This document shows positions 1 to 64,000 of a stretch of DNA of 64,000 bases, piece after piece. The translations under genes were made by a program, and so were the position numbers. The notes below the pieces were generated by a model. The model did not search any database. It was not told where the DNA came from and was given only the letters and a program-made list of their open reading frames with translations. Source of the stretch: Chitinophagales bacterium (GTDB lineage: Bacteria > Bacteroidota > Bacteroidia > Chitinophagales > Chitinophagaceae); assembly GCA_017303835.1 (NCBI GenBank), contig JAFLBI010000001.1, positions 1 to 64,000 on the forward strand, read 5' to 3'. How positions within the stretch are numbered: position 1 is the stretch's first letter; every line of letters begins with the position of its first letter.

Positions 1-370
<370 letters not shown>

Positions 371-462
371 CGTATGCTTTATTTTTTACTTCGGTTTTTC
401 CGAATAGCTTTTGATGATAGCTTTCCCAATATGACAATATTCGAGCATAGCTCAACCTTCTT

Positions 463-572
463 ATGGTGGTTTTGCCGAGGGTGTTCACCTCTTCCCATTC
501 CGAACAGAGTAGTTAAGTCCCTCATGGCCGATGGTACTTGGTCCTTGACCTGGGAGAGTAGGTAGCCGCCAT
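463..572 (+). rRNA. 5S ribosomal RNA
   Basis: A 5S rRNA of about 110 nt follows the 23S gene after a spacer of about 90 nt. The core CCCATTCCGAACAGAGTAGTTAAG is typical of 5S loop A-C, and the terminal helix is formed by TGGTGGT near 464 and GCCGCCA ending at 571. It is read in the same direction as 23S and ends just before an intrinsic terminator. Ends are good to within a few bases. Confidence 0.95.
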
Positions 573-584
573 ATTTATTGAAAG

Positions 585-611
585 CCTCAACTTGTGTTGA
601 GGTTTTTTTTT
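585..611 (+). terminator. rrn operon intrinsic terminator 1
   Basis: A perfect 7-bp stem (CCTCAAC / GTTGAGG) with a TTGT loop is followed by nine T residues. It lies 13 nt after the 5S gene and closes the rrn operon. Two more terminators with different stems follow in the repeat copies downstream. Confidence 0.9.
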
Positions 612-716
612 GCTTATAACTGAGCATTAAAAGGTTTTCTAGAAGCGTATAAAAAGTTATAAGACTTGTGAGAATATCCCGAAGAGTCGGGACAGGGTCC
701 GCCGCCATATTTATTG

Positions 717-751
717 AAAGCCTTCCCGTACTTACGGGATGGCTTTTTTTT
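717..751 (+). terminator. Terminator in second repeat copy
   Basis: Stem AAAGCC-TCCCGTA paired with TACGGGA-GGCTTT (one bulged pair) and a T-run of eight. It is the counterpart, in the second tandem repeat, of the rrn terminator at 585-611, but with a different stem sequence. Confidence 0.85.
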
Positions 752-855
752 GCCTATAACTGAGCATTGAAGGTTTTCTAGAAGTGTATAAAAAGTTATA
801 AGACTTGTGAGAATATCCCGAAGAGTCGGGACAGGGTCCGCCGACATATTTATTG

Positions 856-888
856 AAAGCCTTCCCGTACTTACGGGATGGCTTTTTT
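856..888 (+). terminator. Terminator in third repeat copy
   Basis: Same stem as the terminator at 717-751 (AAGCC, TCCCGTA / TACGGGA, GGCTT) followed by six T residues. It is the third terminator in a row after the 5S gene. Confidence 0.82.
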
Positions 889-932
889 GCTCGTAACTGA
901 TTAATTACAAATTGAAACTACTGTAGAAAATG

Positions 933-960
933 AAAAAGCCCGTCCGAAGACAGGCTTTTG
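933..960 (-). terminator. Terminator downstream of the SemiSWEET gene
   Basis: AAAAGCC (934-940) pairs with GGCTTTT (953-959), extended inward by GTC/GAC-type pairs around a CGAA/TTCG turn. Read on the minus strand it ends in TTTTT and lies 21 nt beyond the stop codon of the SemiSWEET gene; it may act in both directions. Confidence 0.75.
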
Positions 961-980
961 TAATTTGTATAGGATCGTGA

Positions 981-1247
981 CTAGTTCTTAAAAGTGAATT
1001 TGAAATAGAGTAAGATCAAACTCAAAAAGAATATCACACCATTGGCAATAATCACCGGCCAAAGCATCAGATAGATACCATAAACCAGCCAAACGATTAC
1101 GCTGGTAAACACAATCAATAGCATACCCAGACTAAGGTCTTTTACACTCTTAGTTTTCCAAGCCTGCCATACTTGTGGAATGAAAGTGATGGCACTCAGA
1201 AAAGCACCGAAATGCCCGATAAAATTGACCCACATTGGAACTTCCAT
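981..1247 (-). CDS. SemiSWEET family sugar transporter
   Basis: An 88-residue membrane protein with three predicted helices (about residues 6-28, 40-60 and 63-84) and a PQ-loop motif (FIPQVWQAW) in helix 1. This is the size and plan of bacterial SemiSWEETs, which dimerise to form a passive sugar channel in the inner membrane. The family is MtN3/saliva (PQ-loop). The gene stands alone, downstream of fabI on the same strand but separated from it by a terminator, and has its own terminator. The sugar carried cannot be told from sequence. Confidence 0.85.
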   Translation of the reverse strand: MEVPMWVNFIGHFGAFLSAITFIPQVWQAWKTKSVKDLSLGMLLIVFTSVIVWLVYGIYLMLWPVIIANGVIFFLSLILLYFKFTFKN

Positions 1248-1263
1248 AGTTGTCTAATTAAAA

Positions 1264-1282
1264 AGGCTGGCAAAGCCAGCCT
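1264..1282 (-). terminator. fabI terminator
   Basis: A perfect 8-bp hairpin (AGGCTGGC / GCCAGCCT, AAA loop) followed on the minus strand by TTTTT, 12 nt past the fabI stop codon. It separates fabI from the SemiSWEET gene. Confidence 0.85.
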
Positions 1283-1294
1283 GAGATGAATGAT

Positions 1295-2110
1295 TTATTT
1301 TTCCATTTGTTCAATTACCGCCTGAGTAACACCGGTAAAGCTGAAGCCTCCATCATGGAATAGGTTCTGCATGGTAACCATTCTGGTCATATCGCTGAAC
1401 ATAACCGCACAATAATTGGCGCAATCTTCTGCAGAAGCATTACCCAGCGGACTCATTTTCTCCGCATAATTGATGAAACCATCAAAACCCTTCACGCCGC
1501 TACCGGCAGTAGTTCTGGTGGGCGATTGAGAAATGGTATTGATACGTACTTTTTTCTTCACGCCATAGTGGTAACCAAAGCTGCGTGCAATGCTTTCCAG
1601 CAAAGCTTTCGCATCAGCCATTTCATTGTAATCAGGAAATACGCGCTGTGCAGCGATATAGGTTAAGGCTACAATACTGCCCCACTCACTCATCGCATCC
1701 AGTTCATAAGCTACCTGGCATACACGATGCAAGCTCATGGCTGAAATATCAAATGTCTTATGCTGGAAATCATGGTTCAGTCCGGTGTACATATTGCCCT
1801 TGCGGATATTCATACTCATACCCACGCTATGTAATACAAAATCGATGGTGCCACCGAAATGTTCCATGGACTTTTCAAAGAGATTTTTCAGGTCGTCCAT
1901 ATTCGTAACATCTGCACCAATTACCGGTGCATTGCCACAGGCTTCAGCCAATTTATTGATCTCGCCCATACGCAAAGCGATAGGCGCATTGGTTAATACA
2001 ATCTGTGCGCCTTGCTGGTAGCAGATCTCTGCTGTTTTCCAGGCAATGGACTGATCATTGAGTGCACCGAAAATGATGCCTTTCTTTCCTTTCAAGAGGT
2101 TTTGACTCAT
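1295..2110 (-). CDS. fabI: Enoyl-[acyl-carrier-protein] reductase (NADH) FabI
   Basis: A 271-residue short-chain dehydrogenase of the FabI type, which reduces trans-2-enoyl-ACP in the last step of each fatty acid elongation cycle. The catalytic Tyr-x6-Lys pair is visible as YNEMADAK (about Y161 and K168), with the second conserved Tyr ten residues before (LTYIAAQ). The N-terminal nucleotide-binding loop is the FabI-type GALNDQSIAW. The start is the ATG at 2110; a TTG three codons upstream is possible but less likely. It lies between recN and a SemiSWEET gene. fabD and fabH are elsewhere in this window, so fatty acid genes are dispersed. Confidence 0.95.
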   Translation of the reverse strand: MSQNLLKGKKGIIFGALNDQSIAWKTAEICYQQGAQIVLTNAPIALRMGEINKLAEACGNAPVIGADVTNMDDLKNLFEKSMEHFGGTIDFVLHSVGMSMNIRKGNMYTGLNHDFQHKTFDISAMSLHRVCQVAYELDAMSEWGSIVALTYIAAQRVFPDYNEMADAKALLESIARSFGYHYGVKKKVRINTISQSPTRTTAGSGVKGFDGFINYAEKMSPLGNASAEDCANYCAVMFSDMTRMVTMQNLFHDGGFSFTGVTQAVIEQMEK

Positions 2111-2154
2111 GGTATTCAATTATGAAACGTAAATGTAAAACTTCAAAACGAGAA

Positions 2155-3810
2155 TCAGTTCATGATCATTTCACGGGCATTGGCCAATGCGGCAGCAGTT
2201 GGTTTTTCTCCGCTGAGCATTTGGGCAATGGTGGTAATGCGCTCGTCTTCAGTCAATAAGCGAATATTGGTTTTGATGCGATCGCCCTCAGCGGCTTTGT
2301 ACACAAAGAAATGGGCATGGGCTTTACCTGCAATCTGCGGCTGATGTGTGATACAGATAATTTGTCTTTTGGCTGCCATCTGCTTCATGATCATGCCTAC
2401 CTGCTTGGCCGCTTCTCCCGATATGCCTGTATCGATTTCATCGAAGATCATGGTAGGTAAGTCGATATGTGCTGCTACCAATGATTTAATACACAACATC
2501 AGCCTGCTTAATTCTCCACCACTCGCCACTTTACGGATGGATTCAAAACGTCCGCTTTTATTTGCATCGAACAAGTATGCAATATTATCTGCCCCGTCTT
2601 CCTGTAAATCAGTTGGCGTGATATTCACTTGAATAGCTGCATTGGGCATACCAACCTGATGCAGTCTGGTATTGACTTCTGATACAAAATTCTTTACAAC
2701 CGACTGACGCTGCTTGGTGAGTTGTTTTGCTAATTCAGTTGCGGCAGCAAGTAATCTTGCAGCTTCTTTTTCTGCAGCGTTGATTTCATCATCAATTGCC
2801 AATACTGCTTGCAGTTTATCTGATAAGTTTTGCTGAATATTGAGTAATTCTTCAGTGGTTTGTACCTGGTGTTTCTTCAGCAGCTTATATCCTGCAGCCA
2901 TACGATCATTGATAACTTGCATACGCTGCTCATCCATGTGTACAGAATCATTGATGGAATCAAGCTCATCAGCGATATCCTGTAATTCAATCTGGCTAGC
3001 TTGTAGTCGGCTAATGAGTTCAGGTAATTGCGTATGTAGTTCGCGGTAAGCTTGGAGTTGATGCACGAGTTGTTTGAGTTGCTGTACCAAAGGGGTATCG
3101 CTATTGCTCAGCACATTAGTTACCTGACCTAATGCAGTTTTAATATTTTCTGCATTGCTGAGTAATTGCAACTCTTGTTCTATGTTTTCTAGTTCGTTTG
3201 GTTGCAGACGTATTTCGTCCAACTCATCAAACAAAAACTGATGATAGTCTTTCTCCTTTTGGAATTGCTGTTGTTGTGCTTTCAAATCAGCTAAATGCTG
3301 GCGTGTGTTTTGCAAAGCATGAAAGAGATCGCGGTATTGTTTTAACAAAGCTTGATTACTTGCTAAAGCATCCAAGACTTCTCTTTGAAAATCTGCTTCG
3401 CCTAATTCCAGTGTATCAAACTGCTGATGCAGATCAACCAAAAGGCTGGCCAATTGCTTTAGCTGTTGTAAGGTTACCGGCGTATCGTTGATGAAGGCCC
3501 TCGTCTTACCATTAGGTGCAATCTCTCTGCGTAAAACCAGTTCTAAGTCCGCATCAATATCCTGTTCTTTCAGAAACAGGTTAACAGCTTCGTTCTGGCT
3601 TACTTCAAAAAAACCCTCAATCACACATTTCTTGCTATTATTCAATAACACACTGGTGTCAGCGCGCTCACCCAAAATCAAGCTGAGTGCGCCCATCAGA
3701 ATACTTTTACCCGCACCGGTTTCGCCGGTGATGATATTGAGGGCAACCGAAAAATCTATCCCCAGTTCCTCTATGATGGCATAATTCTGTATGTGAAGTT
3801 TACGAAGCAT
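2155..3810 (-). CDS. recN: DNA repair protein RecN
   Basis: A 551-residue SMC-like ATPase acting in double-strand break repair by homologous recombination. Walker A is GETGAGKS (residues 29-36), followed by a long coiled-coil middle rich in Gln and Leu (about 150-370), then the ABC signature (ASGGELSRLML, near 430) and Walker B (MIFDEIDTGISG). Length and order fit the family. It is 44 nt upstream of fabI on the same strand. The N-terminal LRKLHIQNYAIIEEL is characteristic and supports the start at 3810. Confidence 0.96.
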   Translation of the reverse strand: MLRKLHIQNYAIIEELGIDFSVALNIITGETGAGKSILMGALSLILGERADTSVLLNNSKKCVIEGFFEVSQNEAVNLFLKEQDIDADLELVLRREIAPNGKTRAFINDTPVTLQQLKQLASLLVDLHQQFDTLELGEADFQREVLDALASNQALLKQYRDLFHALQNTRQHLADLKAQQQQFQKEKDYHQFLFDELDEIRLQPNELENIEQELQLLSNAENIKTALGQVTNVLSNSDTPLVQQLKQLVHQLQAYRELHTQLPELISRLQASQIELQDIADELDSINDSVHMDEQRMQVINDRMAAGYKLLKKHQVQTTEELLNIQQNLSDKLQAVLAIDDEINAAEKEAARLLAAATELAKQLTKQRQSVVKNFVSEVNTRLHQVGMPNAAIQVNITPTDLQEDGADNIAYLFDANKSGRFESIRKVASGGELSRLMLCIKSLVAAHIDLPTMIFDEIDTGISGEAAKQVGMIMKQMAAKRQIICITHQPQIAGKAHAHFFVYKAAEGDRIKTNIRLLTEDERITTIAQMLSGEKPTAAALANAREMIMN

Positions 3811-3854
3811 GTTCTGACAGCAAAATACTGAAAAGCATGGTTGAACTGAATGCT

Positions 3855-5342
3855 TTAATCATTAGTTTTTTTGCAACGGGCAATACCAGCTTTTGCGCGC
3901 TGATCCAATGAATTCTTATAACTATGGCCTTCCATGCTTAAGCATTCCTCATAAGCGCTGATGGCTTTGTCTTTTTGCCCCTTTTTCTCGTATATCATAC
4001 CGGTTTGCAGGGCCGCTCTAGCTGCAAAATATTCAGGTCTGTTTCTGCCCATATCGATAACCATTCCATAATACTTGATGGCTTGATCATCTTGTTCCAA
4101 ATCATCGAGAATACGTGCATATCGGTAGATGAATTCCAGTTTCTCCGTTGTGGAGGTAAAATCATTACTGCTTTTGCCGGCCATCAATGCAAGTGCTTCT
4201 TTGTGGTAACCACCATCATTCAGTATTCTGGCTTTTAAGAGTAATGGATTGGGCCAAGCTTGTTTTGCTTCTCGTACAGCTTGTTTATCTGCATCACTAT
4301 CTGTACTGCCCTTACTTAGGACGAGTTGCTTAGTTTGTTCTGCGAGTTGTTGTTTGCCTTGCAAATAATAACACCAGCTCAGTTTGAGTAAAACATCCTT
4401 TCGATAAAAATTGCCTTTGAAGTTTGCTAAATATGTTTCAAAGTATTTAGCAGCTTCTGACAGATTGAGTTTGTGTAAATGAATAAAGCCTAATTGGAAA
4501 TCCCAGATTGATGTAGCGAAGTATTGTGTTGATTTGTCTCTGTTCTGTACAACAGATAGGGCGTAATCATTTCTTTTATGCTGGATTGCAAGATTGGCCG
4601 CCATAAAAGTGAAGACTTGCGTATGAACCAGATCCAGATTTTTCGATTGCATAAATTGGAAAGCGGCATCCTTATTATTGCCGATATAGAACTGCAGATA
4701 GCAATAAATGAATGCCGCATCGTTCTGCATCAGCTTCTGCCAGAATCCATTCCCATTGGCAAAATTGGATACTCTTTGTAAGCCCTTTTGCAGATTGCCT
4801 TTGATGCCAAAGATGCCAGCCAACCATTGGTAACCTTTTGGGATGGTTCCGGCTACAGCCTGCATGCTTCCATACAATAAATCATTAGGTGGAAAGCCCG
4901 GGAATTTATCTTCATTCTCTTTCAATAAACGATATGCTTTCCATCCATCAAAACCGGCACTGCGCATGGCGCCGAACCTAACCTGAATAGCTGCTCGCTG
5001 CAGATACATGGCTGCTTGTGCTATTCGATGAAAAGCGTGGTTATCCGGACCTTCTTCAATTAGATCCAGCCTTTTGCTGATAAGCGCTTTGTGTTGTTGA
5101 TAATAGTTAGGATCCTCATTTAGAAATAGGACAAAGAAGTCGGCATAGTTCTCCAGTAAAACTGGGATCAGGTTATCCGGCTTTTCCTGCTTGGCTTTTC
5201 TGATTAGTTGTAATCCATTGTTGATTCGCAGCGAAAAAATTTCCTGATAAGCTTGCTGACAGGTGGCATCAAAATCATATACTTTTTCAGCCTTTGTACA
5301 AAGACTGATCAGTATGGCTACCACCAGCAAGAGTTTTTTCAT
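3855..5342 (-). CDS. Secreted tetratricopeptide-repeat protein
   Basis: A 495-residue protein starting with a signal peptide (MKKLLLVVAILISLCTKAEK). The start at 5342 is chosen because a terminator hairpin occupies 5357-5381, inside the longer reading frame. TPR-like helical pairs are visible from about residue 40 onward, clearest near the C-terminus (EKKGQKDKAISAYEECLSM). Such proteins usually serve as scaffolds in the periplasm. The middle has no domain I recognise by name. It is downstream of the zinc-ribbon gene but separated from it by the terminator. Confidence 0.75.
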   Translation of the reverse strand: MKKLLLVVAILISLCTKAEKVYDFDATCQQAYQEIFSLRINNGLQLIRKAKQEKPDNLIPVLLENYADFFVLFLNEDPNYYQQHKALISKRLDLIEEGPDNHAFHRIAQAAMYLQRAAIQVRFGAMRSAGFDGWKAYRLLKENEDKFPGFPPNDLLYGSMQAVAGTIPKGYQWLAGIFGIKGNLQKGLQRVSNFANGNGFWQKLMQNDAAFIYCYLQFYIGNNKDAAFQFMQSKNLDLVHTQVFTFMAANLAIQHKRNDYALSVVQNRDKSTQYFATSIWDFQLGFIHLHKLNLSEAAKYFETYLANFKGNFYRKDVLLKLSWCYYLQGKQQLAEQTKQLVLSKGSTDSDADKQAVREAKQAWPNPLLLKARILNDGGYHKEALALMAGKSSNDFTSTTEKLEFIYRYARILDDLEQDDQAIKYYGMVIDMGRNRPEYFAARAALQTGMIYEKKGQKDKAISAYEECLSMEGHSYKNSLDQRAKAGIARCKKTND

Positions 5343-5356
5343 CGCCCTAAAATAAG

Positions 5357-5381
5357 AAAGGGCAACCATTGGTTGCCCTTT
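5357..5381 (-). terminator. Terminator after the zinc-ribbon gene
   Basis: A perfect 11-bp stem (AAAGGGCAACC / GGTTGCCCTTT) with a 3-nt loop, followed on the minus strand by a T-rich tract. It lies 18 nt after the stop codon of the zinc-ribbon gene and just upstream of the TPR gene start, which argues for the later start of that gene. Confidence 0.88.
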
Positions 5382-5399
5382 AGATGAAATACTTATCAA

Positions 5400-6155
5400 T
5401 TATTTTGCTTCTACACTGTCGTTCAGATCGCTGTCAACCAGAATACGACCGCAGTTTTCGCAAACAATAATCTTCTTGTGTAAACGAATTTCGCTCTGAC
5501 GCTGAGGCGGAATAGAGTTAAAACAACCACCACAAGCATCACGCTCAACAGGTACTACAGCCAAACCATTGCGGTAGCTCTTGCGGATTCTGTCGTAGCT
5601 GTACAGCAGACGCTCGTCAATAGCACCACGCGCATTATTGCTCATTTCACCGAAATGCTTTTCTTCTTTCTCGGTGTCAGCAATAATTTTTTCCAGTTCA
5701 CTCTTCTTGTGGTTGAGTACACCTTCTTTGGTAGCGATGGTTTTCTTAGCGGCTTCCAGCACTTTTACTTTTTCAGCTAGTTCTTCGTTCGCATCACGGA
5801 TGTGCTTTTCAGCCAGTTTGATTTCCAGCTGCTGCATTTCCATCTCTTTGTTGATGGCTTCGAACTCGCGGTTATTCTTTACATCAGTGCTTTGCTTTTC
5901 ATACTTCTGCACCAATGCCTCAGATTCCTTGATGGCATTTTTTCTTTCCTCGATATACTGTGTGATACCGTTGATCTCTTCTTCAACACGGGTTAATCTG
6001 CTTTGCAGACCCAGCAATTCATCTTCCAGATCTTTTACTTCCAGCGGTAATTCACCTTTGAGAATCTGAAACTCATCCAGTTTGCTGTCAATCTTTTGTA
6101 AACGAAGGAGGTTTACCAGTTTTTCCTCAACAGAGAAGTCTTTCACTGTGGCCAT
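5400..6155 (-). CDS. C4-type zinc ribbon coiled-coil protein
   Basis: A 251-residue protein made of a long coiled coil (about residues 10-180, rich in Glu, Lys and Leu heptads) and a C-terminal zinc ribbon with two Cys pairs (CGGC and CENCG, about 25 residues apart). This is the COG1579 architecture, widespread in bacteria and thought to bind nucleic acid; no biochemical role is firmly established. It follows the NIF3-family gene on the same strand with a gap of 27 nt, a common pairing, so the two are probably co-transcribed. Confidence 0.85.
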   Translation of the reverse strand: MATVKDFSVEEKLVNLLRLQKIDSKLDEFQILKGELPLEVKDLEDELLGLQSRLTRVEEEINGITQYIEERKNAIKESEALVQKYEKQSTDVKNNREFEAINKEMEMQQLEIKLAEKHIRDANEELAEKVKVLEAAKKTIATKEGVLNHKKSELEKIIADTEKEEKHFGEMSNNARGAIDERLLYSYDRIRKSYRNGLAVVPVERDACGGCFNSIPPQRQSEIRLHKKIIVCENCGRILVDSDLNDSVEAK

Positions 6156-6182
6156 AAATTGAGATAGATTTGAATGGATTCC

Positions 6183-7280
6183 TCAACTGTAGTAATAAAC
6201 CGGATTGGTTCTTACTCTTGATTGGAGGACGGCAAAGGTAGGGAATTTAGCCTGTAAAATGTACACCAGCAAATCGATTGTATACTGTTCTGATTCCCAA
6301 TGCCCAATATCTGCCAAAAGCAGCTTGTTTTCCGCATCAAAAAACTCATGGTACTTGATATCAGCCGTTACATAGGCATCCGCACCTGCTGCAATAGCGG
6401 CTTTGGTTAGAAAGCTACCGGCGCCCCCACATAAAGCAATGGTTGTCAATGTCTTTTGGGGTATTTGGGTGTGGCGAATGACCTCCAGTCCAAAGCTGGT
6501 CTTGAGCATGGATAGAAAGCCTTCCGCCGTCATAGGTTCTGGTAACTGGCCAATCAATCCGCTGCCAACTTCTTGATAATCATTGTTTAAGGGGTAGATA
6601 TCGTAGGCCACTTCCTCGTAGGGGTGTGCCTGTTTCATGGCAGCGATAATCCTGCCCTCCAACCAAACAGGGTAGATTACTTCCACCTTATTTTCAGGTT
6701 CCAAGTGGCGCTTGTCTTGTTCTCCTACAAAGGGATTGGTGCCTTCACCAGCCTTAAAGCTTCCAGTACCAGGGCTTGTAAAACTGCATTCGCTGTACTG
6801 ACCAATATGGCCGGCGCCTGCTGCAAAAAGGGCCGATTGTACTGCTTCGGTTTGTGCGTGGGGCACAAAAACACTGAGTTTGCGTAACTGCCCGCCCTTT
6901 GGTGCGAGAATTTTTCTATTGATCAAGCCCAGCTTATCGGCCATCATGGCATTGACGCCATGGAGCACATTGTCCAGATTGGTATGGATGGCATAAATAG
7001 CGATATCATTTTTGATAGCAGCGATCACGGCGCGCTCTACATAGTTCTTACCGTTGATTTTTTTCAAGCCACCAAATACAATGGGGTGGTGGGCAACCAC
7101 CAGATTGCAGCCTTTTTCTTTTGCTTCCAGCATCACCGCTTCAGTAGCATCCAATGTGCATAACACACCTGTGCAATCCCAGCTTGCATCACCTGTAATC
7201 AATCCTACATTGTCGTAAGATTCCTGTAATGCCGGTGGGGCTTGTGCTTCTAATTCGCGAATGAGTTCGGCTATTTTCAT
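6183..7280 (-). CDS. NIF3-like dinuclear metal-centre protein
   Basis: A 365-residue NIF3/YbgI-family protein. Metal ligands are visible: VAHHPIVFGG (about residue 65), and near the C-terminus DIGHWESEQYT. A central insert of about 130 residues, typical of the longer bacterial forms, lies between the two halves. The family is sometimes labelled GTP cyclohydrolase I type 2, but its true substrate is unsettled. The start at 7280 (MKIAELIRELE) is preferred over an upstream one that would overlap the divergent gene and its promoter. It is probably in an operon with the zinc-ribbon gene. Confidence 0.88.
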   Translation of the reverse strand: MKIAELIRELEAQAPPALQESYDNVGLITGDASWDCTGVLCTLDATEAVMLEAKEKGCNLVVAHHPIVFGGLKKINGKNYVERAVIAAIKNDIAIYAIHTNLDNVLHGVNAMMADKLGLINRKILAPKGGQLRKLSVFVPHAQTEAVQSALFAAGAGHIGQYSECSFTSPGTGSFKAGEGTNPFVGEQDKRHLEPENKVEVIYPVWLEGRIIAAMKQAHPYEEVAYDIYPLNNDYQEVGSGLIGQLPEPMTAEGFLSMLKTSFGLEVIRHTQIPQKTLTTIALCGGAGSFLTKAAIAAGADAYVTADIKYHEFFDAENKLLLADIGHWESEQYTIDLLVYILQAKFPTFAVLQSRVRTNPVYYYS

Positions 7281-7289
7281 GATGGACTC

Positions 7290-7318
7290 TTGAACGGCTA
7301 AATTAGCATCTATCTTTG
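7290..7318 (+). promoter_or_regulatory. Bacteroidota-type promoter of the class IV aminotransferase gene
   Basis: A -7 element TATCTTTG (7311-7318) matches TAnnTTTG, with a TTG at 7290-7292 in the -33 position (18-nt spacing). The ATG follows only 4 nt after the -7 element, so the transcript probably starts at or very near the start codon (leaderless). Confidence 0.6.
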
Positions 7319-7322
7319 TGAA

Positions 7323-8174
7323 ATGTCTGCAGGCGCATTTGTTTTCCTTGATGGTCAATTATTGAAGGCTGATAAAGCTAGTGTTTCAGTGAACAACCGC
7401 TCTTTTCGTTATGGGGATGGCTGTTTTGAAACGATGAAAGTGGTAAAGGGAAAACTGGTCTTGTCGAAATTCCACATGGAACGATTGTTTACAACATTGC
7501 ATAGGCTGCAATTTGATCTACCCGGTTATTTTACGGCTGAGTATTTGGAAGATTGGGTGATCAAATTGGTAGAGAAGAACCAACAGCAAAAATTAGCGAG
7601 AATTCGCTTGATGGTTTTCCGCGGTGATGGTGGTTTGTATGATCCGGTGAATCATTTTCCGCATTGTTTGATACAGACCTGGAGTTTACAACCGGCTCAG
7701 CAAGCCTGGAATGAAAATGGTTTGGTGACCGATATCTATCGAGATGCAGTGAAAGCAGTAGATAGTTTTTCATCGCTTAAACACAACAATTATTTGCCTT
7801 ATGCTATGGCTGCTTTGTGGGTGAAACAGCAACAATTGAATGAAGCCATTCTGATGAATCCATCAGGCAATCTTGCAGATGCCACCATTCACAATGTATG
7901 GATCATGCAGGGCGGTGTATTGAAAACACCAGCTTTATCTGAAGGCGCTGTGGATGGCGTAATGCGTCGTTACCTGTTGGAACAATTTCAACAAGCAGGA
8001 CTGCCTGTAGAAACCAACAGTATTTCTTTGGAGATGCTGGAACAGGCAGATGGCTTATTCTTCACCAATAGTATCCACGGCATCCGCTGGGCTAGGTCAT
8101 GTGGCAACACACAATACAGTGTACATCGTTTGCAGGAATTGTTTCAAGATTTTATATCGCCATTGTGGCGATGA
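7323..8174 (+). CDS. Aminotransferase class IV (PabC/BCAT-like PLP enzyme)
   Basis: A 283-residue fold-type IV PLP enzyme. The N-terminal RSFRYGDGCFETMKV is the family signature, the PLP lysine is in SSLKHNNYL (about residue 147), and NLADATIHNVWI with EGAVDGVMRRYLLE marks the C-terminal half. Candidates are aminodeoxychorismate lyase (folate synthesis), branched-chain aminotransferase or D-amino acid aminotransferase. The size and the lone gene position favour a lyase-type PabC, but the sequence does not settle it. It is divergent from the NIF3 gene and followed by photolyase after 39 nt. Confidence 0.82.
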   Translation: MSAGAFVFLDGQLLKADKASVSVNNRSFRYGDGCFETMKVVKGKLVLSKFHMERLFTTLHRLQFDLPGYFTAEYLEDWVIKLVEKNQQQKLARIRLMVFRGDGGLYDPVNHFPHCLIQTWSLQPAQQAWNENGLVTDIYRDAVKAVDSFSSLKHNNYLPYAMAALWVKQQQLNEAILMNPSGNLADATIHNVWIMQGGVLKTPALSEGAVDGVMRRYLLEQFQQAGLPVETNSISLEMLEQADGLFFTNSIHGIRWARSCGNTQYSVHRLQELFQDFISPLWR

Positions 8175-8213
8175 ACTTTTCCGAAAGGCCATTGTTATCA
8201 TCAAAAATTTTCC

Positions 8214-9530
8214 ATGCAGGCTGTTAGCATCATTTGGTTTAGAAGGGATCTGCGTTTACACGATAATGCCGCTTTGTACCACGCATTGAAAAGCGGTGCG
8301 CCTGTATTGCCCATCTTTATTTTCGATCAACATATTCTAGATAAACTGGAGGACAAAGCCGATCGTCGCGTAGAGTTCATTCATTTGGCTTTGCAGCAGA
8401 TGCAACAGCAATTGGTGGAAATGGGCAGCACGATGGAAGTGCATTATGGAATACCTGAAAAAGTATTTGCTGACCTGCTTAGCAACTATACCGTTCAAAC
8501 TGTTTATACCAATCATGATTATGAGCAATACGCCATCGATCGCGATGCACGCATTGCGTCAATGCTCCAAGAAAAAGGTATTGGCTTTCACACATTCAAA
8601 GATCATGTGCTGCAAGAGAAAGGCGAGGTATTGAAAGACGATGGCAAACCCTATACGGTCTTCACACCTTATAGCAGAAAATGGCGTGCTTGTCTAACGG
8701 AAGACAAGCTGCAGTCTTATCCAACAGAAAAATTGTTCAGTCAATTTCTGAAACAGCCTGCTAAAGCCCTGCCTAGTTTGGCATCCATGGGCTTTCAGGA
8801 AATCGGTCAGGCTTTTCCTGCTGCAACACCTGATGAACTGATTATCAAACATTATAGCGAGCAGCGCGATTACCCTGCCATCAACGGCACATCCAGACTA
8901 GGTGTGCATTTGCGTTTTGGCACCATCAGTATCCGCGACCTCGCCAAAAATGCCATGCAATTGAACCAGACTTTTTTGAACGAATTGATCTGGCGTGATT
9001 TTTACCACATGATCCTTTGGCATTTTCCGCATGTGCGTGTGGGCAAAGCCTTTCGCTCGGAATACGATTTGATTCCTTGGCGCAATGATGAAAAAGACTT
9101 TGCAGCATGGTGTGCAGGCAAAACCGGTTATCCCATTGTGGATGCAGGTATGCGTGAGTTGAATGCAACTGGCTTTATGCACAATCGTGTGCGCATGATT
9201 GTGGCTTCTTTCTTAACCAAGCATTTACTGATAGATTGGCGATTGGGTGAAGCCTATTTTGCTGCTAAGCTGCTCGATTTTGATTATGCTGCGAATAATG
9301 GTGGCTGGCAATGGGCCGCAGGTTCTGGTTGCGATGCAGCACCTTATTTCCGAGTGTTCAATCCTAGTTTGCAGACAGAAAAATTCGATAAGCAACTCAA
9401 GTATACCCAACACTGGGTACCTGAGCTCAATACATTTAACTATCCCAAGCCCATTGTGCCACATGATGCAGCTAGAAAACGTGCATTGGAAGTCTATGGC
9501 TCAGTACTGAAAAGCGTTAAAGCTTCGTAA
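8214..9530 (+). CDS. phr: Deoxyribodipyrimidine photolyase (cryptochrome/photolyase family)
   Basis: A 438-residue class I-type photolyase that uses light and FAD to split UV-induced pyrimidine dimers. The N-terminal antenna domain begins VSIIWFRRDLRLHDN, and the FAD-binding domain carries NELIWRDFYHM, GYPIVDAGMREL, HNRVRMIVASFLTKHL and a C-terminal WQWAAGSGCDAAPYFRVFNP. These match the CPD photolyase core. The 3' end overlaps that of mqnD, on the opposite strand, by 14 bp. A cryptochrome role cannot be excluded by eye. Confidence 0.92.
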   Translation: MQAVSIIWFRRDLRLHDNAALYHALKSGAPVLPIFIFDQHILDKLEDKADRRVEFIHLALQQMQQQLVEMGSTMEVHYGIPEKVFADLLSNYTVQTVYTNHDYEQYAIDRDARIASMLQEKGIGFHTFKDHVLQEKGEVLKDDGKPYTVFTPYSRKWRACLTEDKLQSYPTEKLFSQFLKQPAKALPSLASMGFQEIGQAFPAATPDELIIKHYSEQRDYPAINGTSRLGVHLRFGTISIRDLAKNAMQLNQTFLNELIWRDFYHMILWHFPHVRVGKAFRSEYDLIPWRNDEKDFAAWCAGKTGYPIVDAGMRELNATGFMHNRVRMIVASFLTKHLLIDWRLGEAYFAAKLLDFDYAANNGGWQWAAGSGCDAAPYFRVFNPSLQTEKFDKQLKYTQHWVPELNTFNYPKPIVPHDAARKRALEVYGSVLKSVKAS

Positions 9531-10356
9531 GAAAAACATCATTCGAAAGTGTATTCGCAGGATGTTGTTGCTGATATACTTGTAATAAGGTTTGCACAGC
9601 TGCTTGTCCCTTTGCACCAAGCGAACGCGAATAATCGTTTACATACAGATCAATGTGCTGGCGCATCACCGCGGGTTCCATTTCTTGGGCGTGACAAACA
9701 ACATAATCTGCTAGAGCAGCATAGTGATGTTTGTACGCATAATCAACACTTGCAGTAATCAATGCATCCAAATCTTTCGCGATTGTTGTGTCAATGTCTT
9801 TACGCACTACAATCCCACCCAATGGTATTGGTGAACCCGTTACCTGCTCCCAATGATCACCTAAATCCATCACTTTATACAAGCCTTTCTGCGCGTAAGT
9901 GAATCTGTTTTCATGAATGATCACACCGGCCTCTACTTCACCATTTAATACAGCAGATTCAATTTCATGAAAGACTTTGAATACTTTGTTTCCTGCATTG
10001 GGATAAGCCAATGAAAACAGTAAGTGTGCTGTAGTGTTTTGTCCCGGTATAGCAATACACATCTCATTGATTGCTTCCGGAGCAGTAGGTTTTTTGGTAA
10101 TCAATAATGGCCCAACTCCTTTACCCAGCGCACCACCTGCATTGAGTAATTGATAGCGCTCAGTAATCAAAGGCAAAACACCGTAACTGATTTTAGATAT
10201 GGCCAACTTGCCCTGTAATGCCCATTCGTTCAGGGTTTGTACATCTTCCAACACTACATCAAACTGATAAGCACCGGTATCAATTTTGCCGTTTACCAAT
10301 GCATCAAAGATGAAAGTGTCATTCGGGCAGGGGGAGAAGCCAAGGGTCAATCGCAC
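9517..10356 (-). CDS. mqnD: 1,4-dihydroxy-6-naphthoate synthase MqnD
   Basis: A 279-residue protein of the MqnA/MqnD fold acting late in the futalosine route to menaquinone. Its N-terminus RLTLGFSPCPNDTFIFDALVNG is diagnostic for MqnD. The start is uncertain: a GTG at 10356 gives the canonical N-terminus and lies 11 nt after the mqnB stop; a farther ATG at 10437 lies well inside mqnB. Together with mqnB it shows that this organism makes menaquinone by the futalosine pathway. Its 3' end overlaps the convergent photolyase gene. Confidence 0.92.
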   Translation of the reverse strand: MRLTLGFSPCPNDTFIFDALVNGKIDTGAYQFDVVLEDVQTLNEWALQGKLAISKISYGVLPLITERYQLLNAGGALGKGVGPLLITKKPTAPEAINEMCIAIPGQNTTAHLLFSLAYPNAGNKVFKVFHEIESAVLNGEVEAGVIIHENRFTYAQKGLYKVMDLGDHWEQVTGSPIPLGGIVVRKDIDTTIAKDLDALITASVDYAYKHHYAALADYVVCHAQEMEPAVMRQHIDLYVNDYSRSLGAKGQAAVQTLLQVYQQQHPANTLSNDVFLTKL

Positions 10357-10366
10357 AGTATCAAGT

Positions 10367-11035
10367 TTATGGTAAGTCGTACAGTTTTTCCAACAACTGC
10401 AGAATGGTTTGGTTGAGTGTTGCAATGGATTCGCCAATCAGCCATTTGCTTTTATCTCTTTCACCGATATAATTAGAGATTGCACGCAACTGCAGAAATG
10501 GTGTTTTTGTTTCGCGGCACACATAATGCAATGCTGCGCCTTCCATGCTTTCGATAACCGGTGCATATTTTTTCTGAAGCCGCGTAATCTCATCAGCGCC
10601 AGTGGTGATGCGGTTAATGGTGATGGCATCTACTTCAGGCAATTGCAATAGGTTGTATTGTTTGAGCCAGGGATTGGGCAGTTTTCTCTTTTCATAGGGA
10701 TGATAGCTGCTCTTTTCCAGTTTCAGATCGAAGATGTCTTTCCATTTTCCATCTTCCAGAACACCGGTATCACCTAATTGCTCATTGTTCACCACCACAA
10801 CTGTGCCCAATGGCAAGTTGCTATCAAAACAGCCTGCAATACCCACCTGTATCACCAGATCAGGCTTTTCTGTGAGTATGGCCTGGGTGAGCGATACTGC
10901 ACTTGCCAGCATGCCTACACCGCTTTGGTGAAAAACCGGCTTAAAGCGGATGCTGTTTTCGGCCAAACGTTTATCCAGTTCGGCAAAAGCGGGCATCCAT
11001 TCGCCCGTAGTGGCTGCAGTAATGATGATTCGCAT
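10367..11035 (-). CDS. mqnB: Futalosine hydrolase MqnB
   Basis: A 222-residue nucleoside phosphorylase-like hydrolase that removes the base from futalosine in menaquinone synthesis. MRIIITAATTGEW at the N-terminus, VIQVGIAGCF (about residue 64) and SMEGAALHYV (about 168) are the expected signatures; the last includes the purine-site Met-Glu pair. The start at 11035 is chosen over one 12 codons upstream because it begins at the first beta strand. It lies directly upstream of mqnD and is divergent from the first PTPS-family gene. Confidence 0.9.
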   Translation of the reverse strand: MRIIITAATTGEWMPAFAELDKRLAENSIRFKPVFHQSGVGMLASAVSLTQAILTEKPDLVIQVGIAGCFDSNLPLGTVVVVNNEQLGDTGVLEDGKWKDIFDLKLEKSSYHPYEKRKLPNPWLKQYNLLQLPEVDAITINRITTGADEITRLQKKYAPVIESMEGAALHYVCRETKTPFLQLRAISNYIGERDKSKWLIGESIATLNQTILQLLEKLYDLP

Positions 11036-11069
11036 GGGGCACAAATGTCGGCAATATCGCCCGAAGGGC

Positions 11070-11104
11070 AAACCTGCTAAATAGCAGGTCTTTTCCTACT
11101 TTTG
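11070..11104 (+). promoter_or_regulatory. Hairpin and -7 element before the first PTPS gene
   Basis: A -7 element TACTTTTG (11097-11104) lies 21 nt before the ATG. Just upstream, ACCTGCT and AGCAGGT form a 7-bp hairpin in the position where a -33 element would sit. The 90-nt interval also serves the divergent mqnB gene, so the hairpin could be an operator; this is inference. Confidence 0.45.
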
Positions 11105-11125
11105 CGCAAAATCTGAGGAGCTGAG

Positions 11126-11536
11126 ATGTTGTATTTAACGCGACTGGAGCATTTTAACGCCGCCCATAAACTTTATAACCCCAACTGGACCAAGGAGAAG
11201 AACGAAGAAGTATTCGGGGTTTGTGCCAATGAAAACTGGCATGGGCACAATTTTGAATTATACGTAACGGTGAAGGGCCATCCTGATCCGGATACGGGTT
11301 TCCTCATGGACGTAAAAAAGCTCAGTAAGCTCATTCAGGAACATGTGATCAAAAAGTTGGATCATAAAAACCTCAATCTGGACGTGGATTTCATGCGCGG
11401 TAAAATGTGCAGCACTGAAAATCTGGTGCTGGGCATTTGGAACGAGTTACGACCCCATTTACCCGCTGCTGTTACCCTGCATTGCATCAAACTCTATGAA
11501 ACACCCCGCATTTACGTGGAATACTTCGGGGAGTAA
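11126..11536 (+). CDS. 6-pyruvoyl-tetrahydropterin synthase / 6-carboxytetrahydropterin synthase family protein (copy 1)
   Basis: A 136-residue T-fold enzyme. Zinc ligands are seen as HFNAAH (about residues 9-14) and WHGHNFEL (about 43-50), with the catalytic Cys six residues before the HGH (CANENWHGH) and the downstream LDHKNLN and CSTENLV motifs. The Cys-x5-HGH spacing is that of PTPS of the animal type rather than the Cys-x3-HGH of E. coli QueD. The product may therefore be a biopterin-type intermediate, but substrate cannot be assigned by eye. A paralogue and folE follow. Confidence 0.88.
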   Translation: MLYLTRLEHFNAAHKLYNPNWTKEKNEEVFGVCANENWHGHNFELYVTVKGHPDPDTGFLMDVKKLSKLIQEHVIKKLDHKNLNLDVDFMRGKMCSTENLVLGIWNELRPHLPAAVTLHCIKLYETPRIYVEYFGE

Positions 11537-11855
11537 TTGTGACAGTATTGTCTGCTAATCTGCCGTTTTTGTTAAACGTTTAACTTCTTGCCAAAAGATT
11601 TTAAACAAAAACAAATCCATTTCGTTAATTTCATCGTATGTAGCTTTGAATGACCATCATGGTATGGTATTCGATGCTGATACCGAATCAAGCTCTGTTA
11701 CCGATTATTCGCTCTCATGATGCCGGGCCACTTGAGCAACTCACTTTTGCCGCAGTGCCAGGCAGTCGGATAACTGAACCACTTGACGTATTAATAAGTA
11801 AATAAACATCCTTTTTGTCTGGACCATGTTCAGGCAGGCCGGATTGTCTGAACAA
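11537..11855. other. 319-bp gap between the two PTPS paralogues
   Basis: No convincing gene is seen. The gap holds a perfect 14-nt palindrome GTTAAACGTTTAAC (11571-11584) and a smaller one GACAGTATTGTC (about 11541-11552). A 51-codon open frame (11650-11805) is present but resembles nothing I know. The gap is unusual in a tandem gene pair and may carry the promoter of the second paralogue. Confidence 0.5.
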
Positions 11856-12278
11856 ATGAACTTGGAACGTAAAAAAGTTGCTGTTTTCAGGAAAGAGCAT
11901 TTCAATGCAGCCCACCGTCTGCACAATCCCAACTGGGATGATGCAACCAACACGGCTGTATTTGGCAAATGCAATAACCCCAATTACCATGGGCATAATT
12001 ATGAGCTGATCGTGCAGGTAACCGGTTACCCCGATACGCTGACAGGTTATGTGATGGATATGAAGGTTTTGAGTGATCTGATCTGGGAACACGCATTGAA
12101 TTTATTCGATCACAAAAACTTGAACGAAGACACAACCGCATTCAAACACCTTAACCCTACAGCAGAAAATATTGCTGTGGTGATCTACGACCTGCTGAGA
12201 CCGCAAATTGACGCAGCACTGGATCTCAAAATCAGATTATATGAAACCGAAAGAAACTTTGTTGAATACCCAGCATAA
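11856..12278 (+). CDS. 6-pyruvoyl-tetrahydropterin synthase family protein (copy 2)
   Basis: A 140-residue paralogue of the preceding gene. It has HFNAAHRLHNPNW, KCNNPNYHGHNYEL, FDHKNLN and NPTAENIAV, with the Cys-x5-HGH spacing. CNNPN-HGHNY closely resembles the mammalian PTPS site. The start at 11856 is chosen because the ten upstream codons do not look like the family. It overlaps the start of folE by 38 nt, which suggests coupled translation: FolE makes dihydroneopterin triphosphate, the PTPS substrate. Confidence 0.88.
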   Translation: MNLERKKVAVFRKEHFNAAHRLHNPNWDDATNTAVFGKCNNPNYHGHNYELIVQVTGYPDTLTGYVMDMKVLSDLIWEHALNLFDHKNLNEDTTAFKHLNPTAENIAVVIYDLLRPQIDAALDLKIRLYETERNFVEYPA

Positions 12279-13005
12279 CGGTAACGGTCATCACAATGGT
12301 CACCACAACGGGCATCATCATGGTCCTACTTATGTAGAACTGAGTGATGTAACCATTGATGAAATTGGTGAAAACCACGTGAGTACTTCTTACGATACAC
12401 CTTTGCGTGCAGATGCATTTGAGCTGAGCGATGCAGATAAGATTGCACAGATTGAACAGCATTTCAGAAGCATCATGGAGATCATGGGTTTGGATCTGAC
12501 TGATGATAGCCTGAAAGGCACACCCAAGCGTGTTGCTAAAATGTATGTACAGGAAATCTTCAGCGGCTTGAATCCTGCGAATAAGCCATCGGTTACTTTG
12601 TTTGAAAACAAATACAAGTACAACCAGATGCTGGTAGAGAAAGACATTTCTTTCCATAGCAATTGCGAACACCATTTTGTGCCCATTTTTGGTAAAGCCC
12701 ATGTTGCTTATATCAGCAGCGGACAAGTGATTGGTTTGAGCAAACTGAACAGACTGGTGCAATATTTTGCCAAGCGTCCACAAGTGCAGGAAAGACTCAC
12801 TATGCAGATTGGTAAGGAATTGCAGCGCGCATTGAATACAGAAGATGTAGCAGTAGTATTGGATGCCAAGCATATGTGTGTTGCCAGTCGTGGCGTGAAT
12901 GATGTAACGTCTTCAACTATCACTGCCTTCTATGGCGGTAAATTCAAGGAAGAAAAAACAAAGTCAGAATTCCTGAAATACCTGGAGTTGAAAACTGAAT
13001 TTTAA
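12241..13005 (+). CDS. folE: GTP cyclohydrolase I FolE with His-rich N-terminal extension
   Basis: A 254-residue GTP cyclohydrolase I, which converts GTP to 7,8-dihydroneopterin triphosphate. The catalytic domain (about residues 65-254) has SNCEHHFVPI, GLSKLNRLVQYFAKRPQVQERL and MCVASRGV, including the zinc-binding Cys and His. The first 60 residues are not conserved and contain a His/Gly-rich stretch (GHHNGHHNGHHHG at about 17-29) that could bind metal. The start at 12241 is inside the end of the preceding PTPS gene; no later Met would keep the domain intact. A strong terminator follows. Confidence 0.95.
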   Translation: MKPKETLLNTQHNGNGHHNGHHNGHHHGPTYVELSDVTIDEIGENHVSTSYDTPLRADAFELSDADKIAQIEQHFRSIMEIMGLDLTDDSLKGTPKRVAKMYVQEIFSGLNPANKPSVTLFENKYKYNQMLVEKDISFHSNCEHHFVPIFGKAHVAYISSGQVIGLSKLNRLVQYFAKRPQVQERLTMQIGKELQRALNTEDVAVVLDAKHMCVASRGVNDVTSSTITAFYGGKFKEEKTKSEFLKYLELKTEF

Positions 13006-13024
13006 ATTGATTATAACCAATAGT

Positions 13025-13055
13025 AATAACCCCGAATTTTCGGGGTTATTTTTTT
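13025..13055 (+). terminator. folE terminator
   Basis: A perfect 12-bp stem (AATAACCCCGAA / TTCGGGGTTATT) with a 2-nt spacer, followed by seven T residues, 19 nt after the folE stop codon. Confidence 0.9.
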
Positions 13056-13071
13056 CAGGAAATTAGTTGAT

Positions 13072-13569
13072 ATGAAAAACTACCTGATGGCCATTTGCTG
13101 CATGCTTTCATTAAGCGCAGCAGCCCAATACCAAGTAGGGGATACCATTCCCGCCTTTTCCATGAAATCCATTGAAGGGCATCAGATTGAAAGTAGCTGG
13201 CTAAAAGGCCATCCCATGGTGATTGATTTTTGGGCTTCCTGGTGTTTTCCTTGTAAGATCAAGATGCCTTTTTTAGCAGAAACAGTTAGGCCGTATATGG
13301 ATAAGGGTCTCTTGGTAGTAACAATAGCCACAAACGACAAAGATGCTGATTGGCGTAAATCCGTCGATAAGCTAAACATTGAGGACTTCATGAATCTATT
13401 TGATACAGATCGTTCTAAGCCAGAAGGATCATTGCTAATTAAAATGGGTTATAACGCATTACCAACAACACTCTTGGTGGGTGCCGATGGAAAGATTCTG
13501 TTGGTGAATCCAAGGCCATCAATGCTGTCAGCTACCCTGCAGAAGATGTTTTCTCAAAAAAAGGGCTGA
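13072..13569 (+). CDS. Secreted thioredoxin-like protein (TlpA/ResA type)
   Basis: A 165-residue protein with an N-terminal signal peptide (cleavage after about SAAAQ, residue 19) and a thioredoxin fold carrying WASWCFPCK (about residues 52-60), a CxxC redox site with Phe-Pro between the cysteines. The conserved cis-Pro region appears as NALPTTLLVG. It is probably a periplasmic thiol-disulfide reductase. It sits between the folE terminator and fabD, with no functional link visible. Confidence 0.85.
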   Translation: MKNYLMAICCMLSLSAAAQYQVGDTIPAFSMKSIEGHQIESSWLKGHPMVIDFWASWCFPCKIKMPFLAETVRPYMDKGLLVVTIATNDKDADWRKSVDKLNIEDFMNLFDTDRSKPEGSLLIKMGYNALPTTLLVGADGKILLVNPRPSMLSATLQKMFSQKKG

Positions 13570-13609
13570 TTTTCTTTTTCCGCTACATTTACGCCCTAAA
13601 CCATTTTTC

Positions 13610-14491
13610 ATGAGTAAACACGCTTTTGTTTTTCCCGGACAGGGCGCGCAATTTCCCGGCATGGGTCAGAGCCTGTATGAAAATTATCCGCAGGCCAAAG
13701 AGTTGTTTGAACAAGCCAATGAAGTATTGGGTTTTCGCATCAGTGATGTGATGTTCTATGGAACAGAAGCGGAGTTGAAGCAAACCAATGTTACCCAGCC
13801 TGCAGTATTCCTGCATTCGGTGATTGCTTATAAATGTCTGGTGAAAGAAAAGCCTGATATGGTTGCCGGTCATTCACTCGGTGAGTTTTCTGCACTCGTA
13901 GCAAACGAATGTTTGGAGTTTGCTGATGCGTTGAAGTTGGTGAGTGCACGTGCCAATGCCATGCAGCATGCTTGCGAAACAGATCCCGGTACCATGGCGG
14001 CCATCATCGGTTTGGAAGATGAAGTGATTGAACGTATTTGTTCAGAGATTGATGAAGAAGTAGTGCCTGCGAATTATAACTGTCCCGGCCAGTTGGTGAT
14101 TAGTGGTTCTTTAGAAGGGATCAATATAGCCTGTGAAAAATTAAAAGCTGCAGGCGCCAAGCGTGCATTGCCCTTGCCTGTTGGTGGCGCATTTCACAGT
14201 CCGCTCATGATCCACGCAGAAGAAGAATTGATTGCAGCTATTGAACATACCGTTTTCCATAAGCCTATTTGCCCCATTTATCAGAATGTGGTGGTATGGC
14301 CTGTGAGTCGTGTTGCTGATATTAAAGTAAACTTGATGCACCAATTAACCGGTGCAGTAAAATGGAGTCAGAACGTAAGAGCCATGGTGGCTAATGACGC
14401 AACGCATTTTACAGAAGTGGGTCCGGGTAAAGTATTACAGGGACTCATCGCTAAGATTGCGAAAGACGTTACCATTGATGGCTTAAGCTAA
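13610..14491 (+). CDS. fabD: Malonyl-CoA:ACP transacylase FabD
   Basis: A 293-residue acyltransferase that loads malonate onto ACP for fatty acid synthesis. FPGQGAQFPGMG is at residues 8-19, the nucleophile motif GHSLGEFSAL places Ser at about 89, and PVGGAFHSPLM gives the catalytic His near 195. Length is typical. A possible -7 element TACATTTA lies at 13584-13591. The convergent GNAT gene ends only 10 nt past the fabD stop. Confidence 0.95.
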   Translation: MSKHAFVFPGQGAQFPGMGQSLYENYPQAKELFEQANEVLGFRISDVMFYGTEAELKQTNVTQPAVFLHSVIAYKCLVKEKPDMVAGHSLGEFSALVANECLEFADALKLVSARANAMQHACETDPGTMAAIIGLEDEVIERICSEIDEEVVPANYNCPGQLVISGSLEGINIACEKLKAAGAKRALPLPVGGAFHSPLMIHAEEELIAAIEHTVFHKPICPIYQNVVVWPVSRVADIKVNLMHQLTGAVKWSQNVRAMVANDATHFTEVGPGKVLQGLIAKIAKDVTIDGLS

Positions 14492-14501
14492 GCCTCGAAA
14501 T

Positions 14502-14957
14502 TTATACCATGATGCTGCAGTTCACCCACTCGGGATCGAATGCAGCATCATATTTTTTATAGAATTTGATCGCAGGTTCGTTCCACTCCAATACCTGCCA
14601 CACAATACCATTCAGTTTTCTTTCCTTGGCTTCCTCAATTAACTGATCAAACAACAGTTTACCCAAACCTTTGCCGCGCATGCTTTCTGTAACGAGGATG
14701 TCTTCGAGATACATTCTTTGTCCCTTCCAGGTGCTGTAACGAATATAGTACAGCGCAAATCCTTGCACTTTGCCATCTACTTCCGCTACAAAGGCCCACC
14801 AAACCGGATTGGCACCAAAACCACTTTCTACAAAATGTTCCAGTGTAACGGTAACTTCCTGTAGTGCTTTTTCATATTCAGCTAGTTCTTGTACCAGCTC
14901 TAATAGTCTTGGACAATCAGCTGCAACAGCTTTTCTGATTTGGATGGAGTGTGACAT
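14502..14957 (-). CDS. GNAT acetyltransferase, spermidine/thialysine acetyltransferase-like
   Basis: A 151-residue GNAT protein. The acetyl-CoA loop is LVTESMRGKGLGKLLFDQL, preceded by RMYLEDI, and WQVLEWNEPAIKFYKKY gives the end of the fold; these match the SSAT-like (diamine/thialysine) subgroup. It would acetylate a small amine in the cytoplasm; the substrate is inferred from family only. The ATG at 14957 is preferred over one six codons upstream, which lies in a terminator stretch. Convergent with fabD. Confidence 0.82.
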   Translation of the reverse strand: MSHSIQIRKAVAADCPRLLELVQELAEYEKALQEVTVTLEHFVESGFGANPVWWAFVAEVDGKVQGFALYYIRYSTWKGQRMYLEDILVTESMRGKGLGKLLFDQLIEEAKERKLNGIVWQVLEWNEPAIKFYKKYDAAFDPEWVNCSIMV

Positions 14958-14969
14958 GGACCAAAAATA

Positions 14970-14998
14970 AAACATCCTGCAGTTTGTGCAGGATGTTT
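14970..14998 (-). terminator. Terminator of the serine hydrolase gene
   Basis: A 12-bp stem (AAACATCCTGCA / TGCAGGATGTTT) with a 5-nt loop, followed on the minus strand by TTATTTTT. It lies 20 nt past the stop codon of the serine hydrolase gene. Confidence 0.85.
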
Positions 14999-15017
14999 AT
15001 ACAAGTGGGTTGCTCAC

Positions 15018-16847
15018 TTATTTTTTCTTCACGGCTTTGAAATTGCCATTGGGTTGTTTGAAAGTGAGTGATAGTGCTTCACCCTTCTCGTTTACTTCAA
15101 ACAAAACACTATAGCCTGCCGCTACTTTCAAATCAAACTGGTGATTACCGGAGGGCACCAATTCATAATCGGGCTGGCCCGGAACCAGTACAAACAAGGT
15201 CTTTTCGTTTTGAATATAGGTTTTAACTGTTGCACCGGCCAGTTCAAACTCGCCTACATAACGCTTCAGTTCAGCTCCGGTTAATGGCTTCATACGGTTG
15301 CTGCGTTTGTACACAATGGGATGATCCAACGCCGGTTCTAAACCATGAATAGCTACAGATTCAATATCGCCGGTAATGCTGGTGGTGAATTGAAAACGCA
15401 TCGGACTTTTGTCAGCGGTATCAATACCTTCTTTGGTTTCCAACGGCATGAAAATATCATAGTGTACTTGCTGCAACCACCATTTTTGTTGTTGCAGTTG
15501 CGCAAAGAGTGAATCGCCCTTGGCAACTACTTCAAATTTACCATACGCATCATTCTTGTACACGCCATCATAATCAGCTAACGCATGTGAAGGTTTGGTG
15601 CCTTGATGTGTATTGGCACTTGCTGATTTGGCTGCTTCTTTCGCAGCGGCTTTGGCCTTGGCATCTGCTTTGTTTCTGTCTTCATTCCAATCGAAGAAAG
15701 GCAGACCCAGCATTCTGTCTGCAATCAAATTGCGTACAATACTGGTAACAGCAGAACCATTTTGGTTCACCAATACCACAATGCCGATACTGTCTGTAGG
15801 GAAGAAGCAGGTGCTGGCACTAAAGCCATCAATATTACCACCATGTTCAACACGATAGTGTCCTTTATAGGATGCTAAAAACCAACCGAAACCATAATTG
15901 CTGAAATGGATATCCGGTCTTTCAGTAGTGGGTGTGCCCGGTGCAATAATCATCTGAGAAGACATGGCTTGTGCATGATAAGCAGGTGGGATGATCTGTA
16001 CGGTATCTAACTTACCACCATTGATCCACACACGTAACCACTGCGTCATATCCAGTACCGTACTGTTGATACTGCCTGCAGGGCCCATGCCATCAATATC
16101 GTAATAGGGTAATGGGTGAATGATGCTGTCTTTCTTTACACCATAACCAATAGCAGGCTCAGTGTACTTGGCCAATTGCTTTACAGAGAAATTACTCTGT
16201 TTCATACCCAGCGGGTTCAGGATTTTCTCCTGTACATTCTGCTCCCACTTTTTACCGGTGAGTTTTTCTGCAACCACACCTTGTAATAAGAACATGAAAT
16301 TATTGTACTGCCAGCGCGTACGCAATGGCGCACTGGGTTCCATGTATTGAATGCGTTTTACCAAATTCTCCCTCGTATCCGGATCAATATACCAAGACAA
16401 ATCATGTCTGGGTAAACCCGTGCGGTGGCTCATCATATCACGCAGGGTGATCTGATTGGTCATGCCATCATTGTAAAACTTCAGGTCGGGCAGATAAGTG
16501 GTTACGGGTTTATCAAAATCAATCGACTTATCCTTTTGCAGAATACCCAAAACAGCTGAAGTAAATGCTTTGGTACAAGAGCCAATGGCAAACTGTGTAT
16601 TGGGTGTTACCAGCAGTTTGTTCGCATAATCGCGATAGCCAAAACCTTTGGCATAAACCATTTTGTTTTTTTCCACCACGGCAACGGCAACGCCGGCTGC
16701 GTGTTGGTCTTTCAATACTTTATTGATTTGTGCTTCCAGTCCGGCAAAACGCTTGTCTTCGCCGTCGTTAGCAGCTTTTGTTTTGGCTTTTTGTGCAAAT
16801 GTGCTCGCGCTTAGGAGCAGCAGCAGGCAGAACAGTGTTTGTTTCAT
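15018..16847 (-). CDS. Secreted serine hydrolase of the beta-lactamase (class C)/PBP family
   Basis: A 609-residue exported protein: a signal peptide (MKQTLFCLLLLLSASTFAQ), a beta-lactamase-type hydrolase domain with SxxK at IGSCTK (Ser about 90), the Tyr motif QYNNF (about 181) and the third motif HGG (VEHGGNIDGF), then a C-terminal region of about 170 residues resembling DUF3471. An Ala/Lys-rich linker (about 415-435) joins the two. Such proteins hydrolyse peptides or esters in the periplasm; true beta-lactam resistance should not be assumed. The start at 16847 restores the signal peptide. Confidence 0.85.
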   Translation of the reverse strand: MKQTLFCLLLLLSASTFAQKAKTKAANDGEDKRFAGLEAQINKVLKDQHAAGVAVAVVEKNKMVYAKGFGYRDYANKLLVTPNTQFAIGSCTKAFTSAVLGILQKDKSIDFDKPVTTYLPDLKFYNDGMTNQITLRDMMSHRTGLPRHDLSWYIDPDTRENLVKRIQYMEPSAPLRTRWQYNNFMFLLQGVVAEKLTGKKWEQNVQEKILNPLGMKQSNFSVKQLAKYTEPAIGYGVKKDSIIHPLPYYDIDGMGPAGSINSTVLDMTQWLRVWINGGKLDTVQIIPPAYHAQAMSSQMIIAPGTPTTERPDIHFSNYGFGWFLASYKGHYRVEHGGNIDGFSASTCFFPTDSIGIVVLVNQNGSAVTSIVRNLIADRMLGLPFFDWNEDRNKADAKAKAAAKEAAKSASANTHQGTKPSHALADYDGVYKNDAYGKFEVVAKGDSLFAQLQQQKWWLQQVHYDIFMPLETKEGIDTADKSPMRFQFTTSITGDIESVAIHGLEPALDHPIVYKRSNRMKPLTGAELKRYVGEFELAGATVKTYIQNEKTLFVLVPGQPDYELVPSGNHQFDLKVAAGYSVLFEVNEKGEALSLTFKQPNGNFKAVKKK

Positions 16848-16899
16848 ATCTGTTGATTTCAATGCTATTGGTTGCAGCTGCCCGTATTTTATTACAGCA

Positions 16900-18117
16900 T
16901 CAGCTGAGTGCTTGTTCCAGATCGCTAAGAATATCTGCAATGTTCTCAATACCCACACTCATGCGGATGAGTCCGTCTGTAATACCAAAGCGGATTCTTT
17001 CCTCACGCGGCACACTGTAATGCGTCATAGAAGCAGGGTGAGAGATCAGTGTATCCACTGTTCCTAATGATACGGCCCGCACACACATTTGCAGTTTATT
17101 GATGAATTGCTTGCCTGCTTCCAATCCGCCTTTTAATTCAAAACTCAACATGGGACCGGGATGGCGCATCTGTTTCATAGCCGTATGGTAATCCGGATGC
17201 GAAGGCAGGCCTACATAGTTTACATGTTCAATATTGGGATGTTGTTCCAGATAGCTGGCAACTTCCATTGCATTGTGGCAATGGCGGTCCATCCGCACTT
17301 CCAAAGTCTTCATACCACTAATCAGCAGATATGCATCAAAGGGATTGGCATTACCGCCTAAGAGTGCATGCCATTTCCATGCTTTGGTTTTCATGAATTG
17401 AATATCTCTGCCTAACAAGACACCACCAATGGCCGTGCCATGTCCATTCAGAAACTTAGTTGTGGAGTGAAATACAAAGTCCACATCATAACGGAAGGGC
17501 TGTTGCAGATAAGGCGTGGCGAATGTATTGTCAACCGTTACAATCTTGCCGTACTGTTTAGCGATCTTAGCTGTAACCTCAATATCAATACACTGAATCG
17601 TTGGGTTAGCCGGTGTTTCAATATGCACCAGTTTGATTTCCGGATGGGCTTTCAATTCCGCTTCCAGCGTTGCTGCGTTGCGAAGGTCTGCGATATAGAT
17701 GGTGATCCCATTTTGTCCAAGCACTTTGTGCATGAGTTCATAGGTGCCGCCATACAAAGAGTAATGCGATAATACCGCATCACCTGCTTGCAGGTTGCTT
17801 AAGAACATGGTGGCCATAGCCGCTTGTCCGCTCGCGTGTAAAAGTGCTTTCAGTTCCAGCGGACTACCATCAGCATTGGTTAAGCCAAATGCTTCCAGTG
17901 CAGCAATGGTTTGTTCTGCTGCTTTGAAAGTTGGGTTGCTCCAACGGCTATAGATAAATTCCTTATCAGTACTTTCAAAACGCTCCATGCCCTGATCTGC
18001 TGTGTCGAACACAAATGTGGATGTGGCATAGATAGGCGTGATATGCGAATAGTTATGTTCATCTGTGGCAGAATGCATGGCTGTAGAACTGATTCCGCTG
18101 AATTGTTTACCGGACAT
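16900..18117 (-). CDS. Cys/Met metabolism PLP-dependent enzyme (cystathionine gamma-synthase / methionine gamma-lyase type)
   Basis: A 405-residue fold-type I trans-sulfuration enzyme. The PLP lysine is in HSTTKFLNGHGTAIGG (about residue 211), with YSRWSNPTFKAAEQ at the N-terminal side, VDNTFATPYLQQP in the middle and SLGTVDTLISHPASMTHY toward the end. It may be cystathionine gamma-synthase, cystathionine gamma-lyase or methionine gamma-lyase; these cannot be separated by eye. It is distinct from MetY in this window and has no SAM riboswitch in front. The ATG at 18117 is used; an upstream TTG is less likely. Confidence 0.85.
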   Translation of the reverse strand: MSGKQFSGISSTAMHSATDEHNYSHITPIYATSTFVFDTADQGMERFESTDKEFIYSRWSNPTFKAAEQTIAALEAFGLTNADGSPLELKALLHASGQAAMATMFLSNLQAGDAVLSHYSLYGGTYELMHKVLGQNGITIYIADLRNAATLEAELKAHPEIKLVHIETPANPTIQCIDIEVTAKIAKQYGKIVTVDNTFATPYLQQPFRYDVDFVFHSTTKFLNGHGTAIGGVLLGRDIQFMKTKAWKWHALLGGNANPFDAYLLISGMKTLEVRMDRHCHNAMEVASYLEQHPNIEHVNYVGLPSHPDYHTAMKQMRHPGPMLSFELKGGLEAGKQFINKLQMCVRAVSLGTVDTLISHPASMTHYSVPREERIRFGITDGLIRMSVGIENIADILSDLEQALS

Positions 18118-18179
18118 GTGCAAAAATTATCGGTTTGAAAAAGGCTATTGTACTAACTTAACAAAGCTAACAGAAAACC

Positions 18180-18668
18180 ATGAAGGAACTGATTCAATCC
18201 CTCGCCGCTTATAATATTTGGGCCAATCGTCAATTATTTGATGCTGCATTGCAGTTAGACCCCGCATTGCATGAACAAACTGTGCCCAGTAGTTTCCCCA
18301 CACTCAAAGCAACTTTCATGCATATGTGGGATGCAGAAAGCGGCTGGTGGCAAAGATTGCAGAACCATGAACATATTGTGATACCCAGCAAAACCTTTCA
18401 CCCGCATTTGAAAGATGTGGCCAATGGTTTGTTGGGACAAAACCAGATATGGCAGGATTGGACACACGGCATTACCGAAGAAAGTCTGCATACCCGCTTC
18501 AGTTATACCAATACCAAGGGTGCACATTTTGAGCAGCCTGTTTGGCAAATGGCCCTGCATTTGTTTAATCATGGTACCTATCACCGCGGACAGGTGGTGA
18601 CTATCTTAAGACATCTTGGTTTAACCAGTATTCCATCTACCGACTTCATTATCTGGAGCCGTTCTTAG
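18180..18668 (+). CDS. DinB family metalloenzyme-like protein
   Basis: A 162-residue four-helix protein of the DinB/YfiT superfamily. The metal-binding histidines are in the second helix (FMHMWDAESGWW, about residue 46) and the C-terminal helix (LFNHGTYHRGQVVTILRHLG). Family members act as thiol transferases or have unknown activity. It is divergent from the PLP gene and is followed by fhs after 48 nt. Confidence 0.85.
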   Translation: MKELIQSLAAYNIWANRQLFDAALQLDPALHEQTVPSSFPTLKATFMHMWDAESGWWQRLQNHEHIVIPSKTFHPHLKDVANGLLGQNQIWQDWTHGITEESLHTRFSYTNTKGAHFEQPVWQMALHLFNHGTYHRGQVVTILRHLGLTSIPSTDFIIWSRS

Positions 18669-18716
18669 CCTGATGATTGTCATGTTTTTTGCTGCTACTG
18701 CTGCTTAAGTTGCAGT

Positions 18717-20387
18717 ATGCTTACAGATATTGAAATCGCACAGTCGGCACCCATTCGTCATATCCGCGATATTGCCGCAGCCATTGGTATTGATAAAGAA
18801 GATTTGGAATACTATGGCAAGTTTAAAGCCAAATTGCCGCTGACATTAATTGATGAAGCCAAAATCAAACAGCATCATTTGGTATTGGTAACAGCCATTA
18901 CACCCACACCGGCGGGTGAGGGTAAAACAACGGTCTCTGTTGGTTTAACAGACGGACTCAACCGCATTGGTAAACAAGCCATGGCGGTGCTGCGCGAACC
19001 ATCGCTGGGGCCAGTGTTTGGGATGAAGGGTGGAGCAGCAGGTGGTGGTTATTCGCAGTTGATACCGATGGAAGACATCAACCTGCATTTCACCGGCGAT
19101 TTTGCTGCGATTGAGAAAGCCAACAATTTATTGGCTGCATTGATTGATAATAATCTCCAGAATAAGAAAAACAGTTTGCATATTGATCCGCGCACCATTG
19201 TGTGGAAGCGGGTGATGGATTTGAATGATCGTGCATTGCGCCATATCATTATTGGTTTGGGTGGCACAGCCGATGGTATGCCACGTGAAGATGGTTTCAA
19301 CATTACGCCTGCATCAGAGATCATGGCGATACTCTGTTTGTGTACCGGTATGGATGATTTGAAAAGAAGACTCGGTAATATTTATATCGGCAGTACCATG
19401 GATGGCAAACCTGTGTTTGCGCGCGACCTGCATGCGGTTGGTGCGATGGCGATTCTGTTGAAAGATGCGATTAAGCCCAATTTGGTACAAACGCTGGAAG
19501 GTAATCCGGCCTTATTGCATGGCGGTCCCTTTGCAAGTATTGCACAGGGCACCAATTCTGTACTCGCAACAAAAATGGGTTTGTCATTGAGTGAATATGT
19601 AGTTACCGAAGCAGGCTTTGCAGCCGATCTAGGTGCAGAGAAATTTTTTGACATCAAATGTGTATCGAGCGGATTAAAACCTGCAGCGGCAGTTGTTGTA
19701 GCTACCATTCGTGCATTGAGACACCACGGCGGTGCGAAGAAAGATGCATATGCCATAGCTGATACAGAAAAAGTAAAAGCCGGTTTGGCCAATCTGGAAA
19801 AACATTTGGAAAATATCCGTCAGTTTGGTGTGCCGCCGGTGGTGGCGATCAATGCATTCCCGGGTGATACAGAAGCAGAAATCAAATTGGTGCAGGATTG
19901 CTGTGCCAAGCATGGTGCAAGAGCCATTGTGTGTACCGGTTTTGCAGAAGGTGGTAAAGGCATGGAGGCATTGGCGAAAGCTGTGGTGCAATTGGTGGAA
20001 AATAGCACCGGTGATTTCTCGCCCTTGTATCAATGGACTGATACGATTGAAAACAAGATACACAGCATTGCCACCAAGATTTACGGTGCCAAAGGCGTGG
20101 AATATTCTGTAAAAGCTAAAACGCATTTAAAGCATATTCAATCATTGGGTTTCGACCAGATGCCTGTCTGCATGGCAAAAACGCCCAAGAGTTTGTCTGA
20201 CGATGAAAGAAAAATTGGCAGACCGGATAATTTTGTGGTAACCGTACGCGAATTTGAATTCGCCAGTGGTGCAGGCTTTGTGATACCCATTCTGGGTGAT
20301 ATGATGCGTATGCCTGGCTTACCCAATCTACCTGCCGCAGAGGGTATGGACATTGATGCAGATGGGGTGATTACAGGGTTGAGTTAG
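18717..20387 (+). CDS. fhs: Formate--tetrahydrofolate ligase
   Basis: A 556-residue enzyme that activates formate with ATP to give 10-formyltetrahydrofolate for one-carbon metabolism. The P-loop TPTPAGEGKTT is at about residues 62-72, with LREPSLGPVFGMKGGAAGGG and HLTGDFAAI-like stretches downstream, and the C-terminal FVIPILGDMMRMPGLP is diagnostic. Length is typical. It is the last housekeeping gene before the cassette island. Confidence 0.96.
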   Translation: MLTDIEIAQSAPIRHIRDIAAAIGIDKEDLEYYGKFKAKLPLTLIDEAKIKQHHLVLVTAITPTPAGEGKTTVSVGLTDGLNRIGKQAMAVLREPSLGPVFGMKGGAAGGGYSQLIPMEDINLHFTGDFAAIEKANNLLAALIDNNLQNKKNSLHIDPRTIVWKRVMDLNDRALRHIIIGLGGTADGMPREDGFNITPASEIMAILCLCTGMDDLKRRLGNIYIGSTMDGKPVFARDLHAVGAMAILLKDAIKPNLVQTLEGNPALLHGGPFASIAQGTNSVLATKMGLSLSEYVVTEAGFAADLGAEKFFDIKCVSSGLKPAAAVVVATIRALRHHGGAKKDAYAIADTEKVKAGLANLEKHLENIRQFGVPPVVAINAFPGDTEAEIKLVQDCCAKHGARAIVCTGFAEGGKGMEALAKAVVQLVENSTGDFSPLYQWTDTIENKIHSIATKIYGAKGVEYSVKAKTHLKHIQSLGFDQMPVCMAKTPKSLSDDERKIGRPDNFVVTVREFEFASGAGFVIPILGDMMRMPGLPNLPAAEGMDIDADGVITGLS

Positions 20388-20638
20388 GGGTTAGTAGTTA
20401 CTAGTTAGAGGTTAGTGGTTAGCCTGCCTAAACTATGCTGAAGCTTTGTTTAGCAGGCCACCGAAGCTTTAGCGTAGGAGGGTGGTTAGTAGTTTATGGG
20501 CCACTCAACAATTGACAATATTCAATTGACAATCGTCAATAATCATAGGCAACTATCAACCAGAAACTATCAGCCATTAACTATATGTCGATAGCCGGCA
20601 AGTATAAATACCTAGGCTGTATTCTTTTTTAAGCGAAT
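20388..20638. repeat. Low-complexity repeat tract before the cassette island
   Basis: No gene is seen. The tract begins with TTAGTAGTTACTAGTTAGAG-like repeats, then an interrupted inverted repeat (GCCTGC-TAAAC near 20423 and GTTTAGCAGGC near 20448), the string GAAGCTTTAGCGTAGGAGG, and CAATTGACAATATTCAATTGACAATCG-like repeats. A 16-nt piece, CAATCGTCAATAATCA (20530-20545), recurs exactly at 24845-24860 on the far side of the island. Confidence 0.7.
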
Positions 20639-20671
20639 GTTTTGGTGTATTTTAAGTGTATATGCATCAAT

Positions 20672-21307
20672 ATGAGAATTGCTAAGTCGCTTTCCTGTAT
20701 GTGCTTGCTAGCAATAATTTGCTTTAGCTGTAACAAGCATAAGTCAAGATTGCCTTCGGTTTTATTTGACTCCTTGACCAATCAAGTTGTTTTTGTGACG
20801 GATAGTTCATGGAAGCAAACGGATGATTATATGTTGAATAAGTCAAGGCTGATCTTTTTAAATCGCGATATATACGCTATGGGTAAAGACTCATTTTTAC
20901 TGAGGCTATTTATTGATGAGTCCAGAAGAGTTGAGAAACGTATCATTGAAATCAACTGCGATATGCACAATTGCTTTGGGAAGGAATTTGTTTTCAATGA
21001 ATTTTATGATGGTAAAACGTATTTGCGACAAAATATTAAAGAATACAATCTTGCTGCAGATGACTGGAAACTATTTTTTGATTCACTGCTTGTAAATAAG
21101 TTATTGACTTTGCCTAATAATACTGAAAACAATAATTGTTTTAATAGGTCAAAAGATGGGGCTACTTACTCTATTCAACTCTTGAATTATTCTGGAGAAA
21201 GATTCTATACTTATGAAAATCCAGAGTATTTTGACAGTTCCTGTGTTTCCGGATTGTATTTCAATAAGCTAGTCAAGCATATAAAGACTTTGCAAATTAA
21301 AAAGTAG
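20672..21307 (+). CDS. Putative lipoprotein of unknown function
   Basis: A 211-residue protein starting with a short hydrophobic signal (MRIAKSLSCMCLLAIICFSC) whose last Cys could be lipidated, followed by a basic stretch. The rest is rich in Asn, Asp, Phe and Tyr and has no domain I recognise. Base composition is clearly AT-richer than fhs upstream. The start is the ATG at 20672; GTT-N7-ATT at 20639, 33 nt upstream, matches the 5' ends of the cassettes downstream, so this gene may be the cargo of a degenerate first cassette. Confidence 0.55.
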   Translation: MRIAKSLSCMCLLAIICFSCNKHKSRLPSVLFDSLTNQVVFVTDSSWKQTDDYMLNKSRLIFLNRDIYAMGKDSFLLRLFIDESRRVEKRIIEINCDMHNCFGKEFVFNEFYDGKTYLRQNIKEYNLAADDWKLFFDSLLVNKLLTLPNNTENNNCFNRSKDGATYSIQLLNYSGERFYTYENPEYFDSSCVSGLYFNKLVKHIKTLQIKK

Positions 21308-21405
21308 GCAGGCTATGGACTTTATTCTGCTAAGAACTCGTATGCTATTACTTACCTCTTTCAGATGGAATTGTACATGTTTGAGATTAGTATAAGCCGT
21401 TTTTA

Positions 21406-21560
21406 AACGGTTATAAACGTTTAGTTAAAACAAAACGGTTTGTATTGACGCAATTACAATGCAAAAGGTAGAATGCTAGTCGATTGATTTTCAATCATCA
21501 TTTTTTGCTATATGCAGTTAGTCTAGGTAATTCTATTGCGTATATTTATGTGTTGCAAGC
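21406..21560 (+). other. Degenerate attC-like palindrome (attC0)
   Basis: The stretch after the lipoprotein gene holds AAC-N7-AAC (21406-21418), then AACAAAACGGTTTG resembling the left arms of the other sites, an ACGCAAT/ATTGCGT pair (about 21449 and 21535), and a central hairpin GATTGA-TTT-TCAATC (21483-21497). Its right end is GTTGCAAGC at 21552, the 5' end of cassette 1. The arms pair less well than in the other sites, so this is tentative. Confidence 0.45.
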
Positions 21561-21567
21561 AATTTTA

Positions 21568-22143
21568 ATGACCAACATTAATATGAAAGAAAATAATAAA
21601 ATTGAGATTCTTTTAAGCAAAGCCAAGTTGACAAAACTTTTAATTTTTAGTGTTTTGTTTTTATCAGGTGGACTTTGGATGATTATTTCAAATCCACAGA
21701 CAAGCAACCCAGTTTTCAATAATCCAATTTTAAAGACAATTGCTTCTTATGGCTCGACAATTATGGGATTATTAGGAATGTACTTTTTTACCAAAAAAAT
21801 GTTTGACAAAAACCCTGGACTTGTTTTGAGTGACCAAGGTATTTATGACAATACAAGTGTTTTTAAATTCGGACTCATTCCTTGGACAGACATTTCAGAA
21901 ATTTACGAAAAGACAGTGCAAGCATCTATTGCTTCGAAACAATATTTTGTTACTATTGGACTAAATAATCCAGACAAATACATTTCTAGGGAAACAAACG
22001 CTTTAAAGAGAAAGTTGTTAATAGCTAATGCAAAAAATTATGGTTCGCCAATTCATATTTCGACTAATGGTTTAATGACAAATCATAAAGACTTATTGAA
22101 GTTGGTTAATGAATATTTTGAAAAGTATAAAAGTGCAAGTTGA
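21568..22143 (+). CDS. STM3941-like membrane protein (cassette 1)
   Basis: A 191-residue protein with two transmembrane segments (about residues 21-38 and 56-76) followed by a soluble PH-like half: PGLVLSDQGIYDNTSVFKFGLIPWTDI is the pattern of the STM3941 family, small membrane proteins of unknown role that are common in mobile gene pools. The ATG at 21568 lies 16 nt after the proposed cassette boundary; the ATG at 21583 is an alternative. No promoter is evident. Strongly AT-rich compared with flanking housekeeping genes. Confidence 0.65.
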   Translation: MTNINMKENNKIEILLSKAKLTKLLIFSVLFLSGGLWMIISNPQTSNPVFNNPILKTIASYGSTIMGLLGMYFFTKKMFDKNPGLVLSDQGIYDNTSVFKFGLIPWTDISEIYEKTVQASIASKQYFVTIGLNNPDKYISRETNALKRKLLIANAKNYGSPIHISTNGLMTNHKDLLKLVNEYFEKYKSAS

Positions 22144-22152
22144 CAAAAAACT

Positions 22153-22356
22153 GCTTGCAACAAAAGGTTTGGCAATATTGGGGCAGACGTAATAAGCATC
22201 AACATTTGTAATTCTATTTTCCTTTCGTCACTGGCTCGACAGAACTCGCCTCAACATTTGTAATATCAATTAGCAACAGTAACTATATTTGGCTTCAGTT
22301 CAGGCGTGACGTAACGCAGTTGCCCCAACATCGCCAAGCCTTGAACGTTATAGGGC
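22153..22356 (+). other. attC-like site 1
   Basis: An imperfect palindrome of about 200 nt. The left arm (GCTTGCAACAAAAGG, then GGTTTGGC and TTGGGGCA) pairs with the right arm (TGCCCCAA, GCCAAGCC, ending AACGTTATAGGGC) with several unpaired bases, as in integron attC sites. GCTTGCAAC at 22153-22161 is the exact complement of GTTGCAAGC at 21552-21560, the start of the same cassette. The loop contains a 13-nt direct repeat, CAACATTTGTAAT (22200 and 22252), with a 52-nt period, which lengthens the site. No reading frame is seen in it. Confidence 0.72.
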
Positions 22357-22376
22357 ATTTTAAGACGACCGAAACA

Positions 22377-22868
22377 ATGATAAGAACGATAACAATTTTG
22401 ACTTTTTTACTGCTGACAACTTGTAGGGTTTTCGGGCAGACAGACACGACTTTTAAAAAGGCAGACCACTACAAGACAAAGCAGTTTGACGTGGCAATTT
22501 TCCCTTCAAATTATTTTGACCTTATTCCCGGACAGCGTTTTACTCCAACAAGACAGGAAATTGACCAAGCAGAAGCTTCGTTGGCGACAGACTTAAAGAC
22601 CTTAAATAATCAGTTGATAAACCAATCCTCTACACCTATTATTCATAAAAATTTGCATAAATATAAGCGACAGTATTTTGGCTACATTGATAAAAATGGT
22701 GACAGGATTTTGCTCATTAACTGTTTTTGGTCAAAAGACAAGGACGACACAGATGGTTGGTTAACAGGTAGAGTTATGGTGCTTGACGGTGGTAGTTATT
22801 ATTGGAACATAAAATTCAATCTTGACAAAAAACAACTCTTTGACCTTGATGTAAACGGTTACGCATAA
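22377..22868 (+). CDS. Secreted protein of unknown function (cassette 2, gene a)
   Basis: A 163-residue protein with a clear signal peptide (MIRTITILTFLLLTTCRVFGQ), then a mixed domain ending in a compact, possibly beta-rich part (GYIDKNGDRILLINCFWSK, TGRVMVLDGGSYYWNIKF). I do not recognise the family by name. It starts 30 nt after the cassette boundary GTTATAGGGC and is followed after 1 nt by a small membrane protein gene, so the two are probably translated together. Confidence 0.6.
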   Translation: MIRTITILTFLLLTTCRVFGQTDTTFKKADHYKTKQFDVAIFPSNYFDLIPGQRFTPTRQEIDQAEASLATDLKTLNNQLINQSSTPIIHKNLHKYKRQYFGYIDKNGDRILLINCFWSKDKDDTDGWLTGRVMVLDGGSYYWNIKFNLDKKQLFDLDVNGYA

Positions 22869-22869
22869 A

Positions 22870-23067
22870 ATGGACTTACTTGGACAAATATTATGGTTTG
22901 CTATGTTCGTAACCCCAATCTTGACAATACCTTTGGCTTGGCGCTTGTTGGACACGAAAAAGATTTATCGAGTAATCGTTGGACTGCTCTTCGCATTGAC
23001 ACTTTCGTTCTTTCTTTATCATATCAGTTTAGCAATTATTTTTAGAGATGGAATGGGACCAGGTTGA
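22870..23067 (+). CDS. Small membrane protein (cassette 2, gene b)
   Basis: A 65-residue protein with two hydrophobic segments (about residues 6-24 and 34-57) separated by a short basic loop. Its ATG comes 1 nt after the preceding stop codon. Unrecognised; it may be a partner of the secreted protein encoded just upstream. Coding status rests on the tight spacing and the orderly membrane topology. Confidence 0.5.
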   Translation: MDLLGQILWFAMFVTPILTIPLAWRLLDTKKIYRVIVGLLFALTLSFFLYHISLAIIFRDGMGPG

Positions 23068-23079
23068 CAAAGGAAAAAC

Positions 23080-23217
23080 GCCCTATAACACGGGTTTTCC
23101 GTCAGGCGGGGTGATGTGCAAACTTGAAGCTTTGTGCTTCTATTCAAGTTCAGTGCAGGTTGACAGTTTTGCGCTCCGAAACCCGCCCGAACGCAAAGCC
23201 CGAAAACGTTGGGCGTA
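23080..23217 (+). other. attC-like site 2
   Basis: An imperfect palindrome of about 138 nt. The left arm GCCCTATAAC, CGGGTTTTC, GTCAGGCGGG pairs with the right arm CCCGCCCGAAC, GCCCGAAAAC, GTTGGGCG; an inner stem AACTTGAA/TTCAAGTT surrounds the loop. The left end GCCCTATAAC (23080-23089) is the exact complement of GTTATAGGGC (22347-22356), the start of the same cassette. The right end GTTGGGC fits the classical GTTRRRY core. Confidence 0.75.
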
Positions 23218-23230
23218 ATTCTTTTCAATT

Positions 23231-23806
23231 TTGGAACTATTAGAATCTATCCATCAAAAAATAATAAGCGAACTAGACACGCGTGGAAAAGTAAGCCAAT
23301 TCTTGCTTGCGAATGCAACAATAAGACCGACCTCATCAATATATAAGAACAATCAATCTCCATCCCTCAAGTCTAGAGCATTTAGACCAAGTAGACCGAT
23401 CAAGATATTTTACATAGTATTTGCTGTGTCGATATGGGCAGCTATTTTCTATGCAATAAGGGTACAAAAAGATATCAATCAAGGTGGATTAGCAATTGTA
23501 ATGATTGCGTCACTTATAATTACAATAAACGTGTTATGGCAATTTTTTTATGATAACACATTAAATTTTTCCATACAAATAGACCCCTTAGGGATAACCG
23601 TCGATGATCAGTTTCTTGAATGGGAAAAAATAAGAGAAACATCAATATTAAATATCCCGGGGCGAGGGCGAGGACTGAATTATTTGATTATAATTTTAGA
23701 AAATGACGAGTATCTAAGCTTTGAATTGACAAACTTCTATACGTCAAGAGGAATAGTCAAATCCCTGTCAAAATATATCGAATATTTTAAAGCTCATGCG
23801 GCTTAG
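23231..23806 (+). CDS. Membrane protein of unknown function (cassette 3)
   Basis: A 191-residue protein with two transmembrane segments (about 57-77 and 87-107) followed by a soluble PH-like region (IQIDPLGITVDDQFLEWEKI) that recalls the STM3941-like protein of cassette 1 in layout but not in clear sequence. The most likely start is the TTG at 23231, 23 nt after the cassette boundary; no suitable ATG exists upstream of the membrane segments. Unrecognised family. Confidence 0.55.
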   Translation: MELLESIHQKIISELDTRGKVSQFLLANATIRPTSSIYKNNQSPSLKSRAFRPSRPIKIFYIVFAVSIWAAIFYAIRVQKDINQGGLAIVMIASLIITINVLWQFFYDNTLNFSIQIDPLGITVDDQFLEWEKIRETSILNIPGRGRGLNYLIIILENDEYLSFELTNFYTSRGIVKSLSKYIEYFKAHAA

Positions 23807-23810
23807 AACT

Positions 23811-23977
23811 ACGCCCAACATCAGCTTTGCAAAAGTTGGGCTGACGAATATCGCCCATCGGCTGTAGGAATTCTGACCGGGCTTCAGTAATTTGGCTTTA
23901 GCTAATCGGGGCTTTAGTGGCCAAGCGAGCGATAGATCACCTCCTCCCACCTTCGCAAAGCCCAAGCCGTTAGCGGC
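23811..23977 (+). other. attC-like site 3
   Basis: An imperfect palindrome of about 165 nt. Left arm ACGCCCAAC, AGCTTTGCAAAAGTTGGG pairs with right arm CCCACCTTCGCAAAGCCCAAGCC ending GTTAGCGGC. The left end ACGCCCAAC (23811-23819) is the exact complement of GTTGGGCGT (23208-23216), the start of the same cassette. It follows the preceding stop codon by 4 nt. Confidence 0.72.
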
Positions 23978-23996
23978 TTTAAAATGACCGACCACG

Positions 23997-24644
23997 ATGA
24001 AGGAAATTCCAGATAATAAGTTTACACGACATCAATTCAATGCCTTCTTAGGACACCATTTAACCTTTGCAAATTACTTTGGTAGTTATGAAAGAGCCTT
24101 TGAAGCTTTAATGGAAAATGTATATCAATCGGGAAATCATGTTGACAGACTTGCTTATCCAATTTTATTCATTGCTAGACATTGCATGGAATTAGGATTT
24201 AAGACGAACATCAGATACTTTCTGAAGTATTCAGAAAAAGATGATTTTAAAAAGGCAGGAACTCACGATTTAGAAAAATTGTTCGGAGCTTTTAAGTTGC
24301 ACATTGCCGAAACGATAAAGAACCTTAAATCAAAGCATGGAATTGAGGTTGACAAAGCAGATATTGAAGAGTTCAATAAATATTGCGAAGAGGTTAACAA
24401 GCTGACAAGCATTTTTCATCTACTTGATAAAAACTCAGACAGTTTTCGTTATCCCGTTGATAAAGAAAACAATAACTCTTTTGAACAAAAGGATACTATA
24501 AACTTGCTTGATGTTAGAGACCTTTACGAGAAAACTTCAATTCTACTGACCCATACAGCAGACGTATTTGGGAAATATACCGACTACGCTGACGAAATAG
24601 AAAATATGTATGAACAAGAAATGAGAGAAATTTACGGGTACTGA
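23997..24644 (+). CDS. HEPN-like protein of unknown function (cassette 4)
   Basis: A 215-residue, all-helical, soluble protein. The pattern LAYPILFIARHCMELGFK followed some 30 residues later by GTHDLEKLFGAF is the kind seen in HEPN-like families, several of which are toxins or defence RNases; the fit is from memory of the pattern, not a search. It starts with ATG 28 nt after the cassette boundary. AT-rich, in line with the other cassette genes. Confidence 0.55.
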   Translation: MKEIPDNKFTRHQFNAFLGHHLTFANYFGSYERAFEALMENVYQSGNHVDRLAYPILFIARHCMELGFKTNIRYFLKYSEKDDFKKAGTHDLEKLFGAFKLHIAETIKNLKSKHGIEVDKADIEEFNKYCEEVNKLTSIFHLLDKNSDSFRYPVDKENNNSFEQKDTINLLDVRDLYEKTSILLTHTADVFGKYTDYADEIENMYEQEMREIYGY

Positions 24645-24654
24645 AATTACAGCA

Positions 24655-24700
24655 GCTAACAAAAGGTTTGCCACAAAGCTGGTCTCAACGATAGCCTTGT
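24655..24700 (+). other. attC-like site 4, left arm only
   Basis: GCTAACAAAAGGTTTGCC begins 10 nt after the last cassette gene and matches the left arm of site 1 (CAACAAAAGGTTTGGC). GCTAAC is the complement of GTTAGC (23969-23974), the start of the same cassette. A full right arm is not found; only CCTTGTT near 24693 could pair. The array appears truncated here. Confidence 0.55.
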
Positions 24701-24745
24701 TGGTCGTAACCCAATAATGCCAGCAACAATAACTTATCGTCAGTC

Positions 24746-24787
24746 GCCTGCCCCGAGAATTCGGGAGCCTGCCCCGAGCATTCGGGG
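24746..24787 (+). repeat. Tandem 21-bp repeat, two copies
   Basis: GCCTGCCCCGAGAATTCGGGA (24746-24766) is followed directly by a near-identical unit with C for A after GAG and a final G. Each unit contains a CCCGA/TCGGG inverted pair. They stand between the truncated cassette end and the tract of TCAATC-type repeats. Confidence 0.8.
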
Positions 24788-24890
24788 TCAATAATCAAAT
24801 GATAATCTTCAATCAACAACTATCAATCGTCAGTCGTCATACGTCAATCGTCAATAATCAATTAACAATCAACAATAGCCAATCATCAAT
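24788..24890. repeat. Low-complexity tract after the cassette island
   Basis: About 100 bp of variations on TCAATCGTCAATAATCAA. It includes the exact 16-nt string CAATCGTCAATAATCA (24845-24860) also present at 20530-20545. No gene is seen. It runs up to the stop codon of fabH. Confidence 0.75.
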
Positions 24891-24891
24891 A

Positions 24892-25878
24892 TCAATACGC
24901 CCACTTCACCCAGGTAGCGCCCCAGGTAAAGCCACCACCGAATGCAGCGAGTACGATATTGTCGCCCTTCTTCAGTTGGCTTTCCCACTCCCACAAACAA
25001 AGCGGAATAGTAGCTGCGGTAGTATTGCCATAACGTTGAATATTGATCATTACTTTTTCCTTGGGTAAGCCCATGCGGTTGGCTGTTGCATCAATGATGC
25101 GGAGGTTAGCTTGGTGTGGTACCAGCCAGGCAATGTCTTCACCGGTAAGTCCATTACGTTCCAGCAATTCAGCACTTACATCGGCCATGCCTTTTACGGC
25201 AAATTTGAAAACAGCCTGACCTTCCTGATAGGCAAAATGTTCTTTGGCTAATACAGTTTCCATGGTAGCTGGCTTCAAAGATCCACCGGCTTTCATATGC
25301 AAGTACTGACGGCCACTGCCATCGCTGCGGAGAATACTATCCAATACACCTGCACCATCTTCGTTTGGTTCCAGCAAAACAGCGCCGGCACCATCCCCAA
25401 AAATGATACATGTAGCACGATCGGTATAATCAATAATCGCGCTCATTTTATCTACGCCTACCACAATCACTTTTTTGAAACGGCCACTCTCAATATACAT
25501 GGCACCCGTAGTAAGCGCATAGAGAAAACCGCTACAGGCAGCACTCATATCATAACCCCAGGCATTGTTAGCACCCAGTTTATCGGCAATGATATTCGCG
25601 GTAGCAGGAAACACCATATCCGGGGTTACGGTAGCACAAATGATACAGTCAATTTCTGTAGCATCCATATTGCGCTTGCGCAGGATTTCTTGAACAGCAG
25701 GCACGGCCATATCGCTGCTGGCTTTGCCCGGCTCTTTCAGAATGCGGCGTTCTTCAATGCCGGTTCTGGTTCTGATCCACTCGTCGTTGGTATCCACCAT
25801 CTTCTCCAGATCAAAATTGGTGAGTTTGGTTTCAGGAACATATCCGCCAACGGCGGTGATGGCTGCTCTGGTGCTCAT
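24892..25878 (-). CDS. fabH: 3-oxoacyl-[acyl-carrier-protein] synthase III FabH
   Basis: A 328-residue KAS III that starts fatty acid synthesis by condensing an acyl-CoA with malonyl-ACP. The catalytic Cys is in [13 protein letters not shown] (about residue 115), the His in [11 protein letters not shown] (about 250) and the Asn in [12 protein letters not shown] (about 280). The start at 25878 ([16 protein letters not shown]) fits the family; an upstream Met adds eight unlike residues. It is convergent with the cassette array. Confidence 0.94.
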
Positions 25879-25984
25879 ACTGGGTTTTCTTTGAGGGCGC
25901 AAACTTAATCCTTTTTAGACAGGATTAAGGCCAAAATAAGCTAACGCAGGTTAGTCAAACCACGCTTACTTCATGATTTCCATG

Positions 25985-25992
25985 TACTTTTA
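25985..25992 (+). promoter_or_regulatory. Putative -7 element of ruvA
   Basis: TACTTTTA, one base from TAnnTTTG, ends 6 nt before the ruvA ATG. If used, the mRNA would be leaderless or nearly so. No clear -33 element is assigned. Confidence 0.4.
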
Positions 25993-25998
25993 GGCTCT

Positions 25999-26589
25999 AT
26001 GATCGCTTTTGTTAGAGGCCATTTTGCAGTAAAAACACCGGCTCGGGTGGTGGTGGATGTCAATGGTGTGGGTTATGATCTCCAAATCAGCCTGCATACT
26101 TATTCGGCTATCAGCCAGAAAGACAGCGGCCTGCTCTTTACCTATCTCCATATCACCGAGAATGCCCATACATTGTTTGGCTTTGCCGATACGACGGAAA
26201 AAGACCTTTTTCTACTGCTAATCAGCGTCTCCGGTGTAGGTGCTACTACTGCCAGAATGATGCTCTCCGGCATGAAGCCAGATGAGATAATTCAGGCCAT
26301 TGCACAAGGCAATACAGCTCAATTGGAGAAAATCAAGGGTATCGGCAAGAAATCTGCCGAGCGTTTGGTGGTGGAACTGCGCGATAAAGTAGGCAAGCAA
26401 ATGGGCGATAAAGCATTGAGTGTCACAGGTACTGCAGCGCCCATTCCGGGTCAGGATGCTATTCAGGCCCTCATAGCCCTGGGCATTGCCCGTAATGCAG
26501 CTGAGGCAGCGGTACAAAAAACGCTCAAAATGATGGATGGAGACGTATCTTTAGAACTCATTATTAAACAAGCACTTAAAAATATCTGA
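25999..26589 (+). CDS. ruvA: Holliday junction branch migration protein RuvA
   Basis: A 196-residue RuvA, which binds Holliday junctions and loads the RuvB helicase. The N-terminal OB-fold starts MIAFVRGHFAVKTPARVVVDV; the helix-hairpin-helix segments appear as LISVSGVGATTARMML (about 74-89) and IKGIGKKSAERLVVELRDK (about 111-129); the C-terminal domain III ends the protein. Typical length. sprA follows after 37 nt. Confidence 0.95.
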   Translation: MIAFVRGHFAVKTPARVVVDVNGVGYDLQISLHTYSAISQKDSGLLFTYLHITENAHTLFGFADTTEKDLFLLLISVSGVGATTARMMLSGMKPDEIIQAIAQGNTAQLEKIKGIGKKSAERLVVELRDKVGKQMGDKALSVTGTAAPIPGQDAIQALIALGIARNAAEAAVQKTLKMMDGDVSLELIIKQALKNI

Positions 26590-26626
26590 TATCGGCCCAA
26601 CGTTACTTGACCAAGCAGACTGACTT

Positions 26627-29600
26627 TTGATTTTTTCGCGCTGGAAATATTTGCTTTCGGGCCTCATCACCATCTTGTTTTGTTGTTGCGGTAACCTGTT
26701 GTTCGCTCAACGGACAGATTCTTTGCGTTACCCTATTAGCGACAGAAGAACCGATCTGTTCAGCGCCGGTAAATCGCATGCTTTCGATTTCAATGATTCA
26801 CTCTACCTCAAGCGGGAAGTGAAATACGATCCCAAGACCAAAACCTATTATGTTGAAGAGCGTATAGGCAGCAAAACCTATCGCAAAGCGGTACCCATTT
26901 CTTTTCAGCAATTCTACCAGCAACAAAGCAGACAGGCTGAAGTGGATTATTTCCGCAAGCGTGCAGATGCCATCACTTTACTCAATAAGAAAGTAGCCCG
27001 GCCAAAAATGCGTGTGTATGATCAGTTGTTCGACAGGATGTTTGGTCTCGGTCCCAATGGTTTGAAAGTAGATATCCGTCCACAAGGTGAAGTGAATATC
27101 CTCGCCGGTTATCAAGGGCAAAACATCAAGAACCCCACACTCGCAGAAAGAGCACGCCGCAATGGTGGTTTTGATTTTGACATGAATGCCAATCTGGGTG
27201 TGAATGCCAGCATTGGTGATAAGCTGCGCTTTCCCATCAACTACAATACCTTATCCAACCTGAATTTCGATAATCAGATCAAACTGGATTATAAGGGTAT
27301 GGATGATGAGATGATCAAGAGTATTGAAGCCGGTAATATTTCTTTTCAATCGAAAGGAACACTGATACCCGGTGCGCAAAACCTCTTTGGTATCAAAACA
27401 CAATTACAGTTTGGAAAATTATTTGTTACAGCTGCTATTGCCAACCAGCGTTCGCAAAGACAATCTGTTGCTTTGCAGGGTGGCGCATCTACCAATACAT
27501 TCCAGAAGAAGCTGGATGATTATGAAGAGAATAAACATTTTCTCTTAGCCCAATACTTCCGCAATAATTTCAATAAGTCCATGTCGCAATTGCCGATTGT
27601 GAACAGTCAGGTACAGATTCTGCGTATGGATGTTTGGGTAACGAATAGAACAGGTGCTACAACAGAATCGCGCGATGTGGTGGGTTTGATGGATTTGGCA
27701 GAAACCAATCCGCATAGAGTAGGTGTGGTGAATCCTTTAACCACCAATCAACTTCCTGATAACCGCGCGAATGATTTGTATGCTTACCTCACAGCTAATC
27801 CTGCCAACAGAAATCCGGTGCAGATTACGAGTCAGTTATTGGCAAAGGGCTTAAGGCCGGTAGAAGATTTTGAAAAAACTTTCGCGAGAAAATTATCACC
27901 CAACGAATATTATTTCAATCCACAAATTGGTTTTCTCTCACTGAATACACAATTGCAACCAGATGAAGTGCTGGGTGTGGCTTTTCAATACACATTCAAT
28001 GGACGGGTTTACCAAGTAGGTGAATTTGCGCAAGATGTTGGGTTGGATTCAACACAGGGCGTACAAAAGGTCTTGTTCCTGAAATTATTGAAAGCTACTT
28101 CGCAAAGACCGTCATTGCCGATCTGGGGTTTGATGATGAAGAATGTGTACACGCTCGATTTATTTGGGGGTATTCAGCGTGAAGATTTTAAGTTGAATGT
28201 TCTGTACGAAGAACCCAGTGGTGGTTTGAAAAGATATTTACCGGAAACTGCACCCGCGGTGGAAGGTCAGCCTTTGTTGCGCATCCTGAATTTAGACCGT
28301 CTTAATAACCGAAATGATCCACAGCCGGATGGGGTGTTCGACTGGATTGATGGCTTCACCATTTTACCACAACAGGGTCGAGTGATTTTTCCGGTGTTGG
28401 AACCATTTGGTCGGGATTTGGACAGGCTTGCTTATAACGGACAAGCTGCTGCGCTGAAGCAGAAATACATTTACTATCAATTGTACGATTCAATTAAAGC
28501 CATTGCCCAGACCTATGCCAATGTGAATCGTTTTGTGATGCAAGGCCAGGCCAAGGGAACGGGTGGTTCTGAAATTTTCCTCAACACATTCAATATTCCG
28601 CAAGGATCAGTCACTGTTGCAGCTGGCGGACAATTACTCCGTGAAGGAGCAGACTATGTGATTGATTATAATCTGGGTAGTGTAAAGATTTTGAATCAGG
28701 GTATTTTATCATCTGGTATTCCTGTGCAAGTATCATTTGAAAACAATGCCGGCTTTGGTTTACAACAGCGAGGCTTCTCCGGTTTGCGTTTGGATTATTT
28801 GGCAAATAAAAAACTGGCTTTGGGTTTTTCAACTGTGCGTTTGGGTGAGCGTCCCTTCTTTACCAAGATGAATTACGGTGATGATCCCATTCGAAACACC
28901 ATGTTTGGATTGGACTTTAGTTATCGCTCAGATTTGCCCGGCTTAACACGTGCGTTGAATAAGCTGCCTTTCTATTCAACTAAAGCCCCATCGAGTATTA
29001 CAGCTTATGGTGAAGCAGCTTTATTGAAACCCGGTCACCCACCACAGATTGGTCGTGCAGAACAAGGCTTGATTTATTTAGATGATTTTGAAGGCACACG
29101 AAACAATATTGATTTGCGTTTTCCTTTTGTTGCATGGAATCTTGCTTCCACACCACAGGGTAATCCCAAATTTCCTGAAGCTACATTAACCGATTCGGTT
29201 GATTACAATAAGAATCGCGCCAAATTAGCTTGGTATCAGATTGAACCCAACCTGCAGGATAAGAACAGTCCGAATAACCCCTTGCGCAGAAACCTTGCTG
29301 AATTGAGCGATCCGCGTGTACGTCAGGTATTCACGAATGAATTGTTCCCGCAGCGTACCACCAATATCACAGATATACAAGCTTTCACTTTTGATATGGC
29401 TTTTTATCCGCGTAACAAGGGTCCATACAATTTTGAAAACAGAATTGGTCAGATCACAGACAGTGGTCATCTTACCAATCCCGCTGCTCGCTGGGGTGGT
29501 ATCATGCGTGCATTGGATCAAACAGATTTTGAAACAGGTAATATTGAATTCGTTGAGTTCTGGATTCAGGATCCATTTATCCGTAATACCAATAGTCGCG

Positions 29601-32600
29601 GTGGTAAATTATTCTTGAACCTCGGTAATATCAGTGAAGACATCCTGAAAGATGGCAGAAGATTTTACGAGAACGGTTTGAATACACCAAGTATTCCGGC
29701 TGCTGTAGATAGTAGCAACGCATGGGGTAAAGCACCGGTGAACCCAATTCAGATTACGCAAGCATTTAGTAATGATCCTGCCGACAGACCATTTCAGGAT
29801 GTGGGATTGGATGGGGTGGATGATGCTGCAGAAAGAAGAAAGCGTCAGAACTACCTGAACAGACTGGCACAAAACTTTGGTACAAACTCGTTCATCTATC
29901 GTCGCGCATTGAACGATCCATCAGATGATAACTATGTCTGGTTCAGGGATGCGAGTTATGATGGATCTGCTACAGGTATTTTAGGACGTTACAAGAATTT
30001 CAATAACCCGCAGGGCAATTCACCTGTGGCTACAACGGGCGGACAGTTTACGCCAGCCGCAACCTTGTATCCAGATAATGAAGATTTGAACAGAGACAAT
30101 ACGCTTAATGAATCGGAAGAGTATTATGAATACCAGATTGATCTCTTCCCCAATATGAATGTGGGCAGCAATAAATACATCACTGATAGAAGAACGGTTA
30201 CCGTGAATTCTGCGGATGGTATTCGCAGAACCGAGAACTGGTATTTGTTCCGTGTGCCGATTCGTGATTACAGCAGAAAAGTGGGGAATATTCCTGATTT
30301 CAAATCCATCCGCTTCATGCGCTGGTATATGACAGATTTTGAAGACTCTGTTGTGCTGCGTTTTGTGAAGATGGATCTGGTGCGTAACCAATGGCGTCAG
30401 TTCACGTACAACTTAGATACAGCAGGTAATTATATCAAGCTGCCCAATAACTCGCCAACAACTTTTAATACACTGGCCGTAAACCTGGAAGAGAATAGTG
30501 CACGCCAGCCGGTAAACTATGTGATTCCACCGGGTATTGAACGCGTACAACAGCTGAGTAATAATGGTGTGAACTTATTGCAGAACGAGCAGGCATTGAG
30601 TGTACAAGTACGCAACCTGCCTCGCGGTGATGCGCGTGGTGTATTCAAGACTGTGCCATTTGATATGCGTCAGTATGGTAAGCTCTCCATGTTTGCGCAC
30701 ATTGAATCCATTGTTGGTCAGGCTGCATTAAGAGATGGTGATGCCAATCTGGTGGTGCGTTTGGGACAGGATTTCTTGAACAACTATTATGAAATCAAGA
30801 TTCCGTTGAAAGTAACACCGCCGGGCACGTACACGCCGGGTCAGGCCAATATTGTCTGGCCCGATGCGAATAATTTAGATTTTAGTTTGCGTGAATTGGT
30901 GGATTTGAAATTGCGGCGTAATCAAACGAATCAATCTTTCACGACCATTTATCGAGAGCGTATCGGCAATAAAACCTTCTCCGTTTTTGGTAACCCGAAC
31001 TTGGGAGAAGTAAGGGGTATTTTGGTGGCAATAGAAAATGCCAATCCAACCAGCACAGCGCCCATGCATGCAGAAATGTGGGTGAATGAATTGCGTTTGT
31101 CTGAATTAGATGAGAAATCAGCATGGGCTGCATTGGGCAGGGTGGATATGAACCTTGCTGATCTCGGTACATTATCTGTTTCAGCGAATACCTACACACA
31201 AGGTTTCGGTACCATTGAACAAAGGGTGAATGAACGTGCGCGTGATAACTTGGTGCAGTTTGATATTGCTACCAATTTGAATGCAGGTAAATTAACGCCA
31301 GCCAAGTGGGGTTTGTCCTTACCGGTGTATGCGAGTATTAACAGAACCATTCGTGCGCCACAGTACGATCCTTATGATCGGGATGTACTGTATAAAAGCA
31401 AACTCAATGCAGCAGGTAATAAACGAGATTCTATTCGTAATGCAGCATTGGATCAAACCACGATCAAGACCATCAATTTCACCAATGTGCGTTTGGCGCC
31501 TTCAGCGCGTAAGCCTCAGCCATGGCGCTTAAGCAATTTTGATTTTAGTTATTCTTTCACGCAGACAGAGCAGAGTAGTCCGCTCATTACTGAAAATAAA
31601 ATTACCCGTCACCGCGCAGGAATGGGTTATACGTTCAGCGGACAGCCCAGATACATTGAGCCGATGCGTTACCTCATCAAGGGGAATAGCAATTGGTTGA
31701 AATGGCTGAAGGAATTCAATTTCAACCTGACGCCATCCTTGATTGGTTTCCGTGCAGATGTGAACCGACAATTTGGACAATTCATACCACGGATTGTTAA
31801 TACTGTTGATAGCAAAGTTGAAAGAGTAGATACCACATACGACAAGTTCTTCACCTTCGATCGTTTCTATAACCTGCGTTGGGATTTGTCGCGTTCTTTG
31901 AATATTGATTTCTCTGCAACCAATAATGCGCGTGTAGATGAGCCATTCGGCAGAATTGATAGGGGTCCCAAGCGAGATTCGGTAAGAGACAATTTCCTGA
32001 AGGGTGGTAGAAATACTTTGTATCAGCAAACAGCTAACCTTACCTATACTTTGCCATTGAATAAGATTCCATTGGTAGATTGGATTAATGCGCGGTATAG
32101 TTATAAGACCACCTACAATTGGGTGGGTGCTAGTTTGATTGCCCGCAGTTTGGGTAATGTCATTGAAAATGGGCAGGACAATAACCTCACCGGTGAGTTT
32201 GATTTCAGAAGACTCTATGCTAAATCTAGATGGTTACGTGCTTTAGAGGATTATACCGTTCCTGTTCGTTCAGATGCAGATGTGCAGGATAATAAGAACA
32301 AGCGTAAACGTAAGCCTACACCACCGCCACCGGGTCCGGATTTACAGCAATCAGTTTTGGGCAGCACATTGCCATCAAAGGAAGAAGTGGTGAAAGATTT
32401 GAAGGGTAAAGCACGCAGAGAAGCTTTGCGCAAATGGCGTCAACAGAGAAGGGATGAGCGTTTGGCCCGAAGACTATCCAAGCAAAATGAACCGGTAGAG
32501 ATGAATGATTTTGTGCGTGCTGGTGGACGACTATTGACGATGGTGAAGAGTGTGAATGTTAGCTATACAGAAAATCTGCGCAGCAGATTGCCGGGCTTTA

Positions 32601-33943
32601 TGGATAGTTCAAGAATCCTGGGTAATAATTTCAGCAGTATGGCACCGGGCCTGGGTTATGTTTTTGGCAAGCAGCCCGATACCAATATGCTGAACAATTT
32701 TGCCAGCAGGGGTTTGATGAGTAGCGATAGTAATTTCAATTTCCTTTTCCGTCAAAATTTTGAGCAACGTTTGAGTATCACTGCACAGGCAGAGCCCATA
32801 CGAGAATTCAATATCAGTATCAATTTGGATAAGTCCTTCAATAAAGACTATTCAGAATTGTTCAAGGACACATTGAGTAATGGCAAGTTTGCGCATTTGA
32901 GTCCGCTTGCATCAGGTGGCTTTAGCGTATCATATATGGCCTTGAATACTTTATTCAGAAAACAAAACCCCAACGAGATATCACAAACATTCCGTGAGTT
33001 TGAACAGAATCGACAGGTTATCTCACGCCGTATTGCGGCAACCAATCCATACTGGCAATCCTTGCCACCAGGACAGCAGTTTACATCAGATGGTTATGCG
33101 CGTGGTTATGGCCGTTATTCGCAGGATGTGCTGATTCCTGCATTCCTTGCTGCTTATACCGGTAAAGACCCGAATAATGTGCCTTTGATTGGACAGAATA
33201 ACAGCTCAATCAGAACCAATCCATTCAGGGGTATTCTGCCCAAACCGAACTGGCGCGTGACCTACACGGGTTTGACCAAACTGCCGGCCCTTGCTGAGAA
33301 ATTCAGCATGATTACTTTATCGCATGGCTATAATAGCACATTAAGCATGAACAGCTTTGCCAGTGCATTGCTCTATCGCGATCCATTTGGTTTGGGTGCG
33401 CCAGGCTTTGTAGATACGGTGAGTGGTAACTATATACCCTATTTCCTGGTGCCGAATTTATCGATGCAGGAAGCATTCACACCTTTGATTGGTGTGGATA
33501 TTACAACAGTGAATCAGCTTAACCTGAAGTTTGAATACAAGCGAAGCCGACAGCTGAGTTTGAGTCTGGTGGATTTTCAGTTGGCTGAAACAAGAAGTAC
33601 CGAGTGGGTATTTGGATTCAGTTGGCGTAAGCGAGGCATCAAGCTGCCTTTCCAATTACCTTTCATGAGAGGTAAGACCATGGAGAACGATCTTAGTTTT
33701 AAACTGGATCTGTCTATGCGTGATGAACAACAGAGCAATAGTCGCTTAGACCAGAGTAATGCCTATGGTACTGGCGGACAAAAAGTCATCACCATTCAGC
33801 CTGCGATCGATTATGTGTTGAATAACCGTATTAACCTGAAATTTTTCTTCGATCAGCGTAGAGCGATTCCTTATATCTCTACTTCGGCGCCAATTACCAA
33901 TACGCGAGCGGGTGTTCAGGTAAGGATTAGTTTGGCGCAGTAA
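26627..33943 (+). CDS. sprA: Cell-surface protein SprA, type IX secretion translocon
   Basis: A 2,438-residue outer-membrane beta-barrel protein, the size and composition of SprA/SOV, the channel of the Bacteroidota type IX secretion system used for gliding adhesins and secreted enzymes. The signal peptide is MIFSRWKYLLSGLITILFCC and runs to about residue 27. Recognisable pieces are GKSHAFDFNDSLYLKREVKY, NPTLAERARRNGGFDFDMN, FLLAQYFRNNFNKSM and LIYLDDFEGTRNNIDLR. A basic linker rich in Lys/Pro near residue 1890 is variable in the family. The start must be TTG at 26627, because a stop codon lies two codons upstream and no ATG precedes the signal peptide. Confidence 0.92.
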   Translation: MIFSRWKYLLSGLITILFCCCGNLLFAQRTDSLRYPISDRRTDLFSAGKSHAFDFNDSLYLKREVKYDPKTKTYYVEERIGSKTYRKAVPISFQQFYQQQSRQAEVDYFRKRADAITLLNKKVARPKMRVYDQLFDRMFGLGPNGLKVDIRPQGEVNILAGYQGQNIKNPTLAERARRNGGFDFDMNANLGVNASIGDKLRFPINYNTLSNLNFDNQIKLDYKGMDDEMIKSIEAGNISFQSKGTLIPGAQNLFGIKTQLQFGKLFVTAAIANQRSQRQSVALQGGASTNTFQKKLDDYEENKHFLLAQYFRNNFNKSMSQLPIVNSQVQILRMDVWVTNRTGATTESRDVVGLMDLAETNPHRVGVVNPLTTNQLPDNRANDLYAYLTANPANRNPVQITSQLLAKGLRPVEDFEKTFARKLSPNEYYFNPQIGFLSLNTQLQPDEVLGVAFQYTFNGRVYQVGEFAQDVGLDSTQGVQKVLFLKLLKATSQRPSLPIWGLMMKNVYTLDLFGGIQREDFKLNVLYEEPSGGLKRYLPETAPAVEGQPLLRILNLDRLNNRNDPQPDGVFDWIDGFTILPQQGRVIFPVLEPFGRDLDRLAYNGQAAALKQKYIYYQLYDSIKAIAQTYANVNRFVMQGQAKGTGGSEIFLNTFNIPQGSVTVAAGGQLLREGADYVIDYNLGSVKILNQGILSSGIPVQVSFENNAGFGLQQRGFSGLRLDYLANKKLALGFSTVRLGERPFFTKMNYGDDPIRNTMFGLDFSYRSDLPGLTRALNKLPFYSTKAPSSITAYGEAALLKPGHPPQIGRAEQGLIYLDDFEGTRNNIDLRFPFVAWNLASTPQGNPKFPEATLTDSVDYNKNRAKLAWYQIEPNLQDKNSPNNPLRRNLAELSDPRVRQVFTNELFPQRTTNITDIQAFTFDMAFYPRNKGPYNFENRIGQITDSGHLTNPAARWGGIMRALDQTDFETGNIEFVEFWIQDPFIRNTNSRGGKLFLNLGNISEDILKDGRRFYENGLNTPSIPAAVDSSNAWGKAPVNPIQITQAFSNDPADRPFQDVGLDGVDDAAERRKRQNYLNRLAQNFGTNSFIYRRALNDPSDDNYVWFRDASYDGSATGILGRYKNFNNPQGNSPVATTGGQFTPAATLYPDNEDLNRDNTLNESEEYYEYQIDLFPNMNVGSNKYITDRRTVTVNSADGIRRTENWYLFRVPIRDYSRKVGNIPDFKSIRFMRWYMTDFEDSVVLRFVKMDLVRNQWRQFTYNLDTAGNYIKLPNNSPTTFNTLAVNLEENSARQPVNYVIPPGIERVQQLSNNGVNLLQNEQALSVQVRNLPRGDARGVFKTVPFDMRQYGKLSMFAHIESIVGQAALRDGDANLVVRLGQDFLNNYYEIKIPLKVTPPGTYTPGQANIVWPDANNLDFSLRELVDLKLRRNQTNQSFTTIYRERIGNKTFSVFGNPNLGEVRGILVAIENANPTSTAPMHAEMWVNELRLSELDEKSAWAALGRVDMNLADLGTLSVSANTYTQGFGTIEQRVNERARDNLVQFDIATNLNAGKLTPAKWGLSLPVYASINRTIRAPQYDPYDRDVLYKSKLNAAGNKRDSIRNAALDQTTIKTINFTNVRLAPSARKPQPWRLSNFDFSYSFTQTEQSSPLITENKITRHRAGMGYTFSGQPRYIEPMRYLIKGNSNWLKWLKEFNFNLTPSLIGFRADVNRQFGQFIPRIVNTVDSKVERVDTTYDKFFTFDRFYNLRWDLSRSLNIDFSATNNARVDEPFGRIDRGPKRDSVRDNFLKGGRNTLYQQTANLTYTLPLNKIPLVDWINARYSYKTTYNWVGASLIARSLGNVIENGQDNNLTGEFDFRRLYAKSRWLRALEDYTVPVRSDADVQDNKNKRKRKPTPPPPGPDLQQSVLGSTLPSKEEVVKDLKGKARREALRKWRQQRRDERLARRLSKQNEPVEMNDFVRAGGRLLTMVKSVNVSYTENLRSRLPGFMDSSRILGNNFSSMAPGLGYVFGKQPDTNMLNNFASRGLMSSDSNFNFLFRQNFEQRLSITAQAEPIREFNISINLDKSFNKDYSELFKDTLSNGKFAHLSPLASGGFSVSYMALNTLFRKQNPNEISQTFREFEQNRQVISRRIAATNPYWQSLPPGQQFTSDGYARGYGRYSQDVLIPAFLAAYTGKDPNNVPLIGQNNSSIRTNPFRGILPKPNWRVTYTGLTKLPALAEKFSMITLSHGYNSTLSMNSFASALLYRDPFGLGAPGFVDTVSGNYIPYFLVPNLSMQEAFTPLIGVDITTVNQLNLKFEYKRSRQLSLSLVDFQLAETRSTEWVFGFSWRKRGIKLPFQLPFMRGKTMENDLSFKLDLSMRDEQQSNSRLDQSNAYGTGGQKVITIQPAIDYVLNNRINLKFFFDQRRAIPYISTSAPITNTRAGVQVRISLAQ

Positions 33944-33945
33944 AC

Positions 33946-33988
33946 AAATGCAGTTGGCCTAAGTTTTAAACTCAGGCCAACTGCATTT
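33946..33988. repeat. REP-like palindrome, left of the RAYT gene
   Basis: A 43-nt hairpin: AAATGCAGTTGGCCT ... AGGCCAACTGCATTT around a TTTTAAA centre, with one mismatch. It begins 3 nt after the sprA stop and overlaps the last codon of the RAYT gene. Its core CT-AGTTTTAAACTCAGG is shared with the palindrome at 34578-34612. Confidence 0.85.
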
Positions 33989-34541
33989 AAAGCAATTCTA
34001 GTTTTAAAAGTCCGCAGTTTTTGCCATAGTAGTAATCTCTTGCAGAGCTATAGATATACTCTTCTGATTTCTCAACTATGCCGGCAGCAACTGGATTATT
34101 ATGAATGTAATTTAGTTTCTGGCGTATGAAGCGTCTGCTGAATATTTCTATTGGATGATTATCTTGTTGCCAAAATTGATACTGCTTGTTACGGCTATTT
34201 GCCTGGCCTTTCTGTCTGAAGACCTGTAACATCCATTCTTTTCGGCTTTCTCTTGGATTCGCAATAATTGCTTTAATGATTTTTTTGCTGGTATATTTTT
34301 TGAAATCTCTTAAAATATCACTTGGGTTATTATCTCTTGCAGAGATTACTAAATGAACATGATTGCTCATGATGCACCAGCTATGTAGTATTAAACCTTT
34401 TTCTTTTTGGCAATATCGTATGCTATCTAGCAGTAAGTCTCGATATACTTTTCTTGTAAAGACATCAATCCATTCAACTACTGCAAAAGTGATAAAATGA
34501 ATGGCTTCTTTGTTTCGAATTTTATAGCCGCCAACAGCCAT
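33987..34541 (-). CDS. REP-associated tyrosine transposase (RAYT, Y1/HUH type)
   Basis: A 184-residue IS200-like nuclease of the RAYT/TnpA_REP group. The metal-binding HUH pair is in MSNHVHLVI (His 61 and 63) and the candidate catalytic Tyr is in LNYIHNNPVAAGIV (about 145). Such enzymes are single-copy, do not carry terminal IS ends, and are thought to mobilise REP palindromes. The gene lies between two related palindromes and between two convergent host genes (sprA and an ABC permease gene). Confidence 0.88.
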   Translation of the reverse strand: MAVGGYKIRNKEAIHFITFAVVEWIDVFTRKVYRDLLLDSIRYCQKEKGLILHSWCIMSNHVHLVISARDNNPSDILRDFKKYTSKKIIKAIIANPRESRKEWMLQVFRQKGQANSRNKQYQFWQQDNHPIEIFSRRFIRQKLNYIHNNPVAAGIVEKSEEYIYSSARDYYYGKNCGLLKLELL

Positions 34542-34577
34542 TGGTTTTCTATCATTAACAACAAAACTTATATTATA

Positions 34578-34612
34578 GTAGTTATCCTGAGTTTTAAACT
34601 CAGGATAACTAC
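34578..34612. repeat. REP-like palindrome, right of the RAYT gene
   Basis: A 35-nt hairpin, GTAGTTATCCTGAG ... CTCAGGATAACTAC, around a TTTTAAA centre; only the central TT/AA fails to pair. It begins 36 nt upstream of the RAYT start codon and ends 11 nt before the stop of the ABC permease gene. It may also act as that gene's terminator. Confidence 0.87.
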
Positions 34613-34623
34613 AAATTATTTAT

Positions 34624-35955
34624 TTAGTATTTCCGAAAAGCCCATTTCCACATTTCCTTCCAAGTCACTTTCTTGCCATACATCAGGATGCCTGTTCTAT
34701 AGATTTTGCCTGCCAACCATGTTGTGGCAATAAAACCTGCAACCAATAAGGCCATACTTAATAATAATTGCCATACAGATACCCCTTCAGGAATGCCATG
34801 ACCAATACGAGCCATCATTACAATTGGTGATGTAAGCGGGAACAAGCTACCGAATACTGCAATCGGACTGTTGGGGTCATTCACTGCTTTGGTCAGAATC
34901 ACAAAAGCAAAAATGATGGGCATGGTAATAGGCAGTAATAAGCTTTGTGCATCTTGTGGATCTTCATTTACAGCACTACCTACAGCAGCAAATAATGATG
35001 AATAGAGGAAATAGCCGCCCAGGAAGTAGAAAATGAAACAACCAATAATCAATGGGAAATTAATCTGACTCAAGCCGGCCATTAAACCATCTAATGCACC
35101 ACTCTGCTTGGCTGCATTCATGGCACCTGCTGCACCTGGCTGTATTGCCTGTGATTGCATAGACTGCGCCAGCTCAGGGAAAATTACTGGTAAAAGGAAT
35201 TGTAAGCCGATAATCAGTATGCCCCAGATGATGAATTGGGTTAAGCCAACTGCACCAATGCCAATGATTTTACCCATCATCAGTTGGAAGGGTTTTACAC
35301 TACTTACAATTACTTCTGCAATACGGCTCACTTTTTCTTCCATCACGCCACGCATTACCATCGTACCATAAATAAATAGTACCATGTAGATAAGAATGCC
35401 ACTGATGAAACCCACACCATAACTGATGCCTGCTTTAATGCCACTATCGCTTTTGCCAGCTAGTGTTGTATAGTTGATATCACTGTCTTTACGCAGGCTG
35501 TCTAACAATGTCTTTGAAATATTCATCTTGGCCATGCGCTTCTCTTCCAATCGCTTATTGATGCTGCGCTGGATATCTTCACGCGTCATGATGCCAGTAG
35601 CTTTACCAGATTTAAAGTACAGCTCGCTCTCATCACTATCGAGTGTGTAGTTCTCAGGAACGAATAAGTAGGCGTCGTATACTTTTTTCTCTAACTGCGT
35701 TTTCAGTTCTGCAGTATCAGACTGTACGATTTTAAAGACAACTTCTTCCTTTTTCGATTCTAGTTTTCCTTCAAAAATATTGGCCTTGTCAACCACCGCA
35801 ACTGTGTAATCATCAGATCCCTTTACAGAGAAGAAAATGATGGCTGCGTAGAAACCAAAGATCAAGAGGGGTAAACCGATTGTAGTGAGTAGGAAGGTTT
35901 TCTTTTGTACACGAGTGAGGAATTCTCTGCGTGCAACAATCCATATTTTATTCAT
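34624..35955 (-). CDS. ABC-2 type transporter permease
   Basis: A 443-residue inner-membrane protein of the ABC-2/NatB type. One transmembrane segment near the N-terminus (about 22-44) is followed by an extracytoplasmic domain of about 130 residues, then five to six membrane segments from about 178 to 425. It begins MNKIWIVARREFLTRVQKKTF, typical of this group. It is transcribed with the ATPase gene 17 nt upstream; together they would form an exporter, substrate unknown. Confidence 0.87.
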   Translation of the reverse strand: MNKIWIVARREFLTRVQKKTFLLTTIGLPLLIFGFYAAIIFFSVKGSDDYTVAVVDKANIFEGKLESKKEEVVFKIVQSDTAELKTQLEKKVYDAYLFVPENYTLDSDESELYFKSGKATGIMTREDIQRSINKRLEEKRMAKMNISKTLLDSLRKDSDINYTTLAGKSDSGIKAGISYGVGFISGILIYMVLFIYGTMVMRGVMEEKVSRIAEVIVSSVKPFQLMMGKIIGIGAVGLTQFIIWGILIIGLQFLLPVIFPELAQSMQSQAIQPGAAGAMNAAKQSGALDGLMAGLSQINFPLIIGCFIFYFLGGYFLYSSLFAAVGSAVNEDPQDAQSLLLPITMPIIFAFVILTKAVNDPNSPIAVFGSLFPLTSPIVMMARIGHGIPEGVSVWQLLLSMALLVAGFIATTWLAGKIYRTGILMYGKKVTWKEMWKWAFRKY

Positions 35956-35972
35956 AATACTTTGTGTTGAGG

Positions 35973-36908
35973 TTATTGAACTGGTTGAAATGCGCGGGTG
36001 GTTGACTTAGTGCCTTCCACCAGTCTGATAAAGATGTCGTTCAGTGAAGGCAATATTTCATTAAAGCCCTCTACTGTCAGATTTTGCTGAATCAGGTATT
36101 GCAATACATCATTGCTCTTGAAGCCCTGCTGAATCTTTACCGTTAGTTGATTGGCATTTTGTTCCAACACATCAAATGCAGCATGGCTCAAACCATTGGG
36201 CACTTCTGATAATTTAATGCTGAACTTGTTTTCCTTGAATTGTTGCTTCACATCATTTACAGTACCATCCAGAATTTTCTTACCAAGGTTTACTAATACA
36301 ATATGGTCACAGATTTCTTCTACCTGCTCCATTCTGTGTGTACTGAAGATAACGCTGCAGCCACGTTGTGCCAGACCGTAGATTTCATCTTTGATCAAAT
36401 TCGCATTTACAGGGTCTAATCCACTGAATGGTTCATCCAGAATGATGAGTTTGGGCTCGTGCAGTACCGTTGTCACAAACTGGAGTTTCTGGCTCATACC
36501 CTTACTGAGGTCTTCCACTTTCTTATTCCACCAGCTCTCCATTTCCATGCGTCTGAACCAAAACTTGATTTTTTCCATTGCTTCTGCATGGTTCAAGCCT
36601 TTGAGCTGGGCCAGGTACAAAGCCTGTTCCCCAATCTTCATTTTCTTGTACAAGCCTCTTTCTTCGGGCATGTAACCAATCTTCAATACATCTTCAATGG
36701 GGTTGAAGGATTGGCCGTCGAAAATAATTTGTCCGCTATCGGGGTAAAATATCCCCGTGATCATGCGCAGGAGGGTGGTTTTACCGGCACCGTTGGGTCC
36801 CAGCAAACCAAAAATGCTACCGGCCTTCACCTCGAAACTGATATCATCCACCGCTTTCTGCGTGGCATAATATTTCTTCAGGTTTTGTAATTCCAGGATG
36901 TTACTCAT
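35973..36908 (-). CDS. ABC transporter ATP-binding protein
   Basis: A 311-residue ATPase subunit. Walker A is GPNGAGKTT (about 40-48), the signature DLSKGMSQKLQFV is somewhat divergent (LSKGM instead of LSGGQ), Walker B is LIILDEPFSGLDP and the H-loop STHRMEQVEEI. The C-terminal extension (about 215-311) is that of the NatA/gliding-type exporters. The start at 36908 (MSNILELQNLKKYYATQ) replaces a much longer frame running into the upstream intergenic region. It pairs with the ABC-2 permease. Confidence 0.9.
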   Translation of the reverse strand: MSNILELQNLKKYYATQKAVDDISFEVKAGSIFGLLGPNGAGKTTLLRMITGIFYPDSGQIIFDGQSFNPIEDVLKIGYMPEERGLYKKMKIGEQALYLAQLKGLNHAEAMEKIKFWFRRMEMESWWNKKVEDLSKGMSQKLQFVTTVLHEPKLIILDEPFSGLDPVNANLIKDEIYGLAQRGCSVIFSTHRMEQVEEICDHIVLVNLGKKILDGTVNDVKQQFKENKFSIKLSEVPNGLSHAAFDVLEQNANQLTVKIQQGFKSNDVLQYLIQQNLTVEGFNEILPSLNDIFIRLVEGTKSTTRAFQPVQ

Positions 36909-37022
36909 TGGTCTTGGTTTTGATAAATGTAGGAAACTGCCCACATTGGTAGCAGTACCCGTGTAATTATTACAACAACGGCAGGTTTTATGGTTATTTT
37001 GCGCTCTTAACCTCCAAGAAGT

Positions 37023-38012
37023 ATGAAACGTGTTTTGGTTGGCATTTTTGCGCTTGCAGTAGTGATGAGCCTGTCTAGCTGGGGCTTTCTGGTACATAAG
37101 ACAGTGAATCAGGTAGCTATCTACCAATTGCCCTCAGGTATGCGCCCTTTCTTTTATAAGAACATGGATTATCTGGTGTATAACGCGCCAAGACCCGATA
37201 TACGTCGCAATACAGATAGTACGGAGGCAACCAAGCACTTTATTGATATGGAAGCTTATGGTGATTCTGCAGCTTGGAAAATGCCGCTTGACTGGGAAGC
37301 TGCCGTGCAGCAGTTTACCCGCGATACATTAATAAAGTATGGTTATGTGCCTTATCATGTGGTGTATATGCAGCGTAAACTTACTGAAGCTTTCCGTTCA
37401 GGTAATGCAGATAGCATTCTATTCTACGCAGCTGATTTAGGCCATTATATCGGCGATGCGCATGTGCCTTTGCATACTACTATTAATTATGATGGTCAGC
37501 TCACCAACCAAAAAGGCTTGCATGCTTTGTGGGAAAGCGTGGTGCCTGAGATTGAGTTGGATCAATACCAATTGAATAGCGGCCACAAAGCCAAATACCT
37601 GAAAAATCCTGCTGAAGCGATTATGCAGGGTGTGCGTGGTGCTTTTCAATTATTGCCTGATGTGTTTGCTGTTGAGACCAGACTCACGCAGCAATTTCCG
37701 GATAGTGTCAAGTACAGAACACAGATGCGTCGCGGCACACCGGTAAAATATTATACCACTGCTTTCGCCAAAGCCTATGGCGAAGCGTTGAAACCAACCA
37801 TCAACACACAATTGTTGCGTTCAGCAGATTTATTGGCTGATTTCTGGTACACAGCCTGGGTAGATGCGGGCAAGCCTGATCTGAAGGCCATCACTAAGAA
37901 TTGGACTGAGGCTGATAAAGCTGCTTTAAAAGCACATCGCAAATCATATCAGCGTAATGGCTTGATTGCAGAGAAGAAACTGCAAGCCAAAGCTGGTGCT
38001 TCTGGTGAGTAA
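37023..38012 (+). CDS. Secreted zinc-dependent phospholipase C / S1-P1 nuclease-like protein
   Basis: A 329-residue exported protein. After the signal peptide the mature chain probably begins near Trp in SSWGFLVHKTVNQVA, as in this superfamily, where the N-terminal Trp and the next His bind zinc. Further ligands are in HFIDMEAYGD and DLGHYIGDAHVPLHTTINYDG, and LHALWES follows. It would cut phosphodiester bonds in lipid or nucleic acid outside the cytoplasm; which one is not clear. The gene is divergent from the ABC operon. Confidence 0.82.
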   Translation: MKRVLVGIFALAVVMSLSSWGFLVHKTVNQVAIYQLPSGMRPFFYKNMDYLVYNAPRPDIRRNTDSTEATKHFIDMEAYGDSAAWKMPLDWEAAVQQFTRDTLIKYGYVPYHVVYMQRKLTEAFRSGNADSILFYAADLGHYIGDAHVPLHTTINYDGQLTNQKGLHALWESVVPEIELDQYQLNSGHKAKYLKNPAEAIMQGVRGAFQLLPDVFAVETRLTQQFPDSVKYRTQMRRGTPVKYYTTAFAKAYGEALKPTINTQLLRSADLLADFWYTAWVDAGKPDLKAITKNWTEADKAALKAHRKSYQRNGLIAEKKLQAKAGASGE

Positions 38013-38013
38013 A

Positions 38014-39603
38014 TCAGGGATGTAAAACTGCGGCCAATTGATTGGCAACTTTTTCTCCGTCCATCGCAGCGCTGACAATACCCCCTGCATAGCCGGCACC
38101 TTCCCCGCAAGGGTAGAACCCTTTGATTTGCGGATGTTGGAGATTATCAGGGTTTCTGGGAATCCGCACCGGTGAAGAAGTTCTGCTCTCTGTTGCTACT
38201 ACTACTGCATCATTGGTGAGATACCCGCGCATCTTTTTACCAAATGCACGGAAGCCTCCTTGTAGGCTTTTGAATATAAAGTCGGGTAATACTTGCGATA
38301 AGTCAGCACTATTCAAGCCGGGCAGATAACTGCAGTCGGGCAGGGTAGTGCTGGTTCTTCTATCACAGAAATCTGCCATGCGTTGTGCTGGTGCTACAAA
38401 TTTTCCTCCGCCTGCTGCAAATGCTTTTCTTTCTACGGCTTCCTGAAACTGCATCAATAATAAGGGGTCGTCAGCACTGGCTTTTTGTTGCTGTTGTTTC
38501 AAGTAGCGTAATGCATCTGCTGCACTTACTTCCGCCACCATGCCGCTATTGGCAAAAGCATTGTTGCGTTTACTTGGGCTCCAGCCGTTCACCACCAATT
38601 CTTCGGGGTTGGTTGCGGCTGGCGCGATGATGCCGCCCGGACACATACAGAAACTGAAGACACCTCTTTCCTGCACTTGCTCTACCAATCCGTAAGAAGC
38701 AGGTGGTAGGTATTCATCCCTGATGGCGCAATGGTATTGAATAGAATCAATCAATGCCTGCGGATGTTCGATGCGCACACCCAATGCAAATGGCTTGGCT
38801 TCTATCAGCAAGCCCTGATCACGCAGCATGCGGAAAATATCTCGGGCTGAATGCCCGGTAGCCAGTATCACTGCATCAGCCATTAAGCTATCGCCATCAG
38901 CAGTGGAGACACCTTTAATGGTATCCTTTTCAAGAATCAGTTGCGTTACTTTCTTTTCAAACAAACATTGTCCGCCCATGGCGATAATGCATTCCCGCAT
39001 AGCGGTAATGATATGGGGCAGTTTATTCGTGCCAATATGCGGATGTGCTTCGTAGATGATTTTCTCCTCAGCACCAAATTCCACAAAGCGATGCAGAATA
39101 CGGTTGATGTCGCCACGCTTATTGCTGCGGGTATAGAGCTTACCATCACTGTACGTGCCTGCGCCGCCTTCACCAAAGCAATAATTGCTTTCCGGGTTAA
39201 CGACGCCTTCTTTATTTAAGGCAGCCAGGTCCCTTCTGCGGGCACGAACATCTTTACCTCTTTCCAGGAGAATGGGTTGAATGCCCAATTCTATCAGTCT
39301 GAGTGCTGCGAACAAACCTGCTGGTCCGGCGCCAATAATAATAACCCGGTGCTTGGCTTGCTGTACAGATTGAAAAACTCCTTTTTGGATGTTTCTGCCG
39401 TTAGGCGTTTCATTGATGAATGCTTCCAGAGTCAGATTCACCCACACCTGTTGGCGACTTCTGGCATCTATCGATTGTTTGAGCCTGTAAAAGCCATTTA
39501 CTTGTGCTTCGGGTACACCAGCATGCGCAGCAATATAACTGCGGAGCAGATCATTATCGGCAGCTTCTGCCGGTTTGAGTTTGAAACTAAGCTGTGTAGG
39601 CAT
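38014..39603 (-). CDS. FAD-dependent dehydrogenase (COG2509 type)
   Basis: A 529-residue flavoprotein. An N-terminal alpha/beta region of about 85 residues precedes the dinucleotide-binding motif [21 protein letters not shown] (about 88-108); GEGGAGTYSDGKLYTRSN and ILATGHSARDIF follow, and the C-terminal GAGYAGGIVSAAMDGEKVA closes the FAD site. The family is conserved but poorly characterised; no substrate is inferred. It ends 1 nt from the convergent phospholipase gene. Confidence 0.85.
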   Translation of the reverse strand: MPTQLSFKLKPAEAADNDLLRSYIAAHAGVPEAQVNGFYRLKQSIDARSRQQVWVNLTLEAFINETPNGRNIQKGVFQSVQQAKHRVIIIGAGPAGLFAALRLIELGIQPILLERGKDVRARRRDLAALNKEGVVNPESNYCFGEGGAGTYSDGKLYTRSNKRGDINRILHRFVEFGAEEKIIYEAHPHIGTNKLPHIITAMRECIIAMGGQCLFEKKVTQLILEKDTIKGVSTADGDSLMADAVILATGHSARDIFRMLRDQGLLIEAKPFALGVRIEHPQALIDSIQYHCAIRDEYLPPASYGLVEQVQERGVFSFCMCPGGIIAPAATNPEELVVNGWSPSKRNNAFANSGMVAEVSAADALRYLKQQQQKASADDPLLLMQFQEAVERKAFAAGGGKFVAPAQRMADFCDRRTSTTLPDCSYLPGLNSADLSQVLPDFIFKSLQGGFRAFGKKMRGYLTNDAVVVATESRTSSPVRIPRNPDNLQHPQIKGFYPCGEGAGYAGGIVSAAMDGEKVANQLAAVLHP

Positions 39604-39635
39604 GTCAGGTATTGATCCTAAAAATGGTCAGCAGT

Positions 39636-40016
39636 TTAGAAAGGCAGATCGTCTACCATATCTCCTGGTGGTGGTGCATCTGCTGGAAATGGATATTCAT
39701 TGTCGCTGCCTGCGTCTTGTCCTAGCTTCACTGTCTCCATTCTCCAGGCGTCCAGATTCGTGATATAGTTCTCACGACCATCTTTTACCCACTTAGTGCC
39801 TTTAATATTAAATAAGACTTTTACTTCATCGCCAATATTGAAACGATCGGGCATAGCCGTCTTATCTTGTACACATTGAAACTTTACATAGTTTGTAATA
39901 CTGCGACCGTTAATGTCTTCAGTTTTCTCAATCACAAACTCTCTTGTTTTGAAGGTTTCTGTGCGCTGCACAATATCAAATCTGGCTACCAGTTTACCGA
40001 TGATCTCGTATGACAT
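39636..40016 (-). CDS. DUF3127 domain protein
   Basis: A 126-residue protein beginning MSYEIIGKLVARFDIVQRTETFKTREFV, the DUF3127 pattern found almost only in Bacteroidota. The predicted OB-like beta fold (about 1-95) and the acidic, Pro-rich tail ending in DDLPF recall single-stranded DNA-binding proteins, whose tails also end in acidic residues plus Phe. A role in replication or repair is plausible, given the neighbouring dnaA, but unproven. Confidence 0.8.
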   Translation of the reverse strand: MSYEIIGKLVARFDIVQRTETFKTREFVIEKTEDINGRSITNYVKFQCVQDKTAMPDRFNIGDEVKVLFNIKGTKWVKDGRENYITNLDAWRMETVKLGQDAGSDNEYPFPADAPPPGDMVDDLPF

Positions 40017-40366
40017 GTGGATGTGGAATGTTTATGTTCGCAAATGTAGACAAATCAAACCCGCGAGCGGGAAAATTCTGTCAGAGGAGTTTACGACTTT
40101 TTTGCAGAAACGTGGAAATATTTTTTGTAAAAATTGCGCCTTTTTCATGCCTAAATCAGCAAAAAAAATTTGGTGGTATGGAGCAAGTTGATTTGGTTCT
40201 TGAATGGAGAAATTCATCTTCCAAAAAAATTTTTTTTTCAACAAGATTTGTCCATATTCGCACTCCTGTCCCAAAAATTTTTCAACATGTGTGAATATGG
40301 AAAATAAGGGATAACTTAAGGTTTGAGAAAATAAACATAACCCATTATAAAGCGCTGATTGTTGAT
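40017..40366. promoter_or_regulatory. AT-rich dnaA upstream region, possible DnaA-binding or oriC sequence
   Basis: A 350-nt gap between the DUF3127 gene and dnaA. It is rich in A and T runs and has an inverted repeat CCATATTCGCAC (40252-40263) and GTGTGAATATGG (40289-40300) with one mismatch. The arms resemble the DnaA box TTATNCACA (ATATTCACA on the complement of the right arm, one mismatch). This could be an autoregulatory site or part of an origin; too few boxes are seen to call oriC. Confidence 0.4.
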
Positions 40367-41791
40367 ATGGCTAAAACTGCTGAATCTGTCTGGAATAATT
40401 GTTTGAAGATTATCAAAGACATTGTAGAATGGCAACACTTCAAAACATGGTTTGAACCAATCACACCCGTAGAGCTCAAGAACAATGTGTTGATGATTCA
40501 GGTGCCGAGCCAATTCTTCTACGAGTACTTGGAAGAGCATTATGTAACACTGCTTGCCAAAACATTGAAAAGAGAGTTGGGTAAAGAAGCCCGTCTGGAA
40601 TACCGCATCATGGTTGACAGTGGTAACCGTAATGGTTCTGTTGATCTGCCTGCTGGTAATATCAAAACTTATAGCAATAACGAGATGAATTTTCCACTCG
40701 TTATTGAAAACCCCGTTCGAAATCCTTTCGTGATTCCCGGTCTGAAGAAAATGCAGATCGATCCACAGCTGAATCACAACTATACATTCGATGCATTTAT
40801 TGAAGGTGATTGTAACCGTGTTGCCCGCCGTGCCGGTAAAACCGTTGCGGAAAAGCCCGGAGCCAACTCTTTCAACCCACTGGTGGTGTATGGCGGTGTT
40901 GGTTTGGGTAAAACCCACTTAGCTCAGGCAATCGGTAATGAAGTAAAGCGCTTACACCCCAATAAGGTGGTATTATATGTAAGCAGTGAGAAATTCATCA
41001 ACCAGTTTCAGGACCATAGTCGTAATAACGCCATCAACGACTTCATCCATTTCTATCAGCTGATTGATGTACTCATCATTGATGATGTGCAGTTCTTCAA
41101 TCGTGCTGAGAAATCTCAGGATGCATTCTTCGCCATCTTTAACCACCTGCACCAGAGTGGTAAGCAGTTGGTACTTACTTCAGATAAGCCGCCCAAAGAC
41201 CTGGATGGTTTACAGGAAAGACTGCTTAGCCGTTTCCGTTGGGGATTGAGTGCTGATCTGCAGGTGCCTGATTACGAAACCAGAATCGAGATTCTTGAGC
41301 GTAAGATGAAGAACGATGGCTTGGATATGCCGAAGGAAGTAGTGAAATACGTGGCATATAATATTAATACCAATGTTCGTGAACTGGAAGGTGCGTTGAT
41401 TTCCCTCTTAGCACAGTCTTCACTGAACAAGAAAGATATTGATCTGGAACTGGCCAAGAAAGTGCTCCGCAATTTTGTGAAGACCAGCAGTAAGGAAATC
41501 ACCATCGAAGCCATCCAGAAAATGGTTTGCGAATACTTCGATGTGCCTTACGAGAAGCTACTGCACAAAACCCGTAAGCGCGAGATTGTTCAGGCCCGTC
41601 AGATTACCATGTTCCTGGCCAAAGCTTTCACCAAAAACTCACTCAAAACCATTGGGGAGCATTTCGGTGGCCGCGACCATACCACGGTAATCCACAGCTG
41701 CCAGACGGTAAAAGACCTGATGGATACAGACTCCATCTTCCGCGAAAATGTGATGGAACTAACACAGAAAGTACAGCTCGCGGCGATGTAA
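40367..41791 (+). CDS. dnaA: Chromosomal replication initiator DnaA
   Basis: A 474-residue DnaA. Domain I is at the N-terminus (SVWNNCLKIIKDIVEWQHFKTWFEP), the AAA+ domain has Walker A GGVGLGKT (about 176-183) and Walker B VLIIDDVQFF, and domain IV carries the DnaA signature FGGRDHTTVIHSC (about 442-454). DnaA binds DnaA boxes and opens oriC. The spacer domain II is short. A terminator and two tRNA genes follow. Confidence 0.97.
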   Translation: MAKTAESVWNNCLKIIKDIVEWQHFKTWFEPITPVELKNNVLMIQVPSQFFYEYLEEHYVTLLAKTLKRELGKEARLEYRIMVDSGNRNGSVDLPAGNIKTYSNNEMNFPLVIENPVRNPFVIPGLKKMQIDPQLNHNYTFDAFIEGDCNRVARRAGKTVAEKPGANSFNPLVVYGGVGLGKTHLAQAIGNEVKRLHPNKVVLYVSSEKFINQFQDHSRNNAINDFIHFYQLIDVLIIDDVQFFNRAEKSQDAFFAIFNHLHQSGKQLVLTSDKPPKDLDGLQERLLSRFRWGLSADLQVPDYETRIEILERKMKNDGLDMPKEVVKYVAYNINTNVRELEGALISLLAQSSLNKKDIDLELAKKVLRNFVKTSSKEITIEAIQKMVCEYFDVPYEKLLHKTRKREIVQARQITMFLAKAFTKNSLKTIGEHFGGRDHTTVIHSCQTVKDLMDTDSIFRENVMELTQKVQLAAM

Positions 41792-41814
41792 GCCATAACG
41801 ATACAAACGATTGG

Positions 41815-41845
41815 AACCCAGACAAACAGTCTGGGTTTTCTTTTG
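41815..41845 (+). terminator. dnaA terminator
   Basis: A 9-bp stem (AACCCAGAC / GTCTGGGTT) with an AAACA loop, followed by TTCTTTT, about 24 nt after the dnaA stop codon. Confidence 0.85.
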
Positions 41846-41951
41846 GCAATTTCTTTTTCAATTTTGTTATTGGATTTTCCCGATTGGCTGTTATATTTGC
41901 AGCCCTTTCGTGAGAACAATGCTTCGTTAGGTTGCAATTGTCTCTGGCGAC

Positions 41952-42040
41952 GGTGAGGTGGATGAGTGGCTGAAATCAGTAGTTTGCTAAACTGCCGTAC
42001 GGGTAACTCTGTACCGAGGGTTCGAATCCCTCCCTCACCG
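41952..42040 (+). tRNA. tRNA-Ser (GCT anticodon)
   Basis: An 89-nt type II tRNA with a long variable arm. The acceptor stem is GGTGAGG / CCTCACC, the anticodon loop TTGCTAA holds GCT (codons AGC/AGU), and the T arm reads GGGTTCGAATCCC. CCA is not encoded. Confidence 0.95.
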
Positions 42041-42051
42041 CTCAACAGGCT

Positions 42052-42126
42052 CGGGATGTAGCGTAGCCCGGTTATCGCGCCTGGTTTGGGACCAGGAGGT
42101 CGCAAGTTCGAATCTTGCCATCCCGA
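42052..42126 (+). tRNA. tRNA-Pro (TGG anticodon)
   Basis: A 75-nt tRNA 11 nt after tRNA-Ser. The acceptor stem is CGGGATG / CATCCCG, the anticodon stem CCTGG / CCAGG with loop TTTGGGA giving anticodon TGG, and the T arm contains AGTTCGAATCT. CCA is not encoded. A strong terminator follows, so the two tRNAs are probably one transcript. Confidence 0.95.
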
Positions 42127-42128
42127 CA

Positions 42129-42156
42129 AATCCCCGCATTGCTGCGGGGATTTTTT
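42129..42156 (+). terminator. tRNA operon terminator
   Basis: A perfect 10-bp stem (AATCCCCGCA / TGCGGGGATT) with a TTGC loop and a six-T run, 2 nt after tRNA-Pro. Confidence 0.92.
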
Positions 42157-42204
42157 ATGCCCCTAATTGAGCAGCTAGATAATACGCATCCATTAAATAT
42201 TTAC

Positions 42205-42212
42205 TATCATTG
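42205..42212 (+). promoter_or_regulatory. Putative -7 element of the HAD gene
   Basis: TATCATTG fits TAnnTTTG except one base and ends 5 nt before the ATG of the HAD hydrolase gene, which suggests a leaderless mRNA. Confidence 0.4.
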
Positions 42213-42217
42213 CCCGC

Positions 42218-42868
42218 ATGCAAGCCAAAGCTTTTTTATTTGATCTCAACGGCACCATGATCGATGATATGCATTACCATATCTCGGCCTGGCATAAGAT
42301 TCTCAATGATCTCGGCGCAAACATTACATACGAAGAATCCAAAGCCAATTGCTACGGGAAGAGTGCTGAGCTCATTGGTAGAATACTGCCTGGTAAATTC
42401 ACCGATGAAGAAGCTTATCAAATTGGGTTTGATAAGGAAGCCGCTTACAGAGATATGTTTCGGCCACATTTGAAATTAATGCCGGGGCTGGACGCATTTC
42501 TTGAAAAAGCGCACCAGGCTGGCATCTTAATGGCGATTGGTTCAGCGGGTATTATGCCCAACCTTACGTTTGTGACAGAAGGACTCAACATCGGCCACTA
42601 TTTTCAAACCTTAGTGAGTGCTGATGATGTGGTGAACAGTAAGCCCGATCCGGAAACTTATTTGACTTGTGCAAAAAGATTGGGTGTGCAACCAAGTGAG
42701 TGTATTGTATTTGAGGATGCTTTAAAGGGTGTGGAATCAGCGCAACGCGCGGGCATGCCCTGTGTGGTCATTACTTCTATTCACGAAGCAGCAGAGTTTG
42801 CAGGCTTCGATAATATCATTCGTTTTATCAAAGATTACGAGGGGCTGAATCCTATGCAGCTTTCGTGA
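42218..42868 (+). CDS. HAD-family hydrolase, beta-phosphoglucomutase-like
   Basis: A 216-residue HAD protein with the helical cap typical of beta-phosphoglucomutase. Motif I is FLFDLNGTMID (nucleophile Asp about 9), where the usual second Asp of DxDx(T/V) is Asn; motif II is AIGSAG (about 107), the motif III Lys is in SKPDPETYL, and motif IV is VFEDALKGVESA. The Asn may change or lower phosphoryl-transfer chemistry. The gene overlaps the convergent PAP2 gene by 17 nt. Confidence 0.85.
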   Translation: MQAKAFLFDLNGTMIDDMHYHISAWHKILNDLGANITYEESKANCYGKSAELIGRILPGKFTDEEAYQIGFDKEAAYRDMFRPHLKLMPGLDAFLEKAHQAGILMAIGSAGIMPNLTFVTEGLNIGHYFQTLVSADDVVNSKPDPETYLTCAKRLGVQPSECIVFEDALKGVESAQRAGMPCVVITSIHEAAEFAGFDNIIRFIKDYEGLNPMQLS

Positions 42869-43472
42869 ACAATCTTCTCTGCACCTGTACCGAACAAAAT
42901 ACAGCTAGTACCGCGGCCAGCATACCGGAGCCAAGGTCTAATGGAAAATGCTGCGCCAGATAGACTCTGGAATAAGCTACCAATGCTGCGAGTATAAATC
43001 CAATTACTACAGTTCTTCTACGGGGAAAGAAAAGTACCGCTAAAAGAAAAAGGGTAAACGCGGTAGCCGTATGTCCTGAAGGGAAGCTATTGGTATGATG
43101 CAATTCAACACTGGTTACTGTGTGCACCTGACTCAAATCTGCAATGGCTTTGGTCGGTCTTGCCATTTCAGGAAAGATGAGTTTCTTAGGCACTTGCGTA
43201 AAGAGGGTTGAAAAAGCAAAAGCCGCAATATAGAGTGGTAATAAGCTTTTCTTGAAACGCCACACCAAAGGCAGTAAAATGAGCCACCAGATGCCATCAC
43301 CTGCATAAGTCCAGTAATGAAAAAACAGATCCATCCAAGGGCCGCCATCGCCATTCAGGAGAAGGAATAATGGAATCTTACCATAGACCATGGAATTGAT
43401 GATCAAGGCCAGTCCGGTTAAACTTGTGATAATACAAGCAGCAATACATGGCTTGTAATGGAGTTCCTGCAT
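42852..43472 (-). CDS. PAP2-family membrane phosphatase
   Basis: A 206-residue inner-membrane protein with about five to six membrane segments. The three phosphatase motifs are visible: KKLIFPEMARP, FPSGHTATAF and SRVYLAQHFPLDLGSG. Substrates of this group are lipid phosphates such as undecaprenyl or phosphatidyl-glycerol phosphate; the exact one is unknown. It lies upstream of the hom terminator, on the same strand as the methionine operon but as a separate unit. Confidence 0.85.
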   Translation of the reverse strand: MQELHYKPCIAACIITSLTGLALIINSMVYGKIPLFLLLNGDGGPWMDLFFHYWTYAGDGIWWLILLPLVWRFKKSLLPLYIAAFAFSTLFTQVPKKLIFPEMARPTKAIADLSQVHTVTSVELHHTNSFPSGHTATAFTLFLLAVLFFPRRRTVVIGFILAALVAYSRVYLAQHFPLDLGSGMLAAVLAVFCSVQVQRRLFTKAA

Positions 43473-43505
43473 GGCGTAAAAGTAAGGGTTGGTGTCTTAA
43501 AGCAA

Positions 43506-43525
43506 AAATCCCCTTTCGGGGATTT
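43506..43525 (-). terminator. Terminator of the metY-metX-hom operon
   Basis: An 8-bp stem (AAATCCCC / GGGGATTT) with a TTTC loop, followed on the minus strand by TTTTTGC, 27 nt past the hom stop codon. Confidence 0.85.
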
Positions 43526-43552
43526 CGTTTGCTTGCTCATTTGCAGTATTCA

Positions 43553-44809
43553 TTAAAGAATTCCTGCCAGTTCTAAACTGCGCTTCTTAACTGAACGCAA
43601 TTCAACATTTTCGATAATGGCTTCAGGTAGTACGATTAGCGAAACGCCATGTTGCTTCCACCAGTTGTGTTGCACCAGCTTGTCGAAATGAATCACACCG
43701 GCCAGATAACTGCGTTCTTGTCCGCTATGCCACTCTTCTATCCATTCAAAATCTTCCTTCTGCAGTTTTTTTACATCATCAAAGCTTACATAGACTTTGA
43801 GGTAGAAGTCATTGCTCAGTTCAGAAGGGGTGTGGTAGTATTTTTTCTTGTATTCATAACGATAATCGTAACGTAATGCGGCAATATCGCTCAGCACAGC
43901 AGAAGCAGTAGGGAAGCTGCCCGCACCCTTGCCATAGAAAAACTGCTGATCTGCAAAACCACTTTCAATGATCACACCATTGTATTCATTGGCTACATTA
44001 TAGAGCTGAGATTCTTTACCTACAAAATGCGGTAATACAAAAGCGGCAATCTTCCCATTCTTCAGTTTGCCTGCACGCGCAATCAGTTTGATTTGATAAT
44101 CACGCTCAGCAGCTACTTTGGCATCACTTAACTGAATATTCTGGATACCATTGTGCAGGATATTATTTGGCTTAGTAAGAATACCATATGCGTGTGCAAC
44201 CAGAATCGTGTGTTTGTTTACTGCATCAATACCCAAGACATCTAGTGAGGGATTGCTTTCCGCAAAACCCAGTTGTTGTGCCTGCAGTAAGGCATCCACA
44301 AACTCTACCTGATCCTGGAACATTTTAGTGAGGATGAAATTGGTAGAACCGTTGATGATACCGCTAACAGATTGCAGCAGATCATTGTCATAATATTCTT
44401 CCAGGTTTCTAATCACAGGAATAGAAGCACATACAGAAGCTTCATACAAGAAGGGTACTTGATATTGCTGCTGTAATTGCAATAATTCTTCCAGGTGCTC
44501 GGCAATCATTTTCTTGTTGGCGCTCACCACAGCTTTGCCATTCCTCAAGGCTTTTGTAACGATATGATATGCTGCTTCTGCATCATCAATTACTTCCACC
44601 ACCACATTGATATTCGGATCTTCTAGAATATCGTCTGCTAATGTGTTGAAGATTTCTGGTGGGGCGCTACGCTTTTTGTCAGGATGCTTAATCACTACTT
44701 TTTTGATGCTGGCTTGCAGTGAAGGTGTTTGCTTCAATACTTTGTAGAGGCCTTCACCTACTACGCCAAAGCCAAATAAACCAATGTTCAAATGTTTGTT
44801 GCTGCTCAT
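43553..44809 (-). CDS. hom: Homoserine dehydrogenase
   Basis: A 418-residue enzyme that reduces aspartate semialdehyde to homoserine. The nucleotide-binding motif is IGLFGFGVVGEGLYKVL (about 8-24), VVSANKKMIAEH precedes the active site, and the catalytic-region motifs are SVSGIINGSTNFIL and LDVLGIDAVNKHTIL. A C-terminal domain of about 100 residues follows the catalytic part. Third gene of the riboswitch-controlled methionine operon, 5 nt after metX. Confidence 0.93.
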   Translation of the reverse strand: MSSNKHLNIGLFGFGVVGEGLYKVLKQTPSLQASIKKVVIKHPDKKRSAPPEIFNTLADDILEDPNINVVVEVIDDAEAAYHIVTKALRNGKAVVSANKKMIAEHLEELLQLQQQYQVPFLYEASVCASIPVIRNLEEYYDNDLLQSVSGIINGSTNFILTKMFQDQVEFVDALLQAQQLGFAESNPSLDVLGIDAVNKHTILVAHAYGILTKPNNILHNGIQNIQLSDAKVAAERDYQIKLIARAGKLKNGKIAAFVLPHFVGKESQLYNVANEYNGVIIESGFADQQFFYGKGAGSFPTASAVLSDIAALRYDYRYEYKKKYYHTPSELSNDFYLKVYVSFDDVKKLQKEDFEWIEEWHSGQERSYLAGVIHFDKLVQHNWWKQHGVSLIVLPEAIIENVELRSVKKRSLELAGIL

Positions 44810-44814
44810 ATTGC

Positions 44815-45852
44815 TTAATTGAATATCTCCGTTTCGAGATCGTTCGGAATAAATGTTTTCTTGAGGTAATTGCGGATAATGATTTCTAATTGTTCATACT
44901 CTAGTAAGAAACCATCATGTCCATATACAGAGTGAATTTCTTCGTAAGTAGCATCAGGTATCCATCGTGCCAATATTCTTTGCTCTGATGGCGGGAATAA
45001 GATATCTGATGAAATACCCACACACAATGCTTTTGCTTGTACACCACTTAATGCTTTGCGTACACCACCTCTGTTTCTGCCTACATGCTGACTATCCATG
45101 CCCTTACTCAGAAAGTAATAGCTGTAAGCATTGAAACGTTGTGCCAGTTTCTCGCCCTGATAGCGCTGATAGCTGGCTGCATCACGCTGCTGTGTAAATG
45201 GATCATCGTTTGATGCTTGCTGAAAAGTGGTATAGGTCGTATAGTTTCTATAACTGATTAATGCCACACTGCGTGCCAGTTTCATGCCTTCAATACCTGC
45301 TTGCGGATTTGTTTGTTTCCAAGTGGGATCATTTTCGATGGCCCATCTTTGGCTTTCATTGAAAGCAATGCCCCAAGAGGAATGTTGTGCATTGGTCGCA
45401 ATAGGAATAATGTATTCAAACAATGCCGGTTCTGCTACAGCCCATTCCAGTAATTGCTGTCCGCCCATAGAACCGCCAATGCCAATATGAATCTTTTCAA
45501 TACCCAAAGCTTTGCGCAATGGTTGATAGGCACGCACCATATCCTGAACGGTGAACCAAGGGAAAATAGCATACCAATCTTCACGGTCGAGCGGACTGAT
45601 GCTACCATAATGACTGCCGGGCATGTTCACACAAACAATGAAATATTGTGCAGGGTCAAAGAGCTTGCCTTCACCTACTAAGCCGCTCCACCAATCGGTG
45701 GCATTCGCGTTAGCGGTAAGTGCATGAAACACCCAGACTGCATTGCTCTTTTGTGCATTGAGTTTTCCCCAGGTATTGTAAGCAAGGTGATAACCGGGTA
45801 TCACCTTGCCGCTTTCCAAAGTAAAATCTGCTGTATGTTGATAGATGGCCAT
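44815..45852 (-). CDS. metX: Homoserine O-acetyltransferase
   Basis: A 345-residue alpha/beta hydrolase-fold acyltransferase making O-acetylhomoserine. The nucleophile elbow GIGGSMGGQQLLEWA places Ser at about 128; LTANANATDWW and NMPGSHYGS are family hallmarks, and the catalytic His is in SVYGHDGFLLE near the C-terminus. It lies between metY (1-nt gap) and hom (5-nt gap). O-succinyl versus O-acetyl specificity is inferred from its pairing with MetY. Confidence 0.93.
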   Translation of the reverse strand: MAIYQHTADFTLESGKVIPGYHLAYNTWGKLNAQKSNAVWVFHALTANANATDWWSGLVGEGKLFDPAQYFIVCVNMPGSHYGSISPLDREDWYAIFPWFTVQDMVRAYQPLRKALGIEKIHIGIGGSMGGQQLLEWAVAEPALFEYIIPIATNAQHSSWGIAFNESQRWAIENDPTWKQTNPQAGIEGMKLARSVALISYRNYTTYTTFQQASNDDPFTQQRDAASYQRYQGEKLAQRFNAYSYYFLSKGMDSQHVGRNRGGVRKALSGVQAKALCVGISSDILFPPSEQRILARWIPDATYEEIHSVYGHDGFLLEYEQLEIIIRNYLKKTFIPNDLETEIFN

Positions 45853-45853
45853 A

Positions 45854-47233
<1,380 letters not shown>

Positions 47234-47282
47234 TTACCAAGAAGGGCTTATCGGGCGAGCATTTATTGCTTGATGAGGTGCA

Positions 47283-47316
47283 ATAAAAAAGCTCATCCGA
47301 TAAATCAGATGAGCTT
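47283..47316 (-). terminator. Riboswitch expression-platform terminator
   Basis: On the minus strand, AAGCTCATCTGA pairs with TCGGATGAGCTT (one mismatch) and is followed by TTTTTT. It lies between the SAM-I aptamer and metY, where binding of S-adenosylmethionine would favour its formation. Confidence 0.85.
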
Positions 47317-47353
47317 ACTATGTTGTGTTGTTTCTAGCAAACTATGTTTCTGA

Positions 47354-47467
47354 CTTATCTTTCCAGTTTACTCAACTGGATGGAGTTGGCACCTTCTGAC
47401 GCTCCAAGATCCGTCAGGGTTGCCAAGGCTTCATCGGGCCATTACCCTCTGCCTTTCTTGATAAGAG
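47354..47467 (-). ncRNA. SAM-I riboswitch (S box) controlling metY-metX-hom
   Basis: Read on the minus strand, the aptamer begins CTTATCAAGAAAGGCAGAGG, continues with GGCCCGATGAAGCC and TTGGCAACC, and closes with GATAAG, which pairs with CTTATC as helix P1. These are the conserved S-box strings. It lies about 170 nt upstream of metY, with a terminator between them. When S-adenosylmethionine is abundant, the terminator should form and shut down homocysteine synthesis. Confidence 0.93.
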
Positions 47468-47589
47468 ATTGTAAAGAACTGTTGCAAATGTATAGGGCAG
47501 TCAATCAATCAGCCAAATTATTTTTTGTGCTAACAATTGTTTGCTTTTCTGAAACCCTTTGCTGTATTGCGTTTTAGTGGATAAAATTT

Positions 47590-48198
47590 TTATCGTTTAC
47601 GGTTGGTTGGCAAAACTTTATACAAGCCTAAACGCAAACCCATATTGCTGAGGTTGAGATCAAGTGAGCCTTGCTTACCAAAATAAGCCATACCAAAACC
47701 AATGCTGCCATCCAAGTTAACTGTGTTATCGCTATTGGTACCAATGATCGTACCGTTGTTGTTCTTTATCTGGGTTTTGTAATACCCGTAAGCCAGTTCC
47801 ATAGAGGCCATGCCAAAAAGTTTGATCTTTTGGTTACGCGTGATATCGATATAGTAACGTGTAAAGGGTGCAATGCCCAAGTCATAATAATTATTTCTGG
47901 CTGTGGCTACACTTACACCATTCGACCAATTGGAAACGTATTTATCGCGCGCCCAACCCAAGGTTACTTGTCCGCCAATCACCCAATTTTTTTCTACTAC
48001 CCATCCAAGTGTGGGTACGATATTGATGCCAATATCTGAATAGTCTTTATTGGCACGCAGCATCAAGGAAGAATAGTAGAGATCACCTTCGGCGATATTG
48101 GTTTGTACACCCACGATTCTGGCACCTTTTTCTAATTGTGCATTGGCTGTAGTGATGATCAGCAGGCTCAATGCGAGTAAGAATTGTCCTTTTTTCAT
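47590..48198 (-). CDS. Outer-membrane beta-barrel protein
   Basis: A 202-residue exported protein with a signal peptide (MKKGQFLLALSLLIITTANAQ) and alternating hydrophobic/polar strands through the rest (IGGQVTLGWARD, YDLGIAPFTRYYID, LFGMASMELAYGYY, GSIGFGMAYFG), ending near LRLGLYKVLP. It looks like a small eight-stranded porin-like barrel of the type common in Bacteroidota. Function unknown. It is transcribed away from the repeat element at 48259-48540. Confidence 0.8.
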   Translation of the reverse strand: MKKGQFLLALSLLIITTANAQLEKGARIVGVQTNIAEGDLYYSSLMLRANKDYSDIGINIVPTLGWVVEKNWVIGGQVTLGWARDKYVSNWSNGVSVATARNNYYDLGIAPFTRYYIDITRNQKIKLFGMASMELAYGYYKTQIKNNNGTIIGTNSDNTVNLDGSIGFGMAYFGKQGSLDLNLSNMGLRLGLYKVLPTNRKR

Positions 48199-48258
48199 AG
48201 CAGAGATTTACCATACATTTTCAAATATGATGCCAAAAAATCAACAAGATGAATTCTT

Positions 48259-48540
48259 CCTCAGACTAAAGTCTACGGGTAATGAAGGTTCCTGAAAACT
48301 AGGGCCTCAGAACATTGTTAGATGTACTTTTTGGCTTGACCCAAAAAGTACCAAAAAGGTCAAGGCTGCAGAAAAAGGTCGATACATGCTACAGCTCGCT
48401 TCGGAGCAGAAAGGAAACTTGTGCTAACGCACTCAAACAGCCTTTCTGCATTGCCTACGCTCGCCTTGATGTATACCGATCTTTTTCTGAGGCCATTTTT
48501 TGAGGATAGTTTCTTTATTTCCTTAGACTTTAGTCTAAGG
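48259..48540. mobile_element. MITE-like element bounded by REP-type palindromes
   Basis: The gap between the outer-membrane protein gene and uvrA holds two palindromes, one around AGACTAAAGTCT (48263-48274) and one CCTTAGACTTTAGTCTAAGG (48521-48540). Between them is a 192-bp block with 10-bp inverted ends GGCCTCAGAA (48303-48312) and TTCTGAGGCC (48485-48494). Inside is an internal inverted string TACTTTTTGG ... CCAAAAAG and TTGACCC ... GGTCAAGG. The open frame inside is not a credible gene. I recall similar strings as dispersed repeats in Bacteroidota genomes. Confidence 0.6.
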
Positions 48541-48626
48541 GAAAAGGCACTTGTTTATTGGAGACATTGATAAAAACCTCCTGTAAATCAGCCCCATTCC
48601 AAACCAAAACCAACCGCCTTTGTTTG

Positions 48627-48634
48627 TACATTTG
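48627..48634 (+). promoter_or_regulatory. Putative -7 element of uvrA
   Basis: TACATTTG matches TAnnTTTG exactly and ends 11 nt before the uvrA ATG. No convincing -33 element is seen. Confidence 0.5.
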
Positions 48635-48645
48635 ATTCCTTACCC

Positions 48646-51513
48646 ATGGCAAAGCAAGCAACCAAAAATACCCCCGCAGATACAGTATCCGAAGCCATTG
48701 AAGTCTTTGGTGCCAGAGAGCATAATCTGCGCAATATTGATATCAGTATTCCCAAAAATAAACTGGTGGTTTTCACCGGTGTGAGTGGTAGCGGAAAATC
48801 ATCCCTGGCTTTTGATACCATTTACAACGAAGGTCAGCGCCGTTACATGGAAAGCTTTAGCGCTTATGCCCGTCAGTTCATTGGCGATATGGAAAGGCCT
48901 GATGTGGACAAGATCACTGGACTCTCACCGGTCATCTCCATTGAACAGAAAACCACCAACCGTAACCCGCGTTCTACTGTAGGTACGGTTACCGAGATTT
49001 ATGATTTTCTGCGTTTGTTGTATGCGCGTATCGGCGAAGCTTATAGCTATAACACAGGTAAGAAAATGGTGAAGTTCTCAGAAGAAGAAATTGTTGAGAA
49101 CATCACCAAGAAATTCAAGAATAAAAAAATCAGTTTGCTTGCGCCATTGGTGCGTGGCCGTAAAGGGCATTACCGCGAACTGTTTGAAGATATCCGCAAG
49201 AAAGGTTTTGTAAAAGTGCGCGTGGATGGTGAAGTGAAAGACTTGGTGCCTAAGATGCAGGTAGATCGCTATAAGATCCACGATATTGAAGTAGTGATAG
49301 ATAGACTGCAGGTGACGGAAGACATGAAAGTGCGCCTGAGCCAGAGCGTGCAACAATCACTGAAAACCGGTAAAGACCTGATGTTTTTGTTGGTGAATGA
49401 TACCGATCAGGTAGTGCAATACAGTAAGCAATTGATGTGTGAGGACACAGGTATCTCTTATGAAGAGCCATCGCCTAATGCATTCTCATTTAACTCGCCC
49501 TATGGTGCTTGCCCAACCTGTAAAGGTTTGGGTAATGTATATGGGGTGGATTTAGAAGCCGTAGTACCTGATTGGAATGTGTCGATCAACGATGGTGGCA
49601 TTGCGCCTCTGGGTGAACAGCGCGATGCGCATATTTTCCGTCAGGTGGAACAATTGGCTAAGGCTAAGAAATTTAAGTTGAATGTGCCGGTGAAGGAATT
49701 GCCCAAGCCCATCATGAACTTGTTGCTCTATGGCAATGAAGCAGGCAGCACAGAAGATATTTTAGATTTTGAAAATATTCCTGAGGGAGATTGGTATAGC
49801 GGTCCTTTTGAAGGAGTAGTGCCCATGCTCAAACGTTGGTTTGGTAGTTCTGGCATGAGTGATAGCGTGCGTGAGTGGAGTGAGCAATACATGCAGCTCA
49901 AAACCTGTCCTACTTGCAACGGCGCCAGATTGAAGCGCGATAGTCTTTGGTTTAAAATTGGGGAGCGTAATATCTCTGAATTAAGTGAGCAGAATCTGGA
50001 TCAACTCATGATTTGGTTTCAGCAAGTAGATAAGCAACTCAGCAGTAAACAGCAAGTGATTGCTAAAGACATTCTCAAAGAAATCAAAGAGCGTTTACAA
50101 TTCTTGTTAGATGTGGGCTTAACCTATCTCACCTTGAATCGCCCCTCCAAGTCTTTGAGTGGGGGCGAATCGCAGCGTATTCGTTTGGCAACACAAATTG
50201 GTTCCCAGTTACAAGGTATCACGTATATTTTGGATGAGCCTTCTATTGGTTTGCACCAACGCGATAACCATCGTCTCATTGAGGCTTTGCAGAACTTGCG
50301 CAATATCGGCAATAGTGTATTGGTGGTAGAGCATGATAAGGATATCATGATGGCGGCTGATCATCTGGTGGATATTGGTCCGCGCGCGGGTAAGCATGGC
50401 GGACAAATTGTTGCAGCCGGCACGCCACAGGATGTATTGAGAAGTGGCAGCGAGACTGCGATGTACCTCAATGGTAAAAAATCTATTGCCATACCTGCAG
50501 AAAGAAGAAAGGGCAATGGTAAATGGCTGGAGCTTACCGGAGCTTGTGGCAATAATTTGAAAAATGTAAGTGCCCGTTTTCCATTGGGTAGTTTGATACT
50601 GGTAACAGGGGTGAGTGGTAGTGGTAAATCAACACTCATCAATGAAACGCTTTATCCTTTATTATCCAAGCATTGTTACAATAGCCGCATGGCGGTACAA
50701 CCATACAAGAGCATTAAGGGCTTGGAACAGATTGATAAAGTGATTGAGATAGATCAAAGTCCGATTGGAAGAACACCGCGCAGCAACCCGGCAACCTATT
50801 GTGGTTTCTTTACGGAGATCAGGCAATTGTTTGCTGCAGTGCCCGAAGCTAAGATACGTGGCTATAATGCAGGTCGTTTTTCTTTTAATGTAAAAGGTGG
50901 CCGTTGCGATGTGTGTGAAGGCGGTGGTATGCGTGTGATTGAAATGAATTTCTTGCCCGATGTCTATGTGCATTGTGAGAAATGCAATGGCAAGCGTTAT
51001 AACAGAGAGACTTTAGAGATACGCTACAAGGGCAAGAGTATTAGCGATGTGCTGAACATGACGGTGGATGAAGCTTGTGAGTTTTTCCAACCGGTACCTT
51101 ATCTCTATCGCAAGATTAAAGTGTTGCAAGATGTAGGCTTGGGTTATATCACTTTGGGACAATCAGCGGTAACCCTCAGTGGGGGTGAAGCACAGCGGGT
51201 GAAGCTGGCAACGGAGCTGGGTAAGAAAGATACGGGTAAAACATTCTATATACTAGATGAACCTACAACGGGTTTGCATTTTCAGGATATCCAGCATTTG
51301 CTGGAAGTATTGAATAAACTGGTGGACAGGGGCAATACCGTTTTGGTCATTGAACACAACCTGGATGTGATTAAAGTAGCCGACCATATTATTGACCTTG
51401 GTCCTGAGGGTGGAAGCGGTGGCGGTACGATATTATTTGCCGGCAGTCCGGAAGAAATGGTGAAAGTGAAGCAGAGCCATACGGCGCGGTTCTTGAAAGA
51501 GGAGTTGAAGTAA
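48646..51513 (+). CDS. uvrA: Excinuclease ABC subunit A
   Basis: A 955-residue UvrA, the DNA-damage sensor of nucleotide excision repair. Two ABC ATPase halves are seen: Walker A GVSGSGKS at about 45-52 and again near 650, signature LSGGESQRIRLA and LSGGEAQRVKLA, Walker B ILDEPSIGL and ILDEPTTGL. The zinc fingers are CPTCKG with CPTCNG in the first half and CDVCEGG with CEKCNGKRY in the second. Full length and intact. Confidence 0.97.
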   Translation: MAKQATKNTPADTVSEAIEVFGAREHNLRNIDISIPKNKLVVFTGVSGSGKSSLAFDTIYNEGQRRYMESFSAYARQFIGDMERPDVDKITGLSPVISIEQKTTNRNPRSTVGTVTEIYDFLRLLYARIGEAYSYNTGKKMVKFSEEEIVENITKKFKNKKISLLAPLVRGRKGHYRELFEDIRKKGFVKVRVDGEVKDLVPKMQVDRYKIHDIEVVIDRLQVTEDMKVRLSQSVQQSLKTGKDLMFLLVNDTDQVVQYSKQLMCEDTGISYEEPSPNAFSFNSPYGACPTCKGLGNVYGVDLEAVVPDWNVSINDGGIAPLGEQRDAHIFRQVEQLAKAKKFKLNVPVKELPKPIMNLLLYGNEAGSTEDILDFENIPEGDWYSGPFEGVVPMLKRWFGSSGMSDSVREWSEQYMQLKTCPTCNGARLKRDSLWFKIGERNISELSEQNLDQLMIWFQQVDKQLSSKQQVIAKDILKEIKERLQFLLDVGLTYLTLNRPSKSLSGGESQRIRLATQIGSQLQGITYILDEPSIGLHQRDNHRLIEALQNLRNIGNSVLVVEHDKDIMMAADHLVDIGPRAGKHGGQIVAAGTPQDVLRSGSETAMYLNGKKSIAIPAERRKGNGKWLELTGACGNNLKNVSARFPLGSLILVTGVSGSGKSTLINETLYPLLSKHCYNSRMAVQPYKSIKGLEQIDKVIEIDQSPIGRTPRSNPATYCGFFTEIRQLFAAVPEAKIRGYNAGRFSFNVKGGRCDVCEGGGMRVIEMNFLPDVYVHCEKCNGKRYNRETLEIRYKGKSISDVLNMTVDEACEFFQPVPYLYRKIKVLQDVGLGYITLGQSAVTLSGGEAQRVKLATELGKKDTGKTFYILDEPTTGLHFQDIQHLLEVLNKLVDRGNTVLVIEHNLDVIKVADHIIDLGPEGGSGGGTILFAGSPEEMVKVKQSHTARFLKEELK

Positions 51514-51516
51514 TTG

Positions 51517-51540
51517 AAAGGGCCTTTGGCCCTTTTTTAT
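51517..51540 (+). terminator. uvrA terminator
   Basis: A perfect 8-bp stem (AAAGGGCC / GGCCCTTT) with a TTT loop and a run of six T, 4 nt after the uvrA stop codon. Confidence 0.9.
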
Positions 51541-51543
51541 TTT

Positions 51544-51596
51544 GTCCCTGCAGCGGCTTAAGTTTAGGGACTTTGTGCTTTTGCAGTGGTGAGGAA
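51544..51596. repeat. GTCC...GAGGA dispersed repeat, copy 1 (diverged)
   Basis: GTCCCTGCAG followed about 30 nt later by TTTTGCAGTGGTGAGGA resembles the two better copies at 56595-56648 and 57727-57781 at both ends, while the middle differs. It sits just past the uvrA terminator. Confidence 0.5.
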
Positions 51597-51778
51597 ATTG
51601 CACTAAGCGCTTGGCTGTTTTTTACTGTAGCGGCAAATAAAGTATAAGTAAACATGCTTATAGATTATTTTGTATCTGAAAAGTCATTTTTGAACTTTTG
51701 CACCTTAAATTGAGTATATAGCAGGATTAAGTCATGCCTAATTATATCCTGTCAAGCTAATCTTTTCAGGTCAATCAT

Positions 51779-52357
51779 ATGATAAATTCAGCAGCGAAAT
51801 CTTTTATCGAATACCTTACTAGTGTTTCACCGCTAAGTGCAGGTGCTATTCATGATATTGAATCTTGTATTTCGATTCTGGAAGTTCCCAAAAAAGAAGT
51901 ATTCATTGCTGATTTGGGGAAGTCAAAGTATCTATATTTTATTGCTAAGGGAATTGTGAGGGCATATTTTAGTCACGATGGAAAAGAGATTACAGATTGG
52001 TTTGGGATGGAAAACATGGTGATAGGTCCTGTGATCAGACAATTTCCAGTAAAAGACACACCGCATCGTGTTGAAGCTTTAGAAGATGGGGTATTTGTTC
52101 GCGTATCATTTGCTGATTTGGATAAATTATATCAGCGTCATCATGAAGTTGAAAGATTGGGTAGGCTCATTGCTATACATACAATGCTTCATCTGCAATA
52201 CAAAATTGACTGTTTACAATTATACGGGGCAAGAGAAAGATATGCAGATTTTCTGGTAAGGTACCCTGACTTGATCAATCGTGTTGCACTAGGTTTTATT
52301 GCTTCATTCTTGGGGATGAACCAAGTTACGCTGAGTAGAATAAGAAGACAGCAGTAG
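51779..52357 (+). CDS. Crp/Fnr-family transcriptional regulator
   Basis: A 192-residue regulator with an N-terminal cyclic-nucleotide-binding-like beta roll (about 30-125; FIAKGIVRAYFSHDGKEITDWF) and a C-terminal helix-turn-helix (GFIASFLGMNQVTLSRIRRQQ, about 172-192). The glycine-rich phosphate-binding cassette of true cAMP receptors is not evident, so the effector is unknown. It is AT-rich and precedes a glycosyltransferase gene by 53 nt. A second regulator of the same family lies at 54960. Confidence 0.85.
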   Translation: MINSAAKSFIEYLTSVSPLSAGAIHDIESCISILEVPKKEVFIADLGKSKYLYFIAKGIVRAYFSHDGKEITDWFGMENMVIGPVIRQFPVKDTPHRVEALEDGVFVRVSFADLDKLYQRHHEVERLGRLIAIHTMLHLQYKIDCLQLYGARERYADFLVRYPDLINRVALGFIASFLGMNQVTLSRIRRQQ

Positions 52358-52410
52358 TTTATTTAGTCTATGTTAAAAGTCTTCAGCTTTTTCATTCATT
52401 TCTTTGTGTG

Positions 52411-53682
52411 ATGAATATTGGCATTTTTACTTACGGAACTAGAGGTGATTTACAACCATATATAGCTTTGGCACTTGGGTTAATGCAAAGAGGTCATAAT
52501 GTGTCTATTGCTGCAACACAAGATTTTCGAGATTTTGTTGAAAGTTTTGGTATCCGTTTCCAATCACTTTGGGGAAATGCTGAAGCGATGATGAATTCCG
52601 CGGAAGGACAAAGAATCTTAAAAACACAGAATGCTGTAAAGTTAATGCAATATTATTTTAAGGTATTGCATGACAATAGGGGAGTGCTTAGAGAGAGTTA
52701 TTACAAGGCAGTGTCGGAAGTAGATTATATCATCGCTAATTCTATGACAGTGCCTATCGTAAGTGCCATTGTCGAAAAACAGAAGAAGCCGCTTGCTTTA
52801 ACCTATTTTATGCCTCCAGTAGTGCCTACACGAGATTTCCCCTTAGGAGATTTCGATTTTTTCAATTTTCCTTGCTATAATAAATTGACTTATCAGCTTG
52901 CGCATTTTTTTTTCTGGCGTTTCATCAAGCATGATGTTAATGAATACAGACGAGTGCTTGGATTGCCGGAATTAAAAATGAATTTGATCAAACATCTTGA
53001 CAGGCAAAGAATATTGGACTTATACTGCTTAAGTCAGCATTTGATTCCACAGCCAAGTGATTGGGGCGAGCATCATAAAATTTCAGGGTTTATCCAAATG
53101 CCGCCGCAAGTAGGTGGTAAGTATGCTTACGATCAGACATCTGCCGAGTTATCAGCGTGGTTGGAAAGCGGAAGTAAGCCTATTTATATAGGTTTTGGAA
53201 GTAACGGTGTTGGTAATACTGATAAAATTGTTTCTGTAATATTGGAACTGCTTAGTAAAGCCAATGAGCGTATTTTATTCTGTACTGGCTGGTCTTTATT
53301 CAGTGATTTACCTAAACATGAAAATCTTTATATAACAAAGTATGTGAACCATGAAGCTGTTTTGCCATATTGTAAATTGGGAGTTTTTCATGGTGGAGCT
53401 GGAACACTGGCTGCTATGTTAAGGCATAATCTGCCGGTTATCATTATTTCATTTTATACTGATCAGCCAACTTGGGGTAAAATAGTTGTCAGGAAAAAAT
53501 TAGGCGTGCACATTCCGGTAAAGACTTTAACATCTGAAAAGTTTATTACTGCTATCAAAAAAGTACAAACGGAGGAAATACGAAGTCATGTTACTGAGAT
53601 GGGGCAAAAAATCAATTTGGAGAATGGGCTTGATAATGCTATTAATGAACTCGAATGCTATTTTAAAATTAGTAGTACATGA
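52411..53682 (+). CDS. UGT-like glycosyltransferase (GT1 family)
   Basis: A 423-residue GT-B enzyme. The N-terminal domain begins MNIGIFTYGTRGDLQPYIALALGLMQRGHNV, the usual start of macrolide/sterol glucosyltransferase-like enzymes; the C-terminal donor-binding domain has YIGFGSNGVG and FHGGAGTLAAMLRHNLPVIIISFYTDQPTWG, with the His and the PSPG-like segment. It probably transfers a sugar from a nucleotide sugar to a lipid or small molecule. The ATG at 52411 is preferred to a GTG one codon upstream. Confidence 0.85.
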   Translation: MNIGIFTYGTRGDLQPYIALALGLMQRGHNVSIAATQDFRDFVESFGIRFQSLWGNAEAMMNSAEGQRILKTQNAVKLMQYYFKVLHDNRGVLRESYYKAVSEVDYIIANSMTVPIVSAIVEKQKKPLALTYFMPPVVPTRDFPLGDFDFFNFPCYNKLTYQLAHFFFWRFIKHDVNEYRRVLGLPELKMNLIKHLDRQRILDLYCLSQHLIPQPSDWGEHHKISGFIQMPPQVGGKYAYDQTSAELSAWLESGSKPIYIGFGSNGVGNTDKIVSVILELLSKANERILFCTGWSLFSDLPKHENLYITKYVNHEAVLPYCKLGVFHGGAGTLAAMLRHNLPVIIISFYTDQPTWGKIVVRKKLGVHIPVKTLTSEKFITAIKKVQTEEIRSHVTEMGQKINLENGLDNAINELECYFKISST

Positions 53683-53720
53683 GGTTAATTGTCGCGGCAG
53701 GGTTTTGCTTAAAACAGATT

Positions 53721-53763
53721 CTGGCCTTAGTTGGTCGCCCGACCAACTAAAATTGTATATCAA
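53721..53763. repeat. GGTCGCC hairpin repeat, copy 1
   Basis: A 24-nt hairpin TTAGTTGGTCG-CC-CGACCAACTAA (53727-53750), perfect over 11 bp, within a 43-nt block also found at 54861-54903. It lies 38 nt after the glycosyltransferase stop codon and has no T-run, so it is not a standard terminator. Confidence 0.8.
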
Positions 53764-53866
53764 CGGTAGGCAGTAATATTTCCTTAGGCAGCAGTCTGCA
53801 ACTTTCTAAAAACCTGTTATAATTCTGTTTATTTGAATACAATTGCGTCAATGAGATTAAATTACT

Positions 53867-53888
53867 ATTCAAATTGCGCAATTTGAAT
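53867..53888. promoter_or_regulatory. Perfect 22-nt palindrome, possible operator
   Basis: ATTCAAATTGCGCAATTTGAAT is its own reverse complement. It overlaps the proposed TTG start of the small membrane protein gene at 53874. A related half, TTTGAATACAATTGCG, lies about 30 nt upstream (53832). A dimeric regulator, perhaps one of the Crp/Fnr proteins encoded nearby, could bind here; this is inference. Confidence 0.5.
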
Positions 53889-54197
53889 CTACGCCTTATT
53901 AGGACCTTACGGTTGGTGTTAACTTTCTATAGAAGCTTCTATCTCGCCACATGGCTGATAACAGCTTGTTGCGCATCTATTTTCTGGAAATATGGATTAT
54001 CAACGATTGCTGCAATATGCTGGTTTAAGTTGCTTACATCAGGCCTGGTATATTATTTCATCAATCTTTACCAACATAAGCAACTCTATTATTACAGAAA
54101 CGTGGGCCTATCTAAAGTTGTTTTATGGGGTTTCTCTTTTTCGGTTGATTTGCTGATTTTTATTCTCTCACTGATATTAATCCATCAGCTCAAATGA
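53874..54197 (+). CDS. Small membrane protein, partner of an ABC ATPase
   Basis: A 107-residue protein with three hydrophobic segments (about 22-40, 42-64 and 82-104). It has no internal Met; the start may be the TTG at 53874 or a later TTG or GTG, and remains uncertain. Its stop codon overlaps the ATG of the ABC ATPase gene (ATGA), so the two are probably translated together. If it is the membrane part of the transporter, it is far smaller than ordinary ABC permeases. Unrecognised family. Confidence 0.55.
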   Translation: MRNLNLRLIRTLRLVLTFYRSFYLATWLITACCASIFWKYGLSTIAAICWFKLLTSGLVYYFINLYQHKQLYYYRNVGLSKVVLWGFSFSVDLLIFILSLILIHQLK

Positions 54198-54853
54198 AAT
54201 ATCAACTGGAAGCAGACGGTATCATGCTGGATTTTGGTGCGAGAAGGATTCTGGCTGATGTGTACATGAAGTGCGAAACAGGTAAGATTACCGGTTTATT
54301 GGGCAGAAACGGTCAGGGTAAGACCTGCTTGATGAACATCATTTATGGTACCCTTCCTGCATTAAGCAAATCGGTTCGATTGAACGGTAAACCTATATAT
54401 GATGCTTTTAAGCGTCCTAATTTATTAACGTATCTGCCTCAGTTCCATTTTATACCGGGGTTCTTAACCTTACAAAGAGTGTTTACTGATTTCACTTTGG
54501 ATTATGCCACATTCTGCGAACATTTCCCTGAATTCAAACAGCCTATTCATACGCGGATTAGTGATTTGTCTGGCGGACAAAGACGATTGATAGAAGTGTA
54601 CGTGGTATTGATGTCTCCATCACATTTCTCCATGTTGGATGAGCCATTTTCTCAGCTAATGCCATTATATATTGAGCGTTTGCAAGTGTTATTGCAGAAA
54701 GAAAAAGAGCGGAAAGGTTTCTTGATATCCGATCATTTGTTTCAACAAGTAACCGATATAGCCGATCAGGTTTATTTGTTATCAAATGGTAAAACGCACC
54801 TTATTAAAGAGCTGAGTGATTTAGATCGGCTACAATATGCTAAGATTTATTAA
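54194..54853 (+). CDS. ABC transporter ATP-binding protein, compact
   Basis: A 219-residue ATPase. Walker A is GRNGQGKT (about 36-43), the signature DLSGGQRRLIEVY (about 125-137), Walker B FSMLDEPFSQLMP (about 145-157), and the switch His is in ISDHLFQQV. All catalytic motifs are intact. It overlaps the small membrane protein gene by 4 nt and has no ordinary permease beside it. It could act in a minimal exporter or as a cytoplasmic regulator. Confidence 0.87.
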   Translation: MKYQLEADGIMLDFGARRILADVYMKCETGKITGLLGRNGQGKTCLMNIIYGTLPALSKSVRLNGKPIYDAFKRPNLLTYLPQFHFIPGFLTLQRVFTDFTLDYATFCEHFPEFKQPIHTRISDLSGGQRRLIEVYVVLMSPSHFSMLDEPFSQLMPLYIERLQVLLQKEKERKGFLISDHLFQQVTDIADQVYLLSNGKTHLIKELSDLDRLQYAKIY

Positions 54854-54860
54854 CGCACTT

Positions 54861-54903
54861 CTAGCCTTTGTAGGTCGCCCGACCAGCAAAAAGTACATAT
54901 TAA
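54861..54903. repeat. GGTCGCC hairpin repeat, copy 2
   Basis: TTTGTAGGTCG-CC-CGACCAGCAAA (54867-54890), with two mismatched pairs, in the same orientation and with the same flanks (CT-GCCTT before, AAA-GTA-ATAT after) as copy 1. It lies 8 nt after the ABC gene. Confidence 0.75.
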
Positions 54904-54959
54904 TCTGATTCAATTATATACAAGCAATATGCAGAACAATCAGTCAGCTGCGTATCTTC

Positions 54960-55583
54960 ATGCAAACACGCTGTGTTTTAGAGAAAACAAAATACACACC
55001 ATTGAGCAGTGAAATAGTCAATCATGAGGTTATAGCGCATTTCAGGAAATATATTCCGGTTAGTGACGCATTAAAGGCAGAGTTGGATAAGCGGCTTTCC
55101 TTTGCTGAATATAAAAAGGGTGATTTGTTGCATGATGCCAGAAATATCTGCAAACAGAGCTTTTTTATACAGAAGGGCTTGGTACGTGTATACTTTCTGA
55201 AAGATGAAAAAGAGGTATCTGAGTATTTCAGCGCTGAGCATGAATGGGTAAATTCACCCAGAAGCTTTATGCAGCAACAAAAGGATATCTATTTCATTGA
55301 TGCCATTGAGCCAACAGCGTGTGCTTGTCTGCATGTGGATGATCTTGTGTATTTGTTCAATCATTTTATTGAGATGGAACGTTATGCAAGACTTTCCATG
55401 GGTTCAGCTTTTGGGCATTTTATGGAGCGCATTACTTCCATGCGCTTTAGCACAGCCAAAGAGAAATACCAGCATTTTTGTACAACCTATCATGATATTC
55501 ATCACCGCATTCCACTTGGTATGGTAGCTTCTTATCTGGGCATCGCTCAGGAAACCTTAAGCAGGTTAAGAGCGGAACAATGA
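54960..55583 (+). CDS. Crp/Fnr-family transcriptional regulator (second copy)
   Basis: A 207-residue relative of the regulator at 51779. The beta-roll domain is at about 40-140 (FFIQKGLVRVYFLKDEKEVSEYF) and the helix-turn-helix at the C-terminus (GMVASYLGIAQETLSRLRAEQ). The N-terminal 20 residues are extra. It is followed after 65 nt by an alpha/beta hydrolase gene. Effector unknown. Confidence 0.83.
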   Translation: MQTRCVLEKTKYTPLSSEIVNHEVIAHFRKYIPVSDALKAELDKRLSFAEYKKGDLLHDARNICKQSFFIQKGLVRVYFLKDEKEVSEYFSAEHEWVNSPRSFMQQQKDIYFIDAIEPTACACLHVDDLVYLFNHFIEMERYARLSMGSAFGHFMERITSMRFSTAKEKYQHFCTTYHDIHHRIPLGMVASYLGIAQETLSRLRAEQ

Positions 55584-55648
55584 TTTTTTGATCTGGGTCA
55601 AAAATTTCGGAGAAGTGTAATTGCATATTTGCATAAATCATCACTGCT

Positions 55649-56488
55649 ATGCAAGCAAAGCATGTAGCCATTTTTATTATTTGTCTTTTCCTTTCTATTA
55701 AACAGTTTGCTCAGATTACACTTTCAACACCCAATGTGGAAGCAGTCTTGTATCTGGGTGAGGGGCGTAAACAACCACTTATTGTTGGGCTTGGCGGATC
55801 AGAGGGTGGTAATGCATGGGCCAGTGACTATTGGAAAAAGACAAGAGATCAGATTATCAGCAAGGGCTATGCATTTCTTGCACTTGGCTATTTCCGTGGA
55901 AAAGGAACGCCGGCTATTTTGGAGAAAATTGCTATCGAAGATGTGTACAATGCCATCCGATTAGCTGCCCGGCAAAAAGGTGTAAACGGTAAGCGTATTG
56001 CGATTATCGGAGGATCGAGAGGGGCCGATCTAGCATTGTTATTAGGCAGCTATTATCCAGATATCAACTGTGTAATCAGTATTGTAGGCAGTAATGCAGT
56101 TTTTCCCGGCAATACAATTCATTTTTCAAGTTCCTGCTGGACTTACGAGCAAAAGCAATTGCCTTTTCTGCCGGTAAATGATGCGGCTGTGCCCTTTTTG
56201 ATGAAACGCAATTTGCGCGGAGCTTTTGAGGAAATGCTGAAAGACAGTGTTGCGTTGGCCAAAGCTGCAATTCCGGTAGAAAAGATCAAGGGGCCTATTT
56301 TGTTCATGTCTGCAACCAAGGATGAGGTTTGTCCATCCACACCCATGGCTGAGTCAATGATGGAGCGGCTAGGTCAAAGCCAATTCAAATATCCCCATTT
56401 GCATAAAGCAGTGGAGGGCGGTCATGCGGCGCCGCTGAAGCATTTTGATGAAGTCATTCGTTTTCTGGATATATATTTCCTAAGATAG
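55649..56488 (+). CDS. Secreted acyl-CoA thioesterase/BAAT-like alpha/beta hydrolase
   Basis: A 279-residue exported hydrolase. After a signal peptide ending near residue 22, the nucleophile motif GGSRGAD (Ser about 119) and the rest of the triad (SATKDEVCPS for Asp, VEGGHAAPLKH for His) follow the BAAT C-terminal/dienelactone hydrolase pattern. The substrate is unknown. The secreted location argues against acyl-CoA as the real substrate. Confidence 0.78.
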   Translation: MQAKHVAIFIICLFLSIKQFAQITLSTPNVEAVLYLGEGRKQPLIVGLGGSEGGNAWASDYWKKTRDQIISKGYAFLALGYFRGKGTPAILEKIAIEDVYNAIRLAARQKGVNGKRIAIIGGSRGADLALLLGSYYPDINCVISIVGSNAVFPGNTIHFSSSCWTYEQKQLPFLPVNDAAVPFLMKRNLRGAFEEMLKDSVALAKAAIPVEKIKGPILFMSATKDEVCPSTPMAESMMERLGQSQFKYPHLHKAVEGGHAAPLKHFDEVIRFLDIYFLR

Positions 56489-56594
56489 GTATTAAGCTTG
56501 TTTCTATTCACCTGCTATACTTCGACTCACAGCTTCTTACGCTTATGAAAACTGCTTGGTATTTCAAGTGATAAAATAACTTTTGCCCTTTTTT

Positions 56595-56648
56595 GTCCCC
56601 GCAGGGTCTTCCGTATAGGAGACCCTGTGGTATTTTAGCGGTGAGGAC
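56595..56648. repeat. GTCC...GGAC dispersed repeat, copy 2
   Basis: GTCCCCGCAGGGTCT-TCC opens a hairpin closed by GGAGACCCTGTGG, then continues TATTTTAGCGGTGAGGAC, with the outer GTCC/GGAC also able to pair. It is about 80% identical to the copy at 57727-57781 and lies about 20 nt before a GGTC hairpin. Confidence 0.82.
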
Positions 56649-56669
56649 ACCATAGCATGGAGCATGGTA

Positions 56670-56693
56670 TTTGTTGGTCAGGCGACCAACAAA
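56670..56693. repeat. GGTCGCC hairpin repeat, copy 3 (inverted)
   Basis: TTTGTTGGTC-AGGC-GACCAACAAA, a perfect 10-bp stem. Read on the minus strand the centre is GTCGCCTGAC, so this copy has the opposite orientation to copies 1 and 2. Confidence 0.8.
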
Positions 56694-56809
56694 GGCAAGA
56701 AATGGAAATCTTTTGTAAATTGACACATCAACCAAGCTGACTATCTGCTGCATCTTATTTATTCGTGCATAATGCTGCGCATTGTTGGCTAAATTGCTAA
56801 TCACCCTTC

Positions 56810-57703
56810 ATGGAATCAAATCATCAAGAGGAAAAGTTGAACAGTTTGGATGGAGAACCTATGTCTGAGACTGTATTAACTGAGCCTACTCAAGAACCAC
56901 AATCACCTGAACCAATGGAAGTACATCATCACGCCCACCACGATCATGGTAAGAAAAACTGGAAAACTTATTTCTGGGAGTTTTTTATGTTGTTTCTAGC
57001 TGTGTTCTGTGGTTTTCTGGCGGAGAACTTTAGAGAGCATTATGTTGAAGAGCAAAGGGTTGAGCGGCAGCTAAATATAATGGTGGACAATCTCCGATAT
57101 GATACCACAAGAATAGGGCGAAATCAAATGGCTAACCGTTTTGGAATCACTGTATTAGATTCTTTGCGTAAAGAAGTTATGTTGATTATTCAAGGAAAAA
57201 AGGAGTATTCAAATTTCTACAGATTGAGGGAAGGATTAAATGTGTACGGAGAACCACGATTTAACTCTTCTGCATATACACAGCTAACTACAACTGGCTT
57301 ACTTCGCTTAGTGAAAAATGATTCGTTGATTATTCAAGTCAACGACTATTATGAGCGAGTAACTTATATGGTTAAATCAGCTGTGGAGGCAGCAAATCTA
57401 ACAAGCGCTAAGGTTAATGAGCAGTTTAATATGCTTGCTGATCAAACTTCTTTTAATGAATTGATTAGCGCTTTTCGTGCAAGTTATCCTCCTCTTCAGG
57501 ATACGGCTTTTGATCGATTAAAAGAAAAAGTATTCGCTACAGCTCAATTACGTCTAGTTAATAGTAGTCCTACTGAATTACATAAACTATATAATGATTT
57601 GGTACAACTTGAGGTGGCGGTTAAAATATTAGAATCCAGAATGGATTATGCGAAGTCGTCTGCCGTTAAGTTGATGAATGAAATCGAGAAAACTTATCAT
57701 TAA
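56810..57703 (+). CDS. Membrane-anchored protein with His-rich N-terminus, unknown function
   Basis: A 297-residue protein. The first 45 residues are acidic and Pro-rich and contain HHHAHHDHG (about 40-48); one transmembrane helix follows (WEFFMLFLAVFCGFLAEN, about 57-74), then a long mostly helical domain (about 80-297) with Arg/Glu-rich coiled coil. The plan is common in Chitinophagaceae and the His run may bind metal. No function is inferred. Start at the ATG 56810. Confidence 0.7.
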   Translation: MESNHQEEKLNSLDGEPMSETVLTEPTQEPQSPEPMEVHHHAHHDHGKKNWKTYFWEFFMLFLAVFCGFLAENFREHYVEEQRVERQLNIMVDNLRYDTTRIGRNQMANRFGITVLDSLRKEVMLIIQGKKEYSNFYRLREGLNVYGEPRFNSSAYTQLTTTGLLRLVKNDSLIIQVNDYYERVTYMVKSAVEAANLTSAKVNEQFNMLADQTSFNELISAFRASYPPLQDTAFDRLKEKVFATAQLRLVNSSPTELHKLYNDLVQLEVAVKILESRMDYAKSSAVKLMNEIEKTYH

Positions 57704-57726
57704 TCTTTTTTCGCATGAGCTTTTTT

Positions 57727-57781
57727 GTCCTCGCAGGGTCTTCCGCTTGCGGAGACCCTGCGGTATCCCAGCGATGAGGAC
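57727..57781. repeat. GTCC...GGAC dispersed repeat, copy 3
   Basis: GTCCTCGCAGGGTCT-TCCGC opens a hairpin closed by GCGGAGACCCTGCGG, then TATCCCAGCGATGAGGAC. It is the best-formed copy. It begins 24 nt after the preceding stop codon. Confidence 0.82.
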
Positions 57782-57802
57782 AACGCTGTTTGGCTTTTGG
57801 TC

Positions 57803-57826
57803 TTTGTTGGTCTGGCGACCAACAAA
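57803..57826. repeat. GGTCGCC hairpin repeat, copy 4 (inverted)
   Basis: TTTGTTGGTC-TGGC-GACCAACAAA, a perfect 10-bp stem in the same orientation as copy 3 and at the same distance from its GTCC...GGAC neighbour. Confidence 0.8.
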
Positions 57827-57852
57827 GACAGGTATATTCTTAAAGTTCAGTT

Positions 57853-58260
57853 TTGCTTACCTTCAGTGTAATCAAACGGCTGTATTTGCGTCATAAAATA
57901 CTCAATATTAGTGTGGTGCTAACATCCTTGCTAGGCTACCTGCAATGGGGTGGGGGTAATACTATGTTTCTGTTTCAGGCAGAAGGCGAAGTTTTATTAA
58001 AGCTTTTTACAAAACCGGCTGAAGTTTTTCATCCATTGACCATCTTACCCATGCTGGGGCAGCTGATGCTGCTGATTACTGTATTTCAAGAAAAGCCCTC
58101 GAAAATACTTACTTGGTCTGGTATTATTGCCCTAAGTAGTTTATTGGCACTCATGTTGGTAATTGGTTTTATGGATATGAACCCAAGCATCATAGTGTCC
58201 GTTTTGCCCTTTTTTGTACTTGTTTTTTTTGTTGTTAAAGGCCTACGCAGTAAGGCATAG
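57853..58260 (+). CDS. Small membrane protein, unknown function
   Basis: A protein of up to 135 residues with four hydrophobic segments (about 17-34, 61-80, 84-106 and 112-128). The start is uncertain: TTG at 57853 gives the longest form, later TTG or GTG codons are possible, and the first ATG (near 57964) would lose the first helix. No family is recognised. It follows the repeat pair at 57727-57826. Confidence 0.5.
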   Translation: MLTFSVIKRLYLRHKILNISVVLTSLLGYLQWGGGNTMFLFQAEGEVLLKLFTKPAEVFHPLTILPMLGQLMLLITVFQEKPSKILTWSGIIALSSLLALMLVIGFMDMNPSIIVSVLPFFVLVFFVVKGLRSKA

Positions 58261-58349
58261 TCTTGTCTAGTTCAGTGCTTTGAATCACATCATTATGCGA
58301 TTGTGTTTAGAAGCAGGAAAGTGCAATTTTGGGTCATCAAGTTGTGCTC

Positions 58350-59114
58350 ATGGTAAAGATTTTTCGTGTAATGCTGTTTAGTCTGTCTGGCATCATCAAT
58401 AGTGCTGCTGTTTTTTGTCAGACGAATACACAAACAAATTTTGTCTCTATTTTCAATGGCCGTAACCTAGATGGCTGGTATGGTGATACCACTTATTGGC
58501 GGGTAGAAGACAGTGCTTTAACGGGAGAGGTAAAACCGAATAATCTTCTTCAGCACAACTCATTTATTATTTGGCGTGGCGGTATGCCGGCAGACTTTGA
58601 GCTGAAAGGGCAATTCAGGATCAGTGCTGAAGGTAATTCAGGGATTAATTACAGGAGTGAGGAAGTGAAAGGCATACCCTATGCTTTAAGAGGTTATCAG
58701 GCAGATATTGACGGACAAAACTGGTACACAGGACAGAACTATGAAGAACGAAAACGTACCACATTGGCCTATATCGGTCAGAAGACCACCGTCAATACAT
58801 GTATGGAGCAAACTTCTTTGGAAGCTATTAGTAAGCGTGTTCGTAACAATGCCTGGACTTGTGTAAATCAGACTGCGTCTTTAGGAAGTGCAGATAGTTT
58901 AACTGCTGGTTTATTGCCTAATCAGTGGCATGATTTCCACCTGATTGTACGCGGTAATCGTATGCAACACTATATCAATGGCCGACTAATGAGTGATGTA
59001 ACTGATGATGATACGGTTAACCGAAGCGAAAAGGGATTAATTGGGGTACAAGTACATGTTGGTCCGGCCATGAAAGTGCAGTATAAGCACCTCCAATTAA
59101 AGCAATACAAATAA
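58350..59114 (+). CDS. Secreted DUF1080 (3-keto-disaccharide hydrolase-like) protein
   Basis: A 254-residue exported protein with a signal peptide (ending about AAVFCQ) and a jelly-roll domain beginning FVSIFNGRNLDGWYGDTTYWRVEDSAL in pieces, then FELKGQFRISAEGNSGINYRSE and DFHLIVRGNRMQHYINGRL. This is the DUF1080 pattern, found in glycoside-degrading enzymes of Bacteroidota and Planctomycetes. The ATG at 58350 is preferred to an upstream TTG. Confidence 0.85.
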   Translation: MVKIFRVMLFSLSGIINSAAVFCQTNTQTNFVSIFNGRNLDGWYGDTTYWRVEDSALTGEVKPNNLLQHNSFIIWRGGMPADFELKGQFRISAEGNSGINYRSEEVKGIPYALRGYQADIDGQNWYTGQNYEERKRTTLAYIGQKTTVNTCMEQTSLEAISKRVRNNAWTCVNQTASLGSADSLTAGLLPNQWHDFHLIVRGNRMQHYINGRLMSDVTDDDTVNRSEKGLIGVQVHVGPAMKVQYKHLQLKQYK

Positions 59115-59180
59115 GCAGAACCGCAGTTAAATCAGAATCCAAATCTTTCATTAAATTACTGTTCAATCAAAACAACACAT

Positions 59181-59669
59181 ATGCAATTGTCCATCACTAG
59201 GATTACAAAAAAAGCAGGTATTGTCTGTGCATTCCTGCTTGCTATGCTCTCGGGTAATGAAACCAAAGCCCAAAAAGGCTATGAGTTTACCTCCTTCACT
59301 GTCATTGAGTCAATCATTCCAAGCGGACTTGGCCGCTCACGAATCATTCATGCTTTAGAGCCTCGAGATTACAAAGAGTTTACCTCTGTCAGGTCTGAAG
59401 ATGATAACACAAGAAATAAATCTGATCGTGATGATATTCGGGTGAAGAATTTTGCGGAAACCAAAATCCTCAACTTTTTCAATATGGGCGGTATCCGTTT
59501 TCAGAACATCGCTGCAAATGATGCAGTTGTAAACAGCAAGGTAAATAGTATGATGGAAGATGGCTGGGACTTGATGACCATTGTTGCTGGCGTAGAAAGT
59601 GATGCTGGTGAAAAAGATGGTCAGGGTATTTTCATAACCCGCTTCTATTTTAAAAGACCTAAGAAGTAA
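59181..59669 (+). CDS. Secreted protein of unknown function
   Basis: A 162-residue protein with a signal peptide (about 1-30, ending NETKAQ) and a short mixed domain with an Asp/Arg-rich loop (SVRSEDDNTRNKSDRDDIR). The pattern MMEDGWDLMTIVAG near residue 125 recalls DUF4177-like proteins, but I would not assign it. It follows the DUF1080 gene after 66 nt on the same strand and has its own terminator. Confidence 0.6.
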   Translation: MQLSITRITKKAGIVCAFLLAMLSGNETKAQKGYEFTSFTVIESIIPSGLGRSRIIHALEPRDYKEFTSVRSEDDNTRNKSDRDDIRVKNFAETKILNFFNMGGIRFQNIAANDAVVNSKVNSMMEDGWDLMTIVAGVESDAGEKDGQGIFITRFYFKRPKK

Positions 59670-59689
59670 AGTTGCTTGCTGACAAGACT

Positions 59690-59719
59690 AAAACGGAACG
59701 CCTGAGCGTTCCGTTTTTT
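59690..59719 (+). terminator. Terminator after the secreted protein gene
   Basis: A perfect 12-bp stem (AAAACGGAACGC / GCGTTCCGTTTT) with a CTGA loop followed by T residues, 20 nt after the stop codon at 59669. Confidence 0.9.
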
Positions 59720-59745
59720 GGTTTAGGTTGTATCTATTGTTTTTT

Positions 59746-60201
59746 TTATGCTTTAATCATCTCAATGTGATCAATTCCATCCTCATCATACACATCACTA
59801 CTTTGTACAAAGCCTAGTGATTCGTAAAAACGCTTGAGGTATAATTGCGCACCAATCTTGATGGGTGCTTGTCCCCATAAACGATAACAAGCTTCAATCG
59901 ATAATTCCATCACAGCCCTGCCGGCACCTGTTCTTCGCGCCGCAGGCGAACTCACCACACGGCCAATCGACATATAATCAGGATAAGAAACGCCCTTGGG
60001 AACAAGTCGGGTATAAGCCGCCAAAGCATCATTTTGACGCAACATCAGGTGATAACAATCTTGGTCTTTATTATCAGCATCCTGAAACACACAGTTTTGT
60101 TCCACAACAAAAACTTCATTCCGCAAGCGAATGATTTCGTATAACTCAGTGGCACTTAACTCGTTGAAATGCTTGATACTGTGGGTAAATCCTTGCTCCA
60201 T
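59746..60201 (-). CDS. ElaA-like GNAT acetyltransferase
   Basis: A 151-residue GNAT of the ElaA type: [26 protein letters not shown] and [12 protein letters not shown] at the N-terminal side, [23 protein letters not shown] for acetyl-CoA binding, and [23 protein letters not shown] at the end. Substrate unknown. It is divergent from the FAD oxidoreductase gene, with 60 nt between the start codons. Confidence 0.87.
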
Positions 60202-60261
60202 GGGTCAAAAATACATGGTATTACCCCATTATTTCTGCACCTTTGCACCCTTGTGAATACT

Positions 60262-61737
60262 ATGGCAAAAAAAGTTGCAATCATTGGTGCAGGCCCTGCG
60301 GGATTAACGGCCGCCTATTTATTGGGTAAGGCACAGCAGGAAGTAGTGGTGTTTGAAAAAGACCCGCAATATGTAGGTGGTATCTCCCGTACCGAAACCT
60401 ACAAAGGCTATGCATTCGATATCGGCGGTCACCGCTTTTTCTCTAAGAGCAAAGAAGTAGAAGATTTCTGGACAGAGATCCTTGGCGATGAAATGCTGGA
60501 GCGTCCGCGCAGTTCACGTATTTATTATAACAAGAAGTTCTTTTCCTACCCATTGGTAGCAATGGAAGCCCTACAAAAACTGGGGATCATTGAAAGTGCA
60601 TTGTGCGTACTCAGCTACCTACAAGCCAAAGCTTTCCCTGTAAAGAATCCAACCAATTTTGAAGATTGGGTTACCAATCAGTTTGGTAAAAGACTCTTCA
60701 ATATTTTCTTCAGAACCTATACAGAGAAAGTATGGGGTATTCCTTGTAAAGAGATTTCTGCCGACTGGGCAGCACAGCGTATCAAAGGACTTTCACTCAG
60801 CAGTGCTATCTGGAATGCGCTGTTTAAACCCAAAGCAAGTGGTGGCAAGGATAAAGTGATTAAGACACTCATTGATTCTTTCCGTTACCCTAAACGTGGC
60901 CCCGGTTTGATGTGGGAGACTTGTCGCGACAAGTGTATTGCCATGGGGGTACAAGTGGAAATGAATTGCGGCGTTAAAGGTGTGCATCAACAAGATGGCA
61001 AATGGTCCATCACCACAACTGATGGTAGAACTTTCGAAGGCTTTGATCATGTATTGTCTTCTGCACCAATTCGTGAGTTGATTCCAAGCATTCAGCCACA
61101 ACTGGAAGCCAGCGGTTACCAAGCTGCACAGAAGTTGGGTTACAGAGACTTCTTAACCGTGGTGCTGATTTGTAAAGACGAAGATGCATTTGATGATAAC
61201 TGGATTTATATCCATGATCCTTCCGTGAAAGTGGGCCGTATTCAGAACTTCAAGAGCTGGAGCCCTTATATGGTGCCAGACCCTTCGATGGCTTGTTATG
61301 GACTGGAGTATTTCTGTTTTGAAGGCGATGGCCTTTGGACGAGCAAGGATGAAGACCTGATTGCACTGGCCACCAAAGAAATGGTTCAGATTGGTTTAAC
61401 CAAAGCATCTGCAGTAGTAGATGGTTATGTGGTGCGTCAGCCAAAAGCTTATCCGGTGTACGATCATACTTACAAAGAAAATGTAGAAGCCATTCGTGAA
61501 GCGTTAAAGCCTTATCCGGGTATTTACCTGATGGGCCGCAATGGTATGCACAAATACAATAACCAAGATCATAGTATGATGACGGCTATGTTGGCTGCGA
61601 AGAACATCATTGCCGGCGAAGAATTGTATGATGTTTGGAACGTAAACGAGGATGCGGAATACCATGAAGGTGGCTTGCGCGGCGAAGAAGATACAGAGAA
61701 AGTCGTTGGTCGTTTAGTACCAAAGAGAGTTCAGTAG
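60262..61737 (+). CDS. NAD(P)/FAD-dependent oxidoreductase (amine oxidase-like)
   Basis: A 491-residue flavoprotein starting [22 protein letters not shown], the FAD-binding Rossmann motif, followed by [24 protein letters not shown] in pieces, the string typical of UDP-galactopyranose mutase/protoporphyrinogen oxidase relatives. The C-terminal [26 protein letters not shown] binds FAD. Such proteins often belong to surface-polysaccharide pathways; no such genes are adjacent. The start at 60262 avoids overlap with the divergent gene. Confidence 0.85.
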
Positions 61738-61743
61738 TTAGAC

Positions 61744-63006
61744 TTAATAACCATATTTGTCTTTCCAACGTTCGCGGAGAAATTTGCGCAGTTCATTTTC
61801 TCTGGCATTATTGCCTGGGTTATAGAAGCGAGTGCCTTTCAAACCATCGGGCAAATATTCCTGCTCAATAAAATTGCCTTCGCCCAAGTGGGAGTATTGG
61901 TAATCTTTACCATACTGCATGTCTTTCATGAGTTTGGTAGGCGCATTACGTAAGTGTAAGGGCACTGGCTGATCCCCTTTTTGATGTACAGCACTTAGTG
62001 CTGCACCAATAGCTTCATAAGCAGCATTGCTTTTTGGAGAGGATGCCAAATAAGTAGCACATTGGGATAATATGATGCGTGATTCCGGATAACCAATTTT
62101 GCTTACTGCATCGAAGCAAGCATTGGCTAAGAGTATGGCATTTGGGTTGGCATTGCCCACATCTTCACTAGCAAAAATCAACATCCTGCGAGCGATGAAT
62201 TTTACATCCTCCCCACCTTCGATCATGCGTGCCAACCAATACACTGCACCATTGGGGTCGCTGCCGCGCATGCTTTTGATGAAAGCTGAAATGATATCGT
62301 AATGTTGCTCGCCTTGCTTATCGTAAATAGCAATCTTTTTTTGCGCTACTTGCATCACCAATGCATCTGTGATGGTCACAGGTTGCGTATTGGCTGATTG
62401 TACGACGAGTTCAAATAAATTGAGCAGTTTGCGTGCATCACCTCCGGAGATGCGAATCAATGCATCTGTCTCCTGCAGTGTTACTTGTTGTGCTTGTAAC
62501 CATGCATCTTTGGTAATGGCATCGTTCAGCAGATTAATAAGATCGCCTTCATCCAATGCTTTGAGTACATACACTTGGCATCTGCTGAGCAAGGCTGAGT
62601 TCACTTCAAAGGAAGGATTCTCTGTGGTGGCACCAATTAATGTGATGGTGCCTTTTTCTACTGCACCTAATAAAGCATCTTGCTGTCCTTTATTGAAACG
62701 ATGAATTTCATCAATGAATAAAATGGCTGCATCTACTTGTTTGGCTTGCTCAATCACTTCGCGTACTTCTTTTACACCGCTGCTGATGGCACTCAGTTGA
62801 AAATAGGGAACTGCTAAAGTGTGCGCAATGATATTGGCAATGGTGGTCTTGCCTGTGCCGGGAGGTCCCCATAAAATCATGGATGGAATGCGCTCCTGCT
62901 CAATGGCTTTACGCAATACAGAGCCCTCACCGGTGAGGTGTGTTTGTCCGGCCAAAGCCGATAAACTGCTAGGCCTTAATCTCTCTGCAAGCGGTGTGCT
63001 GTTCAC
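61744..63006 (-). CDS. rarA: Replication-associated recombination protein RarA
   Basis: A 420-residue AAA+ ATPase (MgsA/WRNIP1 family) acting at stalled forks. Walker A GPPGTGKTT, Walker B ILFIDEIHRFNKGQQDALL, sensor 1 GATTENPSFEV and the C-terminal tetramerisation domain (MRGSDPNGAVYWLARMIEGGED, ANPNAILLANACFDA) are all present. The start is either the GTG at 63006, giving NSTPLAERLRP next, or a TTG five codons upstream; no ATG is available. Confidence 0.92.
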   Translation of the reverse strand: MNSTPLAERLRPSSLSALAGQTHLTGEGSVLRKAIEQERIPSMILWGPPGTGKTTIANIIAHTLAVPYFQLSAISSGVKEVREVIEQAKQVDAAILFIDEIHRFNKGQQDALLGAVEKGTITLIGATTENPSFEVNSALLSRCQVYVLKALDEGDLINLLNDAITKDAWLQAQQVTLQETDALIRISGGDARKLLNLFELVVQSANTQPVTITDALVMQVAQKKIAIYDKQGEQHYDIISAFIKSMRGSDPNGAVYWLARMIEGGEDVKFIARRMLIFASEDVGNANPNAILLANACFDAVSKIGYPESRIILSQCATYLASSPKSNAAYEAIGAALSAVHQKGDQPVPLHLRNAPTKLMKDMQYGKDYQYSHLGEGNFIEQEYLPDGLKGTRFYNPGNNARENELRKFLRERWKDKYGY

Positions 63007-63031
63007 GGAACCAAAGTACAAAATACCTTGC

Positions 63032-63541
63032 TCAGTTCTCCTTGTTTTCTGGGTTGTTTCTGTACAGGCGGATGATCTGGAAATACAGCATGATCTGAAT
63101 AATCAGGATCACACTAAAAATCAGCATGCCCCAAGACACAGCATTCATGATATTCAGGAAATCATCAATATTCAGCCCCGGCATATTGGGCTGCATTTTC
63201 AAAAACTCATTCACAATCTGAATCTTCTTTGGATAAGAAGTTGTGAGAAACTGCAAAGTGCTCATCAACCACAAACCGGCAAAACTGATGCTGATAATGG
63301 ATGTAAAACGTAAGAGCGATTGTAATTTAACAGAAGGAGCTTTGCCTGAATCCACATTTTTAAGCAGGAATACAAAGCAAGCAATGATATAGGTAACCAA
63401 TGCAGCCAAAAGCAGTACCGGAAAAAGTACTGCGGGATTTGCCAGAGCCAGCATCAGTGCAATCAGGCTCATTACGCCTAAGAATGCTGCTACAGGTAGC
63501 AGGATATACGTGAGTATGCGGAATACGGATAATTGATTCAT
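63032..63541 (-). CDS. Four-helix membrane protein of unknown function
   Basis: A 169-residue protein with four transmembrane segments (about 8-32, 35-60, 76-98 and 133-155) and a short extracytoplasmic loop with PNMPGLNIDDF between the third and fourth. It resembles other Bacteroidota hypothetical membrane proteins but no family is recognised. It begins 1 nt after the aspS stop, so it is probably co-transcribed with aspS and perhaps rarA. Confidence 0.65.
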   Translation of the reverse strand: MNQLSVFRILTYILLPVAAFLGVMSLIALMLALANPAVLFPVLLLAALVTYIIACFVFLLKNVDSGKAPSVKLQSLLRFTSIISISFAGLWLMSTLQFLTTSYPKKIQIVNEFLKMQPNMPGLNIDDFLNIMNAVSWGMLIFSVILIIQIMLYFQIIRLYRNNPENKEN

Positions 63542-63542
63542 G

Positions 63543-64000
63543 TTATTTCAGGTTCAGTTGAATCTGCAGTTCATCAAATTGTTTCTGATCAATGGTGCTT
63601 GGTGCATCTAACATTACATCTCTACCTGAATTGTTTTTCGGGAAGGCGATGAAATCGCGAATGCTTTCACTGCCGCCGAGGATAGAGCAGAGTCGGTCGA
63701 AACCGAAAGCAATACCACCATGTGGCGGAGCGCCATATTCAAACGCACCGAGTAAGAAACCAAATTTATGCAGGGCTTCTTCATCGCTCATGCCCAGTGC
63801 AGCAAACATTTTCTCCTGCAGTTCGCGCTGGAAAATACGGATAGAACCACCACCAATTTCGTTGCCGTTCAATACCATATCATAAGCGTTGGCCTTGATA
63901 TTGGCATAAGGATGCTTGAGGTATTCAGCCGCATTGGCAATGCGTGGTTCATTATTGATCATCACTTCAATATCACTTGGCTTGGGCGAGGTGAAAGGAT
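63543..64000 (-). CDS. aspS: Aspartyl-tRNA synthetase, C-terminal part (cut by window edge)
   Basis: The last 152 codons or so of a class II tRNA synthetase. [20 protein letters not shown] and the motif 3 region [22 protein letters not shown], with [22 protein letters not shown], identify bacterial AspS. The reading frame stays open to base 64000 with sequence like [10 protein letters not shown], so the 5' part lies outside the window. Any start codon inside the window would be an internal Met. Confidence 0.93.

Follow-up and report, generated by a model that had tools for sequence, protein, structure and literature searches.

The REPtron, a RAYT gene flanked by two REPs, and the TnpA-REP proteins of the Bacteroidetes are the described systems against which we compared the locus reported here. 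As far as the excerpts of PMC2817692 and PMC8266576 go, the REPtrons of E. coli and Stenotrophomonas hold their RAYT gene between two palindromes and are accompanied by many genomic REP copies that carry a GTAG or GTGG tag. The same excerpt of PMC8266576 describes the 5' tetranucleotide as crucial for E. coli TnpA-REP and as acting in the choice of cleavage site in another system. For TnpA-REP subclass 2.6, Table 1 of Quentin et al. 2018 (PMC6006769) lists the motifs NH[LIV]H, WQ, and YIH[QN]NP. The excerpted text of that paper equates the subclass with Bertels group 5, places it mostly in Bacteroidetes, and reports flanking atypical secondary structures that have no GT[AG]G tag and have copies elsewhere in the genome as well. 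In that text, figures and supplements aside, the recognition structures of the subclass are given just as atypical secondary structures.

We analyzed a RAYT gene that lies between two hairpins, A and B, in a 64,000-nucleotide stretch of DNA (the window) from a Chitinophagales genome, G000 (Table 1). Bacterial mobile units that consist of a RAYT gene, which encodes a small single-strand-DNA transposase, between its own hairpins are known, and this locus is a well-preserved ordinary example. We consider it likely that the locus is a REPtron-like unit made of a subclass 2.6 RAYT and its cognate REP hairpins, which was ancestrally mobile and is now resident and non-dispersing, with hairpins that have lengthened into near-perfect palindromes.

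Table 1. Features of the RAYT unit and its neighbors (positions in the window)
Feature	Positions	Strand	Description
sprA (T9SS translocon Sov/SprA), neighbor outside the unit	26627..33943	+	Converges on the unit; TIGR04189, 2422.7 bits
Hairpin A	33946..33988		3' REP of the RAYT gene; core CCTaAGTTTTAAACTCAGG; deleted in G001
RAYT / TnpA-REP gene	33987..34541	-	184 aa; HUH motif NHVH, WQ, YIHNNP (subclass 2.6 type)
Hairpin B	34578..34612		5' REP of the RAYT gene; core CCTGAGTTTTAAACTCAGG; both outer-stem arms differ in G001
ABC-2 type permease gene, neighbor outside the unit	34624..35955	-	Codirectional with the RAYT gene

The protein scored 98.2 bits against the RAYT model NF047646 (NCBIfam REP_Tyr_transpos; cut-off, 80) and 35.5 bits against PF01797 (cut-off, 23), while the IS200 model NF033573 stayed below threshold (27.4 bits; cut-off, 55). 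A search of solved structures returned E. coli TnpA-REP (4er8; E = 0.0015) as its sole match. The catalytic tyrosine has the Y---NP context, and Y145 and N149-P150 are invariant among the eight sequences of alignment A1. Comparison with the published motif table (PMC6006769, Table 1) found all three subclass 2.6 motifs, with WQ read as WQQ. Placed by its motifs alone, the protein is a TnpA-REP of subclass 2.6. It shares with the IS200/IS605 elements a Y1 HUH transposase and hairpins at both ends, but it has Y---NP rather than Y---Q, falls under the cut-off of the IS200 model, and has no multiple identical copies. A search for phage carriage gave no match, and a plasmid search gave five records, each less than 60% identical. 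Between G000 and its congener G001, the RAYT gene has a dN of 0.035 and a dS of 0.155 (NG86). This ratio of about 0.2, from one species pair, suggests that the gene is apparently still constrained by purifying selection.

The first-pass annotation described a RAYT gene bracketed by a pair of hairpins, and inverted repeats were indeed found on either side of it. The arms of hairpin A (33946-33966 and 33968-33988) are 21 nt long and 95% complementary, and those of hairpin B (34578-34594 and 34596-34612) are 17 nt long and 100% complementary; each pair is separated by 1 nt. A scan of the window returned seven palindromes with an arm score of at least 12, and the two strongest were A (score, 18) and B (17), followed by a third with a score of 13. 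Folded as single-stranded DNA, A and B gave z scores of -8.2 to -9.6 against shuffled sequences. Aligned in direct register, the two share 82% identity across 34 nt. Their order can be read in two ways, since both are near-perfect palindromes: a tag-like GTT fits the inverted order, and the loop reads as direct. The stop codon of the RAYT gene (33987-33989) shares bases with the end of hairpin A. The unit was also said to fit exactly between the stops of its neighbors, and here the 11-nt gap to the permease gene holds, whereas the gap to sprA is 2 nt rather than 3 nt.

Neither hairpin matched an Rfam family at the gathering level. In G000, hairpin A has the outer ends GCAG...CTGC and hairpin B has GTAG...CTAC, so that the canonical GT[AG]G tag stands at the 5' foot of B in G000 only; it is found neither in A nor in G001. 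In this respect hairpin B resembles the double-foot REPs of subclass 2.4, which PMC6006769 describes in the excerpted part, as it begins with GTAG and ends with CTAC. However, the G001 counterpart reads AGGGC...GCCCT, hairpin A has other ends, and the protein carries the subclass 2.6 motifs. The likeness to subclass 2.6 as portrayed in the same excerpt extends to the Bacteroidetes host and to flanking hairpins without a GT[AG]G tag that were found by inspection, but our genome differs in having no dispersed copies of them.

The hairpins stand next to the stops of two converging genes, at distances of 2 and 11 nt, and could also be ordinary terminators of sprA and the permease gene, with the RAYT gene merely lying between them. 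Hairpin B scores as terminator-like on the plus strand, and the outer stems keep their pairing between species. However, the T-tracts are weak, being present for B on the plus strand only and for A on neither strand. A simple terminator scan found two sites in the region, compared with a mean of 0.7 in shuffled sequences, and among A and B it picked out only B on the plus strand. In addition, G001 is without hairpin A, and the hairpin core flanks homologous RAYT genes at other places in other species. We regard this explanation as unlikely. A terminator role is possible, yet it is not needed to explain the hairpins, and the proposal that they terminate both neighbors is weak, as B alone scores as terminator-like, on one strand, and G001 has lost A.

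We then compared the hairpins with those of related RAYT genes, using the best 80 of at least 566 relatives from a scan of genome contigs. Besides the congener's copy (L096), ten relatives among these 80 are 65 to 71% identical to the protein (L097 to L104, L111, and L143). The exact core CCTGAGTnnnnnACTCAGG is found no more than 230 nt from the gene in 4 of the 10 (L097, L098, L100, and L104), on a single side or on both. It lies farther upstream in L102, and one flank of L101 holds a core with two mismatches. Both flanks of L143 contain CCTTAGT...ACTAAGG, and L099, L103, and L111 have hairpins of different sequence. With up to two mismatches allowed, the core was present on the 5' side of 7 and the 3' side of 6 of 81 loci, with the window counted among them. 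A point against our preferred explanation is that the exact core is not seen in five of the ten nearest relatives. In one relative, L097 (MWTC01000015.1), an exact 222-nt direct repeat brackets the RAYT gene.

For the 78 of 81 loci with usable flanks, each 5' flank was compared with inverted 3' flanks: the median score was 23.75 when both flanks came from one gene and 9.5 when they came from different genes, and the same-gene match exceeded the 95th percentile of the control in 51 of 78 loci and the 99th in 41. The window's own score of 17.0 equals the control 95th percentile exactly and is not above it. The outer ends CCCC-G(C/T)TG were found on both sides in 4/81 loci, compared with 0/81 on the other strand, and are absent from the focal unit. 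Read in the inverted frame, the hairpins of L097, L098, L104, and L143 have GCT ahead of them at one flank or, in most cases, at both, and GTT precedes those of other relatives, such as L101; the canonical GT[AG]G tag was absent in the relatives examined. From these comparisons we propose a candidate recognition structure for subclass 2.6, predicted from sequence, in which a G(C/T)T tag leads into (A/G/C)TCCTGAGT and a short loop region separates this from ACTCAGGA. In the relatives the tag is mostly unpaired, whereas in G000 and G001 it is inside a near-perfect stem. The hairpins of the nearest relatives score about 9 to 12, and those at our locus differ in having longer, nearly perfect arms of 17 to 21 nt.

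An exact-core search in eight genomes, which took in the genome of neither L098 nor L099, counted one occurrence each in G000 and G001, two each in G059 and G060, six each in G061 and G062, and none in G002 and G063; the reversed control pattern had no matches in any of the eight. Copies of the core with no RAYT gene in the fetched stretch were L196 and L206 in G062 and L194 and L198 in G061. The two copies in G062 are the more secure, because the contigs of L194 and L198 are short (3.1 and 4.5 kb) and that of L198 also carries the RAYT gene of G061. Since the core flanks homologous RAYT genes elsewhere and also stands away from the gene in two genomes, we conclude that it behaves as a REP of this RAYT clade.

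The search suggested earlier for further copies of the hairpin core in the genome turned up nothing in G000 beyond A and B, apart from one match with three mismatches. A dispersed REP family in the host genome was thus rejected. A looser pattern of tag plus core gave no matches in G000 and four in G001, of which two are hairpin B itself, and its reversed control gave one. Like the REPtrons of E. coli and Stenotrophomonas, the locus has a palindrome on each side of its RAYT gene, and these agree with the REPs of relatives; it is unlike them in lacking the many tagged genomic copies described in the excerpts cited above. The idea that A and B are the RAYT's own pair of REPs is supported by the core flanking the RAYT genes of relatives and standing away from the gene in two of those genomes, and not by any further copies in G000. 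A RAYT gene under apparent selection without a REP population makes this locus a fair test of the roles of domesticated transposases. In the second congener (G002), a cluster of GCGCGAGTTTGCAACTCGTG-like repeats lies 3' of the only RAYT gene (L010, G002:C14).

Using set thresholds, we searched 59 genomes for the neighbors and found sprA in 54, the permease gene in 51, and both in 46. The two genes flank a RAYT gene in G000 and G001 only. In the remaining 44 of 44 genomes they are on separate contigs or more than 100 kb apart, although contig ends could hide an exception. Because the adjacency is limited to G000 and G001, the unit lies at a junction peculiar to the two species. No empty site, with sprA next to the permease gene and no RAYT gene between them, was found among the 46 genomes with both genes.

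Divergence between the two species varies along this region. In 250-base bins, identity between G000 and G001 is 92 to 99% at 34001-35500, which covers most of the RAYT gene and the part of the permease gene next to it, compared with 78 to 90% on the sprA side (30001-33750) and 82 to 86% at 35501-36500. Recombination has thus probably touched the region. The permease gene has a dS of 0.37, and the C-terminal part of sprA has a saturated dS of 2.3. Farther along the window, at 36501-37750, patches of 93 to 100% identity to G001 stand amid sequence of 82 to 90%, which points to interspecies recombination.

In G001 the unit is at the same place but lacks hairpin A, where the two species differ by 33 nt with CAA at the borders. 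We judged it unlikely that G000 gained A by insertion, as opposed to G001 having lost it, because the outer arm of A would then match the host over about 8 nt by chance, while deletion between CAA repeats explains the G001 sequence directly. The outer stem of hairpin B is AGGGCT/AGCCCT in G001 and GTAGTT/AACTAC in G000. The G001 form is probably the older one, as it contains GGCTATCC, which has the tag and stem of the relatives.

By analogy with the TnpA-REP proteins that have been studied, the RAYT protein would bind a single-stranded hairpin along with the short tag on its 5' side (G-C/T-T for this clade) and would cut near the foot of the hairpin. The presence of relatives at other loci in other taxa suggests that the clade moved between genomes. 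In its own lineage the unit is resident, and its REPs have not spread, as A and B stand alone in the genome. The two hairpins appear to have grown into near-perfect palindromes that draw the tag into the stem, which may hinder cutting; given the role of the 5' tetranucleotide described in the excerpt of PMC8266576, pairing of the tag might lower activity.

The genome contains four further RAYT genes, which are 26 to 37% identical to the focal one. Around three of them are direct duplications that include a host terminator: blocks of 45 and 22 nt at L003 (G000:C2:143673-147113), 28 nt at L004, and 22 nt at L005. These duplications are unlike the IS200/IS605 elements, which are reported to insert without larger target duplications. 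In the wider set, a direct repeat score of at least 20 across the RAYT gene was found in 13 of the 53 loci with long flanks (of 80), compared with 1 of 318 shifted windows; many of the 13 are REPs, counted together with host duplications.

The duplications at L003 to L005 raise the question of whether A and B are themselves two copies of one host terminator, duplicated when the RAYT unit was inserted, and their 82% likeness over 34 nt in direct register would fit such an origin. However, those three loci have distinct REP hairpins, and the terminator copies stand outside these. A and B, in contrast, match the REPs of related RAYT genes, and the sole direct repeat found around the focal unit is the hairpin core. 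We consider this origin very unlikely.

L003 has a counterpart at the same site in G001 (L188, G001:C1:297600-304000). The two RAYT genes are 98.75% identical with a dS of 0.005, and the adjoining ABC gene has a dS of 0.59. Together with the duplications and direct repeats above, this suggests that RAYT units here move between species, although these points concern units other than the focal one and local recombination could also explain them. The L003 comparison, and the relatives at other loci in several taxa, would fit a focal unit that is a still active IS-like element in which the RAYT gene and both hairpins move together. But G000 and G001 have one copy each at the same locus, the search for an empty site gave none, the stem encloses the tag, and the outer CCCC-G(C/T)TG ends of some relatives are missing, so that present activity seems rather unlikely. 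We favor instead the resident, non-dispersing unit described above.

In a broader scenario, which we think improbable, RAYT units of this lineage would travel between related species as discrete units into preset intergenic sites and would duplicate the local terminator, so that each neighbor retains a copy. The focal unit would then represent a more advanced step: its REP pair, rebuilt into perfect palindromes, would hide the tag and lock the unit in place, and what remains would be a stationary HUH nuclease under selection with just one substrate pair of its own.

Two further features were seen in G001. At L188, about 945 bp of extra sequence with a small open reading frame lies between the REPs. 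At gldK-murF (the L004 locus), the end of L207 and the start of L209 (G001 C25 and C4) consist of REP arrays with the same terminator at each end, and the assembly breaks inside them.
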